This document shows, piece by piece, positions 1 through 64,000 of a stretch of 64,000 nt of DNA. Numbering within the stretch: position 1 is the stretch's first letter; every line of letters starts with the position of its first letter. Origin of the DNA: Trichocoleus sp. FACHB-40 (GTDB lineage: Bacteria > Cyanobacteriota > Cyanobacteriia > Cyanobacteriales > FACHB-T130); contig NZ_JACJPF010000050.1 of assembly GCF_014695915.1 (NCBI RefSeq), forward strand, positions 1 through 64,000, written 5' to 3'. The position numbers were made by a program, and so were the translations under genes. Under the pieces are notes generated by a model. The model saw nothing but the letters and a program-made list of their open reading frames with translations. It ran no database searches and was not told the DNA's origin.

Positions 1-99
1 GCCACTCATCACAAGTTATTGGGCTTAGTGAAAGCGGTTCGCCCGCGTCATCGAGAGATTGATGCTCTTACTGGTATCATCTGGGCATCCGCTCCTTAA
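1..99 (+). CDS. C-terminal end of an unidentified protein (partial)
   Basis: Frame 1 is open from the window edge for 32 codons and stops at TAA (97-99). The peptide is basic at first (a KAVRPRHREID stretch) and ends in a short hydrophobic run, GIIWASAP. I do not recognise the family. It could be the tail of a real gene upstream of the window or of a decayed mobile-element gene; the sequence from 100 to 313 holds no gene I can support. Confidence 0.3.
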   Translation, partial: ATHHKLLGLVKAVRPRHREIDALTGIIWASAP

Positions 100-313
100 G
101 TTGACACCAGTGGGCATTGCCATGTCCCTACCAAGGTGGTGAAAACAAAACAACCGCGATGTATTTCTATCCACTTGAGAAACGCTATAGTCCTTGAATC
201 TCTGGCGTGGGCTTTCGTAGATTCTGAGTTGTCGCCTTAGTAAACAACTGAACTACAAAAGCCCTTTCGATTTTTGGCGGAGGTATTGTTTAAAGCAATC
301 GATATCGCAAAAA

Positions 314-1432
314 CTAAGCTTTTTTCAACATCTTACGCTTACCAACCAAGAAACCACCCACAGAAATTAAACCTAACATGGCAGAAGGTTCAGGTACAGA
401 CTCAGATGGGGGTAGCTGATACGTCCGGTTCCAGCTGTAAATGGCAGTGTGAGATGTAGTGTCGCTAATAGAAGCGTCCGCAGCAAAAGCGCCAGAATCT
501 ATTGCTGAGAAGCCGAAAGCATAATCAACCACCCCATTGAAGGTTACTTTGGCAATCTCACTCATTTGGAAGAATTTGCCTTGTTGGACTGATTTTGTGG
601 CTAAAGCGACTATAGCTTGATCCAGAAATATGTTACCTGTGGCGTAACGAGCATCATTTTTTGGCTTTAGATAATTCGGGTTGGGAATTGGCTGCCCAAA
701 AGTAGGGTTAGGTACTGTCTTTCCATTCTGACGAATTGTCTTTATGGGATTTGGAATAGTCTGTCTGGTATCTATATAAAGTCCAGCCCTATCCAAGTGT
801 CCAACCAGGTCAATTTGTAATTTACCTGTTTGGTCATCCAGCGCCACAGCGCCGACGTTAGGATCTCCAGCACTGTACAGACCTTTTGTTTTCAGTGTAT
901 CCAGCATCAAATTATATTGATCCGCAGTCGGTGAGGCTGGTAGCAGGGAAGCGTAAGCGCCGAGGAAGCCGTCTAGCCAGCCCTTTGCCAATTTCTCATC
1001 TTGCCAATCTTCTTGTACGACAGTCTCGACTTTAACTGTATTTTTTCCTAGATTGGCAGTGAATCCAACTCTTTGAGGGTTTTCACTTCCATACCAAAAC
1101 TCAACGTTGGTGGCGGCGCTGTCATCGGTTAAAGCTTGGGTTGCTTTATTAATGTCATCTCTGGTGATGTCATTTAAAAGTTGTCTTTCAATCCCATTGA
1201 CAGTTTTATATTGAGTATCTCCAAAAAGGTAGGTCTGAAGTTGGGGTTTGTCCTGGTAAGTGCTGAACTGAATATTACTAGGTTTGAGTGTTGTAGCGAA
1301 GGCTGGGTTAGATGCGATCGCGCTTACACCTACAACCGAGGCACTAATTAGTAATTTCTCGATTGCCTTTAGCATACGGGTTTGCTTGGAAAATTCCTGG
1401 TTGTTCAGTCTTTTGGAAGAACCTATTAACAT
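314..1432 (-). CDS. PEP-CTERM sorting-domain exported protein
   Basis: 372 aa. An N-terminal signal peptide (hydrophobic LLISASVVGVSAIA, likely cleaved after NPAFA) is followed by a soluble domain with a WYGSENPQRVGF stretch. It ends in a classic PEP-CTERM tripartite tail: VPEPS, a hydrophobic helix, then basic GKRKMLKK. Such tails are recognised by exosortase after secretion, so the product is probably cell-surface or extracellular. The mature domain resembles a cyanobacterial PEP-CTERM family of unknown function (I think of NF038130, from memory only). The chosen start has an AAGGT ribosome site about 7 nt upstream; an internal Met at residue 20 begins the signal peptide proper but lacks one. 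No exosortase gene lies in this window. Confidence 0.8.
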   Translation of the reverse strand: MLIGSSKRLNNQEFSKQTRMLKAIEKLLISASVVGVSAIASNPAFATTLKPSNIQFSTYQDKPQLQTYLFGDTQYKTVNGIERQLLNDITRDDINKATQALTDDSAATNVEFWYGSENPQRVGFTANLGKNTVKVETVVQEDWQDEKLAKGWLDGFLGAYASLLPASPTADQYNLMLDTLKTKGLYSAGDPNVGAVALDDQTGKLQIDLVGHLDRAGLYIDTRQTIPNPIKTIRQNGKTVPNPTFGQPIPNPNYLKPKNDARYATGNIFLDQAIVALATKSVQQGKFFQMSEIAKVTFNGVVDYAFGFSAIDSGAFAADASISDTTSHTAIYSWNRTYQLPPSESVPEPSAMLGLISVGGFLVGKRKMLKKA

Positions 1433-1729
1433 GACTTGACCTTTTTAAAGTTAACTAAGGTGGGATATAGCCTGTCTGAGGATTCTCACTTTAAATGTGG
1501 GTTCCTCACACCGGAGTTGCTTTTGTCTGCATTACTCTCGGCGAGGATTTCTCTCACAGGTCATGTCAATTGTAGAAATTCCCAAAGCTGAATAGGCAAA
1601 TTTAGCGTGAACTGTTGTCACGCCTGAGTAAAGAATTGAACAGGTTTTTACAAGCTATTTACCAGTATTAATACTTGAGTACGTAAACTGGTTTTAACTC
1701 AAAAATAATGGCTATTTATTTACGTGTAA

Positions 1730-2899
1730 TTACTTGCGTAAAAACAACGATGCCCGTTCCACCGCAGTTTGCAAAATTGCTGGATCGTGTACCAAGGCGA
1801 AGCGCACATAACCTTCCCCAGATTTCCCAAACCCGGCACCGGGGGAAGCAGCAACACCAGTAATTTTTACTAGCTGGCTGCAAAATCCGATGGAATCGTT
1901 TGCCCAAAGTTGAGGCAACTTAGCCCATACGTACATGGTGGCACCTGGGGTAGGAACCTCCCAGCCAATCCTGTGAAGCGCTTTAACGAAGGTATCCCGA
2001 CGTTGGCGAAAGGTTTCAACTGCTGCCTTTACACCTTCTTGCGGGCCATTAAGGGCAGCGATCGCGCCATTCAAAATTCCCCCGTATTGGTTAAAATCAA
2101 TTGCCGCTTTTACCTGACGCAAGGCGCGAATCAGCTGAGCATTTCCAATTGCGTAGCCAATGCGGAAGCCGCCCATATTGTAGGACTTGGACATAGTAAA
2201 AAACTCAATCGAGACGCTTTTATCGGGGTCGGCTTGCAAAATTGAGGGAACCGCTACGTCTTCAAATACTAGATCGGCGTAAGGAAAATCGTGAACCAAC
2301 ACGAGATTATGCTGCTGGCAAAAAGCAACTGCTGACTGAAAGAAAGATAAAGGCGCGATCGCAGTCGTGGGATTATGGGGATAGCTCAGTACCATCATCC
2401 GTGACTCTTGCAAAACTGGCAGGGGGATTTCTTCAAATACGGGCAAAAATCCATTTTCTGCCCGTATTGGCATCGGATAGATTTGGCCGCCAGCCAAGTA
2501 CACTCCCCCAGCATGAGAAGGATAACCAGGGTCAAGCAATAAGGCAAAATCCCCTGGATTCAGTACCGCTAAGGGTAAATGGGCGGTGCCTTCCTGAGAA
2601 CCAATTAGAGGCAGCACCTCAGTTTCTGGATCGACAGGAATACCGTATTTCTGCGTATACCAGTTAGCGGCGGCTTGACGAAAAGCTTGAGTTCCATGAA
2701 AAAGTAAGTAGCCGTGGGTACTCTGGTCAGATAGAGATTGCGCGATCGCATCGATGATATGAGTCGATGTCGGTAAATCAGAAGAACCCAGCGACAGATC
2801 AATTATCTCCTGTCCAGCGGCCCTAGCTTTTGCCTTCGCCCGATCCATATCAGCAAAGACATTTGATTGCAGTGGTTGTAAACGCTTGGCAAACTGCAT
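1730..2899 (-). CDS. PLP-dependent class I/II aminotransferase (LL-DAP/aspartate aminotransferase type)
   Basis: 389 aa, full length for fold-type I aminotransferases. The PLP-binding lysine lies in SKSYNMGGFRIG (K238). Substrate and cofactor segments are visible: DLSLGSSDLPT near residue 34, PGYPSH near 124, and YPHNPTTA near 173. It transfers amino groups in cytoplasmic amino-acid metabolism. Close cyanobacterial relatives are usually annotated as LL-diaminopimelate or aspartate aminotransferase, but the substrate cannot be read from sequence. It lies 66 bp downstream of the thioredoxin gene on the same strand, separated by a palindromic repeat, so the two may be cotranscribed. Confidence 0.85.
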   Translation of the reverse strand: MQFAKRLQPLQSNVFADMDRAKAKARAAGQEIIDLSLGSSDLPTSTHIIDAIAQSLSDQSTHGYLLFHGTQAFRQAAANWYTQKYGIPVDPETEVLPLIGSQEGTAHLPLAVLNPGDFALLLDPGYPSHAGGVYLAGGQIYPMPIRAENGFLPVFEEIPLPVLQESRMMVLSYPHNPTTAIAPLSFFQSAVAFCQQHNLVLVHDFPYADLVFEDVAVPSILQADPDKSVSIEFFTMSKSYNMGGFRIGYAIGNAQLIRALRQVKAAIDFNQYGGILNGAIAALNGPQEGVKAAVETFRQRRDTFVKALHRIGWEVPTPGATMYVWAKLPQLWANDSIGFCSQLVKITGVAASPGAGFGKSGEGYVRFALVHDPAILQTAVERASLFLRK

Positions 2900-2918
2900 A
2901 TTTAATCCTTTGTCCTTT

Positions 2919-2961
2919 GCTAATAGCTAATGGCTTTTAACAATTAGCCATTAACTATTAG
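2919..2961. repeat. Dispersed intergenic palindrome, AATTAGC family, copy A
   Basis: Left arm CTAATAGCTAATGGCT (2920-2935) pairs with AGCCATTAACTATTAG (2946-2961) with one mismatch. The core TAATGGCTTTTAACAATTAG recurs at 20988, 43130 and, in variant form, at 21610 and 23798. It sits between trx and the aminotransferase gene. Confidence 0.7.
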
Positions 2962-2965
2962 TCAT

Positions 2966-3292
2966 TTACAAGTGAGTTTCCAGCATACTCATCAATGTCT
3001 GTTTCCCAATGGCTCCCTCGTGAGATTCAATCACCTCACTGTCCTTAAACAGCCTGAGAGCTGGCAGACCTTCCACTTTGTACTTTGCCACAGTTTCGGG
3101 ATTGGGGTCGCTTTCCATTTTCACGACCTTGAGGCGATCGCCATAAGTATCGGCAGCTGCTTGCACTGTTGGCGATACCAGGCGACAAGGGCCGCACCAC
3201 GCAGCCCAAAAGTACACGAGTACAGGCTGCGCTGCTTTCAGGACTTCCGTTTCAAATTCGGTATCTGTAATAGAAATAACACTGCTGCTCAT
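2966..3292 (-). CDS. Thioredoxin
   Basis: 108 aa, the usual thioredoxin length. The redox motif WCGPCR carries C33 and C36, and the cis-proline loop is present (GLPALRLF). It reduces protein disulfides in the cytoplasm, fed by thioredoxin reductase. The N-terminus is of the type found in cyanobacterial thioredoxins other than the main m-type TrxA, so I leave the symbol blank. First gene of a probable two-gene unit with the aminotransferase. Confidence 0.9.
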   Translation of the reverse strand: MSSSVISITDTEFETEVLKAAQPVLVYFWAAWCGPCRLVSPTVQAAADTYGDRLKVVKMESDPNPETVAKYKVEGLPALRLFKDSEVIESHEGAIGKQTLMSMLETHL

Positions 3293-3575
3293 CGCAACCT
3301 ACCATCTGACACTATTTTGATTGCACTAACCCATTAGGCAGGTATTAACCCTGCTGCTTGTTGTTTCTACAATAGACCGAATTTTACCCTGAAAAAAGTA
3401 CAGGCGGTGTTTTCCGGTCTGTAGGAGTTTCGCTTCAGCCAAGGAAAGTACATAGTAACCCGCTTCTATCGCTCAGGGTAGAGTCATTGCCCTTACATTT
3501 ATTCTAATTTTTGGATAGTCAAGCTTGTTCAACGCCAAAAAAAGCAGCTTTAAAATTCATTATTAAAACAAAGCA

Positions 3576-4460
3576 ATGTTCTTTCAAAGAGTTTGTCTCA
3601 CACTCGCCAAGGCGTTTATTTACACATTTCCTGTAACTTTACTTGCTCTGTTGCCTGATGGGGCAATAGCGGTAAGCTTGTCTGGGGATAGCGATTCGCC
3701 CAACACTTCACGCACTGCGATCGCGTTATTTACCGGATTCGGCGAAGACCCTGCTAATCCGCAGACTGGTTTGAATATACTTAATACCTTACTACAGAAC
3801 CAGTTTGGGGGTAATTCTGTTCGCCCCTTCGACAGCAGAGTTTTTACATACGCGCAGTCAAGCGACGCATTAAACTATCTCCAAAGTTTTGATAACCTGA
3901 CTTCTATAGGGATAATCGGATACAGCTTAGGCGGAAATGCAGCCTCTGTGTTTGCTAAAAATTTTCCAGCCCCCCAGCCAATTAATCTGCTAGTTCAAAT
4001 TGATTCCGTGGGTATTTCTGATGATAAAGTACCGGACAATGTGAGCAAAGGATTTAATTATTTTCAGCGAAATCCCAGCTATCCGGGCGGCTCCATAACA
4101 CAAAAAGTTATAGAAAGGGCAGTAACGCTAGCGGTACAAAAAAATGTTAAGGGTGCTGATAATGTAAATGTTGAGGAACTGTTCAACGACCAAAGCATCG
4201 TTCACATCGGCATTGATAATGACGTGCGTTTGCATCAACTAATTGCCAACAACGTCAATGATTTTTTAATTAATCCTTTGACTCCTGTTCCTGAATCTAC
4301 TTTTGCTTTTAGACAAAATAGTTTTAGTAACCAAGCTAGTGTTTCAGCCGCCGATGTACCCGAAGCTTCTACTACATTAGGTGTTGTAATGTTTGGTGTC
4401 TTCGGTGTCGGTTCATTGCTAAAACGCCATCAGCAACAGAAAGATAAGGTTGATAATTAA
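3576..4460 (+). CDS. Exported alpha/beta-hydrolase-like protein with PEP-CTERM tail
   Basis: 294 aa. A signal peptide (hydrophobic segment, residues 7-30) precedes an alpha/beta-hydrolase-like domain with a G-x-S-x-G nucleophile elbow, GYSLGG, and a HIGIDND segment that may carry the acidic and histidine residues. The protein ends with a PEP-CTERM tail: VPEAS, hydrophobic helix, KRHQQQK. A secreted lipase- or esterase-like enzyme is a reasonable inference; the substrate is unknown. This is the second PEP-CTERM protein within 5 kb, but the mature domains are unrelated. The ATG at 3576 has no strong ribosome-binding site. Confidence 0.75.
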   Translation: MFFQRVCLTLAKAFIYTFPVTLLALLPDGAIAVSLSGDSDSPNTSRTAIALFTGFGEDPANPQTGLNILNTLLQNQFGGNSVRPFDSRVFTYAQSSDALNYLQSFDNLTSIGIIGYSLGGNAASVFAKNFPAPQPINLLVQIDSVGISDDKVPDNVSKGFNYFQRNPSYPGGSITQKVIERAVTLAVQKNVKGADNVNVEELFNDQSIVHIGIDNDVRLHQLIANNVNDFLINPLTPVPESTFAFRQNSFSNQASVSAADVPEASTTLGVVMFGVFGVGSLLKRHQQQKDKVDN

Positions 4461-4586
4461 TAATTTTTCATCTGGTTCAACTGCTTGTTGAATATTGATT
4501 TCAAGCTGTTTTAACAGTTTTGAGCTTTGAGCTGGAAATTTATTTCCCCGCTCTTCAGGTAAGAAACCCTACATTATAAAGCAAAA

Positions 4587-4614
4587 GTTGGGTAACGCGA
4601 TCGCATTACCCAAC
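4587..4614. terminator. Hairpin after the PEP-CTERM hydrolase gene
   Basis: Arms GTTGGGTAA (4587-4595) and TTACCCAAC (4606-4614) flank a loop carrying HIP1. There is no U-tract, so a termination role is only suggested. The right arm abuts the MITE and contributes to its flanking direct repeat. Confidence 0.4.
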
Positions 4615-4615
4615 C

Positions 4616-4707
4616 AGGACTTACGCAGTTAATTAGTGAATGCCTGATTCTGTCGTAGGGGCATGGCATTGCCATGCCCCTACAGCGTGTTGACGTGCGT
4701 AAGCCCT
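4616..4707. mobile_element. 92-bp MITE-like element, copy 1
   Basis: Terminal inverted repeats are AGGACTTACGCA (4616-4627) and TGCGTAAGCCCT (4696-4707), with one mismatch between them. A central hairpin, GTAGGGGCATGGC / GCCATGCCCCTAC (4655-4683), fills the middle. The 5-bp sequence CCAAC occurs on both sides (4610-4614 and 4709-4713), each one base outside the terminal repeats, as expected for a target-site duplication. A reverse-complement copy differing at about one base lies at 62501-62592. It has no coding capacity and would depend on a transposase encoded elsewhere. Confidence 0.8.
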
Positions 4708-4753
4708 ACCAACCTATAATCTGACCCTTTTAGCGTCTAAGTAAAGCCTCAGC

Positions 4754-5530
4754 TTAGAGGTTATCCAATTGCTTTTTTAGGTCTTCTAACTCGTTATCAA
4801 CTGCTGAATTAGGTTGCGAGGTAGAAGTTGGTTTAGCTGCTGGTAGTGCGCCTCCTGATGCTGTTGCAGGGCCCAAAGACATCTGAGCTTTCAACGCCGC
4901 CAATTCATCATCAACGTCATTGCCGGATTCCAGCATGGCAAATTGCTCTTCTAAAGCATTGCCAGTGAGTTCTTGCGCTGCTGTGGAACGAGCTTCCAGT
5001 TCCATAACTTTTTCTTCCATGCGCTCAAAGGCTCCCATCGCGCTGCCGGTTCCCAAGCGTCCTACGGTGTTTTGTAGCTGCTCGTTGGCCTTGGCAGCTT
5101 GCGCCCGTGCCTTAAGCATATCCTTCTTGGTCTTGGCTTCAGAAATCTTACTTTCTAGAGCAATTAAGTTGCGCTTGAGGGCATCCACCTGAGTCGTTTG
5201 CTGATCCAGGCTGGTTTTCAGGGTGCCAGCAGTTTCAGCATATGTCTTCTTGCGTACCAGCGCCTCTCTAGCAAGATTCTCATCGCCTTTTTGGATAGCC
5301 ATCTGAGCGCGTTGTTGCCAGTTGTTTGCTTCGGTTTGGTTTTGGTTATACTGTTGCTGAGTCCGCTTTTGTCCGGCAATGGATCTGGCAACTGCCTGAC
5401 GCAACTGCACTAGGTCTTCCTGCATATCGATGATAGACTGCTCCAGAATCTTTTCTGGGTCTTCAGCCTTGCTCACCACGTCGTTTAGGTTGGCTCTGAC
5501 GACTCGGCTAATGCGATCAAATAATCCCAT
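4754..5530 (-). CDS. vipp1: VIPP1/IM30, thylakoid membrane maintenance protein
   Basis: 258 aa PspA/IM30 family protein. The N-terminus MGLFDRISRVVRANLND forms the amphipathic membrane-binding helix, followed by a long coiled-coil hairpin (about residues 25-190) with the conserved KISEAKTKKDML and AFERMEEKV segments. After a Pro/Ser-rich linker, the C-terminal helix NELEDLKKQLDNL is the extension that distinguishes VIPP1 from PspA. VIPP1 assembles into ESCRT-III-like rings and rods and is needed for thylakoid biogenesis. A paralogue lies 246 bp away on the same strand. Confidence 0.9.
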   Translation of the reverse strand: MGLFDRISRVVRANLNDVVSKAEDPEKILEQSIIDMQEDLVQLRQAVARSIAGQKRTQQQYNQNQTEANNWQQRAQMAIQKGDENLAREALVRKKTYAETAGTLKTSLDQQTTQVDALKRNLIALESKISEAKTKKDMLKARAQAAKANEQLQNTVGRLGTGSAMGAFERMEEKVMELEARSTAAQELTGNALEEQFAMLESGNDVDDELAALKAQMSLGPATASGGALPAAKPTSTSQPNSAVDNELEDLKKQLDNL

Positions 5531-5776
5531 GACGCTGTTTATCCTCTTGGCGTGTACTAAAGTAGGTATTTTGCAGGCTCTATGGAGTAGAAAAGAGCAA
5601 GTTCAATTTAGTAGATCAGTTTTTCCGTTGGTTATGCTGTCGGCAATTCTTGGTAACACCATTTCCAGTCTAGGGTGGTATGCAAAAATGACTCACACAA
5701 CCTTTAGGAATTGTTAAAGACCGATCGCTTTTCTTTCTAGTCTAGAAACTTCACCACAAAATCGGTAGCTTCCAGA

Positions 5777-6535
5777 TCAAGAACTTTCCAACTGGGAGCG
5801 GATTTTTTGTAATTCAGGATCTAAGCTAGGATCTGAGTTGGCGCTTTGAGTAGACGGCAATTGCGGTGTCTGGGTGCCTTGACCGAGTTGAGCTTTCATG
5901 GCGGTTAATTCGGTGTCGATTTCACCAGCATCTTCCAGCGTCAGAAATTTCTTTTGCAAATCGTCAGTTCCGAGTTCAGCGATCGCTTCACTTTGTGCTT
6001 CTAGTTGCAAAACTTTATCTTCCATCCGCTCGAAGGCGGTCAGGGTACTGGTCGTATTCACGCCGCCGATCATTTCGTTAATTTTCGCACTAGCTTGGGC
6101 AGAACGAGCGCGAGCGATGTACATATCTTTTTTGGTTCTGGCTTCGGAGATTTTTGCTTCTAGCGATCGCATATCTTGTTTGAGCCGGTTAACCATCTGG
6201 CTTTGCTGGTCTATTTGCTCGCGCATTGCCTCTGCTGTTTCTTGATAACCTTTGCGCTTGGTCAAAGCTTGTCTGGCTAAGTTCTCGTCGCCTTTTGAGA
6301 GTGCTAGTTGGGCGCGCTCATACCATTCAGAGGCGGTGTTTTCCGCTTGAGAGTATTGGCGCTCAGTACGTTTTTGAGTAGCGATCGCTTGAGCCACAGC
6401 TTGGCGCAGTTGAATCAAATTCTCCTGCATTTCCAAAACCGTTTCTTCCAACACTTTTTCTGGATCTTCCGCTTTTCCAATCAAATTGGTAATGTTGGCT
6501 CGAATTACTCGCAGAATGCGGTCGATCAATCCCAT
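5777..6535 (-). CDS. PspA/IM30 family protein, paralogue of the adjacent VIPP1
   Basis: 252 aa, same architecture as its neighbour: amphipathic start MGLIDRILRVIRANITN, coiled-coil with KISEARTKKDMY and AFERMEDKV. It also has a short C-terminal segment after a linker (DPELQKIRSQLESS) that is less like the canonical VIPP1 tail. It probably acts at the cytoplasmic membrane in envelope stress, as PspA does, but a VIPP1-like role is possible. The tandem arrangement suggests duplication. Transcription runs towards vipp1, so cotranscription is possible across 246 bp. Confidence 0.85.
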   Translation of the reverse strand: MGLIDRILRVIRANITNLIGKAEDPEKVLEETVLEMQENLIQLRQAVAQAIATQKRTERQYSQAENTASEWYERAQLALSKGDENLARQALTKRKGYQETAEAMREQIDQQSQMVNRLKQDMRSLEAKISEARTKKDMYIARARSAQASAKINEMIGGVNTTSTLTAFERMEDKVLQLEAQSEAIAELGTDDLQKKFLTLEDAGEIDTELTAMKAQLGQGTQTPQLPSTQSANSDPSLDPELQKIRSQLESS

Positions 6536-6677
6536 CTCAAGTCTCCATTCACGACGCTTGGATTTAGTGTTGGTGGCTCTCCGGTCGGCTACTGAATAAT
6601 CAAGACATTAGCGATCGCGGACACGTTAGAAACGTTAACTGAATGCTATGTCACCTACAAAGCTTGCCACCTCCAGC

Positions 6678-7979
6678 TTAAGGCTGATAGACCGATGCAG
6701 AAATCCCTTGTTTTTCAAGTTCTGTCACCAATGTTTTAGCCTGAGAATCTTTTTTAAAGGCTCCCAGATAAATTTGGGTTCCTTGCGGTGACATATAGGC
6801 ATCAGGTACAACTTTCCGCGCCTCCTCAAAGGAGGATGGCCCGTTGTATTTCACTACCACATAGTAGAACCCTTCCGGATTCGGTGGGGCAGGTTCCGTT
6901 GCTGTTGGGGAAGCGCTTGGTTGTGCCGAGGGAGTTGTGGCAGCAACAGGCGATCGCGCGGGCAACACTGGTAGAGGGGCGGGGGGTTTAACTGGAACTA
7001 TCGCCCCAGTTCCTGACGGCACGCCAGTAGTAGATTCAATAGCAGGAGGATTGGGTAACGGGGCAATCGATGGCACCGATACTTGAGGGCTAGGTACTGC
7101 CACCTGAGGCGTTCTTGATGATGAACTGGGAGTAGGCTTCAACGTACTCAGCGTGTCCAAATTCAAGTCCTTAAATTCATCCGATGAAAGGTCTGGCCCG
7201 TTGGGTTTCCCTGTATCGGTTGCTGGTGAGGCATTAGTTTGGGGAGTCGTTGCTGTCGGACTTTGAGCCACAGTGGGGGTGGATGGCTTCCAGAATCGAT
7301 CTAGTCCCAGAGAACTCAGAGTAGATGGATTTGTCACCACATAGCCCAGCATGGCTGTGGAAAACAGCAAAAGTAACAGGGAACCAACCCCCAAGGGAGT
7401 AAGAATATTGTCCAGAAAACTACGTTGTGACCGAGCTGCCGCTTCTTCCTGTGCCAGACTTCGCAGCAGTTGCTCGGAAGATTCCAGATAGTCATCCGGC
7501 TGGATAGTAGTTGCTGCCTGGTCGATAGGTTCCGGCGGTACTGGCACCTCTGCTGGTGCTGCTTCCGGCGCTCTAGGAATGGGTATTTCTGAGGCGGCGG
7601 CCAAGTTAAAAGACGGCACTGCTGCGCTATGTGTCTCTATCGGCTCCTTGTGGGTTTGTTCAACCGCCTTGATTTCCTGTGCTGCCAGTGGTGGTTCGCT
7701 TGCTGGCGTTGCTGGGGTGGAATAGGCCTCTTTTGGATCTGGCGATGGATTCCTGCCGCCCGTGGCGTTTACGGAAATCATGTCGATGGGTTTGCGAACC
7801 TGGTTGTGACCCATGCCACGAGTTGGCGGCACGCCCCGCCCTGCCCGTTCGCGCCGATATCTGGATAATTCCTCTTCTAGATGCACGTCGAGGCTGCCCA
7901 GAGCCGCCTGCAAGGCTGGGTTGATGGGCTGGGCTGAAGAGGAGCGACTAGATGATTCAACCGAATGACCTTGACTCAT
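6678..7979 (-). CDS. Single-pass membrane protein with SPOR-like C-terminal domain
   Basis: 433 aa. The N-terminal cytoplasmic part (residues 1-190) has the segment ALGSLDVHLEEELSRYRRER followed by Pro/Glu-rich linker. One transmembrane helix (VGSLLLLLFSTAMLGYVV, near residue 200) leads to a long Pro/Ser/Thr-rich periplasmic linker. The last ~65 residues (FYYVVVKYNG ... QIYLGAFKKDSQAKTLVTEL) look like a SPOR-type domain, which binds denuded septal peptidoglycan. A role in division or cell-wall remodelling is inferred. It is upstream of pspA on the same strand, 142 bp away, and divergent from the DciA-like gene. Confidence 0.7.
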   Translation of the reverse strand: MSQGHSVESSSRSSSAQPINPALQAALGSLDVHLEEELSRYRRERAGRGVPPTRGMGHNQVRKPIDMISVNATGGRNPSPDPKEAYSTPATPASEPPLAAQEIKAVEQTHKEPIETHSAAVPSFNLAAASEIPIPRAPEAAPAEVPVPPEPIDQAATTIQPDDYLESSEQLLRSLAQEEAAARSQRSFLDNILTPLGVGSLLLLLFSTAMLGYVVTNPSTLSSLGLDRFWKPSTPTVAQSPTATTPQTNASPATDTGKPNGPDLSSDEFKDLNLDTLSTLKPTPSSSSRTPQVAVPSPQVSVPSIAPLPNPPAIESTTGVPSGTGAIVPVKPPAPLPVLPARSPVAATTPSAQPSASPTATEPAPPNPEGFYYVVVKYNGPSSFEEARKVVPDAYMSPQGTQIYLGAFKKDSQAKTLVTELEKQGISASVYQP

Positions 7980-8140
7980 AGCTGTTGCAACTGACGAATC
8001 TTGGAGAGCTGCTTTGCCTATTCATTAGACGCTTTTTTCGGCTTCTAGGCAACCGTAACCCTAATTTGTAGTCTGTCGTTAGTTCGGTACGATCAAACCT
8101 GATGGCTGATTATTCTGCCATTTAACTCCGGGTTACAACA

Positions 8141-8710
8141 ATGTCTTTTAAATCTCTTAACCATATCTTAGACAGTATCGAAAATCAGGCGGCGTGGCAG
8201 GCTCAACAAGAATTTAAGCGTTTGCTCAAGTGTTGGACTGAGGTGGTGGGGGGGGCGGTGGCAGCCCAGACGCGACCAATTTCGATATCGCGGGGAGTGC
8301 TATCGGTTGCAACGAGCGGTGCTGCTTGGGCGCAAACTCTTACTTTTGAGCGTCAGCGGATTTTGCAAAAGTTGAATGCTAAGTTGAGCAGCCAGTTGGT
8401 GGATATTCGCTTTTCGACGGCTCAGTGGCAGAACAAATCTGTCTCTAGCCGCTCTCCCTATGCTGAGGAACAATCTGTGACTTGGCAAGAGCATCCCAGT
8501 CGGGTTGAGCGGATGTCTTCGGCAGCACTTTCTGGCAAAAAGCCTGAGCTAAAAGAGTCAAAAGCTGCTTTTCAACATTGGGAATCGGTAATGCGGGAGC
8601 GATCGCATCTCTCACCTCTGTGTCCCCAGTGTCAGTGTCCCACACCCCCAGGTGAACTTCAGCGCTGGAACGTTTGCGCTCTGTGTGCCGTCCATAAATG
8701 GCAACGCTAG
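8141..8710 (+). CDS. DUF721 (DciA-like) protein with C-terminal zinc ribbon
   Basis: 189 aa. Residues 1-90 match the DUF721 fold: SLNHILDSIENQ, CWTEVVGGAVAAQTRP, then VLSVATSGAAWAQTLTFERQ. DUF721 proteins include DciA, the ancestral loader or operator of the DnaB replicative helicase, which fits a cyanobacterium lacking DnaC. A second part, unusual for minimal DciA, ends with CPQCQCP...CALC (Cys pairs near 163-183), a probable zinc ribbon. Helicase loading is inferred from the family. Confidence 0.75.
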   Translation: MSFKSLNHILDSIENQAAWQAQQEFKRLLKCWTEVVGGAVAAQTRPISISRGVLSVATSGAAWAQTLTFERQRILQKLNAKLSSQLVDIRFSTAQWQNKSVSSRSPYAEEQSVTWQEHPSRVERMSSAALSGKKPELKESKAAFQHWESVMRERSHLSPLCPQCQCPTPPGELQRWNVCALCAVHKWQR

Positions 8711-8738
8711 TTTTCCTCTGCTATGTTTTTTTTGTTTT

Positions 8739-8776
8739 AAATGTAACTGCTCAGGGTTACTTGGGCAGTTACATTT
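8739..8776 (+). terminator. Hairpin downstream of the DciA-like gene
   Basis: Perfect 12-bp stem, AAATGTAACTGC (8739-8750) with GCAGTTACATTT (8765-8776), around a 14-nt loop, 29 bp after the stop codon and followed by T-rich sequence. Probable intrinsic terminator. Confidence 0.6.
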
Positions 8777-9264
8777 GTTATTTTCAGGTGCTGCTACCGC
8801 TTTATTTACCGTCTCTGTTGCATTCCGCCTACTCCCAAAAGTAAGATAATGAGCGCGATCGCGCTCGCACCATTTAACGCCAATGCCTACTTAAACATCT
8901 AATGTCTACATTAAGTATTTTTTTTGCAGAATTATTCCCTTCAATTAAACGTTTTTCTGCCCCTGTTTGAAATTAAATTAGGTTTCTTCTTAAACGCATA
9001 CCCTTAACGTTTGTCTTGATCCCCATCAGGTTCCTATTTAAATCAGTATTATTACCTAAATTTTATATTTCAATTGCAGGGCCATTTATGTATGTTTATG
9101 TATGTTTATCACAAGAAAATTAAGAAAACATAAAGCCGTTTTTTGGAGCGGGGATCGTAGAACACAGACAGGATAATAGATTGCTTGATTTAAGGTTCTT
9201 TGACCGTTTATAGGGAATTTTAATATAAGACATAGAAAAAAGAAATTCCCTCAAGAGGATTCCC
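8777..9264. other. Gene-free stretch upstream of the Cys-rich gene
   Basis: AT-rich DNA with no supportable ORF. It holds a 16-bp perfect palindrome with HIP1 at its core (GAGCGCGATCGCGCTC, 8851-8866), a direct repeat of TATGTTTATG near 9090, and an inverted pair GGGAATTT (9213-9220) / AAATTCCC (9243-9250) just before the AAGAGGA ribosome-binding site of the next gene. That pair could fold in the leader and influence translation. Confidence 0.5.
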
Positions 9265-9579
9265 ATGAAGACTGTAAATTCTATGACTTCTGCCTGCCGG
9301 TATTGTCAGTATTACAAGCCGGAGGGACGACGTGGTGGTGTTTGTCAGCAACTTGGGGTGCCAGTTCGAGCTAGCTGGATAGCGTGTTCATTAGCGCTAA
9401 AAGCCTTTGCTCCTTCATGGGAAAGTTTGGAGGGAATTATGCGCTGGCAAGATGAAAATTTGCGGGTGCAGCAAGCAACCTCATCGAAATGCGCGATCGC
9501 TTGTTCTCAGCAACCAAGCGAGGAGCAAGAGAACCCATCTACTGACCAACAACCAGCAGATGATGCACTGCTTGTGTGA
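9265..9579 (+). CDS. Conserved small Cys-rich protein, function unknown
   Basis: 104 aa. The first 50 residues carry four cysteines in CRYCQYYKPEGRRGGVC ... WIAC, arranged like a small metal site, followed by a helical segment (LEGIMRWQDENLRVQQ) and a polar, probably disordered tail. I recognise the type as a recurrent cyanobacterial unknown but cannot assign a function. Start supported by AAGAGGA seven bases upstream of ATG. Flanked by a strong terminator at 9661. Confidence 0.7.
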   Translation: MKTVNSMTSACRYCQYYKPEGRRGGVCQQLGVPVRASWIACSLALKAFAPSWESLEGIMRWQDENLRVQQATSSKCAIACSQQPSEEQENPSTDQQPADDALLV

Positions 9580-9660
9580 CTAAACTGCCAATCGCAAGCT
9601 ATCCCAAGCAGGATATCTTGATAAATATATATGCCATAGAAAATAAATATTACCTCTTTC

Positions 9661-9696
9661 AAAAGTCGCACTTTTTTAAACAAAAGTGCGACTTTT
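9661..9696. terminator. Strong bidirectional terminator
   Basis: Perfect 15-bp stem AAAAGTCGCACTTTT (9661-9675) and AAAAGTGCGACTTTT (9682-9696) with a 6-nt loop. It lies between the convergent Cys-rich gene (+) and menB (-) and can serve both. Confidence 0.85.
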
Positions 9697-9777
9697 GATT
9701 TCATAGGTTGGAGGTACTGGTATCAGTTAATGGTTCATTGCTCTTGTGGGGCAAACCAGGAACTATGCAATACACTA

Positions 9778-10611
9778 TTAGGGCAACCAAGGGTATTTAC
9801 GGAAATCAGGCGATCGCTTTTCGAGAAACGCCTGCTTCCCCTCGGCTCCTTCCTCGGTCATGTAATAGAGTAAGGTGGCATTACCAGCAAGTTCTTGCAA
9901 CCCCGCTTGACCATCGCAGTCAGCGTTAAAGGCAGCTTTCAGACAGCGAATCGCAATCGGACTTTTTTCTAAAATTTCGCTAGCCCACTGGATACCTTCC
10001 GTCTCCAGATGTTCCACTGGCACAACGCAATTTACTAAACCCATTTCCAACGCCTGCTGTGCGCTGTACTGGCGGCAGAGAAACCAAATTTCTCGCGCTT
10101 TTTTTTGTCCGACACACCGGGCGAGGTAGCTGGCACCAAATCCACCATCAAAGCTGCCAACTTTCGGGCCAGTTTGCCCAAAAATAGCATTATCTGCGGC
10201 GATGGTAAGGTCGCAAATCAAGTGCAAAACGTGTCCCCCACCAATAGCGTAACCAGCTACAAGGGCGATTACAACCTTGGGCATCGAACGGATCAGGCGT
10301 TGCAAATCGAGGACGTTGAGGCGCGGGATGCCATCATCATCCACATATCCAGCTTGACCCCGCACGCTTTGATCGCCACCAGCACAAAAAGCGTATTTGC
10401 CATCTGTATGAGGGCCAGCCCCGGTAAATAAAACTACGCCGATGCTGGTATCTTCACGGGCATTGAAGAAAGCATCGTAAAGTTCAAAAACAGTTTTGGG
10501 GCGAAAGGCGTTGCGCTTGTGGGGGCGATTAATGGTAATTTTGGCGATGCCGTCTGTTTTGTGATATAGGATATCTTCGTAAGTTTTGGCGGTTTGCCAG
10601 TTAAGTTGCAT
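9778..10611 (-). CDS. menB: 1,4-dihydroxy-2-naphthoyl-CoA synthase
   Basis: 277 aa crotonase-fold enzyme that closes the ring of o-succinylbenzoyl-CoA in phylloquinone (photosystem I quinone) synthesis. MenB hallmarks are present: [13 protein letters not shown] near residue 30, the active-site loop [14 protein letters not shown] near 76, the oxyanion loop [29 protein letters not shown], and the C-terminal [11 protein letters not shown]. The [13 protein letters not shown] form is typical of the bicarbonate-dependent class. Same strand as sds, 154 bp downstream of it; both make quinone-related products. Confidence 0.95.
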
Positions 10612-10765
10612 AGAGGAATTAGTAACTGGTTGTACTGGTTGTACTGAGGACTAAGGAGTATGAATATGAGTTAGGAATTAATAATTCTTCGCTCGTAGAA
10701 AGAGGGGCTAAGCCTTATCTCTACCTCACTCTTATAGTTCCCAGTACAACCACTACAATCAGCCC

Positions 10766-11737
10766 TCAGTAAAGGCGACTCAACACGTATTCAGCCATGT
10801 CAATCAGGGCTTGATGGCATTCTGAGGTGGGTAAAGAAGCTAATTGTTGGACGGCGAGTTGGGCATGATGTGAGGCTAATTCGCGCGATCGCTCAATGCC
10901 CTTCCCTTCCATTATCAGCGCGATCGCTTCTTCTAAATCCCCATCTTGGGTAAACTCTCGCTCGATTAGCACCTCTAAGTAAGGTTTTTCTTCTAAAGCA
11001 AACAATACGGGTGCGGTGAGATTACCACTTTTTAAGTCAGACCCGGCTGGTTTGCCCAACGCTTCTGTCGAGCCTGTGAAGTCAAATATATCATCTACGA
11101 TCTGGAAAGCCAACCCAAGGTGACGTCCATAGCAATACAAATTATCCGCCACTTCCGGCGACACATCGCTCAAGCAACCAGCAGCCTTGGCACTGTTGGC
11201 AATTAACGAGGCAGTTTTATAGTAACTTTTCTCCAGATAAGCCTCAATCGACAAACTCGTGTCAAACCGATTCAGCCCTTGCTGAATTTCTCCTTCTGCC
11301 ATATCCATGATCACTTCTGAGAGTAGCTTGACCACTTCCAGGTTATCTAGATTTGCCAAGTACCAAGAAGATTGGGCAAATAAGAAATCCCCCGCTAACA
11401 CAGCTATCCGGTTGCCAAACCGACTGTGAACCGTAGCCACACCCCGTCGTATTTCCGATTCATCTACTACGTCGTCATGTACCAGGCTTGCGGTGTGAAT
11501 CATCTCTGTAATTTCCGCTAACCTTCGGTGACGTGGCGTGATGTCTTGATCTAGCATCGTCGCCCGTGATATCAGTAGGACAATTGCGGGTCTGACGCGC
11601 TTTCCTCCCGCCCCGAATAAGTGTTCTGCCGCCGCATAGAGGATGGGATGACGCGCACCAACCAATTTTTTCAAGTTCTCCGTGAGAACACGTAGGTCAG
11701 CTTCAACAGGGGCAAAGAGGGTAGTGACTGAGGTCAT
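10766..11737 (-). CDS. sds: Solanesyl (all-trans-polyprenyl) diphosphate synthase
   Basis: 323 aa trans-prenyltransferase. The first Asp-rich motif is DDVVD (D88, D89, D92) and the second DDIFD (D215, D216, D219); both chelate Mg2+ for isoprenyl chain elongation. GGKRVRP near residue 44 binds IPP. In cyanobacteria this family makes the C45 side chain of plastoquinone-9. The length and the residues before the first motif favour a long-chain product over GGPP, though chain length is inferred. Gene order sds-menB places two quinone genes together; 598 bp of largely non-coding DNA lies upstream. Confidence 0.9.
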   Translation of the reverse strand: MTSVTTLFAPVEADLRVLTENLKKLVGARHPILYAAAEHLFGAGGKRVRPAIVLLISRATMLDQDITPRHRRLAEITEMIHTASLVHDDVVDESEIRRGVATVHSRFGNRIAVLAGDFLFAQSSWYLANLDNLEVVKLLSEVIMDMAEGEIQQGLNRFDTSLSIEAYLEKSYYKTASLIANSAKAAGCLSDVSPEVADNLYCYGRHLGLAFQIVDDIFDFTGSTEALGKPAGSDLKSGNLTAPVLFALEEKPYLEVLIEREFTQDGDLEEAIALIMEGKGIERSRELASHHAQLAVQQLASLPTSECHQALIDMAEYVLSRLY

Positions 11738-12335
11738 GGATTAGCCATTCAGGCGTTAGTTACGAAATTTTACATTCTTGTCATTTATTTTAAGCTAATG
11801 ATCCCCTAGAGGGAAGGTTTTATTGGTTAGAGGATGCTGACCAAGGCTTTTTCGGAAATTGTATAGATTTGTAAAGTATATAAAAAAAACGGCTTTAACC
11901 ACTGAGGATCTTGTGTTACTCTAGTATGTAAGGATTTGAATAACTTCATAGACTTACTGAGTAGAAAAATTACAGGTCACGCTTTTGGTGTGTCTGTGAT
12001 GAGTAGTTATGACGGTTTTTGGTAGGCAGTAGCATTTCTGGCTTCCTGCATAATCTCACAGTGCATTAGCGCTGGGGATAACAGCCGTCAGAAAAATAAA
12101 AGACTTGCGAGTAGCTTTCTTTATAGGGAGCTTTGCTGGGTGAAGTACCGTTGAAAGTCCTATATTTTCAAACGCACTTCTAGGGTCTGGCATTAATCAA
12201 TCAAAAATTTTAGGTATCGGAAACGACTACCCAAAATTTTCATAAGCAGCAATAAGCTCAAGCATAGCGTGAGCCAAGTTTGCTATTCAAAAGTTTGTTA
12301 TAAAAATTCACCATTCTTTAGTTGTTAGCGACGTT
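11738..12335. other. Long leader/intergenic region with a GNRA-capped hairpin
   Basis: No supportable ORF. At 12204-12240 a 13-bp stem with one mismatch (AAAATTTTAGGTA / TACCCAAAATTTT) is extended by TCG/CGA closing a GAAA tetraloop, with one bulged base. The structure could be part of a small RNA, the leader of the 42-aa ORF, or a terminator for transcripts leaving murI on the minus strand. The remainder (11738-12200) includes the sds promoter region; nothing else stands out. Confidence 0.45.
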
Positions 12336-12464
12336 ATGACGTATAATGATATGCCTTTGATTATTCCCGTTCTAGCTACTGGTTATTTGTTAACAGTGTA
12401 TCTGCTGTTGATTTTGGCGCAGCGGACTGTTAAGGGTGCAGGAAGAACGAAATCTGCGCCCTAG
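12336..12464 (+). CDS. Possible 42-aa single-helix membrane protein
   Basis: ATG to TAG reading frame of 43 codons. The peptide has one clear transmembrane helix (about residues 8-28, LIIPVLATGYLLTVYLLLIL) followed by a basic tail (AQRTVKGAGRTK). Size and topology resemble the one-helix subunits of photosynthetic complexes, but it matches none that I know (PsbT, PsbM, PetL, PsaM and PsaI were considered). No good ribosome site is visible; an internal ATG at 12351 is an alternative. It lies antiparallel to murI and sds. Could be spurious. Confidence 0.4.
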   Translation: MTYNDMPLIIPVLATGYLLTVYLLLILAQRTVKGAGRTKSAP

Positions 12465-12527
12465 CGATCGCACTTACGGACAACAAGCTTGTTGTTAGCA
12501 GCCTAAATTCGACTGCTAACAGCAAGC

Positions 12528-13412
12528 TTAAGGTAATTGTCGGTGTAGCATTGCTGGTAAATAAACTTTTTCAACCTCTGGAGTGCAGCCGAGCCACTGT
12601 ACGGACAGTTTGGCAAACTGTTCGGGACAGCCGCTAACCGCAAATCGAGTTGCCAAAGGAGGGCGAACATTTCTCAATCCCAATAAATCAAGCTCTTGTG
12701 AAGCAGCGGAAACTACGTGAACTGCTGGATCGCAAAGGTTAACCGACCTGGGCAGAATTGTCCTAAGAATCGGTGCCAAGTGAGGATAGTGGGTGCAGCC
12801 GTAAACCAGCGTGTCGATCCGATATTGTAGCAAAGGTGCTAGGTACTCCCGCGCTACCTCCAAAGTATAGGGGTCATAAATGCGGTTTTGCTCAATGAGC
12901 GGCACAAACTCTGGGCAACCGACTTGCCAGACAGAGACAGTAGCATCAACTTCTAAAATAGCGCGGCGATAGGCATTACTGGCAGCCGTGGCTGGGGTAG
13001 CAATCACACCAATCCGTTTACCCAGCCCAACAGCAGCACGCGCTCCAGGCAAGATGACCCCTAAGATTGGTAGGTCGAACTCAGACCGCACTGCCTCCAG
13101 CGCCAGAGCGGAACTGGTGTTGCAAGCCATAATCGCCATTTTGACACCCTGATCTACCATCCAGATCAGAATTTCGCGCACAAACTGCAAAATTTCAGAT
13201 TGAGAGCGGGTACCGTAAGGCAGTCGAGCCGTATCGCCAAAATAAAGAATCGACTCATTAGGCAGATGTCGGTAGAGTTCTCTCAATACAGTCAAACCAC
13301 CGACACCGCTATCAAAAACGCCTATTCTGCTTCTTTGTAATATTTCATTGCTTTTTTGTCCATTTATGTGTCCTTCTTGTTTGCTGTTCATTTTCAATCG
13401 ATCACTCCCCAC
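12528..13412 (-). CDS. murI: Glutamate racemase
   Basis: 294 aa cofactor-independent racemase making D-glutamate for peptidoglycan. IGVFDSGVGGLTVL near residue 30 and the two catalytic cysteines, C97 in MACNTSSA and C206 in YGCTHYPH, are all present. The first ~25 residues are extra and polar; an internal ATG at residue 8 (MNSKQEG) is a possible alternative start. It follows amiC by 30 bp on the same strand, so the two form a cell-wall operon. Confidence 0.95.
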   Translation of the reverse strand: MGSDRLKMNSKQEGHINGQKSNEILQRSRIGVFDSGVGGLTVLRELYRHLPNESILYFGDTARLPYGTRSQSEILQFVREILIWMVDQGVKMAIMACNTSSALALEAVRSEFDLPILGVILPGARAAVGLGKRIGVIATPATAASNAYRRAILEVDATVSVWQVGCPEFVPLIEQNRIYDPYTLEVAREYLAPLLQYRIDTLVYGCTHYPHLAPILRTILPRSVNLCDPAVHVVSAASQELDLLGLRNVRPPLATRFAVSGCPEQFAKLSVQWLGCTPEVEKVYLPAMLHRQLP

Positions 13413-13442
13413 TCACCACGAACCAAGGCTCTTAACCGAGGC

Positions 13443-15362
13443 TTAAAGATTTTGTTGAATGTACTGTAGAATACCGCGAGCGATCGCTTGTGCCATCTGA
13501 CTCTGGTAATCAGGTGAGCCAAGTTTCGCCGCCTCTTGTCGGTTAGTAACAAAACCAACTTCCACTAACACAGATGGCATAGAACTCTTTCTCAGTACAT
13601 AAAATCTCGCCTGCCTCACCCCTCTATCTTTAGCATCAGTAGCCTGCAAAATGCTGTTGTGAATGCTTCGAGCTAAACGCCCGCCGCTAGAGTAATAGTA
13701 AGTCTCTACCCCTTGCACATCTGGACGACCACCGATTGAATTAGCGTGGATACTGACAAACAAATCGGCGTTTGCCCGTTCAGCCATTGTCACACGCGGT
13801 TGCAGGTCAACGAAATAGTCATCCTTGCGCGTCATCACCACCTGAACACCCTGCCGCTCTAGCAACGCCTCCACCTGCCGTGCGATCGGCAAAATGACAT
13901 CCACCTCCTTGAGTCCACCAACGCCGATAGCTCCGGGATCTTTGCCTCCGTGTCCGGCGTCTACCACCACCACCAATCGTCCGTTACGAGGGCGGGGTGA
14001 AAACTCTGGGGGATTATTAGTTTCCGGTGCCGGGACGGGAATTGTATCAGGACGGGGAAGCACTGAGCTAAAGCGACCGCGTTGCAGTTGTAGTGCTAAT
14101 AGCTGGTCAGTCAGCTGATTGAGTTCACCAATCTGCACCCCATCTCCCGGTTGCACCAGAATTACCACAGTACGAGGGTCTTGCTGTACAAGACGCACCC
14201 GCCGCACCATAGTCTTAGCATCTAGAGTGGGCCCTTTGACTCTTTCAGCCAAAGTCGCAGAAGGAATAGTAATTCGGTAGGCCCCAGCTGAGCCATCCCA
14301 TTTTCCAGTAAACTTTACAGACCGATCTGCTCTGATGAATAATTGAGTTCCGGAGAGTTCAACCGATTCAATCGTTGCCACCTCACCGTCACGGCGCGTT
14401 GTTGGCGTTGTTGGCACCGTTCGAGTTGGGGGATTGAAAGGGGAAGGCTGATTGCCAGCCAAAGTGGGGCTTTCAATGCTTCCGGCAGTAGTTCCCTGCG
14501 GTAGTAGCACAATACCGCCAAAACCGCTGACGCTTGCCTGCCAGTCGGGACTTTCCTTGGTCACGTTCATCGTCACTCGGACGACTGAAGGTGAAGTATC
14601 TACCTGAGATAAGAGAATGCGACTGACACCATAACGATTCACCCGCGACTCTGGCGATGAGAGACTACGGGATATGGTAGCGCCTTGGATGTCAAAGGTA
14701 ATATTGCGGCGATCGCTACTCCGCTTTACCTTAATAATTGAAGGGCGATCGCCGTTTGTCCGCAAGAAAAACCCATCATTCGTCACCTGTATATCTTCAA
14801 TTTGAGCAACCGACCCACCGGGGCTGGCGGCTGCTTGACTACTTAAAGATCGATTGAATCCAGAGGACGGCGACAAATTTCCCAAAGTTGGCTTACTGGG
14901 AGAAGTTGGCCGTATCGAGGAGAACGAAGAATTTACTAGAGTTGGTCTAGCAGAAGAATTTGGTAATTGTGAAACTCGTTGAGGTTTTGGTAATTGTACC
15001 GACCACTGACTGGGGGAAGCTCCCTGAAATACTACTTGCTCCGGATCAAGCGTGTAACCAGGGTCTAATTCAATCACCAGGCGAGTAACATTACCCTCAA
15101 ACTGTCCCACCCGCAAACTGCGTAACGCCCCCGCCAACTGCTGAGTCACCGTTGGGCGTCCGAAAGTTGTACCAGGCAAATCGATTACCAGACGTGAAGG
15201 ATTAGCCAAAAGCTGGGCTTTCGGCTGCACTCCATCGTCAGTCCTAAAATCCAGCCGGTTTTGATTAGTATCAAAACGCCACGAAACCAGTTTTGCCGCA
15301 AAAGCGGGAGATGTAACCAGAAAAAGGCTCAAACAACTGGGTAATAGCCAGTAAAGTCTCAC
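13443..15362 (-). CDS. amiC: N-acetylmuramoyl-L-alanine amidase with AMIN domain
   Basis: 639 aa. Signal peptide (residues 1-22, cleaved after AFA), an AMIN domain (about 25-130; FDTNQNRLDFRTDDG ... LRVGQFEGNVTRLVIEL), a Ser/Pro linker, two further AMIN-like beta segments (about 185-280 and 325-425), then an Amidase_3 domain (about 460-639). Zinc ligands: His in DAGHGGKDPG, Glu in LKEVD, His in FVSIHAN; catalytic Glu in LVEVGFVTN. It cleaves septal peptidoglycan in the periplasm. In filamentous cyanobacteria the orthologue (AmiC) drills the nanopores between cells. Heads the amiC-murI operon. Confidence 0.9.
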   Translation of the reverse strand: MRLYWLLPSCLSLFLVTSPAFAAKLVSWRFDTNQNRLDFRTDDGVQPKAQLLANPSRLVIDLPGTTFGRPTVTQQLAGALRSLRVGQFEGNVTRLVIELDPGYTLDPEQVVFQGASPSQWSVQLPKPQRVSQLPNSSARPTLVNSSFSSIRPTSPSKPTLGNLSPSSGFNRSLSSQAAASPGGSVAQIEDIQVTNDGFFLRTNGDRPSIIKVKRSSDRRNITFDIQGATISRSLSSPESRVNRYGVSRILLSQVDTSPSVVRVTMNVTKESPDWQASVSGFGGIVLLPQGTTAGSIESPTLAGNQPSPFNPPTRTVPTTPTTRRDGEVATIESVELSGTQLFIRADRSVKFTGKWDGSAGAYRITIPSATLAERVKGPTLDAKTMVRRVRLVQQDPRTVVILVQPGDGVQIGELNQLTDQLLALQLQRGRFSSVLPRPDTIPVPAPETNNPPEFSPRPRNGRLVVVVDAGHGGKDPGAIGVGGLKEVDVILPIARQVEALLERQGVQVVMTRKDDYFVDLQPRVTMAERANADLFVSIHANSIGGRPDVQGVETYYYSSGGRLARSIHNSILQATDAKDRGVRQARFYVLRKSSMPSVLVEVGFVTNRQEAAKLGSPDYQSQMAQAIARGILQYIQQNL

Positions 15363-15793
15363 TATCGTTTCTCCAAAAGAAAGGTAAAGACCGAGTTAAA
15401 GCGGTCTGTACGCTCTAGTCCTATTTCGGGTGCGATCAAGTCGCATCCGGGGCATGGCGTAGCCAAGTTAATGATTTTAGACTGGGTTGAACGATACCAC
15501 GACTGTGGCAGCAATGCAGAACATTAAGCAGGAATGGCTGATTTTACTTGCCATCTTTGGAGATGCCCTATCGAACTGGATTCATGTGTCCTAAATTTTT
15601 GCCCCTGGTGTTTGGCAATTAAGTGTCCTTATGCTGCCCATCGCTACATCGGTTACTCAAAATTCCCTCTAGCGAGAAAACTTTTGAATTCATTGAGTCA
15701 CGCCCCAAGGACGTTGAGACAGTGACTTAAGTTTCTCTAAAAGCCTTTATTTGTTAGTTGTTAGTTGTCTGTGGGTAACAGTTACAGGAAATT
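15363..15793. other. Intergenic region between the antiporter gene and amiC
   Basis: 431 bp with no gene I can support. It should contain the amiC promoter. A 63-codon plus-strand ORF at 15534 has Cys-rich composition but no ribosome site or family resemblance. The 3' part has simple GTTAGTT repeats leading into the heptamer array. Confidence 0.5.
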
Positions 15794-15821
15794 GGGAATT
15801 GGGAATTAAGAATTGGGAATT
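15794..15821. repeat. Heptameric tandem repeat (STRR-type), GGGAATT x4
   Basis: Four 7-bp units (GGGAATT, GGGAATT, AAGAATT, GGGAATT) end two bases before the stop codon of the antiporter gene. Short tandem heptamers are characteristic of large cyanobacterial genomes. Confidence 0.7.
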
Positions 15822-15822
15822 T

Positions 15823-17256
15823 TTAATCACTCTCCTTAACCGGAACTGCGGGAGCCTCTTGAAACACAAACCTTAATAACGGGGGTGCTAAGAAGGTTGT
15901 CAAGATGACCATCATAATAATCGCGGCTTCTGTGGCTTCAGACAAAGCACCACTCGCGGAACCAACACCAGCAAAGACTAATCCTACTTCGCCTCTAGGA
16001 ATCATTCCGACACCGATCGCTAATCGATTAATCTGGGGTTGACCAAATACTGCAAGACCAGTAACAACCTTTCCGGCAATTGCCACTACGATAAGGAAAA
16101 TGGCAATTATCAAACCCTCCCGGTTACTAGGAACAGCTGGGTTGAGTACGCCTAAATCTGTTTTGGCTCCTACCGTGACGAAGAAAATCGGCACAAACAT
16201 ATCGGCAATGGGACACACTTGCCTTTCCAACTCTTTACGCTTATCCGTTTCGTCTAAGACTAAGCCAGCGGCAAAAGCTCCGAGTATGGCTTCTAAATGG
16301 ATGGCGGCGGCAAGATAAGCCATAATAAAGGCGAAGATGAAGGCTGGTATCACCAAGCTACCGCGTGTCTTGAGTTTCTCGGCAATCATCATAAAAGATT
16401 TGTTGAAGACTTTGCCAAGCAAAATCGCACCGAGCAAGAAAGCACTGGCGCTGATAATCAGATAGAAAACGTTACTTACGTCCACTTTGCCAGTTTTGGC
16501 AAGACTTGCCACCACCGCCAGGACGATGATACCAATTACGTCGTCTATGACGGCAGCGCCAAGAATAATCTGACCTTCTTTGGAATTAAGACGCCCTAGT
16601 TCTGATAGAACTTTGGAGGTAATACCAATACTGGTTGCAGTCAAAGCTGCACCTGCAAAAATCGCAGGCACTGCTGGAATGCCAAACAAGATCATCAGTC
16701 CCGCAGTGCCTGCGGCAAATGGCACTGCTACCCCGACTACTGCTACGAGTAACGCCTGGATACCGACATCCATCAGTTCCCTGAAATTCGATTCCAGACC
16801 AATTTCAAATAGCAAAATGATCACACCCAGTTCTGCCAGAACGGACACGACTTCGCTTTGGGTTTGAAACACGCCTACCGCTGCGTCGGGAGTTAACCCC
16901 CCAGTGGATTGGAGGAAAGATATAATTACAGAACTGGAACTGTCTGCACCGCTTTCTGGAAATACCAACAGATGCAGGGCGGAGACACCCACCACCACGC
17001 CTCCGACGAGTTCGCCTAAGACGGGCGGTAAGCCGATGTTGTTAGATAATTCTCCCCCGATTTTGCTGGCAAGGTAAATTACGACTAAACTCAGCAGTAC
17101 CCCTGCTAGGACGAGTGGGGCGTTTTCTGCTTCTGGTGTTGCTGTTGCCAGCACAGGAATGGTTTTGTTCCAAAGTGGAAATGAGAATGGGGTGATAAAA
17201 TTCACCCAGGCAGTTGAAACTATCTCCATTGGGTCTGCATAATTCATTCTTCTCAC
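15823..17256 (-). CDS. CPA2-type Na+/H+ (cation/proton) antiporter, NhaS3-like
   Basis: 477 aa with about 12 transmembrane helices. The ion-site motif GAAVIDDVIGIIVLAV carries the adjacent aspartates of electrogenic CPA2 exchangers; LPPVLGELVGGVVVG and MIPRGEVGLVFAG are family signatures. Cyanobacterial NhaS3, the closest match I recall, is an essential thylakoid antiporter. No C-terminal TrkA-N or USP domain is attached. The initial segment before the first helix is unusually long; ATG codons at residues 1, 4 and 9 are all possible starts. Confidence 0.85.
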   Translation of the reverse strand: MRRMNYADPMEIVSTAWVNFITPFSFPLWNKTIPVLATATPEAENAPLVLAGVLLSLVVIYLASKIGGELSNNIGLPPVLGELVGGVVVGVSALHLLVFPESGADSSSSVIISFLQSTGGLTPDAAVGVFQTQSEVVSVLAELGVIILLFEIGLESNFRELMDVGIQALLVAVVGVAVPFAAGTAGLMILFGIPAVPAIFAGAALTATSIGITSKVLSELGRLNSKEGQIILGAAVIDDVIGIIVLAVVASLAKTGKVDVSNVFYLIISASAFLLGAILLGKVFNKSFMMIAEKLKTRGSLVIPAFIFAFIMAYLAAAIHLEAILGAFAAGLVLDETDKRKELERQVCPIADMFVPIFFVTVGAKTDLGVLNPAVPSNREGLIIAIFLIVVAIAGKVVTGLAVFGQPQINRLAIGVGMIPRGEVGLVFAGVGSASGALSEATEAAIIMMVILTTFLAPPLLRFVFQEAPAVPVKESD

Positions 17257-17563
17257 TGTACAAGCTTCTTTACAAATCCCTGCGTCGATTCATCTGTGGA
17301 ATTGGAGTGAACTAGGCTACAAGATGATTGCTCTCTAGGGTATGCGATCGCTCTTAGCGATTCCTCACTCAGCCTAATTAGTTCGATTTGAGCTTTGTCT
17401 TTCTTATTGAGTATAAATACTTGTACCGACTAGTGCGATCGCCTTAAAAGTATCTTTAGTTCAGTTGCCAAAACTGTAACTGTTTACACTTTCTGGCTGC
17501 TGTAGTGGCACAGTGAGAACATTCAAACTGCATTACAAGCGGTTATGTCTGTGAGGAGAATCT
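17257..17563. other. Divergent promoter region, antiporter / SIMPL gene
   Basis: 307 bp between divergently transcribed genes. It has two HIP1-related sites and no ORF. GTGAGGAG, 8-9 bases before the ATG at 17564, is the ribosome-binding site for the SIMPL gene. Confidence 0.5.
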
Positions 17564-18298
17564 ATGAATCTAACTTTTGCGTCTAGTTTTTGGAAGCAGG
17601 CTGGGCTGATATCGTTAGTCTTGAGTGTGCTTAGCTTGAGTATTGCTACAAGAGCTGTTGCCCAAGAAAAAATGCTGCGAACCCTGACTGTTAGTGGGCG
17701 AGGTGTCGAAAATATTCCCACAACTTTGACGCAGGTGCGGCTGGGGGTGGAAGTTCAGGGGAAAGTTGCAGCGGATGTGCAGCAGGAAGCTGCCCGACGC
17801 TCAGCTGCTGTGGTGGAGTTGCTAAAATCTCGTAATGTGGAGAAATTAGAAACTACTGGCATTAGCCTCAATCCGATTTACAGCTACGAGAACAATGTCC
17901 AGCGTCTAACTGGGTATAGTGCTACCAATATTGTCAGCTTTCGGATTGATACTCAAAAAGCCGGAACCCTTCTGGATGAAGCGGTTAAAGCAGGGGCAAC
18001 CCGGATTGATGGTATAAGTTTTGTAGCTGATGATAGCGCGATCGCGTCTGCTCAAAAACAAGCTCTACGGGAAGCTACCCAAGATGCCCAAGCCCAAGCT
18101 GATGCTGTTTTGAGTTCCCTAAATCTGACTCGTAAGGAAATCGTTAATATTCAAGTCAATGGCGCTGTTGTACCGCCACCACGGCCACTCCCCATAGCTG
18201 ATATGGCTATGCGGTCTGAGAGTCTAGCAAAAACCACTCCGGTAATTGGCGGTGAGCAAGAGGTAGAGGCATCAGTTACCCTGCAAATTAGTTATTAA
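17564..18298 (+). CDS. SIMPL-domain (DUF541) periplasmic protein
   Basis: 244 aa. Signal peptide (residues 1-34, ending AVAQ) followed by a SIMPL/DUF541 domain: TLTVSGRGVENIPTTLTQVRLGVE, SAAVVELLKSRNVEKLETTGI, NPIYSYENNVQRLTGYSATN. Members are periplasmic or outer-membrane-linked proteins of poorly defined function; some relatives (for example BP26) form channel-like oligomers. A strong terminator shared with ssb follows. Confidence 0.85.
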   Translation: MNLTFASSFWKQAGLISLVLSVLSLSIATRAVAQEKMLRTLTVSGRGVENIPTTLTQVRLGVEVQGKVAADVQQEAARRSAAVVELLKSRNVEKLETTGISLNPIYSYENNVQRLTGYSATNIVSFRIDTQKAGTLLDEAVKAGATRIDGISFVADDSAIASAQKQALREATQDAQAQADAVLSSLNLTRKEIVNIQVNGAVVPPPRPLPIADMAMRSESLAKTTPVIGGEQEVEASVTLQISY

Positions 18299-18313
18299 TC
18301 TAGGGATAAAGCA

Positions 18314-18368
18314 TTAAAAATTCAAAATTTAAAAGGGAAATTCTTCTTTTTAAATTTTGAATTTTTAA
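18314..18368. terminator. Bidirectional terminator between the SIMPL gene and ssb
   Basis: Perfect 21-bp inverted repeat: left arm 18314-18334, right arm 18348-18368, 13-nt loop. The arms are A/T-only except one G/C pair and provide U-tracts in both directions for the convergent genes. Confidence 0.8.
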
Positions 18369-18371
18369 TTT

Positions 18372-18734
18372 TTAGAACTCGCTATCGTTATAGCTGCCCA
18401 CACTAGCATCAGTGTCTCGCTTAGAACCAAGGAAATCTAGACGATCCACTTTAATGACGGGTGTAGAACGGCTGGCTCCGGTATTGCGATCGCTCCAAGT
18501 ATCAAACTTTAACGAGCCTTGCACCCCAATCAAGCTGCCCTTTTTCACATGAACAGCGGCCTTATCCGCCGTCTTACCCCAAAGTTCTAAATTGAACCAG
18601 TCGGTTTTCTCACCATCCCGCGTCCAACGGTTCACTGCCAGCGTCAGCTTGCACTTAATGCTTCCTGACTCGAAATACTTAACATCCGGATCTCCACCTA
18701 CACGCCCTACCAGGGTTACAACATTCAGAGTCAT
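18372..18734 (-). CDS. ssb: Single-stranded DNA-binding protein
   Basis: 120 aa, essentially one OB fold: MTLNVVTLVGRVGGDPDVKY, DWFNLELWGKTADKAAVHVKKGSLIGVQGSL. The long Gly-rich linker of enterobacterial SSB is missing; the C-terminus is the short acidic DSEF instead of DDIPF. Short SSBs of this kind are common in cyanobacteria, where more than one ssb is often present. Whether this is the main replication SSB is uncertain. The start is followed upstream by T-rich promoter-like DNA. Confidence 0.9.
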   Translation of the reverse strand: MTLNVVTLVGRVGGDPDVKYFESGSIKCKLTLAVNRWTRDGEKTDWFNLELWGKTADKAAVHVKKGSLIGVQGSLKFDTWSDRNTGASRSTPVIKVDRLDFLGSKRDTDASVGSYNDSEF

Positions 18735-18997
18735 AAGTTTTTTTTAGTACATTTGTACTCGCGTATAGTTAAGTATACTTTAGCGAACGGAAATCTTAGT
18801 CTCAAATTAACTTTATCCTGATTTACTCTTTGACGATTAGAATCATGCTTGGAAATCAGTTTGAGGCAAATTTACATAAAGAATTCTTGTTCCTGACTAG
18901 ACTCAGGATAGAAAACGTAATAGAATCCACCTCGGTTCCATTTCCGTTAAGATTCCGTCACACACAACAGCATTTCATTTTGGGGGCGTAGAAACGA

Positions 18998-20041
18998 GTG
19001 GGTCTTTTCAGTCGCTTTTCCTTATCCCGGGACATGGGTATCGACTTGGGTACTGCTAATACCCTGGTCTATGTATCCGGCAAAGGGATTGTTCTCCAAG
19101 AACCCTCTGTGGTTGCTATGGATATGGACACTAAAACCCCGCTGGCCGTGGGGGAAGATGCGAAAAAAATGTTGGGAAGAACTCCCGGCAATGTGGTGGC
19201 TTTGCGGCCCCTTCGCGACGGTGTCATTGCCGACTTCGACACTGCCGAGCTAATGCTTAAGCATTTTATCCGGCGGGTTCATGAAGGCAGAGCATTAGTC
19301 TCTCCTCGGATTGTAATCGGTATTCCTTCGGGTGTCACTGGCGTAGAACGCCGAGCCGTTATGGAGGCAGCATCTCAGGCTGGTGCTAGAGATGTTTACC
19401 TGATTGATGAGCCTGTTGCTGCGGCTATTGGCGCTGGACTACCAGTGGCAGAGCCTACGGGTAACATGATCATTGATATTGGTGGCGGCACAACTGAAGT
19501 TGCCGTGCTTTCTTTACAAGGAACGGTTTTAAGTGAGTCGGTGCGCGTGGCTGGTGATGAGCTTTCGGAAGCTATCATGCAGTACATGAAAAAAGTCCAC
19601 AACCTGGTAATCGGGGAACGTACCTCTGAAGAAATCAAAATTCAGATTGGTTCTGCCTACCCCACCAGTTTTGATGAAGAGGCAATCATGGAGGTGAGGG
19701 GTTTACACCTCCTCTCTGGCTTGCCCCGAACTGTTACTATCAAGGGGCCGGAAATTCGCGAAAGTATGTCTGAGCCGCTTTCAGTGATTGTGGATGCGGT
19801 GAAGCGAACCTTAGAGCGAACTCCTCCGGAACTAGCAGCCGACATTATCGATAGAGGTATCATGCTGGCTGGTGGCGGTGCTTTGTTGAAGGGGCTAGAT
19901 ACGCTAATCAGCCACGAAACGGGCATTGTTACTCACGTAGCGGCAGATCCGCTGTCGTGCGTGGTGCTGGGGACAGGTAGAGTGTTAGAGAACTTCAAAC
20001 AACTGGAGCGGGTCTTTAGTGGGCGATCGCGCAGTATGTAG
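18998..20041 (+). CDS. mreB: Rod-shape-determining actin homologue MreB
   Basis: 347 aa actin-fold ATPase. Phosphate-1 loop [20 protein letters not shown], adenosine/phosphate-2 segments [15 protein letters not shown] and [11 protein letters not shown]. It polymerises under the cytoplasmic membrane and positions lateral wall synthesis. Translation appears to start at GTG (18998); the next in-frame Met is internal to the conserved N-terminus. First gene of mreB-mreC-mreD; the 195-bp gap to mreC is filled by heptameric repeats. Confidence 0.95.
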
Positions 20042-20069
20042 CAGTCAGCGGTCAGTGGTCAGTAGTCAG
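20042..20069. repeat. Heptameric tandem repeat, NNGTCAG x4
   Basis: Units CAGTCAG, CGGTCAG, TGGTCAG and TAGTCAG start directly after the mreB stop codon. Confidence 0.75.
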
Positions 20070-20152
20070 GCAAAAGTTGGAATGTTGGAACGTTGAAACG
20101 TTGTTAGGTGACAACTTTCCAACCTTCAAACTTTCAAACGCCAAACGACAGT

Positions 20153-20222
20153 GGACAATGAACGACGGACAACGAACAACGGACAACGAATAACAGACAA
20201 CGAATAACAGACAACAGACAAA
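20153..20222. repeat. Heptameric tandem repeat, RRACAAC x10
   Basis: Ten consecutive 7-bp units alternating GGACAAC/AGACAAC with GAACAAC/GAATAAC, which also gives a 14-bp period. The array ends about 15 bp before the mreC start. Confidence 0.8.
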
Positions 20223-20236
20223 AAGCTGATAGCTAA

Positions 20237-20971
20237 ATGTATACACTGCGTCGCTGGTGGGTTCGGCACGGCATACAAGTTATGGTGGCGGGGGCAGCTA
20301 TTGGGAGTGCCTGGTTAATCCGGGAAACCCAAGGGGCAGCCGTGTTTGAGGTTTACCAGTTGCTTACCCGTCCCTTTCAAACTGAAGCCCCGCCACAAGA
20401 GCTTAGAGAGAATGCCCGCGTACAAGAATTGCAGGATCGCCTGACCGAACTGCAAAACCAAAATCAGAAGTTACAAGAGCTTCTAGGTTATGTACAACAA
20501 AGGAAACAGAAGGCGATAACCGCGCCCATAGTCGGGCGTACCCCGGACAATTGGTGGCAACAGGTCACTTTGGGGCGTGGCACTGAAGATGGTATCCAAA
20601 AAGACTTTATTGTTATGGGTACAGGTGGCTTGATAGGTCGCATCGTGGAAGCGACACCCCGTACCAGCCGTGTCTTGCTGATCAGCGACCCTAGCAGTCG
20701 TGTGGGTGCGGTGGTTAGCCGCAGCCGCGTTATGGGTTATATTCGGGGATACGGCTCTAATCGAGTGGTGATGCAGTTTTTTGACAAAGTACCGGATGTC
20801 CGGCGGGGCGATGTTGTGGCAACATCCTCTGTCAGTAAACTGTTCCCTCCAGGCTTGCCACTGGGTCGCGTCGAGTCTGTAAATTTGGAAAAAACCCCAG
20901 CTCCGGAAGCAATTATTAAGGTGACAGCGCCGATTAGTTATTTGGAGTGGGTGGCAATATATCCCAAATAA
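20237..20971 (+). CDS. mreC: Rod-shape-determining protein MreC
   Basis: 244 aa. One N-terminal transmembrane helix (about residues 13-28), a coiled coil (LRENARVQELQDRLTELQNQNQKLQELL, residues 57-84, quoted here as a run of heptads around LTELQNQNQKL), then the periplasmic beta domain (PIVGRTPDNWWQQVTLGRG, GRIVEATPRTSRVLLISDPSSRVGAVV around 135-160). MreC links MreB filaments to penicillin-binding proteins. Second gene of the mre operon. Confidence 0.9.
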   Translation: MYTLRRWWVRHGIQVMVAGAAIGSAWLIRETQGAAVFEVYQLLTRPFQTEAPPQELRENARVQELQDRLTELQNQNQKLQELLGYVQQRKQKAITAPIVGRTPDNWWQQVTLGRGTEDGIQKDFIVMGTGGLIGRIVEATPRTSRVLLISDPSSRVGAVVSRSRVMGYIRGYGSNRVVMQFFDKVPDVRRGDVVATSSVSKLFPPGLPLGRVESVNLEKTPAPEAIIKVTAPISYLEWVAIYPK

Positions 20972-20987
20972 ATTTGTTTATTTATTG

Positions 20988-21018
20988 GCTAATAGTTAAT
21001 GGCTCTTGAACAATTAGC
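20988..21018. repeat. Dispersed intergenic palindrome, AATTAGC family, copy B
   Basis: Shares the core TAATGGCTNTTNAACAATTAGC with the copies at 2919 and 43130. Sits in the 84-bp mreC-mreD gap. Confidence 0.65.
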
Positions 21019-21055
21019 TAATGACAATTTATTAATAACTAATAATTAATAACTA

Positions 21056-21601
21056 ATGATTAAGGTTTCTAATTTGTCACCTTGGGCGCGTCAAATTGTC
21101 AACTGGGCAGTAACCGTTGGCTCTGTGGTGCTGTGCTTGCTAATCTTGCCGACTCGCCTACCTGGAATGGAGTTATTAGGAATTGCCCCCAATTGGTTGT
21201 TGATTTGGGTGGTGGCTTGGAGTGTGAAGCGAACAGCTGTTCAAGGTGCTGTAGCGGGTTTGGTGTTGGGACTGATCCAAGATGGAATGACCTCACCCGA
21301 ACCCAGTCATGCTTTGAGTCTGGCCGTAGTAGGAATTTTAACGGCTCGGATTCAAAAGCAGCGGTATATTGAGGAAGATTTTATTTCTGTGGCGTTAATT
21401 GTGTTCGCGATGGCAGTTGTGGCGGAGACGGTGAGCGCAATTCAGTTCACTATCGGGAGCGATCGCACTCTGGCAGCAATTTGGACTTACCACCAGCGCA
21501 TCGCCCTCTCTAGTGCCATTCTCAGCAGTCTCTGGGCCCCAGTAGTTTACTATCCGTTGAATCGTTGGTGGCAGCAGATGAATTTGTTGCAGCAATCTTG
21601 A
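21056..21601 (+). CDS. mreD: Rod-shape-determining protein MreD
   Basis: 181 aa, about five transmembrane helices, ending in a basic/aromatic tail (NRWWQQMNLLQQS). MreD family segments: VVAWSVKRTAVQGAVAGLVLG and IQDGMTSPEPSHALSLAVVG. Integral-membrane partner of MreC in the elongasome. Third gene of the mre operon, ending next to a long palindrome that probably terminates it. Confidence 0.85.
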   Translation: MIKVSNLSPWARQIVNWAVTVGSVVLCLLILPTRLPGMELLGIAPNWLLIWVVAWSVKRTAVQGAVAGLVLGLIQDGMTSPEPSHALSLAVVGILTARIQKQRYIEEDFISVALIVFAMAVVAETVSAIQFTIGSDRTLAAIWTYHQRIALSSAILSSLWAPVVYYPLNRWWQQMNLLQQS

Positions 21602-21609
21602 AAAGTTGC

Positions 21610-21642
21610 TAACTGCTAATTGTTGAACAATTAGCAGTTAGG
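21610..21642. terminator. Palindrome between mreD and the HAD gene, AATTAGC family copy C
   Basis: Arms CTAACTGCTAATTGTT (21610-21625) and AACAATTAGCAGTTAG (21627-21642) are perfect complements around one base. It overlaps the last codons and stop of the convergent HAD gene and may end transcription of both genes, although no long U-tract follows. Confidence 0.6.
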
Positions 21643-22440
21643 CATTAGTCTAGGACTATTGACTTCTAGCAGGTAATGTGCAACTGAAAGTAAGTCACTA
21701 TGAATGCAAGTTGGCTGAAATTGCTGTAATCTTTGGCGAGAGCGAATGCCGCAAGTGAGAGCTATTGTGGGAATTGAGACTGCTTGTCCTGCCAAGATGT
21801 CGGCTTCGGTATCGCCTACCATCCAAGCTAATGAGCTTTCCCTGTTCGGCTGAGAGTGTTGGGATATAGCTTTTTCTAAAAGTTGCGTTTTCACGTGGGC
21901 GTAGTTTACATAGGCAGCATCATCGTCTTCGGTTCCATAGATGCCACTAAACAGCCGCGCCAAACCGTAATTCTGCAAGATTTGGGTGACTTGGGATGAA
22001 GAGCGCAACGTCACTAATACCAGCTTAAAGCCCTGAGAATGTAGCAACGGCAGCGCCCAATTTACTCCAGGCTGCATCTTGTCTTTTTGTAACAGTGCTG
22101 GTTGATTCACAATGTTTACCACGCACTGCAAAAATATATCTATCTGCTCTCCAGCTAAGCCAGAGCGCATGGCAATTTCCACATCTGGGACGCGCTCTTG
22201 CTTCATTTGCCAGAACTGCTGTAACTTGAGCATTGTAATCGGCAGGATTTCATCCTGAGCTTGGTACAGCTCTTGAGTTTCAGCTAAGGCTAACTGATAA
22301 GTTGTGTAGTAGCGCCTGGAAACATCTACGATAGGACCGTCAAAGTCGCAAAACACCGTCAGTTGTGGGCAATACGGGGAAGTGGCTTGACGTTGGTAAC
22401 ACTGGGGTGGTTGCGAAACTGAGGGGGCTGTGCCTTTCAT
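21631..22440 (-). CDS. HAD-superfamily phosphatase-like hydrolase
   Basis: 269 aa. HAD motif I FCDFDGPIVDVS (near residue 30, with both catalytic Asp), motif II VTLRSS, motif IV VGDTEADILAG. A helical cap follows motif I, as in subclass I HADs such as phosphoglycolate phosphatase. Substrate unknown. The first ~27 residues are polar and may be extra. The 3' end overlaps a palindromic repeat. Divergent from ribD. Confidence 0.8.
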   Translation of the reverse strand: MKGTAPSVSQPPQCYQRQATSPYCPQLTVFCDFDGPIVDVSRRYYTTYQLALAETQELYQAQDEILPITMLKLQQFWQMKQERVPDVEIAMRSGLAGEQIDIFLQCVVNIVNQPALLQKDKMQPGVNWALPLLHSQGFKLVLVTLRSSSQVTQILQNYGLARLFSGIYGTEDDDAAYVNYAHVKTQLLEKAISQHSQPNRESSLAWMVGDTEADILAGQAVSIPTIALTCGIRSRQRLQQFQPTCIHSDLLSVAHYLLEVNSPRLMPNC

Positions 22441-22661
22441 AAGACGTTACAGATATCAACTTTTAGACACGTTTATTTACCTTAACAGGTGTAACATAAG
22501 TTTTTAGAGGATTTAGAAGAGAATTTATATTAGACATTTTTATAGAAATAACAAGCGATCGCTTGCGGCCTAGAAACAGCCTCCAGCATATCCCATCGCG
22601 ATCTTATGCTGGCTTGCCCCTTAATTAATTAAACTCAGGTGTAGCCAGGACAAGCAAACTC

Positions 22662-23795
22662 ATGGATAAATTTCCCAAAGACGCCCAACAAGAGTCGCCT
22701 GTAACCCTCAATGATAGCGCCATGATGCAGCGGTGCATAGAACTAGCCCTAAGCGCCAGAGGACGAACGGCTCCCAATCCCCTAGTAGGTTCTGTAATTG
22801 TCAAGGATGGGCAGATTGTGGGCGAAGGGTTTCATCCGGGGGCAGGTAATCCCCACGCAGAAGTATTTGCGTTGCGGGAGGCTGGCGATCGCGCCAAAGG
22901 AGCCACAATTTATGTCAATCTGGAACCTTGTAATCACTACGGGCGGACGCCTCCCTGTTCTGAAGCGTTGGTAGCAGCTGGTGTGAGTAAGGTGGTGGTG
23001 GGTATGGTTGACCCCGATCCGCGCGTGTCCGGGGGAGGTATCGAGCGATTACGACAGGCGGGGATAGAAGTAGTTGTAGGAGTGGAAGAGGAAGCCTGCA
23101 AGCAGCTCAATGAGGCTTTTATCCATCGCGTTCTTTACCACCGTCCGTTTGGCATTTTGAAATACGCAATGACTCTGGACGGCAAGATTGCCACTACTAC
23201 GGGACACAGCGCCTGGATTACGGGCATTGATGCCCGGAATGAGGTGCATCGTACTCTTCGGGGATCTTGCGATGCTGTGATTGTGGGTGGCAATACTGTC
23301 CGCCGGGATAATCCCCACTTAACCAGCCATCAAACTGAGACTCGCAATCCTTTAAGGGTAGTGATGAGCCAATCTCTGGATTTACCCGCAGAGGCTCATG
23401 TGTGGGAGACAGTGGTGGCTCCTACTTTAGTGTTAACAGAGCAAGGAGCTAATCCGGATTTCCAACAGATGCTGCTGAAAAAGGGTGTAACCGTGGTGGA
23501 GCTAACTGGGCTGACACCGACAAAGGCAATGGCATATTTATATGAGCAGGGATTACTTTCGGTGCTGTGGGAATGCGGTGGCACTTTAGCAGCACGAGCG
23601 ATCGCCGAAGGAGCAGTGCAAAAAATTTTCGCTTTCATTGCTCCCAAAATTGTCGGTGGTAAGGCGGCTCCCTCTCCGGTAGGGGATTTAGGGTTGGCAA
23701 CTATGACCGAGGCTCTGACCTTAGAGCGCGTCCGTTGGCGCACAGTTGGCTCAGATTGCTTGGTAGAAGGTTATTTACCGTTAGTCAGTGGCTAG
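22662..23795 (+). CDS. ribD: Bifunctional riboflavin biosynthesis deaminase/reductase
   Basis: 377 aa. N-terminal deaminase (about 20-165) with the zinc site HAE (H65, E67) plus C90 and C99 in LEPCNHYGRTPPCS, then a reductase domain (about 168-377; YAMTLDGKIATTTGHSAWITG, VGGNTVRRDNPHLTSH). It converts the GTP-derived pyrimidine to 5-amino-6-ribitylaminouracil phosphate, steps 2 and 3 of riboflavin synthesis. The neighbours are not rib genes. The upstream region is shared divergently with the HAD gene, and I see no FMN riboswitch. Confidence 0.95.
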   Translation: MDKFPKDAQQESPVTLNDSAMMQRCIELALSARGRTAPNPLVGSVIVKDGQIVGEGFHPGAGNPHAEVFALREAGDRAKGATIYVNLEPCNHYGRTPPCSEALVAAGVSKVVVGMVDPDPRVSGGGIERLRQAGIEVVVGVEEEACKQLNEAFIHRVLYHRPFGILKYAMTLDGKIATTTGHSAWITGIDARNEVHRTLRGSCDAVIVGGNTVRRDNPHLTSHQTETRNPLRVVMSQSLDLPAEAHVWETVVAPTLVLTEQGANPDFQQMLLKKGVTVVELTGLTPTKAMAYLYEQGLLSVLWECGGTLAARAIAEGAVQKIFAFIAPKIVGGKAAPSPVGDLGLATMTEALTLERVRWRTVGSDCLVEGYLPLVSG

Positions 23796-23797
23796 TG

Positions 23798-23841
23798 GCT
23801 AATAGCTAATAGCTTATTGTCAATTGCCATTAGCTATTAGC
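23798..23841. repeat. Dispersed intergenic palindrome, AATTAGC/AGCTATTAG family, copy D
   Basis: Arms GCTAATAGCTAAT (23798-23810) and ATTAGCTATTAGC (23829-23841) are perfect complements. It lies directly after the ribD stop codon and before the next gene. Confidence 0.65.
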
Positions 23842-23864
23842 TAGGAACTATTAGCTATAGAAAT

Positions 23865-24476
23865 ATGCTCGAAGTTATTTTTGGCAGCCTGTTGGTTGGA
23901 AGTTTGGGAATGGATGCGGTGATGCTGAGCGGATGGATGCGCTGGCAGCAGGTGGTTACACGTCAGCAAGATGAGGAGGAGGAAGAAACTTTGACTCGTT
24001 ATGAATCTAAACAAGACTCCGCACCAGCAGAGTTGCTCTCTTCTAACGGCGGTTCTGTGGGAGCATCCAAAGAACCGCGGATGATGGGCTGGGAATTTAA
24101 AATTGTGCGCGCCTCGTCTGATTTGTTTCGCAGTTCAGCTATTTTTCAAAAGCTGTGTGAAGAAGAGGCGCAATCTGGCTGGATTTTGTTAGAAAAACTT
24201 GACGATCGGCGGGTGCGGTTTAAGCGAGCGATCGCTATGCGGGACATTATTCCATCGGAATCGCTTTCGTATGACCCTTACCGTAGCCATTATGGGACTA
24301 GGTTAAGGCGGCGTACTGGGGTTTATGCGATCGCAGCTGTTATTGCTATGTCTTTACCCGCTTATTTGGGCTATGTTTTGGTGTCGCGGACGCTTAATAA
24401 TTCCTCTCGGACTATCTCACCGCCAGATTCTCCCCCGGAGAAACTGTCCTTCCCAACGCGCCCTCCGGCTCCATAA
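23865..24476 (+). CDS. Conserved cyanobacterial two-helix membrane protein, unknown function
   Basis: 203 aa. An N-terminal hydrophobic segment (LEVIFGSLLVGSLGMDAVML), an acidic linker, a conserved core GWEFKIVRASSDLFR ... LCEEEAQSGWILLEKLDDRRVRFKR (about residues 76-127), then a second helix (about 149-170, YAIAAVIAMSLPAYLGYVLV) and a Pro-rich tail. The core resembles the small alpha/beta DUF4177-like modules that follow 'sloppy' GW-x-L patterns, which is only a loose similarity. Ends before a strong terminator. Confidence 0.7.
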   Translation: MLEVIFGSLLVGSLGMDAVMLSGWMRWQQVVTRQQDEEEEETLTRYESKQDSAPAELLSSNGGSVGASKEPRMMGWEFKIVRASSDLFRSSAIFQKLCEEEAQSGWILLEKLDDRRVRFKRAIAMRDIIPSESLSYDPYRSHYGTRLRRRTGVYAIAAVIAMSLPAYLGYVLVSRTLNNSSRTISPPDSPPEKLSFPTRPPAP

Positions 24477-24484
24477 AAGCATTC

Positions 24485-24513
24485 GAGACGCGATGAACAT
24501 CGCGTCTCTTTTT
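24485..24513 (+). terminator. Intrinsic terminator
   Basis: Perfect 11-bp stem GAGACGCGATG / CATCGCGTCTC with a 2-nt loop, followed by TTTTT, nine bases after the stop codon of the membrane protein gene. Confidence 0.9.
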
Positions 24514-24549
24514 CTAATGCCGAAGAATTCTTTTTTCCATCAGAGCCTT

Positions 24550-24783
24550 CTAGTGGGTTTCTTGCCATACAGACTGACGCTCTTGAGCTAGATCCCGAAT
24601 CAAGGATAGCTTAGAGTGCAGATAGTCGCTCATTATGTTGGCTTCATCAGAATTGAGCGATCGCTGTTGTTTTATCTGCTTGAGTAGCCACTGTACCAAG
24701 TTGGCATCGTCTAATTTCAACAGCATATTGGCCTGAGTGGTCTCAATTACAGTCCAAAGCTGACGTAGCATTGTGGGAGTCAT
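24550..24783 (-). CDS. Small conserved helical protein, unknown function
   Basis: 77 aa, predicted all-alpha: LRQLWTVIETTQANMLLKLDD, LVQWLLKQIKQQRSL, EANIMSDYLHSKLSLIRDLAQ. No signal peptide or membrane segment. The composition and strict coding character argue for a real gene; I recall similar short proteins in many cyanobacteria but no function. Convergent with the preceding membrane-protein gene. Confidence 0.65.
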   Translation of the reverse strand: MTPTMLRQLWTVIETTQANMLLKLDDANLVQWLLKQIKQQRSLNSDEANIMSDYLHSKLSLIRDLAQERQSVWQETH

Positions 24784-25622
24784 ACAGTCTCCTTTTCGCG
24801 GATACTTGTGCTTGGCGGTGGAATCGGTGGTAACTGGTTTTATTTGTACGGTGAGCGGAGCTGGTTACGGCTCCCTGCCTCTACTTAATTATTCCTTTAG
24901 TTTTCCACGATAACTTATCTGGTAATAGCAAAAATGCGATCGCACAAGTTGAAACAATAGTTACAAAATACTTAACAAAGTGAATAATAACTTGACAAAG
25001 ATGGAGGGTAGGGGGTTTCGCTTTCTCAGTTTTCTCGCCGTTTCATTATCCCCTCTACCCCAGGCAAGGGAACTTTGGCTGTAAAAATCTGTAATAACTG
25101 TCGCTTAAATATGATTTCTGACCATACTAGATATTATTATACCAACAAATATATAACGCTACAAATTAGGCTAGCAAAAGGTTTCATCTGTTTTAAATCA
25201 GTTTTTGGTATTTAGGGGGTTGTAAGCCAACTGCCCCATTCTCTTTCTTGTTGAGGCTTATAACTAACCTCGGCTTTATCCCTTTCGGAGCCAGTTGTGA
25301 CACGTGATCGCCCAACTCCCAACACGATCGGGTATATGGATTTGCCACACTTAAAATCCTGAAATCGTCTACTGGCGAGGATTTGCCAATCTAGAATAGT
25401 ATCAGGCGATCGCTTTGTTCCACTTCATCATCCCCACTGTTGCGTTTTGTAACGTTTTTCTACCTCTCCCCCCCATAGCTCCATATCGTGCTAGTATCGT
25501 AAGTGAGAATAAGTTCGGTAGCAGCGTTTGTTTTTAGAATTGACAGGCATTTTCCTTTTAGTTTTGACAGGCTTGTCTCCGAAATCTAAATCTCTACAAA
25601 GCTTTGATTTTGGAGAAAATCT
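24784..25622. other. Long gene-free leader upstream of the RNA-binding protein gene
   Basis: 839 bp without a supportable ORF on either strand. The 3' end carries the regulatory repeats at 25540-25572. Long leaders are common for cold-inducible rbp genes, so much of the last few hundred bases may be transcribed. No RNA gene could be recognised in the rest. Confidence 0.5.
25540..25572 (+). promoter_or_regulatory. Duplicated TTGACAGGC upstream of rbp
   Basis: TTGACAGGC occurs at 25540-25548 and 25564-25572. Each contains a consensus -35 hexamer (TTGACA), and the 24-bp spacing is too large for one promoter. They may be two promoters or a repeated factor site, 51-83 bp before the ATG. GGAG at 25612-25615 is the ribosome site. 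Confidence 0.4.
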
Positions 25623-25940
25623 ATGTCAATTTATGTAGGCAATCTTTCCTACGAAGTCACACAAGAAGACCTCAGTGGTGTTTTTGCAGAATACGGTAGT
25701 GTCAAGCGGGTTCAGCTACCTACTGACCGCGAAACAGGTCGCATGCGCGGCTTTGCTTTTGTGGAAATGAGTACGGATGCTGAAGAAACCGCAGCCATTG
25801 AAGCGCTTGATGGTGCTGAATGGATGGGCCGCGATCTGAAAGTTAATAAAGCCAAGCCCCGCGAAGACCGAGGTTCATCCTTTGGTGGTGGTGGTGGCGG
25901 CGGTGGACGGAGAAATAGCAATTTCTCTAACCGCTACTAA
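25623..25940 (+). CDS. RRM-type RNA-binding protein (Rbp family)
   Basis: 105 aa. One RNA-recognition motif (residues 1-80) with RNP2 IYVGNLS and RNP1 RGFAFVEM, followed by a Gly-rich tail (nine Gly in [10 protein letters not shown] region) and NSNFSNRY. These cyanobacterial proteins resemble eukaryotic GRPs, are mostly cold-induced, and help stabilise or localise mRNAs (including photosystem mRNAs to thylakoids). The Gly-rich class is the type usually induced by cold. A long leader precedes it and a perfect terminator follows. Confidence 0.92.
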
Positions 25941-25970
25941 GCTTTAAGACTAAACTCTTTTAGCCCTAAT

Positions 25971-26009
25971 AGATAGCCCCAGTCCACTTTAAGTGGACTG
26001 GGGCTATCT
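25971..26009. terminator. Strong bidirectional terminator after rbp
   Basis: Arms AGATAGCCCCAGTCCACTT (25971-25989) and the exact complement (25991-26009) around one T. Placed between convergent genes. Confidence 0.85.
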
Positions 26010-26039
26010 ATATATAGGTTCTGCCTGTTTAAGAAAGGA

Positions 26040-26339
26040 CTACATCCCAGCCCAAGGGATAACACGATCCGTCACTTTGTCACTGGCGATGGCTGGGCGA
26101 ACATTCTCATATACATCAGGATACGTTGCTTGTAGCTGTTCTTCTGTGAGATTGGCATTAAGCACAGTACCATCCTTTGTGCTAACTGAGTATAGCAACC
26201 CGTTTGAATCCAAAGTGACGGTAATGGTGCGATCGCGCATAACCAGGCGAGTTATAGCGGGATGCTCTTGGGCGCGGGTTGCAGTAGCGAACAGGCTGAA
26301 CCCTAGTAGCAGGAGAGTAGCGACTGACACTTGAGCCAT
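26040..26339 (-). CDS. Small exported protein, unknown function
   Basis: 99 aa. Signal peptide (hydrophobic VATLLLLGFSLFATA, likely cleaved after TRA-Q) and a small mature domain: ITRLVMRDRTITVTLDSNGLLYSV, then LTEEQLQATYPDVYENVRPAIA. Predicted periplasmic. Unknown family to me, though the type is frequent in cyanobacteria. Convergent with rbp and upstream (by strand) of nothing in an obvious operon. Confidence 0.65.
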   Translation of the reverse strand: MAQVSVATLLLLGFSLFATATRAQEHPAITRLVMRDRTITVTLDSNGLLYSVSTKDGTVLNANLTEEQLQATYPDVYENVRPAIASDKVTDRVIPWAGM

Positions 26340-26466
26340 AATGTATCCTCCAATAACATTGGCTCAATGTTAGCGCTAATTACTTCGGACACAGTAGCGC
26401 CCTTATCAACTACTCTGCTGATGTAAATTCAAAACTTACGACATTTAATTTGCGAACGTACAGAAA

Positions 26467-26539
26467 TGGAGAATAGCGGATTTGAACCGCTGACCTCTGC
26501 GGTGCGATCGCAGCGCTCTACCAACTGAGCTAATTCCCC
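26467..26539 (-). tRNA. tRNA-Ala (anticodon CGC)
   Basis: 73-nt cloverleaf on the minus strand. The acceptor is GGGGAAT/ATTCTCC (one G-U), the D arm GCTC..GAGC, the anticodon arm CTGCG-ATCGCAC-CGCAG (anticodon CGC, reading GCG), and the T arm AGCGG-TTCAAAT-CCGCT; the discriminator is A. CCA is not encoded. The HIP1 octamer GCGATCGC lies exactly across the anticodon stem and loop. Confidence 0.93.
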
Positions 26540-26585
26540 TAATCTAAACTTAATTTTTTGCCTTACCTATTCTAGCACTTTACTT

Positions 26586-27287
26586 TTAACCTGCGGTTGC
26601 CTGCGGTGTCGTGCGGGAAAATACTTGCTGCACCCGCTCCACTTCTAAGTCGGTAAAATAATCTACAGCCCAGTTAGTCCAACGCTGGAGCATATGAAAT
26701 GGGTAAGTATGGGCTACCCCCACCACTTGCACACCCGCTGATCTCGCCGCTTGAATTCCGGTTGGGGTATCTTCAATCGCCAGACAATTAGAAGCTTTAA
26801 GGTTGAGGCGTTCTATCGCCAAGAGATACCCATCAGGTTCTGGCTTACTGGTAGTGGTGTCATCCGCAGCAATAATAACCGAAAAATGCTCAAGTAACCC
26901 GGTGCGATTTAACACCAATTCTACTTCAGCACGGAGGGCATCGCTGACAATAGCTAGTTTCACCTCATGCAGCCGCAGCTTTTGAATAAAGTCCTCTAAC
27001 CCAGGATAAATTGGCAGTTCCTCTAACTTATCCAAAGCCTGCTGGTAGGCTTGCGTCTTGCGGTTCACCAATTGGGTTAAATAGCCGTCTCTGACTTCTC
27101 TGCCGCGATTTGTGAGAATCTGTTTTAGGCAGAAGCGATCGCTTCTGCCTAAACAAAATTGCCGATATTCCCCTGGTTTTGAGCGCAGATTTTCCGAAAT
27201 TAGAATTTCATCAATCAGACCCCGGTGAATTGCCTCATCCTTAATAATTACACCGTTAAAATCAAACAGAACTGCCTTCAAAGTCAT
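26586..27287 (-). CDS. HAD-superfamily hydrolase, beta-phosphoglucomutase-like
   Basis: 233 aa HAD subclass I: motif I FDFNGVIIKDE (residues 8-18), helical cap (about 18-85), motif II VSDAL, motif III in TSKPEPDGYL (Lys), motif IV AIEDTPTGIQAA. Motif I reads D-x-N instead of D-x-D, so the usual general acid/base Asp is replaced. The gene overlaps the methyltransferase stop by ATGA, indicating translational coupling. It contains a 30-bp palindrome at 27124-27153. Substrate unknown. Confidence 0.8.
   Translation of the reverse strand: MTLKAVLFDFNGVIIKDEAIHRGLIDEILISENLRSKPGEYRQFCLGRSDRFCLKQILTNRGREVRDGYLTQLVNRKTQAYQQALDKLEELPIYPGLEDFIQKLRLHEVKLAIVSDALRAEVELVLNRTGLLEHFSVIIAADDTTTSKPEPDGYLLAIERLNLKASNCLAIEDTPTGIQAARSAGVQVVGVAHTYPFHMLQRWTNWAVDYFTDLEVERVQQVFSRTTPQATAG
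27124..27153. repeat. 30-bp perfect palindrome inside the HAD coding sequence
   Basis: Arms TTTAGGCAGAAGCGA (27124-27138) and TCGCTTCTGCCTAAA (27139-27153), centred on HIP1. In the protein it encodes the repeated FCL...FCL segment flanking GRSDR in the cap domain. Confidence 0.75.
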
Positions 27288-28174
27288 GCCAATGTGCCAT
27301 AAGCCGGGATACCCAAGCCCGCCAAATCTTCATTATCAGCTATGTCAGCGATCGCTGTACGCCTGGAATTCTGGGCTGGGATAGGTTTAACACCTTTAGT
27401 TAATTGGTGTATCGCCCACACATCCTGAGTTTGCACAGCTTCAAATCCTGCCGATCCCATCCAAGCATCGACGCTATCGGCGGCGTAAGCTCTAATATAA
27501 GGCTCCTCAAAAATTTCGCTCAACCAATCAACTTGGCGAATAGTTTTCTGATTCCCATCCAGTATTAAAACCTCTCCTCCAGCCTTCAGCAAGCGGAAAC
27601 TTTCCCGCAGAATGGCACGCGATATCTCTGGCGGTGTCTCGTGAAACAACAGAGAAGCCGTTACCAAGTCAAAAGACGCATCGGGAAACCCCGTAGCTTC
27701 CGCACTGCCATGCAAAAATTGAATATTAGCTCCAGCGTTTCTGGCTTTGTATTCAGACATTACCAGCATATAAGGCGATAAGTCTAAACCAATAACTTCA
27801 GCTTGGGGAAAAGCCTTTTTTAACATCAGAGTTGTGGAACCTGTACCGCAACCTAAATCCAGTATCCGTCGCGGTTGCCCAGAAATTGCATCAACCAAGC
27901 TTTGACGTATCCAGGCTTCGTTAGGCGGCAAAACATACTGGGTAATGGGATCGTAGGAAACTGCCGCACCAGGAGTAAGATAACCGCCCTGTATGCCGTG
28001 GAAGTTTTGACTACTGTAGTAAGAAGGATATTCTAAATTGGGATTGCGGAAGCGATCGCTCTCCTTTTGCCAATCAACGCTTTCATAAAAACGCCGTAAC
28101 CCCTTCTCATCAATGAACATCCGAATCACAGGTGCTAAGAAGCGCTCATAGATTGAGTTCTTGCCAACCGCCAT
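27284..28174 (-). CDS. Class I SAM-dependent methyltransferase
   Basis: 296 aa. SAM-binding motif I ILDLGCGTGSTTLML (about residue 104), motif II VIGLDLSPYML, motif III region SFDLVTASLLFHETPPE, and LLKAGGEVLILDG. The N-terminal ~95 residues form an unusual extension with FMIDEKGLRRFYESVDWQ-like sequence (FIDEKGLRRFYESVDWQK). Acts on an unknown, probably small-molecule or lipid, substrate. Coupled by a 4-bp overlap to the HAD hydrolase, so the two products may work on the same pathway. Confidence 0.8.
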   Translation of the reverse strand: MAVGKNSIYERFLAPVIRMFIDEKGLRRFYESVDWQKESDRFRNPNLEYPSYYSSQNFHGIQGGYLTPGAAVSYDPITQYVLPPNEAWIRQSLVDAISGQPRRILDLGCGTGSTTLMLKKAFPQAEVIGLDLSPYMLVMSEYKARNAGANIQFLHGSAEATGFPDASFDLVTASLLFHETPPEISRAILRESFRLLKAGGEVLILDGNQKTIRQVDWLSEIFEEPYIRAYAADSVDAWMGSAGFEAVQTQDVWAIHQLTKGVKPIPAQNSRRTAIADIADNEDLAGLGIPAYGTLA

Positions 28175-28415
28175 AGGATTTCATCCGGGTAATGTGAATA
28201 CCAGAGGAGCATACCTCCTCTTTACGAATCTTAATGTAACTTATACCTCAGAACCTCTGCCTGCGGGTTGTCTCTAGGGATGACAAAACTGTAATTTATA
28301 TGTAGTATTAAAGTAATATACAACTTTTGCCGCAGCTATCCCATCTGAGTCTGCTTTATTGACGGGAAGTAACCTTGCGGCAATACGGATCTTTATTTAT
28401 AGTTAGCACACGTTT

Positions 28416-29597
28416 ATGCGCTACGAAAAGTTAGAAATTTCGACTCCAAAGCCAGTGCTATCTTGGGCAAATCATGCCCTTGGTTCTGATGAAACCAAGA
28501 TGGCAAAGAATGTCGCCTCCCTACCATTTGTCTTCAAGCACGTAGCGCTGATGCCAGACGTTCACCTTGGCAAAGGTGCCTTGGTGGGTTCTGTCGTGGC
28601 TACTAAAGAAGCAATTATGCCAGCTGCTGTGGGCGTAGATATTGGTTGCGGCATGATGGCGATAAAAACGCCATTTACCGCCAAACAATTGGAGGGAAAG
28701 CTGAAGCAAATTCGTCTGGATTTAGAAGCAGCGATTCCTGTTGGTTTCAATGAAAACAAAGATGTTGAAAAAGCAGTTTTAAATTGGCAGGGTTGGCGAG
28801 ATTTCAAGGAAGTACATTCAGGGGTGCAACGCCTAGAAAATAAAGCCATGAAACAGATGGGTTCTCTGGGTGGCGGGAATCATTTTATAGAAGTTTGCCT
28901 GGATACCGAGAACTCTGTTTGGCTGATGCTGCACTCTGGTTCGCGCAACATCGGCAATATGCTGGCACAAAACCATATTGGCACGGCTAAAGAACTAGCG
29001 AAACTAGCAGGCGATCGCTTACCCGATCCAGACTTAGCTTACTTTGTCGCTGGTACGCCAGAATTTGCCACCTACTGGCACGATTTACAGTGGGCGCAAG
29101 ACTACGCCCGTTTCAACCGCGACGTGATGATGGCGCGTTTTAAGCGAATTGTAGAAAAGCATCTCGCTGGGGGTAAGCAGACTAAGCCGTTGCTGTCAGT
29201 GAACTGTCACCACAACTACGCCGAAAAAGAAGTGCATTTTGGCGAAGATGTGTATGTCACTCGCAAAGGTGCAGTCCGGGCGCGTGAAGAAGATTATGGC
29301 ATTATTCCCGGCTCAATGGGGGCAAAATCCTTCATTGTTAAGGGTAAAGGTAATGCTGAAAGCTACTGTTCTTGCAGTCACGGTGCTGGACGTTTAATGT
29401 CTCGAAATAAGGCAAAGAATGTCTACACGTTGGATGATTTGATTCAGCAGACAAATGGTGTGGAGTGCCGCAAGGATGAGGGCGTTTTAGATGAAATCCC
29501 TGGCGCTTATAAACCGATTGAGCAAGTCATGGCTAATCAAGCGGATCTTGTCGAAGTTGTGGCGACGCTAAAGCAGGTTGTCTGTATTAAGGGTTGA
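28416..29597 (+). CDS. rtcB: RtcB-family RNA ligase
   Basis: 393 aa. Mn2+/GTP-site residues of RtcB are present: C78 in VGVDIGCGM, GGGNHF near 152, HSGSRN near 173, and the guanylylated His (H322) in CSCSHGAGR. RtcB joins 2',3'-cyclic phosphate and 5'-OH RNA ends in tRNA or stress-induced RNA repair. The length is shorter than E. coli RtcB (408) but the core is intact. No archease gene is adjacent. Promoter region is shared divergently with the methyltransferase gene. Confidence 0.92.
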   Translation: MRYEKLEISTPKPVLSWANHALGSDETKMAKNVASLPFVFKHVALMPDVHLGKGALVGSVVATKEAIMPAAVGVDIGCGMMAIKTPFTAKQLEGKLKQIRLDLEAAIPVGFNENKDVEKAVLNWQGWRDFKEVHSGVQRLENKAMKQMGSLGGGNHFIEVCLDTENSVWLMLHSGSRNIGNMLAQNHIGTAKELAKLAGDRLPDPDLAYFVAGTPEFATYWHDLQWAQDYARFNRDVMMARFKRIVEKHLAGGKQTKPLLSVNCHHNYAEKEVHFGEDVYVTRKGAVRAREEDYGIIPGSMGAKSFIVKGKGNAESYCSCSHGAGRLMSRNKAKNVYTLDDLIQQTNGVECRKDEGVLDEIPGAYKPIEQVMANQADLVEVVATLKQVVCIKG

Positions 29598-29827
29598 TTT
29601 ATGTAGGGTGGGTATCGCCCACCTTTTTTATTTTTTAACGCAAAGGTACGCAAAGGTTAACGCAGCCGTACGCAGATTTTAATTAAGTTAAAAGGTAGTT
29701 TAATAATTTTCACAAATTAATCAAAATGATGTTTTTTATTGGTCTATTTTAAAATATAATTTGAGAAAAATTGAGTTAATGCTTCTCGCCTCATCAACAA
29801 AGCTTTTACGAGGAAGTAATAGAAACT

Positions 29828-30415
29828 ATGATTGCTATTCGACAATTTAACCAGATGACTCCCCAAGAGTATCTGGAATGGGAACCCACTCAAGAAATCC
29901 GCTACGAATACATTGATGGGGAAGTCTTTGCCATGACTGGGGGGACGAAGCCTCACAACCGGATCGCTGGCAATATCTACACGGCTCTAGATAGTCATTT
30001 ACAAGAGAGAGGCTGCGAAGTCTATATTGCAGATGTTAAGGTGCAAGCCTCTGAGAATGGCCCCTATCATTACCCTGATGTGGTGGTGACTTGCGACTCC
30101 AGAGATCGAAACTCTAATCAGTTTGTTCAGTATCCTTGCCTAATTGTAGAAGTCCTTTCCCCTTCTACAGAAGCTTTTGATCGGGGGGGTAAATTTGCCC
30201 GATATCGTCAGATGGAAACTTTACAAGAATATGTGCTGATCCAGTCAGAACAGATAGGGGTGGAGTGCTTTAGGCGCAATGAGGAGGGTTTGTGGGTGCT
30301 TTATCCCTATGAGTCAGGAGATACATTCACTCTCTCTAGTGTGGGACTTTCTCTAAGCGTAGATGCTGTATATCGACAAGTTAGATTTGAATCTACGGAG
30401 ACAGAGGCATCTTGA
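29828..30415 (+). CDS. Uma2-family (DUF820) putative endonuclease
   Basis: 195 aa. Uma2 hallmarks: MTPQEYLEWE, RYEYIDGEVFAMTGGTKPHNRIAGNIY, YHYPDVVVTCD, and IVEVLSPSTEAFDRGGKFARYR (PD-(D/E)XK-like core with D, E and K). This family is hugely expanded in cyanobacteria; biological role and substrates are unresolved. Lies at the start of the accessory-like stretch 29.8-32.5 kb. A second Uma2 member is at 60113..60661. Confidence 0.85.
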   Translation: MIAIRQFNQMTPQEYLEWEPTQEIRYEYIDGEVFAMTGGTKPHNRIAGNIYTALDSHLQERGCEVYIADVKVQASENGPYHYPDVVVTCDSRDRNSNQFVQYPCLIVEVLSPSTEAFDRGGKFARYRQMETLQEYVLIQSEQIGVECFRRNEEGLWVLYPYESGDTFTLSSVGLSLSVDAVYRQVRFESTETEAS

Positions 30416-30470
30416 AGTATATGCTTTTGCGCGATCGCATTCTGACACGAGTGATCGCTTATGGTACTTT

Positions 30471-30770
30471 TCATCTATAAAGGGCTGTGGGAGTTTCCCC
30501 AGAAACTAGACACCGCTGGAAGTGGCGATCGCTATCTTTCAAACTTCGCCACATTTCCCAGAAATCATCGCCGCCGCAGCGAGTGAGATGAATAATGGTA
30601 TCTACAGCAGCGCGATCGCAAATATTGGTGAAGTCCTCTACAGGCTGTAGGATTAACTCACAGGCGGATTCCTCTTCTAAGTAGATCACCCGCAAGCTAC
30701 CAGTGTTAATCAAATAGTCGCTCCAGTAGTTGGAAAGCTCTTTCGGCTCGTGGGAACCACTGAACAGCAA
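30471..30770 (-). CDS. Hypothetical protein, possibly 5'-truncated
   Basis: 99 codons opening at TTG (30770) straight after an in-frame TGA, with no Met near the front. Sequence includes SNYWSDYLINTGSLRVIYLEEESACEL and HLTRCGGDDFWEMWRSL (quoted partly). It reads like a genuine coding sequence (acidic helices, Trp/Cys-rich core), but the start is doubtful and the 5' end may be lost. No family recognised. Confidence 0.4.
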   Translation of the reverse strand: MLFSGSHEPKELSNYWSDYLINTGSLRVIYLEEESACELILQPVEDFTNICDRAAVDTIIHLTRCGGDDFWEMWRSLKDSDRHFQRCLVSGETPTALYR

Positions 30771-30895
30771 AGTTCAAAAGGTAGATGTTTGCACTACGTT
30801 AGGTGAATAAGCTGTAAGCTTTCAGTTTATCCACCTCAATCGGGGAAATATACAGAAAGTTTCTCCATAATTAACGATTTATACCAATTACCTAA

Positions 30896-31639
30896 ATGGC
30901 AGAAAATATGAGCGAAGAGTTGCAATGGCGGATCACGAGTTTCTTTGATTATTGGAGAGAACGACACGCATTTATCCGTGATTTAGACTTCAGCAAGCAC
31001 AGCCATGAAGCTAACGTGTTGCTCTGGGGAGAACTTGACCAGCTTTCCAACCTATGGGCAGGCAACATCGGAAGTAAGCAATGCGGCAAGAAAATGGGTA
31101 AACGCAATATTTTCGACGCTTTCCTTGCACGCTACGGTGGTGAGCTATTCCAGCTTGTCTCATTACCGGACATCTGGAACCGAGTCGATAAAGGGAAAGC
31201 TGCGGATCTACCTGAGAATATACGCACATTTTTGGGCACAGTTGGGGGACGCTGTACTCCAACTGTGCTTCAGGAACAACGTACCCGTTGTACCTCGGAG
31301 GACTGGAGTTTGGATGCGACCATCACTAGGACTCTGGCAAATTACCCGGAAATGGATCGCACTAAGCTTGAGGAATGGCTAACTTTTTCTCGATACGGCG
31401 CGATCGCCTACAAGCAAATGCGGTGTGCATACATCCATGAGGGGCGACCGGGAAAGGGTACGCACAGCTTCAAGTTACACGGATTCGCAGAAAGACCCAC
31501 ATACCGTAGCGCGATCTATGCTGCGCCCCCGATCATGGGCTTCGATATTGAGTTCATGTTACGTGTATTGGGGTTCTGCATCGACGAGTTTGAAGCTGAT
31601 GCACTAGCGTTGCAGGCAGATCCCGTGCCCGAACAATGA
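30896..31639 (+). CDS. Unrecognised protein with an HEPN-like R-x4-H motif
   Basis: 247 aa, predicted mostly helical. Near the C-terminal third, RYGAIAYKQMRCAYIHEGRP contains R176-x4-H181, the arrangement of catalytic residues in HEPN RNases, preceded by a helix with a conserved aromatic run. No signal peptide or membrane helix. A second start at residue 5 is possible. The next genes, 163 bp on, are hicA and hicB, so this may be a third gene of a toxin or defence locus. The HEPN assignment rests on one motif and needs a profile search. Confidence 0.55.
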   Translation: MAENMSEELQWRITSFFDYWRERHAFIRDLDFSKHSHEANVLLWGELDQLSNLWAGNIGSKQCGKKMGKRNIFDAFLARYGGELFQLVSLPDIWNRVDKGKAADLPENIRTFLGTVGGRCTPTVLQEQRTRCTSEDWSLDATITRTLANYPEMDRTKLEEWLTFSRYGAIAYKQMRCAYIHEGRPGKGTHSFKLHGFAERPTYRSAIYAAPPIMGFDIEFMLRVLGFCIDEFEADALALQADPVPEQ

Positions 31640-31801
31640 TGTACCATCATCGGTTGTCTGTAAGGCGTATCGAGGGGTTCGTTGTCAGCAGAGGAGCCTA
31701 ACTTGCTGCTAGAGCGGACGGGCGGTCTCTTAAAAACTCGGTACGATTTCAAAGAACTCGCTTATCGATGAAGATTCAATGGATCGGCGTAGACAAAATC
31801 T

Positions 31802-32026
31802 ATGCCTAGGAAAATTCGAGAGTTAAAAGCTCAGATTGCGCGTGAAGGATTTGTATATCTGCCCAAGCGCGGCAAAGGTAGTCATGAGCGTTGGCGACAT
31901 CCAATGCTTAGGAAAACACTGACAATTCCAGGCAAGGATGGAGATGATGTGCCACTTTACCTAGAAAAGCAGTTAGCACAGTTATTAAGTGAACTGGAAG
32001 AGTTAAGGGAGGACGAGGAATCATGA
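31802..32026 (+). CDS. hicA: HicA-family mRNA interferase toxin
   Basis: 74 aa with the dsRBD-like HicA fold: KIRELKAQIAREGFVYLPKRG, catalytic His in KGSHERWRHP (H28), then LTIPGKDGDDVPLYLEKQLAQLL. HicA cleaves mRNA or tmRNA until neutralised by HicB. The stop codon overlaps the hicB start (ATGA), so the pair is coupled, toxin first. Slightly basic in the front and acidic at the end, as usual. Confidence 0.9.
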   Translation: MPRKIRELKAQIAREGFVYLPKRGKGSHERWRHPMLRKTLTIPGKDGDDVPLYLEKQLAQLLSELEELREDEES

Positions 32027-32241
32027 ATCGATACAGCATGATTATTCAGTGGTCAGATGAAGACCAACTTTTTCTAGTCACAATCCCAGAGTTTTGCGAT
32101 CACGTTGTCATGCCTTGCACTCACGGTAAAACTCGTGAGGAAGCAATTCGTAACGGGGAAGAAGTGATTGAAATGTACTTAGAAGCATGGCTTGCCGAAG
32201 GTGAATCCATCCCTGAACCCAGCACACTTCAAATTGCTTAA
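32023..32241 (+). CDS. hicB: HicB-family antitoxin
   Basis: 72 aa partial-RNase-H-fold antitoxin: YSMIIQWSDEDQLFLVTIPEF, THGKTREEAIRNGEEVIEMYLEAW. It lacks the C-terminal DNA-binding domain seen in longer HicB proteins, so autoregulation of this operon would need another factor or a different surface. Overlaps hicA by 4 bp. Confidence 0.88.
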   Translation: MNRYSMIIQWSDEDQLFLVTIPEFCDHVVMPCTHGKTREEAIRNGEEVIEMYLEAWLAEGESIPEPSTLQIA

Positions 32242-32258
32242 TTATAATTTCAAAACTT

Positions 32259-32495
32259 TTACTCTGTAGTCAGTTCGCCCAGCTTGAGAACGTGACCCAG
32301 GTAAAAAAACAGACAGACAAGCCGATACTCATTGCCGTAAACACTCAATTCCTTGCGGGACGCTACTACTAGCATCAAGGCGATGTCGTGCATAAGCGAT
32401 CGCAAATTGTCATAAAATTCGTTATCAAATTCCTCAGTACGTTTGGAAAGACTTTCTCCAGCTCTTGAAAGGAGGCTCCAGCCTCCTAAACTGCG
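32259..32495 (-). pseudogene. 5'-truncated gene remnant opposite hicB's tail
   Basis: Minus-strand frame open for 79 codons, stop TAA at 32259-32261, upstream in-frame TAG in the repeat at 32496-32498. The C-terminal part is protein-like: EFDNEFYDNLRSLMHDIA followed by LVVASRKELSVYGNEYRL and LFFYLGHVLKLGEL. No ATG occurs before MHDIALM, and the 5' side runs into palindromic repeats at 32470-32519, as if the start had been replaced. No family recognised. Could also be a short gene with an unusual start. Confidence 0.4.
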
Positions 32496-32519
32496 CTACC
32501 AGGCTGAGCCTGGTAGCGA
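32470..32519. repeat. Two palindromic repeats in tandem
   Basis: GGAGGCTCCAGCCTCC (about 32471-32486) and CGCTACCAGGCT / AGCCTGGTAGCG (about 32495-32519). The related GGAGGCTCAGCCTCC form occurs at 38955. These are dispersed cyanobacterial intergenic repeats. Confidence 0.65.
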
Positions 32520-32541
32520 GAAATACGATAAATTTGGACGA

Positions 32542-34386
32542 TTAAAGCGTTGCTTGCAGCTGATCTAAAAGACCCTCAACATAAGTCAAAGCACCGCTAA
32601 TTGTGGCTGGATCTTCGATGTCTATTCCCACATACTTGCGTAACGCTTCCACCTGATTCATGCTTCCCCCTGCTGCTAATAGATCCAGGTAGCCAGGAAT
32701 AAAATCTTTGCCTACCTGAAGATATTTTTGGTAACAAGCGAGACTGACAATGTTGGAAGCTGTGTATTGATAGCAGTAGAACGGTTTAAAGTAGATGTGG
32801 CCAATCCGCGCCCAATCATACTGGTGTTCGGGTAAAATTTCCACGGTATCGCCACAGAGTTCGCGGTAAAGTTCCGTCCACTTTTCATTAACAAAATTGT
32901 GGTCAAAACTACCTTGGACGGCGCGTTCGTGAATTGCCAATTCTAAGCGGCTAATTGTGCTTTGGCGGAATAGCAAATTTAGCTGATCTTCCAATTGCCG
33001 GGTTATTAGCGATCGCTTAAGTTTTTCGTCGTCGCCAGCGGTTTTCAGCAAGTAATCCAACAACAGCAATTCATTAAAGGTTGAGGCAATTTCTGCCAGC
33101 ACCATTGGCGGATTACTGTTAAAATAAGTTTGGCGATCGCCTATCCAGGCAAAGTGCAAGCCATGCCCCATCTCGTGCGCTAACGTAAACAGAGAGTTGT
33201 AATCTTCTGTGTAAGAAAGCAACAAGTAACTGTGCTTACCATGAGTGTAGGAGCAGAAGGCACCGCCGCGCTTACCGGGACGCACTTTGGCATCTACCCA
33301 GTTTTTCACGAAAAACTCTTCTGCCCGTCGAGCATAGTTGATGTCAAACTGTTCTAAAGCAGAGAGCAGGGTTTCTACACCATTTTTGTACTCAATTGGC
33401 GCAGCCTGGTCGTCGCCATCTGTCCAAGGTGCATAGATGTCGCAAATGCGAATTTCTTGATTCAGCGATTTTGCTTTTAGCTGGTAGTAGCGTTGGAACA
33501 GATCAAAACGCGATCGCGTTCCTTCCATAATCGCCCGAAACACAGCTTCCGAGACTTCATCCGCCAACAGTTGTTTGTGCAACGTCGAGGCGTGCGATCG
33601 CATCTGACTTTCCAGCCGATGATCTTGCGTCACAGTGTTTAAAATATAGCCATACAGCAAGTTGTGCTGCTGCATCACTTTCCGCACCGACCGATAAGCG
33701 TTGTAGCGCACCTCAGATGAGGGATGAAACAGTAATGCACCCAGTTCCGCCTCGGTGTCAGATGTTTTTCCCTCTGGCGTGGTAACAGGTTCATACTCCT
33801 GCTCTCCGAGATGAATAGAACGCAATTGAATAAACGCTTGCCGACCTGTTAAACTATCTTGATTACGGGTTTGCTCGACTTCTTCAGAAAGTTTGTGAGG
33901 GCGATATTGGGCGCTCCGATCTAAGTAGTGGTTGTAGGTAGATAAGGCTGCTGAGCCTTGCAATTCGCTAAATTTAGCAGCGTCTAAATCCTGCAATTCT
34001 AGGTCAAAAAACAGCAGTTGGTTTTCAATTCCAGTTAAGGCTTCTCTCACCTTATCTAGAAATTGCTTCGCCTCATTGTTGCGCGTATCCGCTGAGAAAA
34101 CCAGAGAAGGGAAGGCATAAAGATAACCAGATTTTTCTGCCAATGCTTCTAGCTGTTGCAGACATTGCGCCAGTTCTTCCGGTGTCAGGGAACTAACTTT
34201 TCCCCGATAATTTTGCCTAAACTGGATTGCATCCTGCTGGAGTACCTGCAAATCTTGCGCCAGATGGGGATCGTCAAAGCCTTTGTAGAGGTCACAAAGA
34301 TTCCACTCTTGAGGGCTATCTAGCTGGTCTAAAGTGGTAAGTGCTTTAGATTCATTGGCATTAGAAGACGATTGCACCAAAGCCAA
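32542..34386 (-). CDS. pepF: Oligoendopeptidase F family metallopeptidase (M3)
   Basis: 614 aa. Zinc site H404-E405-x2-H408 in LAHEMGHGLHFAW, with the third ligand Glu in LAEIASTFNELLL. N-terminal half is the helical M3 lid domain (LTPEELAQCLQQLEALAEKSGYLYAF, quoted around residues 67-93). Degrades oligopeptides in the cytoplasm. Full length for the family. Transcribed divergently from the response regulator, with a 404-bp gap. Confidence 0.92.
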   Translation of the reverse strand: MALVQSSSNANESKALTTLDQLDSPQEWNLCDLYKGFDDPHLAQDLQVLQQDAIQFRQNYRGKVSSLTPEELAQCLQQLEALAEKSGYLYAFPSLVFSADTRNNEAKQFLDKVREALTGIENQLLFFDLELQDLDAAKFSELQGSAALSTYNHYLDRSAQYRPHKLSEEVEQTRNQDSLTGRQAFIQLRSIHLGEQEYEPVTTPEGKTSDTEAELGALLFHPSSEVRYNAYRSVRKVMQQHNLLYGYILNTVTQDHRLESQMRSHASTLHKQLLADEVSEAVFRAIMEGTRSRFDLFQRYYQLKAKSLNQEIRICDIYAPWTDGDDQAAPIEYKNGVETLLSALEQFDINYARRAEEFFVKNWVDAKVRPGKRGGAFCSYTHGKHSYLLLSYTEDYNSLFTLAHEMGHGLHFAWIGDRQTYFNSNPPMVLAEIASTFNELLLLDYLLKTAGDDEKLKRSLITRQLEDQLNLLFRQSTISRLELAIHERAVQGSFDHNFVNEKWTELYRELCGDTVEILPEHQYDWARIGHIYFKPFYCYQYTASNIVSLACYQKYLQVGKDFIPGYLDLLAAGGSMNQVEALRKYVGIDIEDPATISGALTYVEGLLDQLQATL

Positions 34387-34790
34387 AGTTAAACTCCTTT
34401 AGAAAATGTGGTTGAAAAATGCTTTGAAGAATGTAGTTACTTGTCTATTTTATCCAAATTGATTTCAACCTTGCTGCGAGTAGGTTAGAGTTCTTCTGTT
34501 TTGGATAGTTTACTTAGCCAATAAGTAGGTGGACATAATTAAATAGTGCATAGGGTATCTTCCCCATTGCCTGCCACTAAAGCAAAGTGTGGGCAATACC
34601 TATCCTAGGGATGCGGGCTATGGGAAAAGATAAGTTTCTGAGGCAGGTTGATTTTTTAATACATTTTAAACTCAATCACAATATAATTTTTTATTTTAAT
34701 AGATTTTTAAGGAAGGCTCAGGTAAAATAAGACACAATTATTCTGTCAATGCTCATATAATTTTCAGCAATCCTTCACAGCTAACGAATC
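34387..34790. other. Divergent intergenic region with a possible structured RNA
   Basis: 404 bp without an ORF. Between 34556 and 34632, arms TATCTTCCCC and GGGAAAAGATA enclose an internal hairpin, ATTGCC (34566-34571) with GGCAAT (34592-34597), continued by CAC/GTG. The nested pairing suggests a folded RNA or leader, but I know no family that matches. AT-rich promoter-like DNA fills 34650-34760. Confidence 0.35.
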
Positions 34791-35240
34791 ATGAGCAGCG
34801 AAACACAAAGTTCAACGACCAACCAAAAATTAAACTCCAGCGCCTCCGCAGCTGCCAAGCGAATTTTGATCGTTGAGGATAGTCCCATGAATCGAGAGTT
34901 GCTGAATGACTATCTGGGATATCTGGGATACGAAGTTTTCGCATTGGCAGAGGGATCGGGCTTTTTTCAGGCGCTGATTGACTTCCAACCTGACTTGATT
35001 TTGCTAGACTTGAAGTTACCGGATATCGATGGGTATACCATACTCCAACAAATCCAAGAAGGAACAGACTGGCTGCACATTCCTATAATTGTTGTTTCAG
35101 CTTTTGCTTTTCAAGTAGACAAAGAAAAAGCTCTTAGATTGGGCGCGCGTCGCTTTATCGTTAAACCTGTAAATATCGTTGATTTGAAGCAAGCCATACA
35201 AGAAGAACTCCAGATGGGGAGTTTAGAGGCTTCTTGTTAG
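34791..35240 (+). CDS. Single-domain response regulator
   Basis: 149 aa. A ~20-residue polar leader is followed by a CheY-like receiver: acidic pair E29-D30 (IVEDS), phosphoacceptor D73 (LLDLKLPDIDG), S103 in VVSAFA, K125 in VKPVN. No output domain, so it acts by protein contact, as in many cyanobacterial His-Asp relays. No histidine kinase is adjacent. Ends 10 bp before a convergent small gene. Confidence 0.9.
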   Translation: MSSETQSSTTNQKLNSSASAAAKRILIVEDSPMNRELLNDYLGYLGYEVFALAEGSGFFQALIDFQPDLILLDLKLPDIDGYTILQQIQEGTDWLHIPIIVVSAFAFQVDKEKALRLGARRFIVKPVNIVDLKQAIQEELQMGSLEASC

Positions 35241-35250
35241 TTTGTTCAAT

Positions 35251-35430
35251 TTATTCGATTTTGTTCTTGTTAATATATTCCTCCACTGTTTTGCTAAGAG
35301 TTTGTATAGAATGACTGATTTCCACAACCTGAGTTTCGACTCGTGACAATAAGAAAACAACTGTTTGAAGTTGATTGAGTGTTTCATCCATAGCGTTTCG
35401 GTAGTTGGCCTCAAACTCTTCTAATTTCAT
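35251..35430 (-). CDS. 59-aa coiled-coil protein
   Basis: Short gene on the minus strand: MKLEEFEANYRNAMDETL, then LQTVVFLLSRVETQVVEIS, then IQTLSKTVEEYINKNKIE. It has clear heptad spacing of hydrophobics, so a short coiled coil is likely. The reading frame is better than the overlapping ORF in another frame. Convergent with the response regulator, 10 bp apart. Function unknown; the t-SNARE-like or phasin-like helix pattern gives no assignment. Confidence 0.6.
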   Translation of the reverse strand: MKLEEFEANYRNAMDETLNQLQTVVFLLSRVETQVVEISHSIQTLSKTVEEYINKNKIE

Positions 35431-35805
35431 GACTTTAACCGGGTGTGTAAGGTAGTAAATAAAGCGATTACTTGGTTATATCAGCATATCAAAATTCAAA
35501 ATTAATTTAACTTATTCCAGATAAAAATCATATTGACTACTATAAATTCATCCAAGAGACTAATTCCTTTATCGAATCTTTAAAATTAATATAAAATTAG
35601 GTTATAGAGAATACAAAAATAGTGCTAGTTGCGAAATATTACTGAGATTTTAATATTTTTTAAATGCCTATCCTGAAATACTACTGAATTGGGAAATCGT
35701 CCAAAAATACATCTTGCGAGATTTTACTGATTTAGCGATCGCGCTACCCTTTTCTCAATGACGTATTCCAGTTAAAGACTGCTGCTTTCAAGGAGTGCTT
35801 TGTTT
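35431..35805. other. Gene-free AT-rich region upstream of uvrC
   Basis: 375 bp with no supportable ORF. It must contain the uvrC promoter and that of the 59-aa gene. AAGGAG (about 35790-35795) is the uvrC ribosome site. Confidence 0.5.
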
Positions 35806-37767
35806 ATGACAGATCCGCAAATGCTGAGGGATGGGAACGAGTTATCCCCCGCTACAAATCAAAGCGGTTATGTCTCGTCTGCTGGAATGACCCCAGCGGG
35901 GAAAACATTGCCGCTAGTCAAAGATCCAGAACGGTTGGAGAATCGCCTGAAGGAGATTCCGCCAGAACCGGGAGTCTATATCATGCGGGATGGGTGCGAT
36001 CGCATTCTCTACATCGGCAAATCGAAGAAGTTGCGATCGCGCGTTCGTTCCTATTTCCGAGACTCTCAGAAATTAAGCGATCGCATTGCGATGATGGTAC
36101 GCCAGGTTGCCGAGATTGAATTCATCGTTACTGACACCGAAGCCGAAGCCTTGGCGCTAGAGGCAAATCTTGTCAAACAGCACCAACCTTACTTCAATGT
36201 ACTCCTAAAGGATGATAAAAAATATCCCTACGTACTGATCACCTGGTCAGAACAATATCCCCGTATTTTCATCACCAGGAATCGGCGGATAGGTAAAAAA
36301 GGAGACAAGTATTATGGGCCTTACACTGATGCAGGACTGTTGCGAAATATCCTGCGAGTAGCCAAGCGAATATTTCTGCTGCGACAACGACCGCAACCGC
36401 TATTTACAGATCGTCCTTGTCTAAATTACGACATTGGGCGCTGTCCTGGTGTCTGCCAGCAACTAATTTCCCCAGAGGAATACCATAAAACAGTGCAAAA
36501 AGTGGCAATGGTGTTCCAGGGACGCACTGGCGAACTAATTGACATCTTGACAGCGCAAATGGAACAAGCGGCGGCGGAACTAAACTTTGAGGCGGCAGCG
36601 AGGAAACGCGATCAGATTGGGGGGTTAAAATCGCTGACAGCTGACCAAAAAGTGTCTTTGCCAGATGATACCGTTTCGCGGGATGCGATCGCTCTGGCCG
36701 CTGACGAAAAACACGCCTGCATTCAATTGTTCCAGATTCGGGCGGGAAAACTGGTGGGACGTTTAGGCTTTGTTGCTGAGGCGGACTCAGGAACGCCGGG
36801 AGCAATATTGCAGCGCGTTTTGGAGGATCATTACCAAAACGCTGAGTCTGTGGAAATCCCCACAGAAATTCTAGTGCAGCATGAATTGCCAGAAGGCGAG
36901 ATGCTGGGAGAATTCTTAACGGAACGCAAAGGGCGAAAAGTTAGTATTCTCGCGCCACAGCGCCAAACTAAGGCAGAATTGGTTGAGATGGTGGAGCGCA
37001 ACGCCCAACACGAACTGGCGCGGATGCAACGAGTAGGCGATCGCAACGAACAAGCGATGCAGGATTTAGCGGCGATTCTGGATTTGCCAGATTTACCTCA
37101 TCGCATCGAAGGTTATGATATTTCCCACATCCAAGGGTCGAATGCTGTAGCCTCGCAAGTAGTGTTTATTGACGGCTTGCCCGCAAAGCAGCACTATCGC
37201 CACTATAAAATTAAGAATCCCACCGTTACATCTGGTCACTCTGACGACTTTGCTAGTCTTGCTGAAGTCATTGGGCGGCGTTTTCGCAAGTATGCTGAAG
37301 ATCCGCAATTACAACGAGTGGGAAATTCCGATTGGCCTGATGTGGTGATGATTGACGGTGGGAAAGGTCAGCTTTCATCGGTTGTCGCTGTTTTGCAAGA
37401 GATGAATTTGATGGAAGATTTGCGAGTCGTGAGTCTTGCTAAACAGCGAGAAGAGATTTTCTTACCTGGTGAATCTTTACCACTTCAGACAGATGCGGAA
37501 CAACCGGGCGTGCAACTTCTGCGGCGATTGCGGGATGAAGCGCACCGTTTTGCTGTGAGTTTCCACCGTCAGCAGCGGAGTGATAAGTTAAGGCGATCGC
37601 GTTTGGATGAAATTCCGGGCTTGGGTTTCCAGCGACAAAAGGAACTTTTGGCGCATTTTCGCTCGGTTGATTATATCCGGGAAGCGTCACCAAAGCAGCT
37701 GGCTGAGGTTTCGGGTATTGGCCCGCGTTTGGCTCAGGAGATATACGATTATTTTCATCCGGCTTAA
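35806..37767 (+). CDS. uvrC: UvrABC excinuclease subunit C
   Basis: 653 aa. Domains in order: GIY-YIG 3' nuclease (about 45-125; [20 protein letters not shown], with Tyr/Arg active residues), Cys-rich region ([14 protein letters not shown]), UVR motif binding UvrB (about 255-290), RNase-H-like 5' nuclease ([17 protein letters not shown], and [14 protein letters not shown] with catalytic Asp), tandem helix-hairpin-helix at the end. Incises both sides of a lesion. A TTG codon at 35800 could also open the frame, but the ATG at 35806 fits AAGGAG spacing better. Confidence 0.95.
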
Positions 37768-37864
37768 TACAAACCGCTTCAATCAACTATTGGCTTAATC
37801 CCTGCATCCTTCGCCCGTTAGAATAGAAATAAAGATTGTTTAGATTTGTAAAATTGGGACATCT

Positions 37865-38884
37865 ATGGCTCCCGCTGTTTTAATCGAAAAGCTCGCCAAA
37901 CGCTACGGTTCAGTAGAAGCCGTTAAAAACGTTTCTTTTCAGGTCGAACCTGGTGAAATTTTTGGTCTTCTAGGGCCAAATGGTGCTGGGAAAACTACGA
38001 CTCTGCGTGTCTTGTGTACCTTGACCAAGCCTGATGCTGGCAAAGTTGAGGTATCTGGCATCTCGGTTATCGATAATCCTAGAGCGGCAAGGGCTAGACT
38101 AGGTTATGTGGCTCAGGAAGTTGCGCTGGATAAGGTGCTAACTGGGCGGGAAATGCTACAACTGTCCGCTGCACTTTACCACCTCCCCGGTGCAGTCGCG
38201 AAACAGAGAATTGAAGCGGTGCTGGGTTTACTGGGATTGCATGAATACGCCGATAAAAAGACTGGTACTTATTCTGGCGGTTTACGCAAGCGTCTAGATT
38301 TGGCAGCTGGGTTATTGCATCAGCCAGATGTCTTGGTTTTAGATGAACCGACGGTGGGATTGGATATTGAAAGCCGTGTGGTGGTTTGGGACTTTTTACG
38401 CCAGCTGCGGGCGAGTGGTACATCTGTGTTAATTACCAGCCATTATTTAGAGGAAATTGACGCGCTGGCGGATCGGGTGGCGATTATTGACAAAGGTGTG
38501 GTAATTGCCTCTGGAACGCCGTCTGAGTTAAAGGATAAAGTAGGAGGCGATCGCATTACTCTCCGCATCCGCGAGTTTTCCCCAATCGAGGAAGCCCAAA
38601 AAGCAAAAGATATGCTAATATCTTTACCTTTTGTGCAGGAAGTGATTATCAATGGCGCTCAAGGTAACTCTCTAAATTTAGTAGTGAAGCCGCAAAGTGA
38701 CGCTTTGATAACGATTCAGCAATCTTTACAATCAGCAGGCTTACCGACTTTTGGTATTGCCCAAGCTAGACCTAGTTTAGATGATGTTTACCTGGCTGCT
38801 ACGGGTAAAACTTTGATGGATGCTGAACTTGCAGCATCTGCTAGCCGCGATCCGAAGGCTGAGAAGAAACAAAATATGCGATAA
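37865..38884 (+). CDS. ABC transporter ATP-binding protein (DrrA-type)
   Basis: 339 aa. Walker A GPNGAGKTT (about 39-47), signature YSGGLRKRLDLA, Walker B VLVLDEPTVGLD, H-loop ITSHYLEE. The C-terminal ~80 residues are the regulatory tail seen in daunorubicin-type exporters (DDVYLAATGKTL). It drives an ABC-2 exporter of drugs, lipids or polysaccharides with the permease 109 bp downstream; substrate unknown. Confidence 0.9.
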   Translation: MAPAVLIEKLAKRYGSVEAVKNVSFQVEPGEIFGLLGPNGAGKTTTLRVLCTLTKPDAGKVEVSGISVIDNPRAARARLGYVAQEVALDKVLTGREMLQLSAALYHLPGAVAKQRIEAVLGLLGLHEYADKKTGTYSGGLRKRLDLAAGLLHQPDVLVLDEPTVGLDIESRVVVWDFLRQLRASGTSVLITSHYLEEIDALADRVAIIDKGVVIASGTPSELKDKVGGDRITLRIREFSPIEEAQKAKDMLISLPFVQEVIINGAQGNSLNLVVKPQSDALITIQQSLQSAGLPTFGIAQARPSLDDVYLAATGKTLMDAELAASASRDPKAEKKQNMR

Positions 38885-38919
38885 GTTTAGATTTTACATC
38901 AAGGCATAGCTTTGATATC

Positions 38920-38975
38920 TCGTTCCCAGGCCGCAGGCCAGGAAAGAGGTTTGGGAGGCTCAGCCTCCCGACAGT
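38920..38975. repeat. Palindromic repeat between the ABC genes
   Basis: Contains CCAGGCCGCAGGCCAGG (about 38928-38944) and GGGAGGCTCAGCCTCCC (about 38957-38973), related to the repeat at 32470. Confidence 0.6.
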
Positions 38976-38993
38976 TATCATAGGGAGATTCAG

Positions 38994-39881
38994 ATGAGTA
39001 GTACGTTAACACCTCCAAAACCTGACATTCGTTTGCAGCCACAAGCTGCTAGTCAACCAGTTGCATCCAGTTTGTTTGGCGATTTTATTCAAGAAACTCT
39101 GGCTTTAACAAAGCGTTTGTTTATACAGTTGCAACGCCGTCCCTCCACTCTAATCGCTGGGATAATTCAACCGTTGATGTGGTTGGTTTTGTTCGGGGCG
39201 CTGTTTCAAAATGCTCCTCAAGGCTTGTTTGGTAATAGTCTCAGCTACGGACAATTTCTCGGTGCTGGAGTAATTGTTTTTACAGCCTTTGCGGGAGCGT
39301 TGAATGCTGGTTTGCCAGTAATGTTTGACCGAGAATTCGGGTTTCTTAACCGTTTGTTGGTGGCTCCTCTAGCTTCCCGATTCTCGATTGTTGCAGCTTC
39401 AGCTATTTATATCATCGCTTTGAGCTTTATCCAAACGGCTGTAATTGTTACAGCTAGCGCTTTGCTGGGTGCGGGGTTGCCAAATATACTGGGGTTGAGC
39501 GCGATCGCTCTAATTGTCTTCCTGCTCGTTGTCGGCGTAACTGCTTTAAGCCTTGGTTTGACTTTTGCTTTACCCGGTCACGTCGAGCTAATTGCGGTAA
39601 TTTTTGTTACTAACTTGCCGCTACTGTTCGCCAGCACTGCGCTCGCTCCCTTGTCATTCATGCCCAAATGGTTGCAGATAGTTGCTACCCTCAACCCCCT
39701 CAGCTACGCAATTGAGTCAATTCGCTACCTATATCTTCATAGCGACTGGGGACTCGGTAGTGCGGTAATGCAGGCTCCGTGGGGGACTGTAACTTTTGGG
39801 TCAGCTCTGCTAGTGCTTATCGGTTTCGATGCTCTAGTATTACTAGCAATTCAACCCCTGCTGCGTCGCCGCTTTGCTTAA
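38994..39881 (+). CDS. ABC-2 type transporter permease
   Basis: 295 aa with six transmembrane helices after a polar 30-residue N-terminus. The ABC-2 pattern includes PLMWLVLFGALFQNAP, DREFGFLNRLLVAPLASR (coupling helix) and FASTALAPLSFMPKWLQ-ILNPLSYAIE-like sequence (ATLNPLSYAIESIRYL). Partner of the DrrA-type ATPase. Confidence 0.88.
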   Translation: MSSTLTPPKPDIRLQPQAASQPVASSLFGDFIQETLALTKRLFIQLQRRPSTLIAGIIQPLMWLVLFGALFQNAPQGLFGNSLSYGQFLGAGVIVFTAFAGALNAGLPVMFDREFGFLNRLLVAPLASRFSIVAASAIYIIALSFIQTAVIVTASALLGAGLPNILGLSAIALIVFLLVVGVTALSLGLTFALPGHVELIAVIFVTNLPLLFASTALAPLSFMPKWLQIVATLNPLSYAIESIRYLYLHSDWGLGSAVMQAPWGTVTFGSALLVLIGFDALVLLAIQPLLRRRFA

Positions 39882-39919
39882 CGTACAATCATGAGTAGCG
39901 TGTTATACCCCAAATTGCC

Positions 39920-40303
39920 ATGAAGATAAAAACCCAGCTGGTTTTCGGTGTCCTTGCTGGCATGGGAGTCCTTTCTCCCCTGCTGCCTCAAGCAACATTA
40001 GCTCAATCAACTCTAACTCCACCAGGGGAAGTAAAACCTTCAGATACCTTCCAAAACGAGCAAAATACAGATCCGTTTTCTCGAAGTGACAATGGAAGTT
40101 CTTTCGGTGTTTTAGACTTAATTCATCGAGCCACGCTGGGCAATACTCGCGATTTGAATGAGTATTCTATCGAACAGCGTCAAAACATAAATACTGCCGC
40201 CGATGAGTTTCGGCGTCAACAATTAGAGCTTCTTGGCAATCAAAATCAAGCTTCCCCGAACAATCAGACAAACCCAGTTAGAAATACACCAACACAGAAT
40301 TAA
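39920..40303 (+). CDS. Small exported protein, unknown function
   Basis: 127 aa. Signal peptide (LVFGVLAGMGVLSPLLPQ, cleaved near TLAQ) and a mature part rich in Asn/Gln/Ser with one ordered segment, SSFGVLDLIHRATLGNTRDL. Tail is Asn/Pro-rich and probably disordered. 38 bp after the permease gene, so likely in the same transcript. No known family recognised, though similar short exported proteins are frequent in cyanobacteria. Confidence 0.6.
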   Translation: MKIKTQLVFGVLAGMGVLSPLLPQATLAQSTLTPPGEVKPSDTFQNEQNTDPFSRSDNGSSFGVLDLIHRATLGNTRDLNEYSIEQRQNINTAADEFRRQQLELLGNQNQASPNNQTNPVRNTPTQN

Positions 40304-40390
40304 TCTTTTAGTAAACTGCGTAGTAACGAAGCCTAACGAATGATTTTGGGTGTTGGGTTTCGTTCCTCAAACCCAGTTACAACTGGGAAT

Positions 40391-40423
40391 AAAAAAAGGG
40401 GCATAATAAATGCCCCTCTTTTT
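40391..40423. terminator. Bidirectional terminator
   Basis: AAAAAAAGGGGCA (40391-40403) pairs with TGCCCCTCTTTTT (40411-40423) with one mismatch. It separates the convergent small exported protein gene and prxQ. Confidence 0.85.
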
Positions 40424-40453
40424 ATTAATTGGTTAGCTTATCTTGCACTCAGC

Positions 40454-40894
40454 TTAAGAAGCAAGTGCCGCTAAAATATCACTCGCGTGAGAAGCAGTAT
40501 TAACGCTGGAATCGACATGAATAATCTTGCCGCTACCATCAATAACATAGGTTACGCGCTGGGCATAACCGCTGCTACCTTCAACGTCATAAGCTTTGAT
40601 AATGCTGCCATCAACATCTGCTAGTAGGGGAAAAGGCAGATTGAATTTCTCGGTAAATTTCTGGTGCGAGTTCTCATCATCTTTGCTGACACCCAGCACT
40701 ACAATATTTTTGCCCTGATAGTCTGTATAGGCATCCCGAAAACTGCAAGCTTGTTTGGTGCAGCCTGGAGTATCGTCTTTGGGATAAAAATACAGAATTA
40801 CCGTTTTCCCCGAAAAATCAGATAGCGAAACGGTGTTACCGTTGGTGTCTTTGGCTGTGAAGGCAGGTGCCATCGTATCAACTGCTAAAGCCAT
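40454..40894 (-). CDS. prxQ: Peroxiredoxin Q (BCP type)
   Basis: 146 aa. Peroxidatic C45 and resolving C50 in PGCTKQACSFRD, the Q-type arrangement; FPLLADVDG and TYVIDGSGKI are typical. Reduces peroxides with thioredoxin as donor, protecting photosynthetic membranes. Monocistronic, convergent with the ABC cluster. Confidence 0.93.
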   Translation of the reverse strand: MALAVDTMAPAFTAKDTNGNTVSLSDFSGKTVILYFYPKDDTPGCTKQACSFRDAYTDYQGKNIVVLGVSKDDENSHQKFTEKFNLPFPLLADVDGSIIKAYDVEGSSGYAQRVTYVIDGSGKIIHVDSSVNTASHASDILAALAS

Positions 40895-41107
40895 AGATTC
40901 TGTTTCCTTCTGGGTTACGATCGTTTAAGCCATAAGATTTTACAATATTTTACGATCGCGCTTGGGTTAGGTTAAGGTAGTTGACGGCAGTAAGTCTCAG
41001 GCTACAAGAAAAAACCACTCTCCGCAGACTGCAAAAATAAGTCAATGTAAAAAGGGCATTGGCAGCGATCGCTACTTTAAATTTCCTGCTGTTTACTGGT
41101 ATTGACT

Positions 41108-41512
41108 ATGAATTCTGTTGCAGCGAAAAGCTCCCCCGTAATTCAATATTCCCCTCAAAGTATCAAAAGGGCCGAACGGGCGATGCGTTGTTCTCCCTTC
41201 CTGCTGCCTTTATTTGCGGCGATGCGTTCTACAAGCGTTCCTTTGGGAGCAATCGTTTCTTCAGGTGTGCAGCGCCAATACACCCGCAAGCCATTGCGCG
41301 AGTTAGCCGCCGAAAATTATCTATCGTGGCTGATCCAGGTGGGCATTCTGCGACGAGAAGTGGATGGACAAGGCATCACCGATAGCTTCCGCCTCACACC
41401 GTTGGGACGCCAACTGGTAGAACAATGGGAGAAACAGGGAGGCGTAGTGCCTGCTCCGTCTTTAAGCGATCGCTTCTATAATGCGTTAAATCGTTGGTTT
41501 CGACTGTTTTGA
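41108..41512 (+). CDS. Conserved cyanobacterial winged-helix-like protein (Npun_F0494 type?)
   Basis: 134 aa from the ATG at 41108 (a TTG at 41102 would add two residues). Helical front (SIKRAERAMRCSPFLLPLFAAM) and a winged-helix-looking C-terminal part (YLSWLIQVGILRREVDGQGI, DSFRLTPLGRQLVEQWE). It resembles a family I know as Npun_F0494; that match is from memory. Function unknown. cobQ follows, after a heptamer array. Confidence 0.65.
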   Translation: MNSVAAKSSPVIQYSPQSIKRAERAMRCSPFLLPLFAAMRSTSVPLGAIVSSGVQRQYTRKPLRELAAENYLSWLIQVGILRREVDGQGITDSFRLTPLGRQLVEQWEKQGGVVPAPSLSDRFYNALNRWFRLF

Positions 41513-41545
41513 ATTGTCAGTTGCCAGTTTTCTAATGACTCCTGG

Positions 41546-41601
41546 CTCCTAACTGATAACTCCTAACTCCTAATTGATAACTCGTAACTCTTAACTGATA
41601 A
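41546..41601. repeat. Heptameric tandem repeat, CTNNTAA x8, abutting cobQ
   Basis: Units CTCCTAA, CTGATAA, CTCCTAA, CTCCTAA, TTGATAA, CTCGTAA, CTCTTAA and CTGATAA are in register, followed by CTCGT and the cobQ ATG. No Shine-Dalgarno sequence is left in the leader. Confidence 0.8.
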
Positions 41602-41606
41602 CTCGT

Positions 41607-43109
41607 ATGAAAGCCATTATGGTTGTGGGGACAACTTCCCACGCAGGAAAATCACTAATAACTGCCTCCCTGTGCCGCATTCTGTCGCGGCGCGGTTGGC
41701 GGGTTGCTCCCTTTAAAGCGCAGAATATGGCGCTCAATTCCTACGTGACACCCACCGGAGGAGAAATTGGTTATGCTCAGGCAGTGCAAGCTTGGGCATC
41801 TGGGGTGACACCTTGGGTAGAGATGAACCCGATTTTACTCAAGCCCCAAGGGGACATGACTTCGCAGGTTATTATCAAGGGTAAAGCCGTCGGGGTAGCT
41901 GGTGCCGCAGAATACTACGAGCAGTATTTTGACATCGGCTGGCAAGCAGTTGAAGAATCCCTGCAACGTCTCTCGGAAGAATTCGATCTGCTGGTGTGCG
42001 AGGGAGCAGGTAGCCCCGCAGAAATTAACCTCAAGCACCGCGACATGGCTAATATGCGGGTAGCAAAGCATTTAAACGCCGCAACTATGCTCGTGGTGGA
42101 TATCGACCGGGGCGGCGCTTTTGCCCATGTGGTGGGGACTCTGGAGTTGCTAGAACCAGACGAACGGGCGCTAATCAAAGGTGTTGTCATAAATAAATTT
42201 CGCGGACAGCGATCGCTTCTAGACTCCGGCATCACCTGGCTGGAAAAACGCACTGGCATTCCCGTTGTTGGTGTGATTCCCTGGATAGACAATGCCTTCC
42301 CTGCTGAAGATTCTTTAGGCTTATTCGACCGTCGCACCACCAAGAATCAGAGCGATCTCACTATTGCCGTTATCCGCCTTCCCCGAATTTCTAACTTCAC
42401 CGACTTCGACCCCCTAGAAGCCGAACCCAGCGTCACAGTAAAATACCTTAGCCCCAAAGATAGCTTGGGACATCCGGATGCCGTAATTATTCCCGGTTCC
42501 AAAACTACCATCGCTGACTTGCTGGTTCTGCAAAAAACTGGCATGGCACAGGCAATTCAAAATTATGCAGCAGCAGGTGGCACTATTCTGGGAATCTGTG
42601 GTGGTTTCCAGATGCTAGGCAAATTTCTCGCCGATCCAGAAGGAGTTGAAGGAGAAACCGGACGCTTTAAAGGTCTGGAATTGTTACCTGTAAAAACCGT
42701 CCTCACAGCCCAGAAAATCGCCCGCCAGCGACTGGTAACTTCTAACTATCCTCAGTCTGGTTTACCAGTTACAGGTTACGAAATCCATCAGGGACGCACG
42801 CGGCTGCTGGAATCGGAAGAAATAAACCCGGCCTCTGCATACGCCCAAAAACAATCCTCCTGCAAACCGTTATTTGACGATCCTAATTTGGGAATTGTCG
42901 ATGCAAATCAATCAGTTATCGGAACTTATCTACACGGTATTTTTGATAACGGCCCTTGGCGACGCTCCTGGTTAAATAACTTGCGGCAGCAGCGGGGACT
43001 TCCGTCTCTTGCCACAGGAGTTGCTAACTACCGCGAACAGCGAGAAGCAGTTTTGGACTTGCTGGCAGATGCGATTATGGCGCACCTGGATTTAAACCTA
43101 TTTTTGTAG
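41607..43109 (+). CDS. cobQ: Adenosylcobyric acid synthase
   Basis: 500 aa, ATP-dependent amidation of four side chains of adenosylcobyrinic acid a,c-diamide. N-terminal P-loop-like domain GTTSHAGKSLITASLCRIL, FKAQNMALNSYVT, LLVCEGAGSPAEINL, and a C-terminal class-I glutamine amidotransferase-like domain with the nucleophile in LGICGGFQMLG and GTYLHGIFDN. Cobalamin pathway; another cobalamin gene sits at the far end of the window but is not linked. No cobalamin riboswitch is visible upstream. Confidence 0.94.
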   Translation: MKAIMVVGTTSHAGKSLITASLCRILSRRGWRVAPFKAQNMALNSYVTPTGGEIGYAQAVQAWASGVTPWVEMNPILLKPQGDMTSQVIIKGKAVGVAGAAEYYEQYFDIGWQAVEESLQRLSEEFDLLVCEGAGSPAEINLKHRDMANMRVAKHLNAATMLVVDIDRGGAFAHVVGTLELLEPDERALIKGVVINKFRGQRSLLDSGITWLEKRTGIPVVGVIPWIDNAFPAEDSLGLFDRRTTKNQSDLTIAVIRLPRISNFTDFDPLEAEPSVTVKYLSPKDSLGHPDAVIIPGSKTTIADLLVLQKTGMAQAIQNYAAAGGTILGICGGFQMLGKFLADPEGVEGETGRFKGLELLPVKTVLTAQKIARQRLVTSNYPQSGLPVTGYEIHQGRTRLLESEEINPASAYAQKQSSCKPLFDDPNLGIVDANQSVIGTYLHGIFDNGPWRRSWLNNLRQQRGLPSLATGVANYREQREAVLDLLADAIMAHLDLNLFL

Positions 43110-43129
43110 GCCTAACTTATTAGTTATTA

Positions 43130-43160
43130 GCTATTAGCTAATGGCTTTTCAACAATTAGC
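43130..43160. repeat. Dispersed intergenic palindrome, AATTAGC family, copy E
   Basis: GCTATTAGCTAATGGCTTTT then CAACAATTAGC; same core as copies A and B. It contains an in-frame ATG (43141) that falsely extends the ferredoxin ORF. Confidence 0.65.
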
Positions 43161-43179
43161 AATCCTTCAATTAGCGAGT

Positions 43180-43419
43180 ATGAGTATCCGCATACATTTT
43201 TTACCTGATGATGTTACGGTTGACGCTAAGGCAGGAGAACCGTTATTACAGGTAGCAGAGCGGGCTGGGGTGTTCATTCCCACTGGCTGCCTAATGGGTT
43301 CGTGTCACGCCTGCGAAGTGGAGGTCGAGGGCAAAGATACCATCTGTGCTTGTATTACGGCAGTCCCAGCAGGGAGCGAGCAGTTAACTATCAATCTCTA
43401 CGTTGATCCCGCCTGGTAG
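43180..43419 (+). CDS. Short 2Fe-2S ferredoxin-like protein
   Basis: 79 aa from ATG 43180. Cysteines C37, C42 and C45 form C-x4-C-x2-C in GCLMGSCHACEVEVE; the fourth ligand is C56 or C58, only 11-13 residues later, whereas plant-type ferredoxins have about 29. It is therefore a minimal, atypical Fer2 protein. It could donate electrons or act as a redox sensor. The upstream ATG at 43141 lies in a repeat and is rejected. The site-2 protease gene follows after 28 bp, so the pair may form an operon. Confidence 0.8.
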   Translation: MSIRIHFLPDDVTVDAKAGEPLLQVAERAGVFIPTGCLMGSCHACEVEVEGKDTICACITAVPAGSEQLTINLYVDPAW

Positions 43420-43447
43420 CAAACCGGACACAAGGTTGGGGAAAAAG

Positions 43448-45100
43448 ATGGAATATTTACTTTACGGTTTAGCAATCTATTGTTTGCTGATAATAGGACG
43501 CTATTTGATTATTTTTCAGCGCCTTTTGGGTTTAACTCTCCAGTACATCAACTACGATTTTACAGATAAAGACCAGATACCCGTCTATATTAGAGATTTA
43601 TTTGAGATTCCCTTGCTAGAACTTGAACAATTAGAGTTTAAGTTCTGTTGCTATTTGAATGTCGCTCAGATGACGTATCTGGATGCGTCAAAGACTTGGG
43701 AAATGCTGTTATATAACGAGGAGTTTAAGACATTTGCCAGTGTAGATATTCGTAGTTTACCCGAATCGGTTAAACTTTTTACTATTAATTTTTTCACATT
43801 TTTGGAAGATGGTGTCCTGCTACAAACAATGAACGGGCAGGCTTTCGGTGTTATTGGAACGATACCGAATACAATTCTTCAAGATCCTTATGTTGTGGAA
43901 ACACAACAGCAGTGGCAAGTTCATAAAACTAAGCTGGAATTGACGAAAACGCCCCAAGAAATGTCTCCAGAGAAATTTATAGAGACATTGCGATCGCATC
44001 ATGCCACCTACCTCGACAGTCTGGTAAAATTAGGCGAATTGTCACCAATCAAAAACACACAGCTATTTGAACTCAAAGGGCTTGCAGCTTTCAAAGCAGC
44101 CGTCAAAATGGGACGGGAAAGCAACAAGTATACTAATCTTCTCAAAAAGTGGACTTCTAAGGCAAAAACAAATCCCTCTGTCACCGTACAAATTCCTGAA
44201 GAGGTGGAAGTTGAGGGATTTCGTAGGATGGAACGCATAGAACGGGGACGCACCAGAAAGGGGATAAAGTCCTGGTTGTTGCTTGGTAGTTTGGCAGTGT
44301 TTGCTGTTTCCTTTATACCGTTTTTCGACTTGCAGACACTGTTTATCCTCATCGCTGTGCTATTTCTCCACGAAATGGGTCACTTTTTGGCGATGAAAGC
44401 GTTCGGTTATAAAGACACCTCGATTTTCTTCTTACCCTTATTCGGTGCTGCTGCTACCGGACGGAAAGATAATGCTACGGTGCACGAAAAAGTGATGGTG
44501 TTGTTGGCAGGGCCCGTTCCGGGGATAATCTTAGGGAGTGCGATCGCGTTGGCAATTCCCAATTCTCTCCAACGCTCTTTAGGGTTGCATGAGGCTATCG
44601 GCTTGCTGATGATCATCAATTACTTCAATTTACTGCCTATATTGCCCCTGGATGGCGGACGTATATTAGATTTACTAATATTTTCCCGCCATCCTTACAC
44701 AGATGTTTTCTTCAAACTTTTCGCAGTTGGTCTTCTGGTTTTTGTAGGCGTGAGTTTGGGTTCGGCAAGTGCGATTTTTATTTTCCTAGGATTGCTAATT
44801 GCCTTCACAATTCCTGCTAGTTTCCGCAGCGCCAAAATCTTGAGGAAATTGCGGCGAGAACTACCACAATCAACTGACGATTCTGATAGTGTACTACTGG
44901 CTATTTTTCGCACGCTTAAGAAGTCTGGTTACGGTTCGCTACCTTTTGCTCAAAAATACAAAATGGTAAAAGATATCGCCCAACGCTGTCGGGAGTCCCA
45001 TTCTAATTGGGGCAGCAGGCTGTCTTTATTAAGCGTCTATCTGGTGTGTTTGGTTGGTGGTTTGATACTTGTAGGTATCAGCTTCGTACCAGTTCGTTAG
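43448..45100 (+). CDS. Site-2 protease family (M50) intramembrane metalloprotease
   Basis: About 550 aa from ATG 43448 (earlier TTG opens at 43403 but overlaps the ferredoxin stop). Large N-terminal soluble part (~270 residues) then four or more transmembrane helices. Zinc site HExxH in FLHEMGHFLAMKAFG, plus LPILPLDGGRI with the third-ligand Asp. Of the FtsH-linked or RseP kind, cleaves membrane-bound regulators. The large N-terminal domain has no family I recognise. Confidence 0.85.
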   Translation: MEYLLYGLAIYCLLIIGRYLIIFQRLLGLTLQYINYDFTDKDQIPVYIRDLFEIPLLELEQLEFKFCCYLNVAQMTYLDASKTWEMLLYNEEFKTFASVDIRSLPESVKLFTINFFTFLEDGVLLQTMNGQAFGVIGTIPNTILQDPYVVETQQQWQVHKTKLELTKTPQEMSPEKFIETLRSHHATYLDSLVKLGELSPIKNTQLFELKGLAAFKAAVKMGRESNKYTNLLKKWTSKAKTNPSVTVQIPEEVEVEGFRRMERIERGRTRKGIKSWLLLGSLAVFAVSFIPFFDLQTLFILIAVLFLHEMGHFLAMKAFGYKDTSIFFLPLFGAAATGRKDNATVHEKVMVLLAGPVPGIILGSAIALAIPNSLQRSLGLHEAIGLLMIINYFNLLPILPLDGGRILDLLIFSRHPYTDVFFKLFAVGLLVFVGVSLGSASAIFIFLGLLIAFTIPASFRSAKILRKLRRELPQSTDDSDSVLLAIFRTLKKSGYGSLPFAQKYKMVKDIAQRCRESHSNWGSRLSLLSVYLVCLVGGLILVGISFVPVR

Positions 45101-45159
45101 CTATCAATACTCGGTTAAGAATTCTTGGGGCTGGGTTTCGTTCCCGGAAGCCAGCTTAC

Positions 45160-45618
45160 TCAATTTCCTGATGACGATTTAGCTTGAGATTGAATAGCGT
45201 ATTCTCGAAAACGATCCAAATCAGCTTGGATAGTTGATTCAACAGCCCGCCCTAGAAATAGATTATCCACCAGCTTGCCAAGCCAGCCAGGAATACCGTA
45301 AGCCACGGTCAGTTTAACGATACTACTATCCTTGCGATCGTAAAAGCGAATTGCACCCCGATTAGGCAAACCATCAACAGATTCCCACTGAATAATCTGA
45401 TTTGGTTCCATTTTAACAATCCGGGCTAACCAGCTGAATTCTAAACCACCAGTCGCTAGTTTCCAGCGAGATAGAGTTGGATCTTCTTCCAAAACCTTAA
45501 CAGAATCAATCCACTTCATCCAACGCGGCATCTGTTCCAAATCAGACCAAAGATTCCACACCTCATCAATAGGAATTGGAACTTCTACCTGCACACTATG
45601 CTCTAACCAATCTGACAT
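45160..45618 (-). CDS. SRPBCC (START/cyclase-like) protein linked to zds
   Basis: 152 aa: VQVEVPIPIDEVWNLWSDLEQ, MPRWMKWIDSVKVLEED, IVKLTVAYGIPGWLGKLVDN. It is a helix-grip lipid- or pigment-binding fold, consistent with binding a hydrophobic carotenoid or other ligand. The same gene pair is found with zds in other cyanobacteria (for example slr0940/slr0941 in Synechocystis). Downstream of zds by 36 bp, same strand. Confidence 0.8.
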   Translation of the reverse strand: MSDWLEHSVQVEVPIPIDEVWNLWSDLEQMPRWMKWIDSVKVLEEDPTLSRWKLATGGLEFSWLARIVKMEPNQIIQWESVDGLPNRGAIRFYDRKDSSIVKLTVAYGIPGWLGKLVDNLFLGRAVESTIQADLDRFREYAIQSQAKSSSGN

Positions 45619-45654
45619 TTATTTTTCTACTTATTATTCCTTTTGTTGTTTCTC

Positions 45655-47118
45655 TTAAACCGCAGACAACTCACTTACCCCCACCTTAATATTCTCCAAA
45701 ATCTCCTTAGCAGCCCGACGACCAGACAAAGTTGCTCCTTCCATACTATCGATGTAATCTTGCTGCGTATAACTACCCGCAAGGAAGAAATTTGCTATTG
45801 GGGTTTTTTGTTGCGGACGATACACATCCATTCCTGGCGCTTCGCGATAGAGAGACTGAGCCAACTTCACCACACTGTACCAGGTCATATTCAACTCGCG
45901 GGAAGAGGGGAATAGATCGTGTACTTGTTTGAGGACGTGTTGCGCGATCGCTTCATTACTTTCCTTAATAAACGGATCTCCCGGAGTCAGCACCAACTGC
46001 AACAGCGAACCTTCTCCCTCTCGGTAATAATCAGATGGACTGGTTAAAGCTAAATCGGCAAAACAGGAAAAGTCAGCATCCGCCGTATATAACAGATTAT
46101 CTATCCCCGCCGCGTGATCCTTCTGTTTCCGTTCTGCCTGGTTGTGTAACTCAGTCACCCAACCATCAAACCGCAACTGAACTGTTGCCACTGGCACCGC
46201 ATCCAGCTTATAAATGTTGTCAAATTCCGACCATTTTCGCCAATCTTGGGGTATAAGGCGCTTGATTCCCGGCACATCGCAGGCGCAGACATAAGCATCA
46301 GCGGTGATGGTTTCTTCCCCATCGCCTTTGGCAATTCGGAAACCAGTAACTCGTGTTTCGTTCCCTTCCCCGGTAAACAGGATTTCTCTTAACTGGCGAC
46401 GAGTGTGGATTTTCGCGCCTCTTGCTTCCAAATATTTAATAATCGGCTTGTGCAGATATTCATCAGGAGAACCGCACAGCATTCGCAACACCGATGCCTC
46501 GGTTCTAGATGCAAACATCTGGAATATTGTCAACATACAACGGGCAGAAATATTCTCGCAATCGATAAAACCCAGTGCGTACGCTATAGGGTTCCACATC
46601 CGCTTGATGCTGCCATTGCTGCCGCCGTGACTGCGGAACCAGTCAGCAAAGCTGATTTTATCAAGAGAGCGAATGGTTTTCATCGACCCCTCGAAGTCTA
46701 CCAAACCGCGCACGATTGTACTGGTGCCGAGAGCGATCGCATTCTGTAATTTATCCTGCAATGACAGTTGCGATGTCGTAAAAAACGCCTTCAAGCCATT
46801 GAAAGGCGCACCCGTGATGAAGCGAAAATCTAATGCCCCCGTCACGCCGCCTTTGTTGATAAAGGTGTGGACGTGTTCTTTGCGGTGGAGATTCTCAAAC
46901 GCCCCCACCTTCTTAAACAATTCAAATAGCTGGTAGTAGTTACCAAAGAAGACGTGCAACCCCATCTCAACATGATTGCCATCGGCATCTACCCAACTGC
47001 CAGCTTTTCCCCCGACAAACGGGCGAGACTCGAAGATTTCGACTTCATAACCAGCATCGACTAGATCGACTGCCGCCGCCATTCCAGCCAATCCCGCCCC
47101 GACGATTGCAACCCGCAT
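45655..47118 (-). CDS. zds: 9,9'-di-cis-zeta-carotene desaturase
   Basis: 487 aa flavoprotein. N-terminal FAD-binding motif [39 protein letters not shown]-terminal FAD segment [19 protein letters not shown]. Adds the two double bonds that turn zeta-carotene into lycopene in the plant-type route (crtQ/zds). Followed by the SRPBCC gene in one operon. Confidence 0.95.
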
Positions 47119-47150
47119 TCAATCTGTCCTTTTCAACTTCTTTACAAAGT

Positions 47151-47345
47151 TTAACTAAGAATGGTTACTCCAGACGGGCAGCAGCTAAAATTACTGCTTT
47201 GATTCTGTAGTGAAGCGAGGTTTTCCCAGTCCACGTTTCCATAGTCCTGACTCTGCAATTTTTTGACAGTTTTTTCAATCCATTGCAGGTAGTCAGTCTC
47301 ATACAGAGTTTGATTATCCGTTTTCAGGGAAGGCATAGCATCCAT
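47151..47345 (-). pseudogene. Truncated DUF29-family remnant
   Basis: 64 codons. The first ~40 residues fit the DUF29 start (TLYETDYLQWIEKTVKKLQS, DYGNVDWENL), but where the family continues with a conserved IEEI... segment the reading switches to ASLQNQSSNFSCCPSGVTIL and stops. DUF29 proteins are ~150 aa. Hence a C-terminally truncated copy directly upstream of zds. DUF29 is recalled from family knowledge, not searched. Confidence 0.6.
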
Positions 47346-47403
47346 AAATGGATCAACGGTTAAGTATCGAAGTTAGTAGGCGCGAGGACACACTGCCCCT
47401 ACT

Positions 47404-49086
47404 TTATTCCAACTCAAAGCCGAACTGAGGGATTAGCTGAAGCATACCCAAGCCTAATTCTTCAGAGGAGAGCGATCGCCCTTCAAATAATGCCATCATG
47501 TCACCAAGCTGAGGATTTCCCTTAGATGCGCCTTTTAGCCCTCTGGCAATAATCACGCCGCAGTAGCCTTGAGTTTTCTGACAACGCTGATCCCACTTGC
47601 GACGGGCTTCAATATGAACAGGGTCATCTCCTGTAAACTCACCAAAAAGGTACATATTGCCATTTTCAGTTTGTAAGATTCCCAAGTCGTAGAGATCCCC
47701 CTCTTCAGGATCTTCTCCCGGATTAAAGCATACTCCTTTCAGCCCTCCGGCACCCTGGATCTTTTCAATCAACTCCTTTGCCTTCGGACGGGAAGTTTGA
47801 ATCAAAATCACAGGCAAACCTTCTCCCGCCGCCGCGATATCCTTAGGCTGATAATGTTCTGCTGTCTGACGCAGCAAGTCCAGCCGTTCCCAAGTCATCA
47901 TCCCTAGACTGAAGAAAGAACCTTTGGGTATCAAATCATCCCGCAACGGCACCGTCATATCGTCGAATTCATCGTCGAATTCGTCGTCAAATTCGTCGTC
48001 CTCGTCCTCATCATCCGCTGCCAACTGCGCCATATTAAACAGTTCCGCCGCCACTTCTGGCACAGTTTCCACCTTTACCGAGAGAGTTTGCTTCGGTTCT
48101 ACGGCTGGAGGTGTGGCGATGCGGAAGCGTTTGGTGAGGCTGGGGAACTTGTCGTCGGAGAGTTGGCGATGGGATGCGCGGAAAAAGCGATGCAAAGCTT
48201 CCAGTGCAAAATAAACGGCGATCGCTTCTTCTTCATACAAAAACGGTCGCATTCCCTCCAAAGGATGCACGTTGCCGAAACTTGGCCCTATTTCTGATAG
48301 GGCTAAATCAGATAAATCTATTTCGTCCTCGTCTTCATCTTCATCGAAGTCATCTTCCGCCTTCTCGAAGGTCATAAACAAGCAATCTTGTCCTAAAAAT
48401 GCTTCTTCGAGTTCCTCAAAAGACTCCTTTGCTAAGACTGAAGCCCGAAATCGCTTCAGAGAATCAAGAGAACGATACAACAAAATTCCGTACTCCATGC
48501 CCAGCATTCCCATCACCGAGGCGTAAAGAGTACCCACATCCCACTGGTTAATTTCAATTGAGATAATTTGGTGGTCAGCCAGCATTTCCCAAGGTGCATC
48601 TTCCCAAATTTCCTGAGCCTTTTCCTCCAGTAACTCCACATACTCTGGCGGTAGCTTCGGCGGACGAGTGCTGGACATCTCCTGAAAAGAGCGAAACAGC
48701 TCGTCTACCAGAGGCAACTCTGGTACATAATCAATGGCAATATCTAGATCCTGAAGAATACCCCGCAGATAAAACTGTACTTCGCGATCGCGGACTATTA
48801 TTTTCTGAGGCCGGGCTGGTTTTGCTGGGCTGTGAGGATACTCCATTGCACGCAACAAGGCGCGAACCATTGCTTCGGGCCCGGTTTCGGACGTTACCAT
48901 ATCCATTGCCCGCACCATGCCTTCGACACCATCTAACCAAACAATGCAGTCACCATCTTCCTGAGTATCCGACTCTAAGCTTTGTGCCATACCAGCGGAT
49001 AATCGACGGCGATCGCCCTCCCAGACGCTGGGAATTTGGTGTAGTGTTTTAAGCCGACGGAGGGTAGAGCGATTGAGAACAGACAT
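47404..49086 (-). CDS. Large conserved cyanobacterial protein with acidic insert, function unknown
   Basis: 560 aa. Ordered N-terminal domain (IVWLDGVEGMVRAMDMV, MVRALLRAMEYPHSP, IVRDREVQFYLRGIL), an acidic stretch at about 245-265, a central block (LDSLKRFRASVLAKESFEE), a second acidic low-complexity insert of (EFDD)n repeats (about 370-390), then a C-terminal domain (GDLYDLGILQTENGNMYLFG, CGVIIARGLKGASKGN). I recall a DUF6930-type label but cannot verify it. The acidic repeats come from a GAATTCGTCGTC-like tandem, visible at about 47965-48010. Confidence 0.7.
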   Translation of the reverse strand: MSVLNRSTLRRLKTLHQIPSVWEGDRRRLSAGMAQSLESDTQEDGDCIVWLDGVEGMVRAMDMVTSETGPEAMVRALLRAMEYPHSPAKPARPQKIIVRDREVQFYLRGILQDLDIAIDYVPELPLVDELFRSFQEMSSTRPPKLPPEYVELLEEKAQEIWEDAPWEMLADHQIISIEINQWDVGTLYASVMGMLGMEYGILLYRSLDSLKRFRASVLAKESFEELEEAFLGQDCLFMTFEKAEDDFDEDEDEDEIDLSDLALSEIGPSFGNVHPLEGMRPFLYEEEAIAVYFALEALHRFFRASHRQLSDDKFPSLTKRFRIATPPAVEPKQTLSVKVETVPEVAAELFNMAQLAADDEDEDDEFDDEFDDEFDDMTVPLRDDLIPKGSFFSLGMMTWERLDLLRQTAEHYQPKDIAAAGEGLPVILIQTSRPKAKELIEKIQGAGGLKGVCFNPGEDPEEGDLYDLGILQTENGNMYLFGEFTGDDPVHIEARRKWDQRCQKTQGYCGVIIARGLKGASKGNPQLGDMMALFEGRSLSSEELGLGMLQLIPQFGFELE

Positions 49087-49381
49087 ATACTAAGCCAACT
49101 GAGTGAAGGAAAAAGCGGTCTGCGCTTTATGTTGGTAGATCCTCATTTTAAATACTAATCGTCTATATACCGTCTGCTTAATAAACTTCTATTTTGCTCG
49201 CTTGTATGTACGCTGCTATACAATTTCTCTTGGCTATAGCCCTGCTATATGAGCGCTAGTTACCATAGCTAATAAAAAGCTTTGCTTCGCTAGTCCCTGT
49301 ATGCTTAGCAATGTTCGATAAAATTAATACAGTGGGCTGGTTTACTCAAATCGTCTATAACAAACAGCAAATAGGAGTCGA

Positions 49382-49747
49382 ATGAGCGCGATGACACAAG
49401 CAACTCAGTCGCAAACACGAGGTATACAGTTGACAGAAGCGGCTCTAAAGCACGTTCTTCAATTGCGGGAGAAACAAGGTAAGGATTTGTGCCTGCGCGT
49501 CGGTGTCCGCCAAGGAGGCTGTTCGGGAATGTCTTACATGATGGATTTTGAAGATGCCAGCAAAATCCAGGAAAATGATGAGATTTACGACTACGAGGGC
49601 TTCAAAATTGTCTGTGACCCCAAGAGTATGCTATATCTCTATGGCTTAGTGCTTGACTACAGCGATGCTATGATTGGCGGCGGTTTTCAATTCACCAATC
49701 CCAACGCTGCTCAAAACTGTGGCTGTGGTAAGTCTTTTGGTGTCTAA
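49382..49747 (+). CDS. sufA: HesB/IscA-type iron-sulfur assembly protein (SufA)
   Basis: 121 aa. The A-type scaffold cysteines are C47 in GGCSGMSY and C113/C115 in QNCGCGKSF. It carries Fe-S clusters to target apoproteins. Two near starts (49382, 49391) are possible. The gap to the following TPR gene carries a heptamer array. Confidence 0.9.
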   Translation: MSAMTQATQSQTRGIQLTEAALKHVLQLREKQGKDLCLRVGVRQGGCSGMSYMMDFEDASKIQENDEIYDYEGFKIVCDPKSMLYLYGLVLDYSDAMIGGGFQFTNPNAAQNCGCGKSFGV

Positions 49748-49750
49748 ATT

Positions 49751-49781
49751 GGGGACTGGGGACTAGGGACTGGGGACTGGG
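49751..49781. repeat. Heptameric tandem repeat GGGGACT x4
   Basis: Units GGGGACT, GGGGACT, AGGGACT, GGGGACT plus GGG, immediately after the sufA stop. A complementary CCCAGTCCCC lies at about 49810-49819, so the transcript can fold into a hairpin. Confidence 0.8.
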
Positions 49782-49856
49782 TAAAATAAGAATGCAAATT
49801 TTTCCTCTTCCCAGTCCCCAAGTACGAATTACTTTTTACTTGATTGCCTTTTTAAA

Positions 49857-50276
49857 ATGACCGAGCAAGTTAACGACCTTTTCGATATCGGACTGGAACG
49901 CTATAAAGCGGGTGAAGGCCCGGATACTTTGATTCCTGTTTTTAAGGAAATTTGCGATCGCTCCCCTAAAACAAATGCTGCGTGGGTTTGTCTGTCTTGG
50001 TTATATTTGTTGGATAACAACCCATCTTTGGCTGCCAAAGCTGCTCAAAAAGCTGTCAAGTTGAATCCCGCCGATCCTCAAGCTCGGATTAACTTGGCGA
50101 TCGCTATGCTGGAAACTGGACAAAAGGGTGTCCGCCAACACGTTGAAGTCGCTGGGCGTGCGATCGCCATTGAATCTGAATTACGCGAAGACGTTGAAGA
50201 AAGTATTGCCGATGGCTTCTCCAGAAAACCCGACTGGGATAGTTTAACTAAAGTCAAAAATTGGTTATTTGCCTAA
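49857..50276 (+). CDS. Small TPR-repeat protein
   Basis: 139 aa, about three tetratricopeptide-like repeats (NAAWVCLSWLYLLDNNPSLA, AAQKAVKLNPADPQARINLA). Soluble adaptor; partner unknown. May be cotranscribed with sufA. Ends at a strong terminator. Confidence 0.75.
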   Translation: MTEQVNDLFDIGLERYKAGEGPDTLIPVFKEICDRSPKTNAAWVCLSWLYLLDNNPSLAAKAAQKAVKLNPADPQARINLAIAMLETGQKGVRQHVEVAGRAIAIESELREDVEESIADGFSRKPDWDSLTKVKNWLFA

Positions 50277-50295
50277 TTCTACTCTCATTAAATCA

Positions 50296-50333
50296 AGCTG
50301 TTTTTTTACTTTCTTTTCTTTGAAAAAACAGCT
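50296..50333 (+). terminator. Intrinsic terminator
   Basis: AGCTGTTTTTT (50296-50306) pairs with AAAAAACAGCT (50323-50333), then ATCTTTTT, 20 bp after the TPR gene stop. Confidence 0.8.
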
Positions 50334-50625
50334 ATCTTTTTCCTCTATTTTAATGATATTATTTACTTGAAAACGATTTTTTTAATAATAAAAATATGTG
50401 TATGTGTTGGTAAAGTACAGATTTCCATTATTTAAATATACCATATACGGTATAAAAAGACGTATAAAAAATTACAACAATTTGTCACCGTGAAGGCAGA
50501 CAAGAGCAACGAAAATCCTAGATCCCTCGCTATACTAATTGAGTATTACCTGTTCTAGGGGCAATAACCAAAGCCAAGAACCAGAACAGCACCACATAAA
50601 AGCCTTATTTTTTGAGATTGTCTCC
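50334..50625. other. Promoter region of the M48 protease gene
   Basis: About 290 bp with no ORF other than the upstream extension of the protease frame. It has TATACCATATACGGTATA (50437-50454), an 18-bp near-palindrome with one mismatched pair, resembling an operator. Confidence 0.45.
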
Positions 50626-51501
50626 ATGTTGCCAACAAAGACACCGTTAATTGGTCTTTCCGCAGACAAGTTCCGCCATCCGCTGGATTTGGAGGCAACC
50701 ACAGCCTTGAAACAGGTGCCGGGGTTGGATATGCTAGTGCGGAATCTGCTGGGGCCGCTAGCAGAACAAGTTTTTTACCTAGAAAATATAGCAGCCGGAG
50801 TGCTAGTCGGGCCTCAACAGCTGCCGGATCTGCATAAACTGCTGTTAGAAGCTTGCCAGATTCTGGATCTCGAACCACCGCAACTGTATGTGCGCCAGCA
50901 TCCAGCGCCAAACGCCTACACATTTGCCATGCGAGGCAAGCAACCGTTTATCGTGTTGCATACCTCGTTAATTGATATGCTGACACAGGAAGAAATTCAG
51001 GCAGTAATTGCCCATGAATTGGGACACCTCAAATGCGAACATGGGGTTTACCTAACACCGTTGAATATTATCGTGTTAGCGGCGGGATTAATTCCCACTT
51101 GGGGGAGTGTAGTAGCTGAAAGCGTGCGCTCGCAGATGATGGAGTGGTTGCGATGTGCTGAGTTTACGTGCGATCGCGCCGCACTACTAGCCACCCAAAA
51201 CCCCAGAGTAGTGAGTTCCGTTTTAATGAAACTTGCGGGAGGTTCACCCGCGATCGCGCCTCAACTAAACCTAGAGGCATTTTTAGCCCAAGCCAAAGCT
51301 TACGACGATATCAGCAACAACCAGCTAGGTGAAATGCTCAAATCAGCCCAAACAGCCCAACTCTCCCACCCAGTCCCAGTTTTACGGGCTAGAGAAATTG
51401 ATCGCTGGGCAAGTAGCCAAGAATACCAAAACTTGCTAGAACAGCATTCAATAGGCTATAATGATAAAGCTAAACCCAAGGGCGGGTGGCGAAACTGGTA
51501 G
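50626..51501 (+). CDS. M48-family metallopeptidase
   Basis: 291 aa from ATG 50626, the natural family start (LPTKTPLIGLSADKFRHPLD); the frame opens earlier at TTG 50539 with non-conserved sequence. HExxH in AVIAHELGHLKCEHG, third ligand Glu in AEFTCDRAALL, hydrophobic helix around 145-165. Protease of membrane or envelope proteins. The last 22 nt, including the stop TAG, are the first 22 nt of tRNA-Leu. Confidence 0.88.
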   Translation: MLPTKTPLIGLSADKFRHPLDLEATTALKQVPGLDMLVRNLLGPLAEQVFYLENIAAGVLVGPQQLPDLHKLLLEACQILDLEPPQLYVRQHPAPNAYTFAMRGKQPFIVLHTSLIDMLTQEEIQAVIAHELGHLKCEHGVYLTPLNIIVLAAGLIPTWGSVVAESVRSQMMEWLRCAEFTCDRAALLATQNPRVVSSVLMKLAGGSPAIAPQLNLEAFLAQAKAYDDISNNQLGEMLKSAQTAQLSHPVPVLRAREIDRWASSQEYQNLLEQHSIGYNDKAKPKGGWRNW

Positions 51502-51563
51502 ACGCATCAGACTCAAAATCTGACGACCGCAAGGTTGTGAGAGTTCGATTCTCTCCCTGCCCA
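51480..51563 (+). tRNA. tRNA-Leu (anticodon CAA)
   Basis: 84 nt. Acceptor GGGCGGG/CCTGCCC (one G-U), anticodon arm TCAGA-CTCAAAA-TCTGA, long variable arm (class II), T arm GAGAG-TTCGATT-CTCTC, discriminator A. CCA is not encoded. Reads TTG. The 5' 22 nt overlap the end of the M48 gene. Confidence 0.93.
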
Positions 51564-51576
51564 CTCTTCAATTTTA

Positions 51577-51601
51577 GAAGCCCCCTTAAAAAGGGGGCTT
51601 C
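51577..51601 (+). terminator. Hairpin after tRNA-Leu
   Basis: GAAGCCCCCTT (51577-51587) and AAGGGGGCTTC (51591-51601), perfect 11-bp stem with a 3-nt loop. No U-tract follows, so it may be an RNA processing or weak termination signal. Confidence 0.6.
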
Positions 51602-51633
51602 GGGTATCAGATGTTGGATTAGGAGTCATAACC

Positions 51634-51861
51634 ATGAGACTAAAAAGCTGGGAATCTCCTCGCAAACAGGGGAGAAACGACAAAGGTAAAGGCGGGTCTG
51701 CAAGAGCTAGACAACTGAAAAAGCAACAGCAGATGCTCCGGAAAAAGCTAAAAGACCAGGGCGAAGCTGAAAACAAAAAAGCAAACAGAGGGAAGGTTAA
51801 CTTCCCTCTGTTTTTTTGTGTGACAGGTTCATGCACTCTCGCGCGCACAAGCGTCGGATGA
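51634..51861 (+). CDS. Small Lys/Arg-rich protein; ORF runs through a terminator
   Basis: 75 codons from ATG 51634. A strong AGGAG lies 8 bases upstream. The first ~50 residues are basic and helical (LKSWESPRKQGRNDKG, ARARQLKKQQQMLRKKLKD). A perfect terminator (51786-51817) lies inside the last third, so the tail after about residue 51 is doubtful. A -1 shift at the A6 run near 51774 would end the protein at TAA in the hairpin. Could bind nucleic acid; unknown family. Confidence 0.5.
   Translation: MRLKSWESPRKQGRNDKGKGGSARARQLKKQQQMLRKKLKDQGEAENKKANRGKVNFPLFFCVTGSCTLARTSVG
51786..51817 (+). terminator. Intrinsic terminator inside the small basic ORF
   Basis: CAGAGGGAAG (51786-51795) pairs with CTTCCCTCTG (51801-51810), followed by TTTTTTT. 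Confidence 0.9.
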
Positions 51862-51874
51862 AAATTTTTGTTCA

Positions 51875-52558
51875 CTATTGGCGTTGGCAAATTGGGATGG
51901 CAATTAAAAACTCAGTTCCTTTTCCTGGTTCTGAGAAACACTTCAAAACGCCGCCATGTTTATCAACCACAATTTGATAACTGATGGATAATCCCAAGCC
52001 AGTACCTTTCCCGACAGGTTTGGTGGTAAAGAAGGGGTCAAATAAGCGGGCTTTTATTTGCTCTGTCATTCCTGAACCATTGTCCCGAATCTTAATCGTT
52101 ACGTGATTTCTATCTCGAACTTCGGTAGAAATCCGAATCTGCGGGTTCAAACGTTGGGATGTCGGAAGGTTTGCTTCCGACTCGTCTAAACCTTCCAACG
52201 CTTCGAGAGCATCAATCCCATTGTTCAGGATGTTCATAAATACCTGATTCAGCTGTCCTGGGTAGCATTCTACGGGCGGTAAGTTGCCATACTCTTTAAC
52301 AATTTCAATCGCGGGATAGCTGGCCCTTGCTTTTAGGCGATTTTGCAATATCAGCAGAGTGTTATCAATGCCTTGATGGATATCTACTGCCTTCATTTCG
52401 GCTTCATCCAGACGGGAGAAGTTACGCAACGATAAGACAATTTCGCGGATGCGATCGCTCCCCATCTTCATCGAACCCAGAATTTTAGGCATATCTTCAA
52501 TTAAGAAATCTAAGTCAATCGCCTCGGCTTCCTTTACAATCGCTGGCGCCGGATGAGG
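51875..52558 (-). pseudogene. 5'-truncated sensor histidine kinase remnant
   Basis: Frame open from 52558 (in-frame TGA just upstream) to TAA at 51875. Content: ATPase-type segment DLDFLIEDMPKILGSMK, then SLRNFSRLDEAEMKAVDIHQG, N box NQVFMNILNNGIDALEA, G1/G2 boxes KIRDNGSGMTEQI and GKGTGLGLSISYQIV. The dimerisation/phosphoacceptor region, with the AHEINNPV-like His of such kinases, is missing, so it cannot autophosphorylate. It begins nine bases beyond the WD40 gene, which suggests a rearrangement breakpoint. Confidence 0.7.
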
Positions 52559-52567
52559 TCAAACAAT

Positions 52568-53686
52568 CTATTTAGCTACTTGAGTATCAGTTTGTGTGCC
52601 GGGAACTCGCCAAATTTTAATTGTTCTGTCAAAACCGCCAGTAGCAAGGGTGTTTCCATCAGGACTAAAAGCTACCGAGTTCACCCAGTCTGAATGTCCC
52701 ACAAGTAAGGCTATTAGCTCCCCAGTTCTCAAATTCCACAAGCGGACACCATCACGACTGGCACTGGCAAGCATTTCTCCCGAAGGATGGATGGCAATAG
52801 CCCGAATCAAGCCTGTATGTCCAGAAAGCGTGTAGAGCGATCGCGCAGTTGTTAAATTCCAAACTTTAATTGTGCGGTCATAGCTGCCACTGACCAAAAT
52901 ATTACCTCTAGGGTCAAATGCCAGGGTGCTGATTGCACCAGAATGCCCCGGAATTGAACCAATGGAGCTTCCAGTCCTTATGTTCCACAGTTTAATTACT
53001 GGGTCTCTACCCCCACTTGCAAGGATATCTCCTTGCGAACTAGCCGCTACAGCGTAGGTTTGGTTATCAAACCGCACCAAAGTATATATAGGGCGCTGTG
53101 TCTTCAGATTCCATGCTCTAATTCCATCCAAAGCACCTGTCACCAGAATTTCATTATCTGGCGTGATTGCTGTTGACAAAATGTTACTCGTATGGTCTAA
53201 AAAGGTACGAGTATATTTTCCAGTTTTCCAGTTCCAAAAATTGAGCGAGGAGTCATTACTAGAACTGGTCAATGTTTCTCCATCGGGGCTAAATTTTAGG
53301 GCAAGAACTGCCCGACGATGCGCCCGGAGGTTAGAAACTTGCCTCCCTGTTTTCAACCACCAAAATCTAATTCTGCCCTCATTGTCACTGCCCCCACTAA
53401 TAAGAATTGTCCCATCAGGGCTGAAGGCTAAGGATTCAACAGTTGTGGAGTGACCTTTGAGTGTGCGGATGAGCTGCACATTTCTCCAGGCTTGAGGTAG
53501 TGAGGTGTCTGAATTTTCAGATGGCAGAACCTGGGGAATTTCAGTCTGAGCCTTAACTTGAAAAAAGGCGAAAGGTAAAAGGCAAAAGATAAAAGTAGGG
53601 AAAAAGAGAAAAGTGTAAATAAAATTACGTTTTCCTATTTTTCTCGATGTACGTAACTTTAAACTTTGGCACTTTTCCTCTTTCAT
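52568..53686 (-). CDS. Exported or membrane-anchored WD40-repeat protein
   Basis: 372 aa. A hydrophobic segment (FIYTFLFFPTFIFCLLPFAFF, about 22-42; here only the core is cited) ends near VKAQ, so it is a signal peptide or anchor. It is followed by seven WD40 blades with GHSxxVxSLAFSPDGxxLxSGGxD patterns (for example LKGHSTTVESLAFSPDG, IPGHSGAISTLAFDPRG, LSGHTGLIRAIAIHPSG). Protein-interaction propeller in the periplasm. Kinase remnant follows on the same strand. Confidence 0.88.
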   Translation of the reverse strand: MKEEKCQSLKLRTSRKIGKRNFIYTFLFFPTFIFCLLPFAFFQVKAQTEIPQVLPSENSDTSLPQAWRNVQLIRTLKGHSTTVESLAFSPDGTILISGGSDNEGRIRFWWLKTGRQVSNLRAHRRAVLALKFSPDGETLTSSSNDSSLNFWNWKTGKYTRTFLDHTSNILSTAITPDNEILVTGALDGIRAWNLKTQRPIYTLVRFDNQTYAVAASSQGDILASGGRDPVIKLWNIRTGSSIGSIPGHSGAISTLAFDPRGNILVSGSYDRTIKVWNLTTARSLYTLSGHTGLIRAIAIHPSGEMLASASRDGVRLWNLRTGELIALLVGHSDWVNSVAFSPDGNTLATGGFDRTIKIWRVPGTQTDTQVAK

Positions 53687-53715
53687 TCTGATTTTTTACC
53701 TTTTTTGTTTTGCCT

Positions 53716-54144
53716 TTAATCTTGGATATTTGGGCAAATAGTCCGATCGATGCGGTGAGCGGGTGGACGGTCTTGCCAACCAGAGAGTAACCCCTGTAGT
53801 TCAGCTTTGAGGATTTCGAGCGATTCAATTTGAGAAGCGATCGCATCTACTTTGGAAAGCAGATGCTGTTTTAATGCGCCACAAGGCAACTCCCCCCCGT
53901 CGTGGACAGCTAAAATTTCTTGTATCTCGCCCAAACTGAGTCCGAGAGATTGCGATCGCTTGATGAACGCCAGCCGATTAATTATCTCGCTACTAAACAG
54001 TCGATAGCCGGATTCTGTTCGTTTCACCACTGGGGACAATAGCCCAATATCTTCGTAGTAGCGAATAGTTTTCACCGAAAGACCACTACGATCTGCAACT
54101 TCACCAATTTTCAGCCATTTACCTGAAGTAGAAGTGGCTATCAT
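53716..54144 (-). CDS. MerR-family transcriptional regulator, probably metal-responsive
   Basis: 142 aa. N-terminal winged HTH (LKIGEVADRSGLSVKTIRYYE, about 10-30), dimerisation coil (VDAIASQIESLEILKAELQ), and Cys residues in GGELPCGALKQHL and RTICPNIQD that fit a metal-sensing site of the Zn/Pb/Cu type. It would twist promoters with 19-20 bp spacers. Neighbours: a two-helix membrane protein and hli; no metal exporter is close, so the inducer is unknown. Confidence 0.85.
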   Translation of the reverse strand: MIATSTSGKWLKIGEVADRSGLSVKTIRYYEDIGLLSPVVKRTESGYRLFSSEIINRLAFIKRSQSLGLSLGEIQEILAVHDGGELPCGALKQHLLSKVDAIASQIESLEILKAELQGLLSGWQDRPPAHRIDRTICPNIQD

Positions 54145-54165
54145 TCTTGTATGCTTACAAAGTCT

Positions 54166-54462
54166 TTACTGGCGTGGATTGTGTTTAGATGCACTCAGTG
54201 TAGGTAAAGCAGTCCGGGGGGAAGAAGCGGGGAGATAGCGTTGTGCTTTTTGGGGTTGGGGTTCAACTTCATGTTGCTGCTGCTGCCACCACCGCAGAGC
54301 GATCGCTATCCCCACCATCGCCACTCCAAAGGTCAGCAATGACCAGCTTTGATCCACTCCGCCAATCACTGCATCTACGGCACCAACAATGACAATAAAA
54401 CTGGTAATTGGTTCTTTACGGTAAGCTGACTTCAAAAATCTAGGCATCAAAGCATTCATCAC
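54166..54462 (-). CDS. Small two-helix membrane protein
   Basis: 98 aa. Two hydrophobic segments (ITSFIVIVGAVDAVIGG and WSLLTFGVAMVGIAIALRWW) and a polar, Gln/Pro-rich tail. Unknown function; widespread-looking in cyanobacteria. The start may be at the second Met. 21 bp upstream of merR on the same strand, so they may be cotranscribed. Confidence 0.6.
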   Translation of the reverse strand: MMNALMPRFLKSAYRKEPITSFIVIVGAVDAVIGGVDQSWSLLTFGVAMVGIAIALRWWQQQQHEVEPQPQKAQRYLPASSPRTALPTLSASKHNPRQ

Positions 54463-54681
54463 GACTTACTCTATTCCCTATAGTATTTATTCTAATTTCA
54501 GGTTATCTCATCTAGCAGGCAGGAGCCTGAAAGAAAACAAGCATCACACATCGGTTGCTGCCCGACTGAGCCATATTAGCTCTCGCGGCGCTTCTATTGC
54601 GGACTGAGTGCTGAGTGAATAAGACATATCCTATCGCTTATCTTCTTCCTCATTCCTCAGTCCTAAAGTCAAGATTCCTGA

Positions 54682-54852
54682 TTATTGCAAGCCCAGCCAG
54701 GATAGTACACCTTTCCCGGTGACGTATTCGATAATCACCATCAGCAGAAAGCCAATCATTGCCGCTCGACCATTCAAGCGCTCTGCGTAATCATTAAAAC
54801 CAAACTTTGGCTGCTCCAGCTTGGGAGTGACGGTGGGTTGAAGTTGGGTCAT
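54682..54852 (-). CDS. hli: High-light-inducible one-helix chlorophyll-binding protein (Hlip)
   Basis: 56 aa. Chlorophyll-binding motif E24-x2-N27-x-R29 in YAERLNGRAAMIGFL, the first helix of the LHC superfamily, with a single transmembrane helix (about 28-45) and a KGVLSWLGLQ end. Hlips bind chlorophyll and carotenoid in thylakoids during high light and in photosystem assembly. Small, strongly regulated in known cases. Flanks contain no obvious HLR1 element that I could fix. Confidence 0.92.
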   Translation of the reverse strand: MTQLQPTVTPKLEQPKFGFNDYAERLNGRAAMIGFLLMVIIEYVTGKGVLSWLGLQ

Positions 54853-55374
54853 AGTTTGGCAATCCTTACGTCTTGATGCTTCTAGAGTATTTTACAATCC
54901 TTAATATATTTTAAAGGTGCTAGTCCTTGAGTCAATGGGAAAGCAGGAAATCTCATAAACTTCTGTGATGACCATGACTTAGCTTGCTTTGGGTGGGGCA
55001 GTCACTTCATCTGCAACGGAATTTTGAGATTTTCTGTTTTGGCTTTTAAATGCTTTCCATAGGAGATAGCAATTCCTTTATGCTTTGTGAAGCCAAAGAA
55101 ACCTAGTTTTGATAAAGTTACCGAGTTTGGTGGAAATTGGAACTTTCATAACTCAATTATAATTGTTATAGCAGCCTTCTTAAAGGGCTTCTCCTGAATA
55201 GGAGAGAAAAACTTCACTCTTCGCATAGAGACAAATACACAAAAATTCAGTTAAAGAAGAAAAGTAAAACTTAAACTCTCTATACCTTTATAGAGTAACT
55301 TTTCCAATGTGCAACTAATAAATATTAGTTGTAGATACGGTCAATAATAACAAAGCTAATCATTGAGGTGAGAA
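54853..55374. other. Divergent region between hli and ald
   Basis: 522 bp, no ORF. Contains the hli promoter and, close to ald, two small hairpins (see 55278-55331). Also AGGAGAG-type inverted bits near 55190. Confidence 0.45.
55278..55331 (+). promoter_or_regulatory. Two hairpins or operators upstream of ald
   Basis: CTCTATA (55278-55284) / TATAGAG (55289-55295) and CAACTAATA (55312-55320) / TATTAGTTG (55323-55331). The second has a 9-bp perfect stem and sits 44 bp before the ATG. Candidate regulator sites or leader hairpins. Confidence 0.35.
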
Positions 55375-56466
55375 ATGGAAATTGGCGTTCCCAAGGAAAC
55401 CAAAGATCAAGAATTTCGAGTCGGGTTAAGCCCTAGCAGCGTCCGGGTGCTGTATGAAAATGGTCATGCAGTATTTGTGGAAAGCGGCGCTGGTATTGGT
55501 GCTGGCTTCACCGATGAAGATTTTATTCTTGCTGGGGCGAAAATTGTCTCCCAAGCTAAGGATGCTTGGAGTCGAGAACTCGTAGTTAAGGTGAAAGAAC
55601 CACTCAAGCACGAGTACGACTTTATCCAGAAAGAGCAGCTGCTGTTTACTTATTTACACTTAGCAGCAGATCGAACTTTAACCGAGAATTTGATTGATAG
55701 TGGAGTTTGCGCGATCGCTTACGAAACCGTAGAAATACCAGACAAAAAAACTCTGCCTCTCCTCACCCCCATGAGTATCATTGCTGGTCGCCTCGCCGTC
55801 CAATTTGGGGCAAGATTTCTCGAACGCCAGCAAGGAGGTCGCGGAGTTCTCTTGGGCGGCGTTCCCGGCGTTCGTCCTGGTAAAGTCGTAATTTTAGGAG
55901 GCGGCGTCGTTGGTACAGAAGCCGCAAGAATGGCGGTAGGTGTAGGCGCTCATGTGCAGATTTTGGATGTCAATGTCGAGCGTTTAGCTTATTTGGAAAC
56001 CCTCTTTGGTTCCAGAGTTGAACTGCTTTATAGTAACTCTCTGCAAATTGAAGCGGTTGTCAGAGAAGCAGACTTACTTATTGGTGCAGTTTTAGTCTTG
56101 GGTCGTCGCGCCCCCATCCTCGTACCGAGAAGTTTAGTAAAACAGATGCTTCCCGGTTCAGTAATTGTAGATGTGGCTGTAGACCAAGGCGGATGTGTGG
56201 AGACGCTGCGCCCTACTTCTCACACTAATCCTACATATATAGAGGAGGGTGTTGTTCATTACGGCGTTCCGAATATGCCGGGAGCAGTTCCCTGGACTGC
56301 AACTCAGGCACTTAATAATAGTACCTTACCCTATGTCTTGAAATTGGCGAATCAAGGCATGAAAGCATTAGAATTAGACCCTGCTTTGGCAAGGGGTGTG
56401 AATGTACAGAATCATCGGTTGGTGCATCCTGCTGTGCAGGAGGTTTTCCCAGATTTAGCCCATTAG
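55375..56466 (+). CDS. ald: Alanine dehydrogenase
   Basis: 363 aa. AlaDH/PNT N-terminal domain (GVPKETKDQEFRVGLSPSSV, with Lys/Arg for substrate) and Rossmann NAD domain (VVILGGGVVGTEAARMAVG). Catalyses alanine to pyruvate with NAD; used for ammonium assimilation or alanine catabolism. GAGGTGAG ribosome site. A palindromic element and a terminator lie downstream, shared with topA. Confidence 0.94.
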   Translation: MEIGVPKETKDQEFRVGLSPSSVRVLYENGHAVFVESGAGIGAGFTDEDFILAGAKIVSQAKDAWSRELVVKVKEPLKHEYDFIQKEQLLFTYLHLAADRTLTENLIDSGVCAIAYETVEIPDKKTLPLLTPMSIIAGRLAVQFGARFLERQQGGRGVLLGGVPGVRPGKVVILGGGVVGTEAARMAVGVGAHVQILDVNVERLAYLETLFGSRVELLYSNSLQIEAVVREADLLIGAVLVLGRRAPILVPRSLVKQMLPGSVIVDVAVDQGGCVETLRPTSHTNPTYIEEGVVHYGVPNMPGAVPWTATQALNNSTLPYVLKLANQGMKALELDPALARGVNVQNHRLVHPAVQEVFPDLAH

Positions 56467-56483
56467 ATAATTGATAATGGGAT

Positions 56484-56514
56484 ATTGTAGAGACGTTGTA
56501 TACGTCTCTACAAT
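56484..56514. repeat. Palindromic repeat GTAGAGACG family
   Basis: Arms ATTGTAGAGACGT (56484-56496) and ACGTCTCTACAAT (56502-56514), loop of 5. The same repeat is found interrupted at 62484-62615 and inside cbiG at 63401-63430. Confidence 0.8.
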
Positions 56515-56577
56515 TTGGAAAAAATCCACCAATTACCAAGGGTAAATTTCTATGACTACTGATACTGTAAAACAGTA

Positions 56578-56608
56578 GATGCGATCGCTTTCAAAGAGCG
56601 ATCGCATC
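56578..56608. terminator. HIP1-bearing terminator between ald and topA
   Basis: GATGCGATCGCT (56578-56589) pairs with AGCGATCGCATC (56597-56608), each arm holding a HIP1 octamer. An outer AGTAGA/TCTACT pair extends it. Lies between convergent genes. Confidence 0.65.
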
Positions 56609-56615
56609 AATTCTA

Positions 56616-59267
56616 CTAGGACGATTTTTTCTTAGTAGTAGATGTAGTCTTCTTCGTAGTTGTGGTTTTCTTTGTAGTTCCACTCTTAGCCGTTGACTTG
56701 CGAGTGGTTTTCGTCGAACCTGCCTTTTCTGCTAAAGCTTTCAGTGCAGTTTCGAGCGTTATATTTTCCACCGTTTCCCCTTCTGGAAGCGAAGCATTTA
56801 CTTTGCCATGTTTCACATAAGCACCATAGGGGCCATCGTAGATATTCACTGGTTCATTGTCTGCTGGGTGAGTACCGAGTTCCCGTAAGGGTGCCTTAGA
56901 CTTGCTGCGAGTACCGCCGCGTCCCTTTTTCGGCTCCGACAGTAGCTCTACCGCACGTTCTAGCCCAATTGTCAATACATCATCGCCAGCTTTCAAAGAG
57001 CGGTATTCTTTCCCCTCCTTGCCTTGGTCGTGGACAACGTAAGGGCCAAAACGTCCCAAACCCGCTTGGACTTTGCCGCCTGTAGCTGGGTTAATGCCCA
57101 AATTACGCGGCAAAGACAGCAAACCTACCGCCATATCTAAGGTGACATCTTCAATGTTGACCCCTTTAGGCAGGGAGGCGCGTTTGGGTTTTTTGTTTTC
57201 CTCAGTAGCATCGCCTAGCTGGACATAGGGCCCGTAAGTGCCAATTAGCACATAAATCGGTTCCCCAGTTTCCGGATGCAAGCCTACTTTGTCAGGGCCT
57301 TCGGTTTTCTGCTGTAGCAGCGTCTCGACTAAATCGGCATCAAGGTCTGATGGGGTAAGATCCTTGGGAATTGAGGCTTTGACTGCTTCAGAGCCATTCT
57401 CAGCCTCAATGTAAGGGCCATATTGACCAATCCGGACTTTCGCGCCACCGAGATCGTCTAATTCGATGGTACGGGCATCTGTAGCATCGATTTCGTTTTC
57501 CCTTTCCTTAACTTGGGTTGCTAGACCCTGGTCTCCCAAGTAGAACTTTTGCAGATATGGCAACCATTTAGCTTCCCCAGTCGAGATTTCATCCAGGGTT
57601 TGCTCCATATTGGAAGTGAAGCTGGTATTCACCAAGTCGGGAAAGTATTTTTCTAGCAGCGCCGTGACAGCAAAGGCGGTGAAGGTGGGAACTAAGGCGT
57701 TACCATTCATCTGAGCATAGCCCCGGTCGATAATCGTGCCAATGATGCTGGCGTAGGTGCTAGGACGACCAATCCCTTCGCTTTCTAAGGTTTTTACCAG
57801 AGAAGCTTCGGTGTATCGTGCGGGCGGTTGAGTTTCGTGACCGATGGATTCTAGCTTAGTGCAGTTTGGGCGATCGCCTTTTTTCAGAGAAGGTAAAATT
57901 ACTTCCATGTTTTCCAGTGCTGCCTCTGGATCGTCGGAACCTTCCACGTAGGCGCGTAAAAAGCCATAGAAATCAATCCGTTTGCCACTGGCGCGAAAAC
58001 CAGCGTCTTCCACTTGCAACTGCACAGTAATTTGAGTTTGGCGTGAGTCTGCCATTTGAGTAGCGACAGTGCGCTTCCAAATCAGGTCATAGAGAGCTTT
58101 TTCCCGACCACTCAAACCAGTTTCATCAGGAGTGCGGAAAGTGGCACCAGCAGGACGGATGGCTTCGTGTGCTTCCTGTGCGCCTTTGCTTTTGGTGGTG
58201 TACTGGCGGGGTTCTGGACTGAGATACTCCTTGCCGTACATTTTTTCGACACAACTGCGAGCAGCTGCGATCGCTTGCCCAGACAAATGCACCGAATCCG
58301 TCCGCATATAGGTAATATACCCCTGCTCGTACAAACTTTGAGCAGTCCGCATTGTATCCCGCGCCGATAGGTGCAGTTTTCGGTTAGCCTCTTGTTGCAG
58401 CGTCGAAGTGGTAAACGGTGGCGAAGGTTTGCGAGTAACTGGTTTTTCTTCCAAATCAGCCACTGTCCAAGTTTTATCAGCCAGTCGCGCTTCTAAGCTT
58501 CTGGCTTCCGCTTCCGAGAGCAAAACCACATTGCGACCAGCAACAATTTGTCCTGTAGCTTCATCAAAATCGCTTCCCGTAGCGACTCTAGTTCCTCTGA
58601 AGTTAATAAGCCGCGCCTCAAAAGGTGTCTTATCTTTGCTTAAAGTTGCCTTCAGATCCCAATAAGTACCTTGGCGGAAAGCGCGACGCTGGCGTTCCCG
58701 GTTTACCAACAACCGCACCGCCACAGACTGCACCCGTCCCGCCGATAACCCATAAGAGATTTTCTTCCACAGCAGCGGCGACAGGGTATAACCTACCAGT
58801 CGGTCGAGAATTCGCCGTGTTTCTTGAGCGCGTACTACCTGCTCATCAATACTGCGGCAGTTTTTCAAAGCATCGCGGATGGCTTCTTTGGTGATTTCGT
58901 GAAACACCATGCGCTTAATGGGAACCTTCGGCTTCAGCAGTTGCAATAAATGCCACGATATGCTTTCGCCTTCGCGGTCTTCGTCAGTTGCCAGCACCAA
59001 CTCATCAGCCTCTTTCAAGGCGTTTTTTAGGGTAGTGACTATCTTCTTTTTATCGCTGGGGACAACATACAGGGGTTCAAAATCGGCATCCACATTTACC
59101 CCTAGCTGCGCCCATTTTTCCCCTTTGTAAGCTTCGGGAATTTCTTTGCCAGATTGGGGAAGGTCGCGCACATGACCCATCGACGCCTCGACGCGGTAGG
59201 TGGAGGGCAGAAATTTACTGATGGTGCGTGCTTTGGTGGGGGATTCGACGATGACGAGGGTTGACAT
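56616..59267 (-). CDS. topA: DNA topoisomerase I
   Basis: 883 aa, type IA. Toprim domain with [10 protein letters not shown] (about 92-101), catalytic Tyr about 320 in YITYMRTDS, the DKx4 region RPSTYAS. Instead of zinc fingers the C-terminus has four short repeats of the G-x-YGPYV kind ([50 protein letters not shown]). The very end is Lys/Thr/Ser-rich ([18 protein letters not shown]), a DNA-binding tail. Removes negative supercoils. Confidence 0.95.
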
Positions 59268-59574
59268 GGGAACTTCCGGAATAGCAGCTGGGCTGAACAG
59301 TCTTATTAAATTAATTTATGCCAAATGTCAAGGGATGCGCCCACAGACTCAAGCCTGACGGAGCGCGGGTAAAGCTTGCCTGGAGAAGGTTTTAAGACTG
59401 GCGGTGGCTCGCAAAAAGAGCGGCATATGCCCTTGCGTCGCCAGACTTAATTTAAAGCTATCTCAATGTTTAACTTATATGGAATCTTAATGGCGACCTT
59501 GACGACTTTCTATCCTGTGCCAAAATGGATGCCAACATATAGGCCAAACGCGCCTACCAGTAGGAGCATAAGCG
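59268..59574. other. Divergent region between topA and the 97-aa gene
   Basis: 307 bp. Holds an inverted pair TGGCG/CGCCA around a 40-nt GC-rich segment (about 59400-59450) that looks like a dispersed repeat. No ORF supported. Confidence 0.4.
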
Positions 59575-59868
59575 ATGCAACCGATTCGACAAGGCGATGT
59601 AATTTTACTTTTCGTTGAGCAAACCGAGGGACAAAAGCTATCTCACCTGACTTTAGCGGAAGGCGAGGTGACTGGACACAAGCACCGGATCAGTGACGGA
59701 CAAGCTGAACTCTACGAGGAAAATGGCACCCTGTATCTGCGCGTCCTTTCTGAGACAGCAACTTTAACCCACGAGGAGCATAACGCTATCTCTATTCCTC
59801 AAGGCGATTGGATGGTGCGAATTCAACGGGAATATGAGCCTAAAGGGTGGCGATATGTCGCAGATTAA
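59575..59868 (+). CDS. Small conserved protein, unknown function
   Basis: 97 aa, beta-rich: MQPIRQGDVILLFVEQTEG, then LAEGEVTGHKHRISDGQAEL, then LTHEEHNAISIPQGDWMVRI. I recall this kind of protein upstream of large DUF6745/leucine-rich-repeat-type genes in cyanobacteria. AGGAGC upstream of the ATG is a ribosome site. Confidence 0.7.
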   Translation: MQPIRQGDVILLFVEQTEGQKLSHLTLAEGEVTGHKHRISDGQAELYEENGTLYLRVLSETATLTHEEHNAISIPQGDWMVRIQREYEPKGWRYVAD

Positions 59869-59869
59869 G

Positions 59870-59968
59870 ATGGAGAAACTTACGCTAGAGCAAGAAGCGC
59901 TAATTCCAGTTTATCGCCTGAAGTGGAGAGCGATCGCAACGCTTCTGCTTTTCTTAAAAACAATTTGA
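59870..59968 (+). pseudogene. N-terminal remnant of a DUF6745-like protein
   Basis: 33 codons starting one base after the previous stop. MEKLTLEQEALIPVYRLKW fits what I recall as the start of DUF6745 proteins, which go on for several hundred residues. Here it stops at TGA after ATLLLFLKTI. A shifted frame continues with NNLISLEFRLTKNQ, then TAA, so the gene is decayed. From memory, not searched. Confidence 0.5.
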
Positions 59969-60112
59969 TTAGCTTGGAATTTCGACTTACTAAAAATCAA
60001 TAAATCCCTGAAATCAAAATAGAGGGTACTTTGATAACTGGATTACAGGTATTACTAGCAGTTCAATTTATGAACCTCAAAGAGAGATTGATTTCTCCAA
60101 ACGCGATCGCGC

Positions 60113-60661
60113 TTACAACAAACTTCTCACAGCTAAAGTAAATCCAAGAACCACATCCTCACCATTTAAAACGGCTGTAGCGGGATACTGCGTCACCGAT
60201 CCATCCGCCCGATACACCCAAGCTTGCTGATTTTGGCGGTCAAACAACCATCCCAAACGCACCCCGTTATCGATATACTCGCGCATCTTTGCCTGAAGCG
60301 TTTCTATATCGGTTTTAGAACGAATTTCTATGACAAAATCAGGAGCTAAATTTAAAAATCTATCTTCTTGCTCATCCCAATCTTCTGCTAATCTTCCCCT
60401 AGCAACAAAAGCAGCATCCGGCGATTTAATAGCTGTATTTGCTTTGAAGCCCGTACTGGGGCCAAAAACCTCGCCTAAATCGTGACTTTCCAGCCAACTC
60501 AGCAGATAAGCTCCGGCTTTTGCCTCTCGATTACCGGAAATTCCTCCAGTTGGTGGCATAATTACCAATGTGCCGTCAGCATTGCGCTCAAATTGCAAAT
60601 CGGGATTTTTAGAACTGATGAGGATCAATTCTTTATCCGTAACAGTCCACCAAGACGGCAC
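60113..60661 (-). CDS. Uma2-family putative endonuclease, second copy
   Basis: 182 aa. Uma2 pattern with LQFERNADGTLVIMPPTGG, GPSTGFKANTAIKSPDAAFV, DFVIEIRSKTDIETLQAKM (Glu/Lys core), REYIDNGVRLGWLFDRQN. It differs from the 29.8-kb copy in its N-terminus, so it belongs to another subgroup. Function unresolved. Confidence 0.85.
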   Translation of the reverse strand: MPSWWTVTDKELILISSKNPDLQFERNADGTLVIMPPTGGISGNREAKAGAYLLSWLESHDLGEVFGPSTGFKANTAIKSPDAAFVARGRLAEDWDEQEDRFLNLAPDFVIEIRSKTDIETLQAKMREYIDNGVRLGWLFDRQNQQAWVYRADGSVTQYPATAVLNGEDVVLGFTLAVRSLL

Positions 60662-60892
60662 AATTGCTGTTAACCTGGGATAAATTTTCTGGATTTATCA
60701 ACGCTTATTTGACTTATTTTAGTGTTTAATTAAACACCATCTCCAGATGCGATCGCTTGCGTCTCTACAAGATACCTCCGAGAGCGTCTTGGCAGTCCGC
60801 CCAAAAAAAAACTAGAGCAGACCTCAGCCAGAGACGCAATAATAATTAAGAGTCCCAGACAATAAGCCTGATACCCAAAACCTATATAACTC

Positions 60893-62470
60893 ATGAGTTT
60901 TGCTGAACTTGCAGCCCAGCTGAATGCTGGGACAATATTGCCAGAGGGGATTGTAATTGTCACCCTCTTAGCAGTTCTAGTGGTTGACTTGATTGTAGGG
61001 CGGACATCCTCCCGTGTCACACCCTACATAGCGATCGCAGGGTTACTCTCCGCTATCGTAGCCCTGTACTATCAATGGGATAACACCAACACCGTCTCCT
61101 TCCTCGGTGGCTTTAACTCAGATGCCCTGAGCGTAGTATTTCGCGGTATTATTGCCCTGTCTTGTGCCGTCACCATTTTGATGTCCATCCGCTACATTGA
61201 GCAGAGTGGCACATCTTTGGCAGAATTTATCGGCATTATGATCAGCGCAACCCTGGGGGGAATGTTCCTCTCAGGTGCGAATGAACTGGTGATGATTTTC
61301 GTCTCCCTGGAAACACTCAGTATCTCCTCTTACTTGATGACGGGATACATGAAGCGCGATCCCCGTTCCAACGAAGCAGCGTTAAAATATCTGCTGATTG
61401 GGGCTTCCAGTTCCGCGATATTCCTCTACGGTCTGTCGCTGCTATACGGATTATCCGGAGGAAAGACAGAATTAAGCGCGATCGCCACAGCAATGGCCAA
61501 CGCCAGCACAGATTTATCCTTTGGGTTAGTCATAGCTTTGGTATTTGCGATCGCGGGTATCGCCTTCAAAATTTCCGCCGTTCCCTTCCACCAGTGGACA
61601 CCAGACGTTTATGAAGGTTCGCCAACACCTGTTGTCGCCTTCCTCTCAGTCGGGTCTAAAGCCGCTGGTTTCGCCCTCGCGATTCGCCTAATGGTGACAG
61701 CTTTCCCCCTGATCACCGAACAATGGCACTTTGTCTTCACCGCCCTCGCAGTTTTGAGCATGGTTTTGGGTAACGTCGTCGCCCTCACCCAAACCAGCAT
61801 GAAACGGCTACTCGCCTACTCTTCCATCGCCCAAGCTGGCTTTGTAATGATCGGTTTAATTACCGGAACCGAAGCAGGTTACTCCAGTATGGTTTTTTAC
61901 TTGCTGGTATACCTGTTCATGAACCTGGGCGGCTTCGCCTGCGTGATTCTATTCAGCCTCCGCACAGGCACCGACCAAATTAGCGAATACTCAGGACTGT
62001 ATCAAAAAGATCCGCTCTTGACGCTAGTTTTAAGCATTTGCTTACTTTCTCTGGGAGGAATTCCGCCTCTGGCTGGCTTCTTCGGTAAAATTTACCTGTT
62101 CTGGGCAGCTTGGAAATCTGGTGCTTACGGCTTAGTATTGCTAGGTTTAGTTACTAGCGTCGTCTCCATTTACTACTACATCCGCGTCGTGAGGATGATG
62201 GTAGTTAAGGAGCCACAAGAAATGTCCGAAGCTGTGAAGAACTATCCAGAAATTCGCTGGAATTTACCAGGAATGCGTCCTTTACAAGTGACTTTGGTAC
62301 TGTCGTTAATAGTGACATCTGTAGCGGGAATTCTGTCTAACCCACTGTTTACTTTAGCTAACAGTTCCGTCACCCGCACAACGATGTTGCAAGGATCGCC
62401 TGTGGTTAGCACTCAGACACCAGCGATTAGTCATCAGCCTTCAACCGTTAATATTCAGGTTGGTGGTTAG
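60893..62470 (+). CDS. ndhB: NAD(P)H-quinone oxidoreductase subunit 2 (NdhB)
   Basis: 525 aa, ~14 transmembrane helices. Antiporter-like core: [57 protein letters not shown] (proton-path Lys and His), [15 protein letters not shown]. Membrane-arm subunit of the NDH-1 complex in cyclic electron flow and CO2 uptake. Single gene with its own promoter region. Tail (after about 490) is polar. Confidence 0.95.
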
Positions 62471-62483
62471 GAAATAGCGCAAG

Positions 62484-62615
62484 ATTGTAGAGACGTGAAT
62501 AGGGCTTACGCACGTCAACACGCTGTAGGGGCATGGTAATGCCATGCCCCTACGACAGAATCAGGCATTCACTAATTAACTGCGTAAGTCCTGGTGAAAT
62601 AAAAGCGTCTCTACA
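62484..62615. repeat. GTAGAGACG palindrome interrupted by a MITE
   Basis: Left arm ATTGTAGAGACGT (62484-62496), right arm GCGTCTCTACA (62605-62615). The uninterrupted version is at 56484-56514. Confidence 0.7.
62501..62592. mobile_element. 92-bp MITE-like element, copy 2
   Basis: Reverse-complement of copy 1 (4616-4707), same length. TIRs AGGGCTTACGCA and TGCGTAAGTCCT. GTGAA occurs on both sides (62495-62499 and 62594-62598), one base outside the TIRs. Confidence 0.8.
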
Positions 62616-62999
62616 CCCGTTAAAACAAGTTAAAACTTTGAGAAGTTCTATATTTTAGTCAGTGAAAACTGACTTTAAGTATTAGCCAGAACTTTAGGAC
62701 AGACATTAAGGCTAATTGTAACCCTTGGTACTTGACCTTAAAATAGGTGATATTGGTGGCAAAAATAAAAAATTCATAAAAATAAGCTAATTTTCAGATG
62801 TTAAGGTTTAATAGTGTCTTGATAGTTGCCTAAGCTACGAATTTCAGGTTTTGTGGGGGTTTTTATGTCGATTTGCCACAATGCTTGCAAAGCCTCATTT
62901 ATCCAGCATTCAACTGGTCAACAGTCCCACGCGATCGCTTTGTTGCCCCATTCGCGTTTAACTAATGTAAATTACTCTTATATTACCGACGGCTATTAT

Positions 63000-63272
63000 A
63001 TGAGCAATCTTGTTTATTCCGAGTGGGAGACAATCGGAAGTGTCACCGAACTCGACGAAACCGAAGAGATTTTGAGTAAGGAACCTTACTTTTTCAATGA
63101 AGGCATCCCGATAAAGGCTGATGTTCTGAGAATAGAAAACATTTCGCCAGACGAAGAGGATGAAGATTTCGACGAAGATTTCGACGAAGATGATGAAGAT
63201 TTCGACGAAGATGAAGAATATTTAGATGAGGACGATGAAGATTTTGACGAGGAAGAGGACGAAGAAATATAG
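63000..63272 (+). CDS. Acidic protein with Asp/Glu repeats, function unknown
   Basis: About 90 aa from ATG 63000. Ordered-looking start (MSNLVYSEWETIGSVTELDE, EPYFFNEGIPIKADVLRIE), then an acidic tail of (E/D)DFDED-type repeats. A start at 62865 or 62826 (TTG) is possible. The stop TAG is immediately followed by the ATG of the CbiG gene, so the two are coupled. Unknown family. Confidence 0.6.
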   Translation: MSNLVYSEWETIGSVTELDETEEILSKEPYFFNEGIPIKADVLRIENISPDEEDEDFDEDFDEDDEDFDEDEEYLDEDDEDFDEEEDEEI

Positions 63273-64000
63273 ATGGTATTAGTTTGGCGCGAGTTTCAGC
63301 CGATAGCTGCGATCGCCACTACCCCCAGCGCCGCCAAAATATTACAGCCTCTAACTCAGGCGGCTGGTGCAACCCTTTGGATACCGAATTCCTTAACCAA
63401 TGTAGAGGCGTTGCATTCAACGTCTCTACAGGTTTATCACGGTTCTCTAAAAGACCATTTAACCGAAAATTGGCATCAACATCAGGCGTTTATTTTCTGT
63501 TTAGCAGCAGGGGCGGTGGTGCGACTGATTGCACCTTTGTTACAGGATAAATCCCGCGATCCGGCTGTGGTGGTGTTGGATGAAAATGGTAAATTTGTTA
63601 TTAGTTTGTGTAGTGGTCATCAGGGAAAAGCCGATCAATTGGCAAGAGCGATCGCGCACTCTATTAGTGCAACTCCAGTTTTAACGGGCGCATCATCTGC
63701 ATTAAAATTACCAGGTATTGATATACTCGGAGTTCCCTTTGGCTGGAGTCGCGGCGAGGGAGATTGGACAGAAGTTAGTGCAGCTGTTGCAAGAGGCGAA
63801 CTCGTTCAAGTCATTCAAGAAGCTGGCTCTACCTTGTGGCAAAATCATCTACCCCAACATCCATTTTATTTCGGATTTCCGGAATATACCGCCACTCATA
63901 AAGAAGAATCAGTTTCACCCAAAGCGAGAATCTGGATCAGTGCCGCACAGCGGCAATTTTCCAGAGAATCAGATTTACCAAAAGTACAATGGCATCCTAG
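63273..64000 (+). CDS. cbiG: Cobalamin biosynthesis protein CbiG (partial), probably fused to CobJ
   Basis: 242 codons to the window end, no stop. The CbiG N-terminal pattern is FCLAAGAVVRLIAPLLQDKS, VVVLDENGKFVISLCSGHQG, KADQLARAIAHSISATPVLT, where the conserved His is in GHQG. CbiG opens the delta-lactone of cobalt-precorrin-5A in anaerobic-type B12 synthesis. In cyanobacteria it is often fused to CobJ/CbiH; that part would be beyond the window. Follows the acidic gene with zero spacing. A palindromic repeat lies in frame near residue 45. Confidence 0.85.
   Translation, partial: MVLVWREFQPIAAIATTPSAAKILQPLTQAAGATLWIPNSLTNVEALHSTSLQVYHGSLKDHLTENWHQHQAFIFCLAAGAVVRLIAPLLQDKSRDPAVVVLDENGKFVISLCSGHQGKADQLARAIAHSISATPVLTGASSALKLPGIDILGVPFGWSRGEGDWTEVSAAVARGELVQVIQEAGSTLWQNHLPQHPFYFGFPEYTATHKEESVSPKARIWISAAQRQFSRESDLPKVQWHP
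63401..63430. repeat. GTAGAGACG palindrome inside cbiG
   Basis: TGTAGAGGCGTTG (63401-63413) and CAACGTCTCTACA (63418-63430), one mismatch. It encodes about NVEALHSTSL in the CbiG frame. Confidence 0.7.

Follow-up and report, generated by a model that had tools for sequence, protein, structure and literature searches.

In-frame palindromes are best known from Rickettsia, and small populations and genome decay are often cited as the reason. The RPEs found there are 105–146 bp long and fused in frame in genes (PMC2229807), and the palindromes of Rickettsia and Wolbachia lie both between genes and in frame within unrelated conserved protein genes (PMC2229807; PMC10969869). The GTAG REPs form another class, defined by an unpaired GTAG at one end. 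Cyanobacterial families of this class have been described, including GTAG-12, GTAG-15 and GTAG-16, and some of their copies lie inside ORFs; the accessible text of that paper names no cyanobacterial case of an intragenic REP (Di Nocera 2013; PMC3733652).

Here we follow up a short palindrome in a 64,000-nucleotide stretch of Trichocoleus sp. FACHB-40 (the window), where one copy lies within cbiG. The preliminary description had noted a resemblance of this copy to the Rickettsia elements. The resemblance holds in kind, as the repeat is dispersed, lies both between genes and in frame in unrelated conserved genes, and has 17 host genes; it does not hold in length (28–30 bp versus the 105–146 bp given in PMC2229807), and the likeness is one of features, not of sequence. 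Also unlike RPEs, the repeat is a near-perfect dyad with a free, covarying core, and it occurs in a free-living cyanobacterium rather than in an obligately intracellular host. With the GTAG- and CGTC-tagged REPs, as described in PMC3733652, it shares a terminal GTAG, a size in the 20–40 bp range, mostly tandem and convergent intergenic positions and some intra-ORF copies. Unlike in the GTAG REPs, its GTAG is base-paired at either end, and the source genome has no RAYT gene flanked by it; GTAG-12, GTAG-15 and GTAG-16 were compared by description only.

Two further classes bear comparison. Like MITEs, the repeat has inverted termini and dispersed copies; neither a parent transposon sharing its ends nor a constant target duplication was found, and an inspection by eye of 100 of the 115 arm places in the genome revealed no forward-then-reverse arm pair 0.2–3 kb apart, as expected of an autonomous parent. 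The SDR repeats of Nostoc, on which Elhai reportedly wrote in 2008, are said to be 21–27 nt long, with compensatory stem changes and nested insertions. Ours resembles them, by description and not by sequence, as a very small cyanobacterial repeat with the same two properties. Among the matches listed in a search of mostly open-access literature, there was no report of the GTAGAGACG repeat inside genes.

A dispersed palindrome inside and outside genes

The repeat has the consensus GTAGAGACG-N10-CGTCTCTAC, a 28-bp dyad that reaches 30 bp with an outer T/A. The spaced palindrome, allowing up to three mismatches, occurs at 65 places in the source genome, compared with five for the reversed pattern, and exact arms spaced by 0–30 bases occur 15 times (0 in the reversed control). 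The arm GTAGAGACG itself is found 115 times in the genome, versus 59 for the reversed word, and six times in the window, versus 0.20 expected. This is a dispersed-repeat family and not a product of chance. In 37 copies (leaving out the one in cbiG), the first four left-arm positions read G, T, A and G in 27, 35, 36 and 34 copies, respectively, and the ten core bases are highly variable yet palindromic: on average 3.95 of the five core pairs are Watson–Crick, compared with 2.23 when partners are permuted (maximum 2.78 in 1000 permutations). Exact-arm palindromes are present in 25 of 60 sampled genomes, the source genome included; G035 is rich in them, with 139.

We placed 38 copies of 28 bp (up to two arm mismatches) and another seven with exact arms and a length of 25, 27 or 30 bp. 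Seventeen of the 38 lie in frame within genes that encode a Pfam domain, and 19 lie outside genes. The remaining two are uncertain and were kept out of the intragenic count, one owing to its N-terminal position (L164) and the other because its gene has no Pfam match (L003); none of the seven length variants is inside a gene. As 77% of the window is coding according to a crude gene caller, copies in genes fall below the genes' share. The intragenic copies are read in phase 0 (10 copies) or phase 1 (seven copies) and never in phase 2, where GTAG would put a TAG stop in frame. Their hosts are CbiG, SMC, a transpeptidase/PBP, an NRPS condensation domain, WD40, MFS, a PaO-like Rieske oxygenase, NlpC/P60, two GT2 glycosyltransferases, an M24 peptidase, STAS, an ADP-ribosylglycohydrolase, a PAS/histidine kinase, a kinase-AAA, a TIR-AAA and a TPR-pentapeptide protein.

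The preliminary description had also reported the palindrome in intergenic DNA, and the window does hold a related member at 56,487–56,511, 25 bp long with exact arms and a 7-bp core. A lone arm CGTCTCTAC at 60,760–60,768 (minus strand) is possibly a decayed copy. A left arm GTAGAGACG at 62,487–62,495 (plus strand) and a right arm CGTCTCTAC at 62,606–62,614 (minus strand) probably belong to one split member, with a 29-bp GTAGGGGCATGG...CCATGCCCCTAC palindrome at 62,525–62,553 between them. Viewed as a whole, 62,487–62,614 has facing GTAGAGACG arms 128 bp apart that enclose the GTAGGGGCATGG palindrome and a GGGCTTACGCA/TGCGTAAGTCC pair, an arrangement that looks like nested small repeats. Elsewhere in the window, the 29-bp palindrome at 62,525–62,553 has a near relative of its type at 4655–4683, which reads GTAGGGGCATGGCATTGCCATGCCCCTAC, and 24,482–24,511 reads TTCGAGACGCGATGAACATCGCGTCTCTTT, a decayed 30-bp palindrome directly after the stop of an ORF ending at 24,476.

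The insert in CbiG and its counterparts in other cyanobacteria

The cbiG ORF occupies 63,273–63,998 on the plus strand, with no stop through the window end, where it is truncated; in the whole contig the open frame is 636 aa long. Pfam matches start at residue 62 for CbiG_N (3e-34) and at residue 147 for CbiG_mid (2.9e-14). The stretch 63,401–63,430 reads TGTAGAGGCGTTGCATTCAACGTCTCTACA, of which 63,402–63,429 is the repeat proper, GTAGAGGCG-TTGCATTCAA-CGTCTCTAC; it is one arm base off the GTAGAGACG consensus and has one unmatched core pair. The copy sits in phase 0 of the frame open from 63,273 without breaking it, as described before, and encodes residues 44–53 (VEALHSTSLQ), within one residue of the earlier estimate of about 43–53 and, again as stated there, ahead of the first conserved block. 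An AlphaFold2 model (25 sequences, mean pLDDT of 83.7) places the insert between predicted strands at residues 34–38 and 52–55, with a mean pLDDT of 75 over residues 41–50. The repeat peptide would thus lie mostly in a loop linking two N-terminal strands, with its last two residues at the start of the second strand.

We collected CbiG from 54 of the 60 genomes (source included) and from the best 80 named loci, yielding 109 genes, of which 100 were distinct; one locus with a frame that could not be anchored (L045) was left out of the counts. With the loop taken to span W36 to S58 in the numbering of the window protein, its length is 17–19 residues in 61 of the 100 distinct genes and at least 20 residues in 39; in the window protein it is 23. 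The nearest CbiG found, from Symplocastrum torsivum (76% identity), has an 18-residue loop without the insert, and so does an uncultured Coleofasciculus, second nearest on the tree, have an 18-residue loop. The earlier expectation that close relatives would lack the insert is borne out by these two and needs amending for G002 and G029 (Aphanothece sp. CMT-3BRIN-NPC111), which carry decayed copies in the loop: under a model built without the cbiG copy they score 18.7 and 17.6 bits, respectively, above the maxima of 12.9 and 12.7 bits in 60 codon shuffles each. CbiG of G003 and G004 has GTAGAGACA where the left arm would lie, and its scores of 3.0 and 0.0 bits are not above chance, so at most the left arm is kept. 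A single clade of the source genome with G002, G003, G004 and G029 is not rejected (p-AU 0.553), and the free CbiG tree pairs G029 with the empty G006 (SH-aLRT 94); these results accommodate a single ancient insertion followed by losses as well as repeated insertion.

The preliminary description had held that conservation of these residues across cyanobacterial CbiG proteins would point to a coincidental likeness. They are not conserved, with most loops only 17–19 residues long, and the reading is therefore not refuted on that ground. Three other loops were considered as family members and dropped: that of UBA11370 (L125), a weak likeness at −3.4 bits, and the long loops of G023 (L037) and Microcoleus vaginatus WJT46 (L115), which looked family-like by eye and scored −1.0 and 1.8 bits.

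The strand–strand loop of CbiG is a recurrent landing site that holds unrelated repeats in other lineages. In G059, the same loop contains a GTAGGGGCG-type palindrome, which scores 6.6 bits under the GTAGAGACG model, below the shuffle maximum of 7.9. The G059 genome has 51 copies of that type (up to one mismatch), one of which shares the core and right arm with the loop copy. CbiG of Microseira wollei carries GGGCAAGATGCCCACCCC five times in the loop and three times further down, all in a single phase, and its genome has 73 exact copies. The GGQDAHPT repeat is found in the loop of Microseira, G035 and PMM_0008; G035 has two copies of the related unit and PMM_0008 has one, with three and two exact copies in the respective genomes. 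Recognizable repeats thus occupy the loop in seven of the 100 genes (those of the source genome, G002, G029, G059, Microseira, G035 and PMM_0008).

Repeats also lie elsewhere in CbiG. In a Leptolyngbyaceae MAG (L085), CbiG contains a copy of the GTAGAGACG repeat near residue 351 that scores 22.2 bits against a shuffle maximum of 9.2. It comes after EAAAILAA, and a second cluster in Microseira likewise follows an EAAAI motif. This second cluster, at nucleotides ∼1250–1500 of cbiG in Microseira wollei NIES-4236 (L106), mixes GQxSCLSM and GGQDAHPT units, all of them within one open frame of 783 residues. In G035 (L025), an insert-like EQFPPSLLSPPTLGGKGGR follows PFYF in a variable part of the mid region. 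In G045 (Cyanosarcina radialis; L035), an in-frame GTAGGGGCG-type palindrome lies at nucleotide 664, in a third variable part; it scores 10.4 bits, compared with at most 8.0 in 60 shuffles, and 69 palindromes of this type are present in the genome.

Orthologous sites in other genes and between congeners

We compared 11 intragenic copies besides that of CbiG with up to seven relatives. As in CbiG, the insert is missing in relatives for GT2, the PaO-like Rieske oxygenase, MFS and STAS. Net gains were five codons in the Rieske oxygenase, six in MFS, seven in STAS and eight in the PBP (against G003 and G004), four or five in the ADP-ribosylglycohydrolase and 11 in GT2 (against G029 and G006). For two copies (L162 and L013), the surrounding sequence varies too much for the comparison to be read. 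The scoring model for GT2, SMC, M24 and NlpC contains the source genome's own copies of these (four of the 37), and scores for these genes are therefore slightly biased upward; those for CbiG are unaffected.

The GT2 glycosyltransferase of the source genome has a 33-nt insert, TGTAGAGACG...CGTCTCTACA with three seemingly duplicated bases, so that a 3-base repeat flanks the copy, and this insert is absent in G029 and G006. G003 and G004 have decayed versions of it, and a second copy, adding 24 nt net, is present in G002 and absent in the source genome, G003, G004, G029 and G006. The two decayed versions and the second copy score 21.6, 26.3 and 31.0 bits, respectively, and none of 200 shuffles scored as high. 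In SMC, relics at the site or within 2 nt of it score 13.0 bits in G029 and 16.6 bits in G002 (0 of 200 shuffles as high), with differing cores, and SMC lengths are equal because these two genomes carry relics at the site. The corresponding score in G006 is 11.3 bits, reached by one of 200 shuffles, and G001, G003 and G004 show no SMC relic. A side observation at the SMC loci of G004 (L196) and G003 (L199) is an ACTCAGC-type heptamer repeat, which in G004 takes the place that the palindrome or a relic occupies in other relatives.

Two genes behave differently. The M24 peptidase sequence is conserved in four relatives (29.5 bits in G002, 15.4 in G003, 8.4 in G004, a value that three shuffles reach, and 20.7 in G029), so that the copy is old or the likeness is coincidental. 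For the NlpC/P60 copy, comparison with four relatives revealed neither a net gain nor a relic. Both cases count against the explanation that we propose below.

We also compared 32 sites of G050 with its congener G024. There was no match for 10 sites, a match to one flank for four and a match to both flanks for 18. Of these 18, nine have the element or a relic in both species, six have other sequence in G024 and three are rearranged; none offered a clean empty site or a target rule. Among the nine shared sites, four have common flanks and altered, still mostly palindromic cores, and one has a different core family. At locus L248, the two species share the left flank and differ in the core of the palindrome (CGAAATTTCG versus TTGTATTCAA), as if the cores had been exchanged in place.

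Origin and significance of the embedded repeat

The repeat is probably a small duplicating hairpin whose in-frame copies persist as tolerated peptides. Direct observation covers the family, the in-frame positions and phases of its copies, the empty and filled loops and the relics at orthologous sites. According to this explanation, GTAGAGACG-N10-CGTCTCTAC would be a non-coding dispersed hairpin repeat, multiplied in the source genome and in many related cyanobacterial genomes, with copies that may arise by duplicative movement of the hairpin. To survive inside a gene, a copy would have to alter the length by a net multiple of three and be read in phase 0 or 1; it would then add the decapeptide V-E-T-x-x-x-x-S-L-x or C-R-D-x-x-x-x-x-S-T where the protein tolerates it; in CbiG, the tolerant place would be the loop between the two strands of the N-terminal region. 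The added peptide is presumably functionless, most likely neutral and decaying. The scattered net gains (+5 to +11 codons), which follow no fixed size, and the lack of a clean target rule between G050 and G024 count against simple cut-and-paste movement.

A bolder version of this explanation is conceivable, though we consider it rather doubtful: the element may be gene-compatible, since a 30-bp hairpin plus a 3-base duplication makes 33 nt, so that a fresh insertion would keep the frame by construction, with two of three phases open. It would then, jointly with GTAGGGGCG and other sister repeats, be a steady source of in-frame peptides in cyanobacterial proteins, and preferred landing loops (such as the strand–strand loop of CbiG and the linker that follows its domains) would have been colonized independently by several families.

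The repeat might instead function as a DNA site, either a protein-bound dyad or an extruded hairpin in chromosome biology, with copies selected wherever they are located; we consider this alternative unlikely. The nearly invariant arms, the compensatory changes in the cores, the element's presence in both congeners at half of the two-flank comparisons and the differing cores at the SMC site of the source genome, G029 and G002 would all fit such a role, and selection on DNA could likewise account for the palindromy that cores retain at orthologous sites. Selection of this kind sits poorly with the decay of orthologous copies in CbiG, SMC and GT2 in several relatives and with the 35 of 60 genomes that have no exact-arm palindrome, and we know of no protein that binds the repeat.

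Selection may instead act on an RNA hairpin in the transcript, through mRNA stability, termination or translation control. As RNA, the cbiG copy forms a hairpin of 13 bp with a folding energy of −18.2 kcal/mol (z of −7.11 versus 200 shuffles), and the 25 copies outside genes are placed in a REP-like manner, 13 between tandem, 10 between convergent and two between divergent genes (by the crude gene caller). Selection on mRNA should favor G.T mispairs, whereas the coding strands of the 17 intragenic copies have five G.T, 16 A.C and 26 other mispairs; moreover, no Rfam family reached the gathering threshold in 54,000–64,000 of the window. We regard a role as RNA as highly improbable.

Equally hard to sustain is the idea of a GTAG-type REP mobilized by a RAYT (Y1 transposase), despite the terminal GTAG, the size, the intergenic bias and the existence of cyanobacterial GTAG families (PMC3733652). 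The unpaired GTAG of that definition contrasts with GTAG–CTAC pairing at the four positions in 24, 34, 36 and 34 of 37 copies. The source genome has three Y1_Tnp matches (two with internal stops), and their loci of 3.2–3.3 kb contain no 28-mer within five mismatches of the repeat and only one arm, at one mismatch, among all three. These loci are thus not bordered by the repeat, no mobilizing enzyme was found, and RAYT mobilization in the source genome is disfavored.

Finally, that ordinary CbiG residues resemble the repeat by chance, a notion to which the M24 peptidase lends some color by showing that such sequence can be conserved across relatives, is refuted by the score of the cbiG copy (31.8 bits under the 28-bp model from the 37 other copies, compared with at most 8.9 in 60 codon shuffles of the gene) and by the nearest relatives, which lack the residues.

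Our analysis confirms the original observation and supports its reading as a protein-embedded palindrome. With a small duplicating hairpin as the probable explanation, the repeat can be classed with the protein-embedded palindromes; it is a cyanobacterial variant, short and fully symmetric, for which one CbiG loop is a recurrent landing site. The cbiG insert is neither private to the source genome nor a single curiosity, given the relics in G002 and G029 and the 17 of 38 copies that are intragenic. A free-living cyanobacterium with 17 host genes, among them those for SMC, PBP, the NRPS condensation domain and CbiG, makes an explanation by small populations and genome decay unneeded. Its small size, the ease with which copies can be counted and its presence in 25 of 60 genomes allow gain, phase filter and decay to be traced gene by gene. 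A junk-like DNA repeat thereby contributes short peptides to proteins, and the CbiG loop provides a natural experiment on where a protein can take up random inserts.
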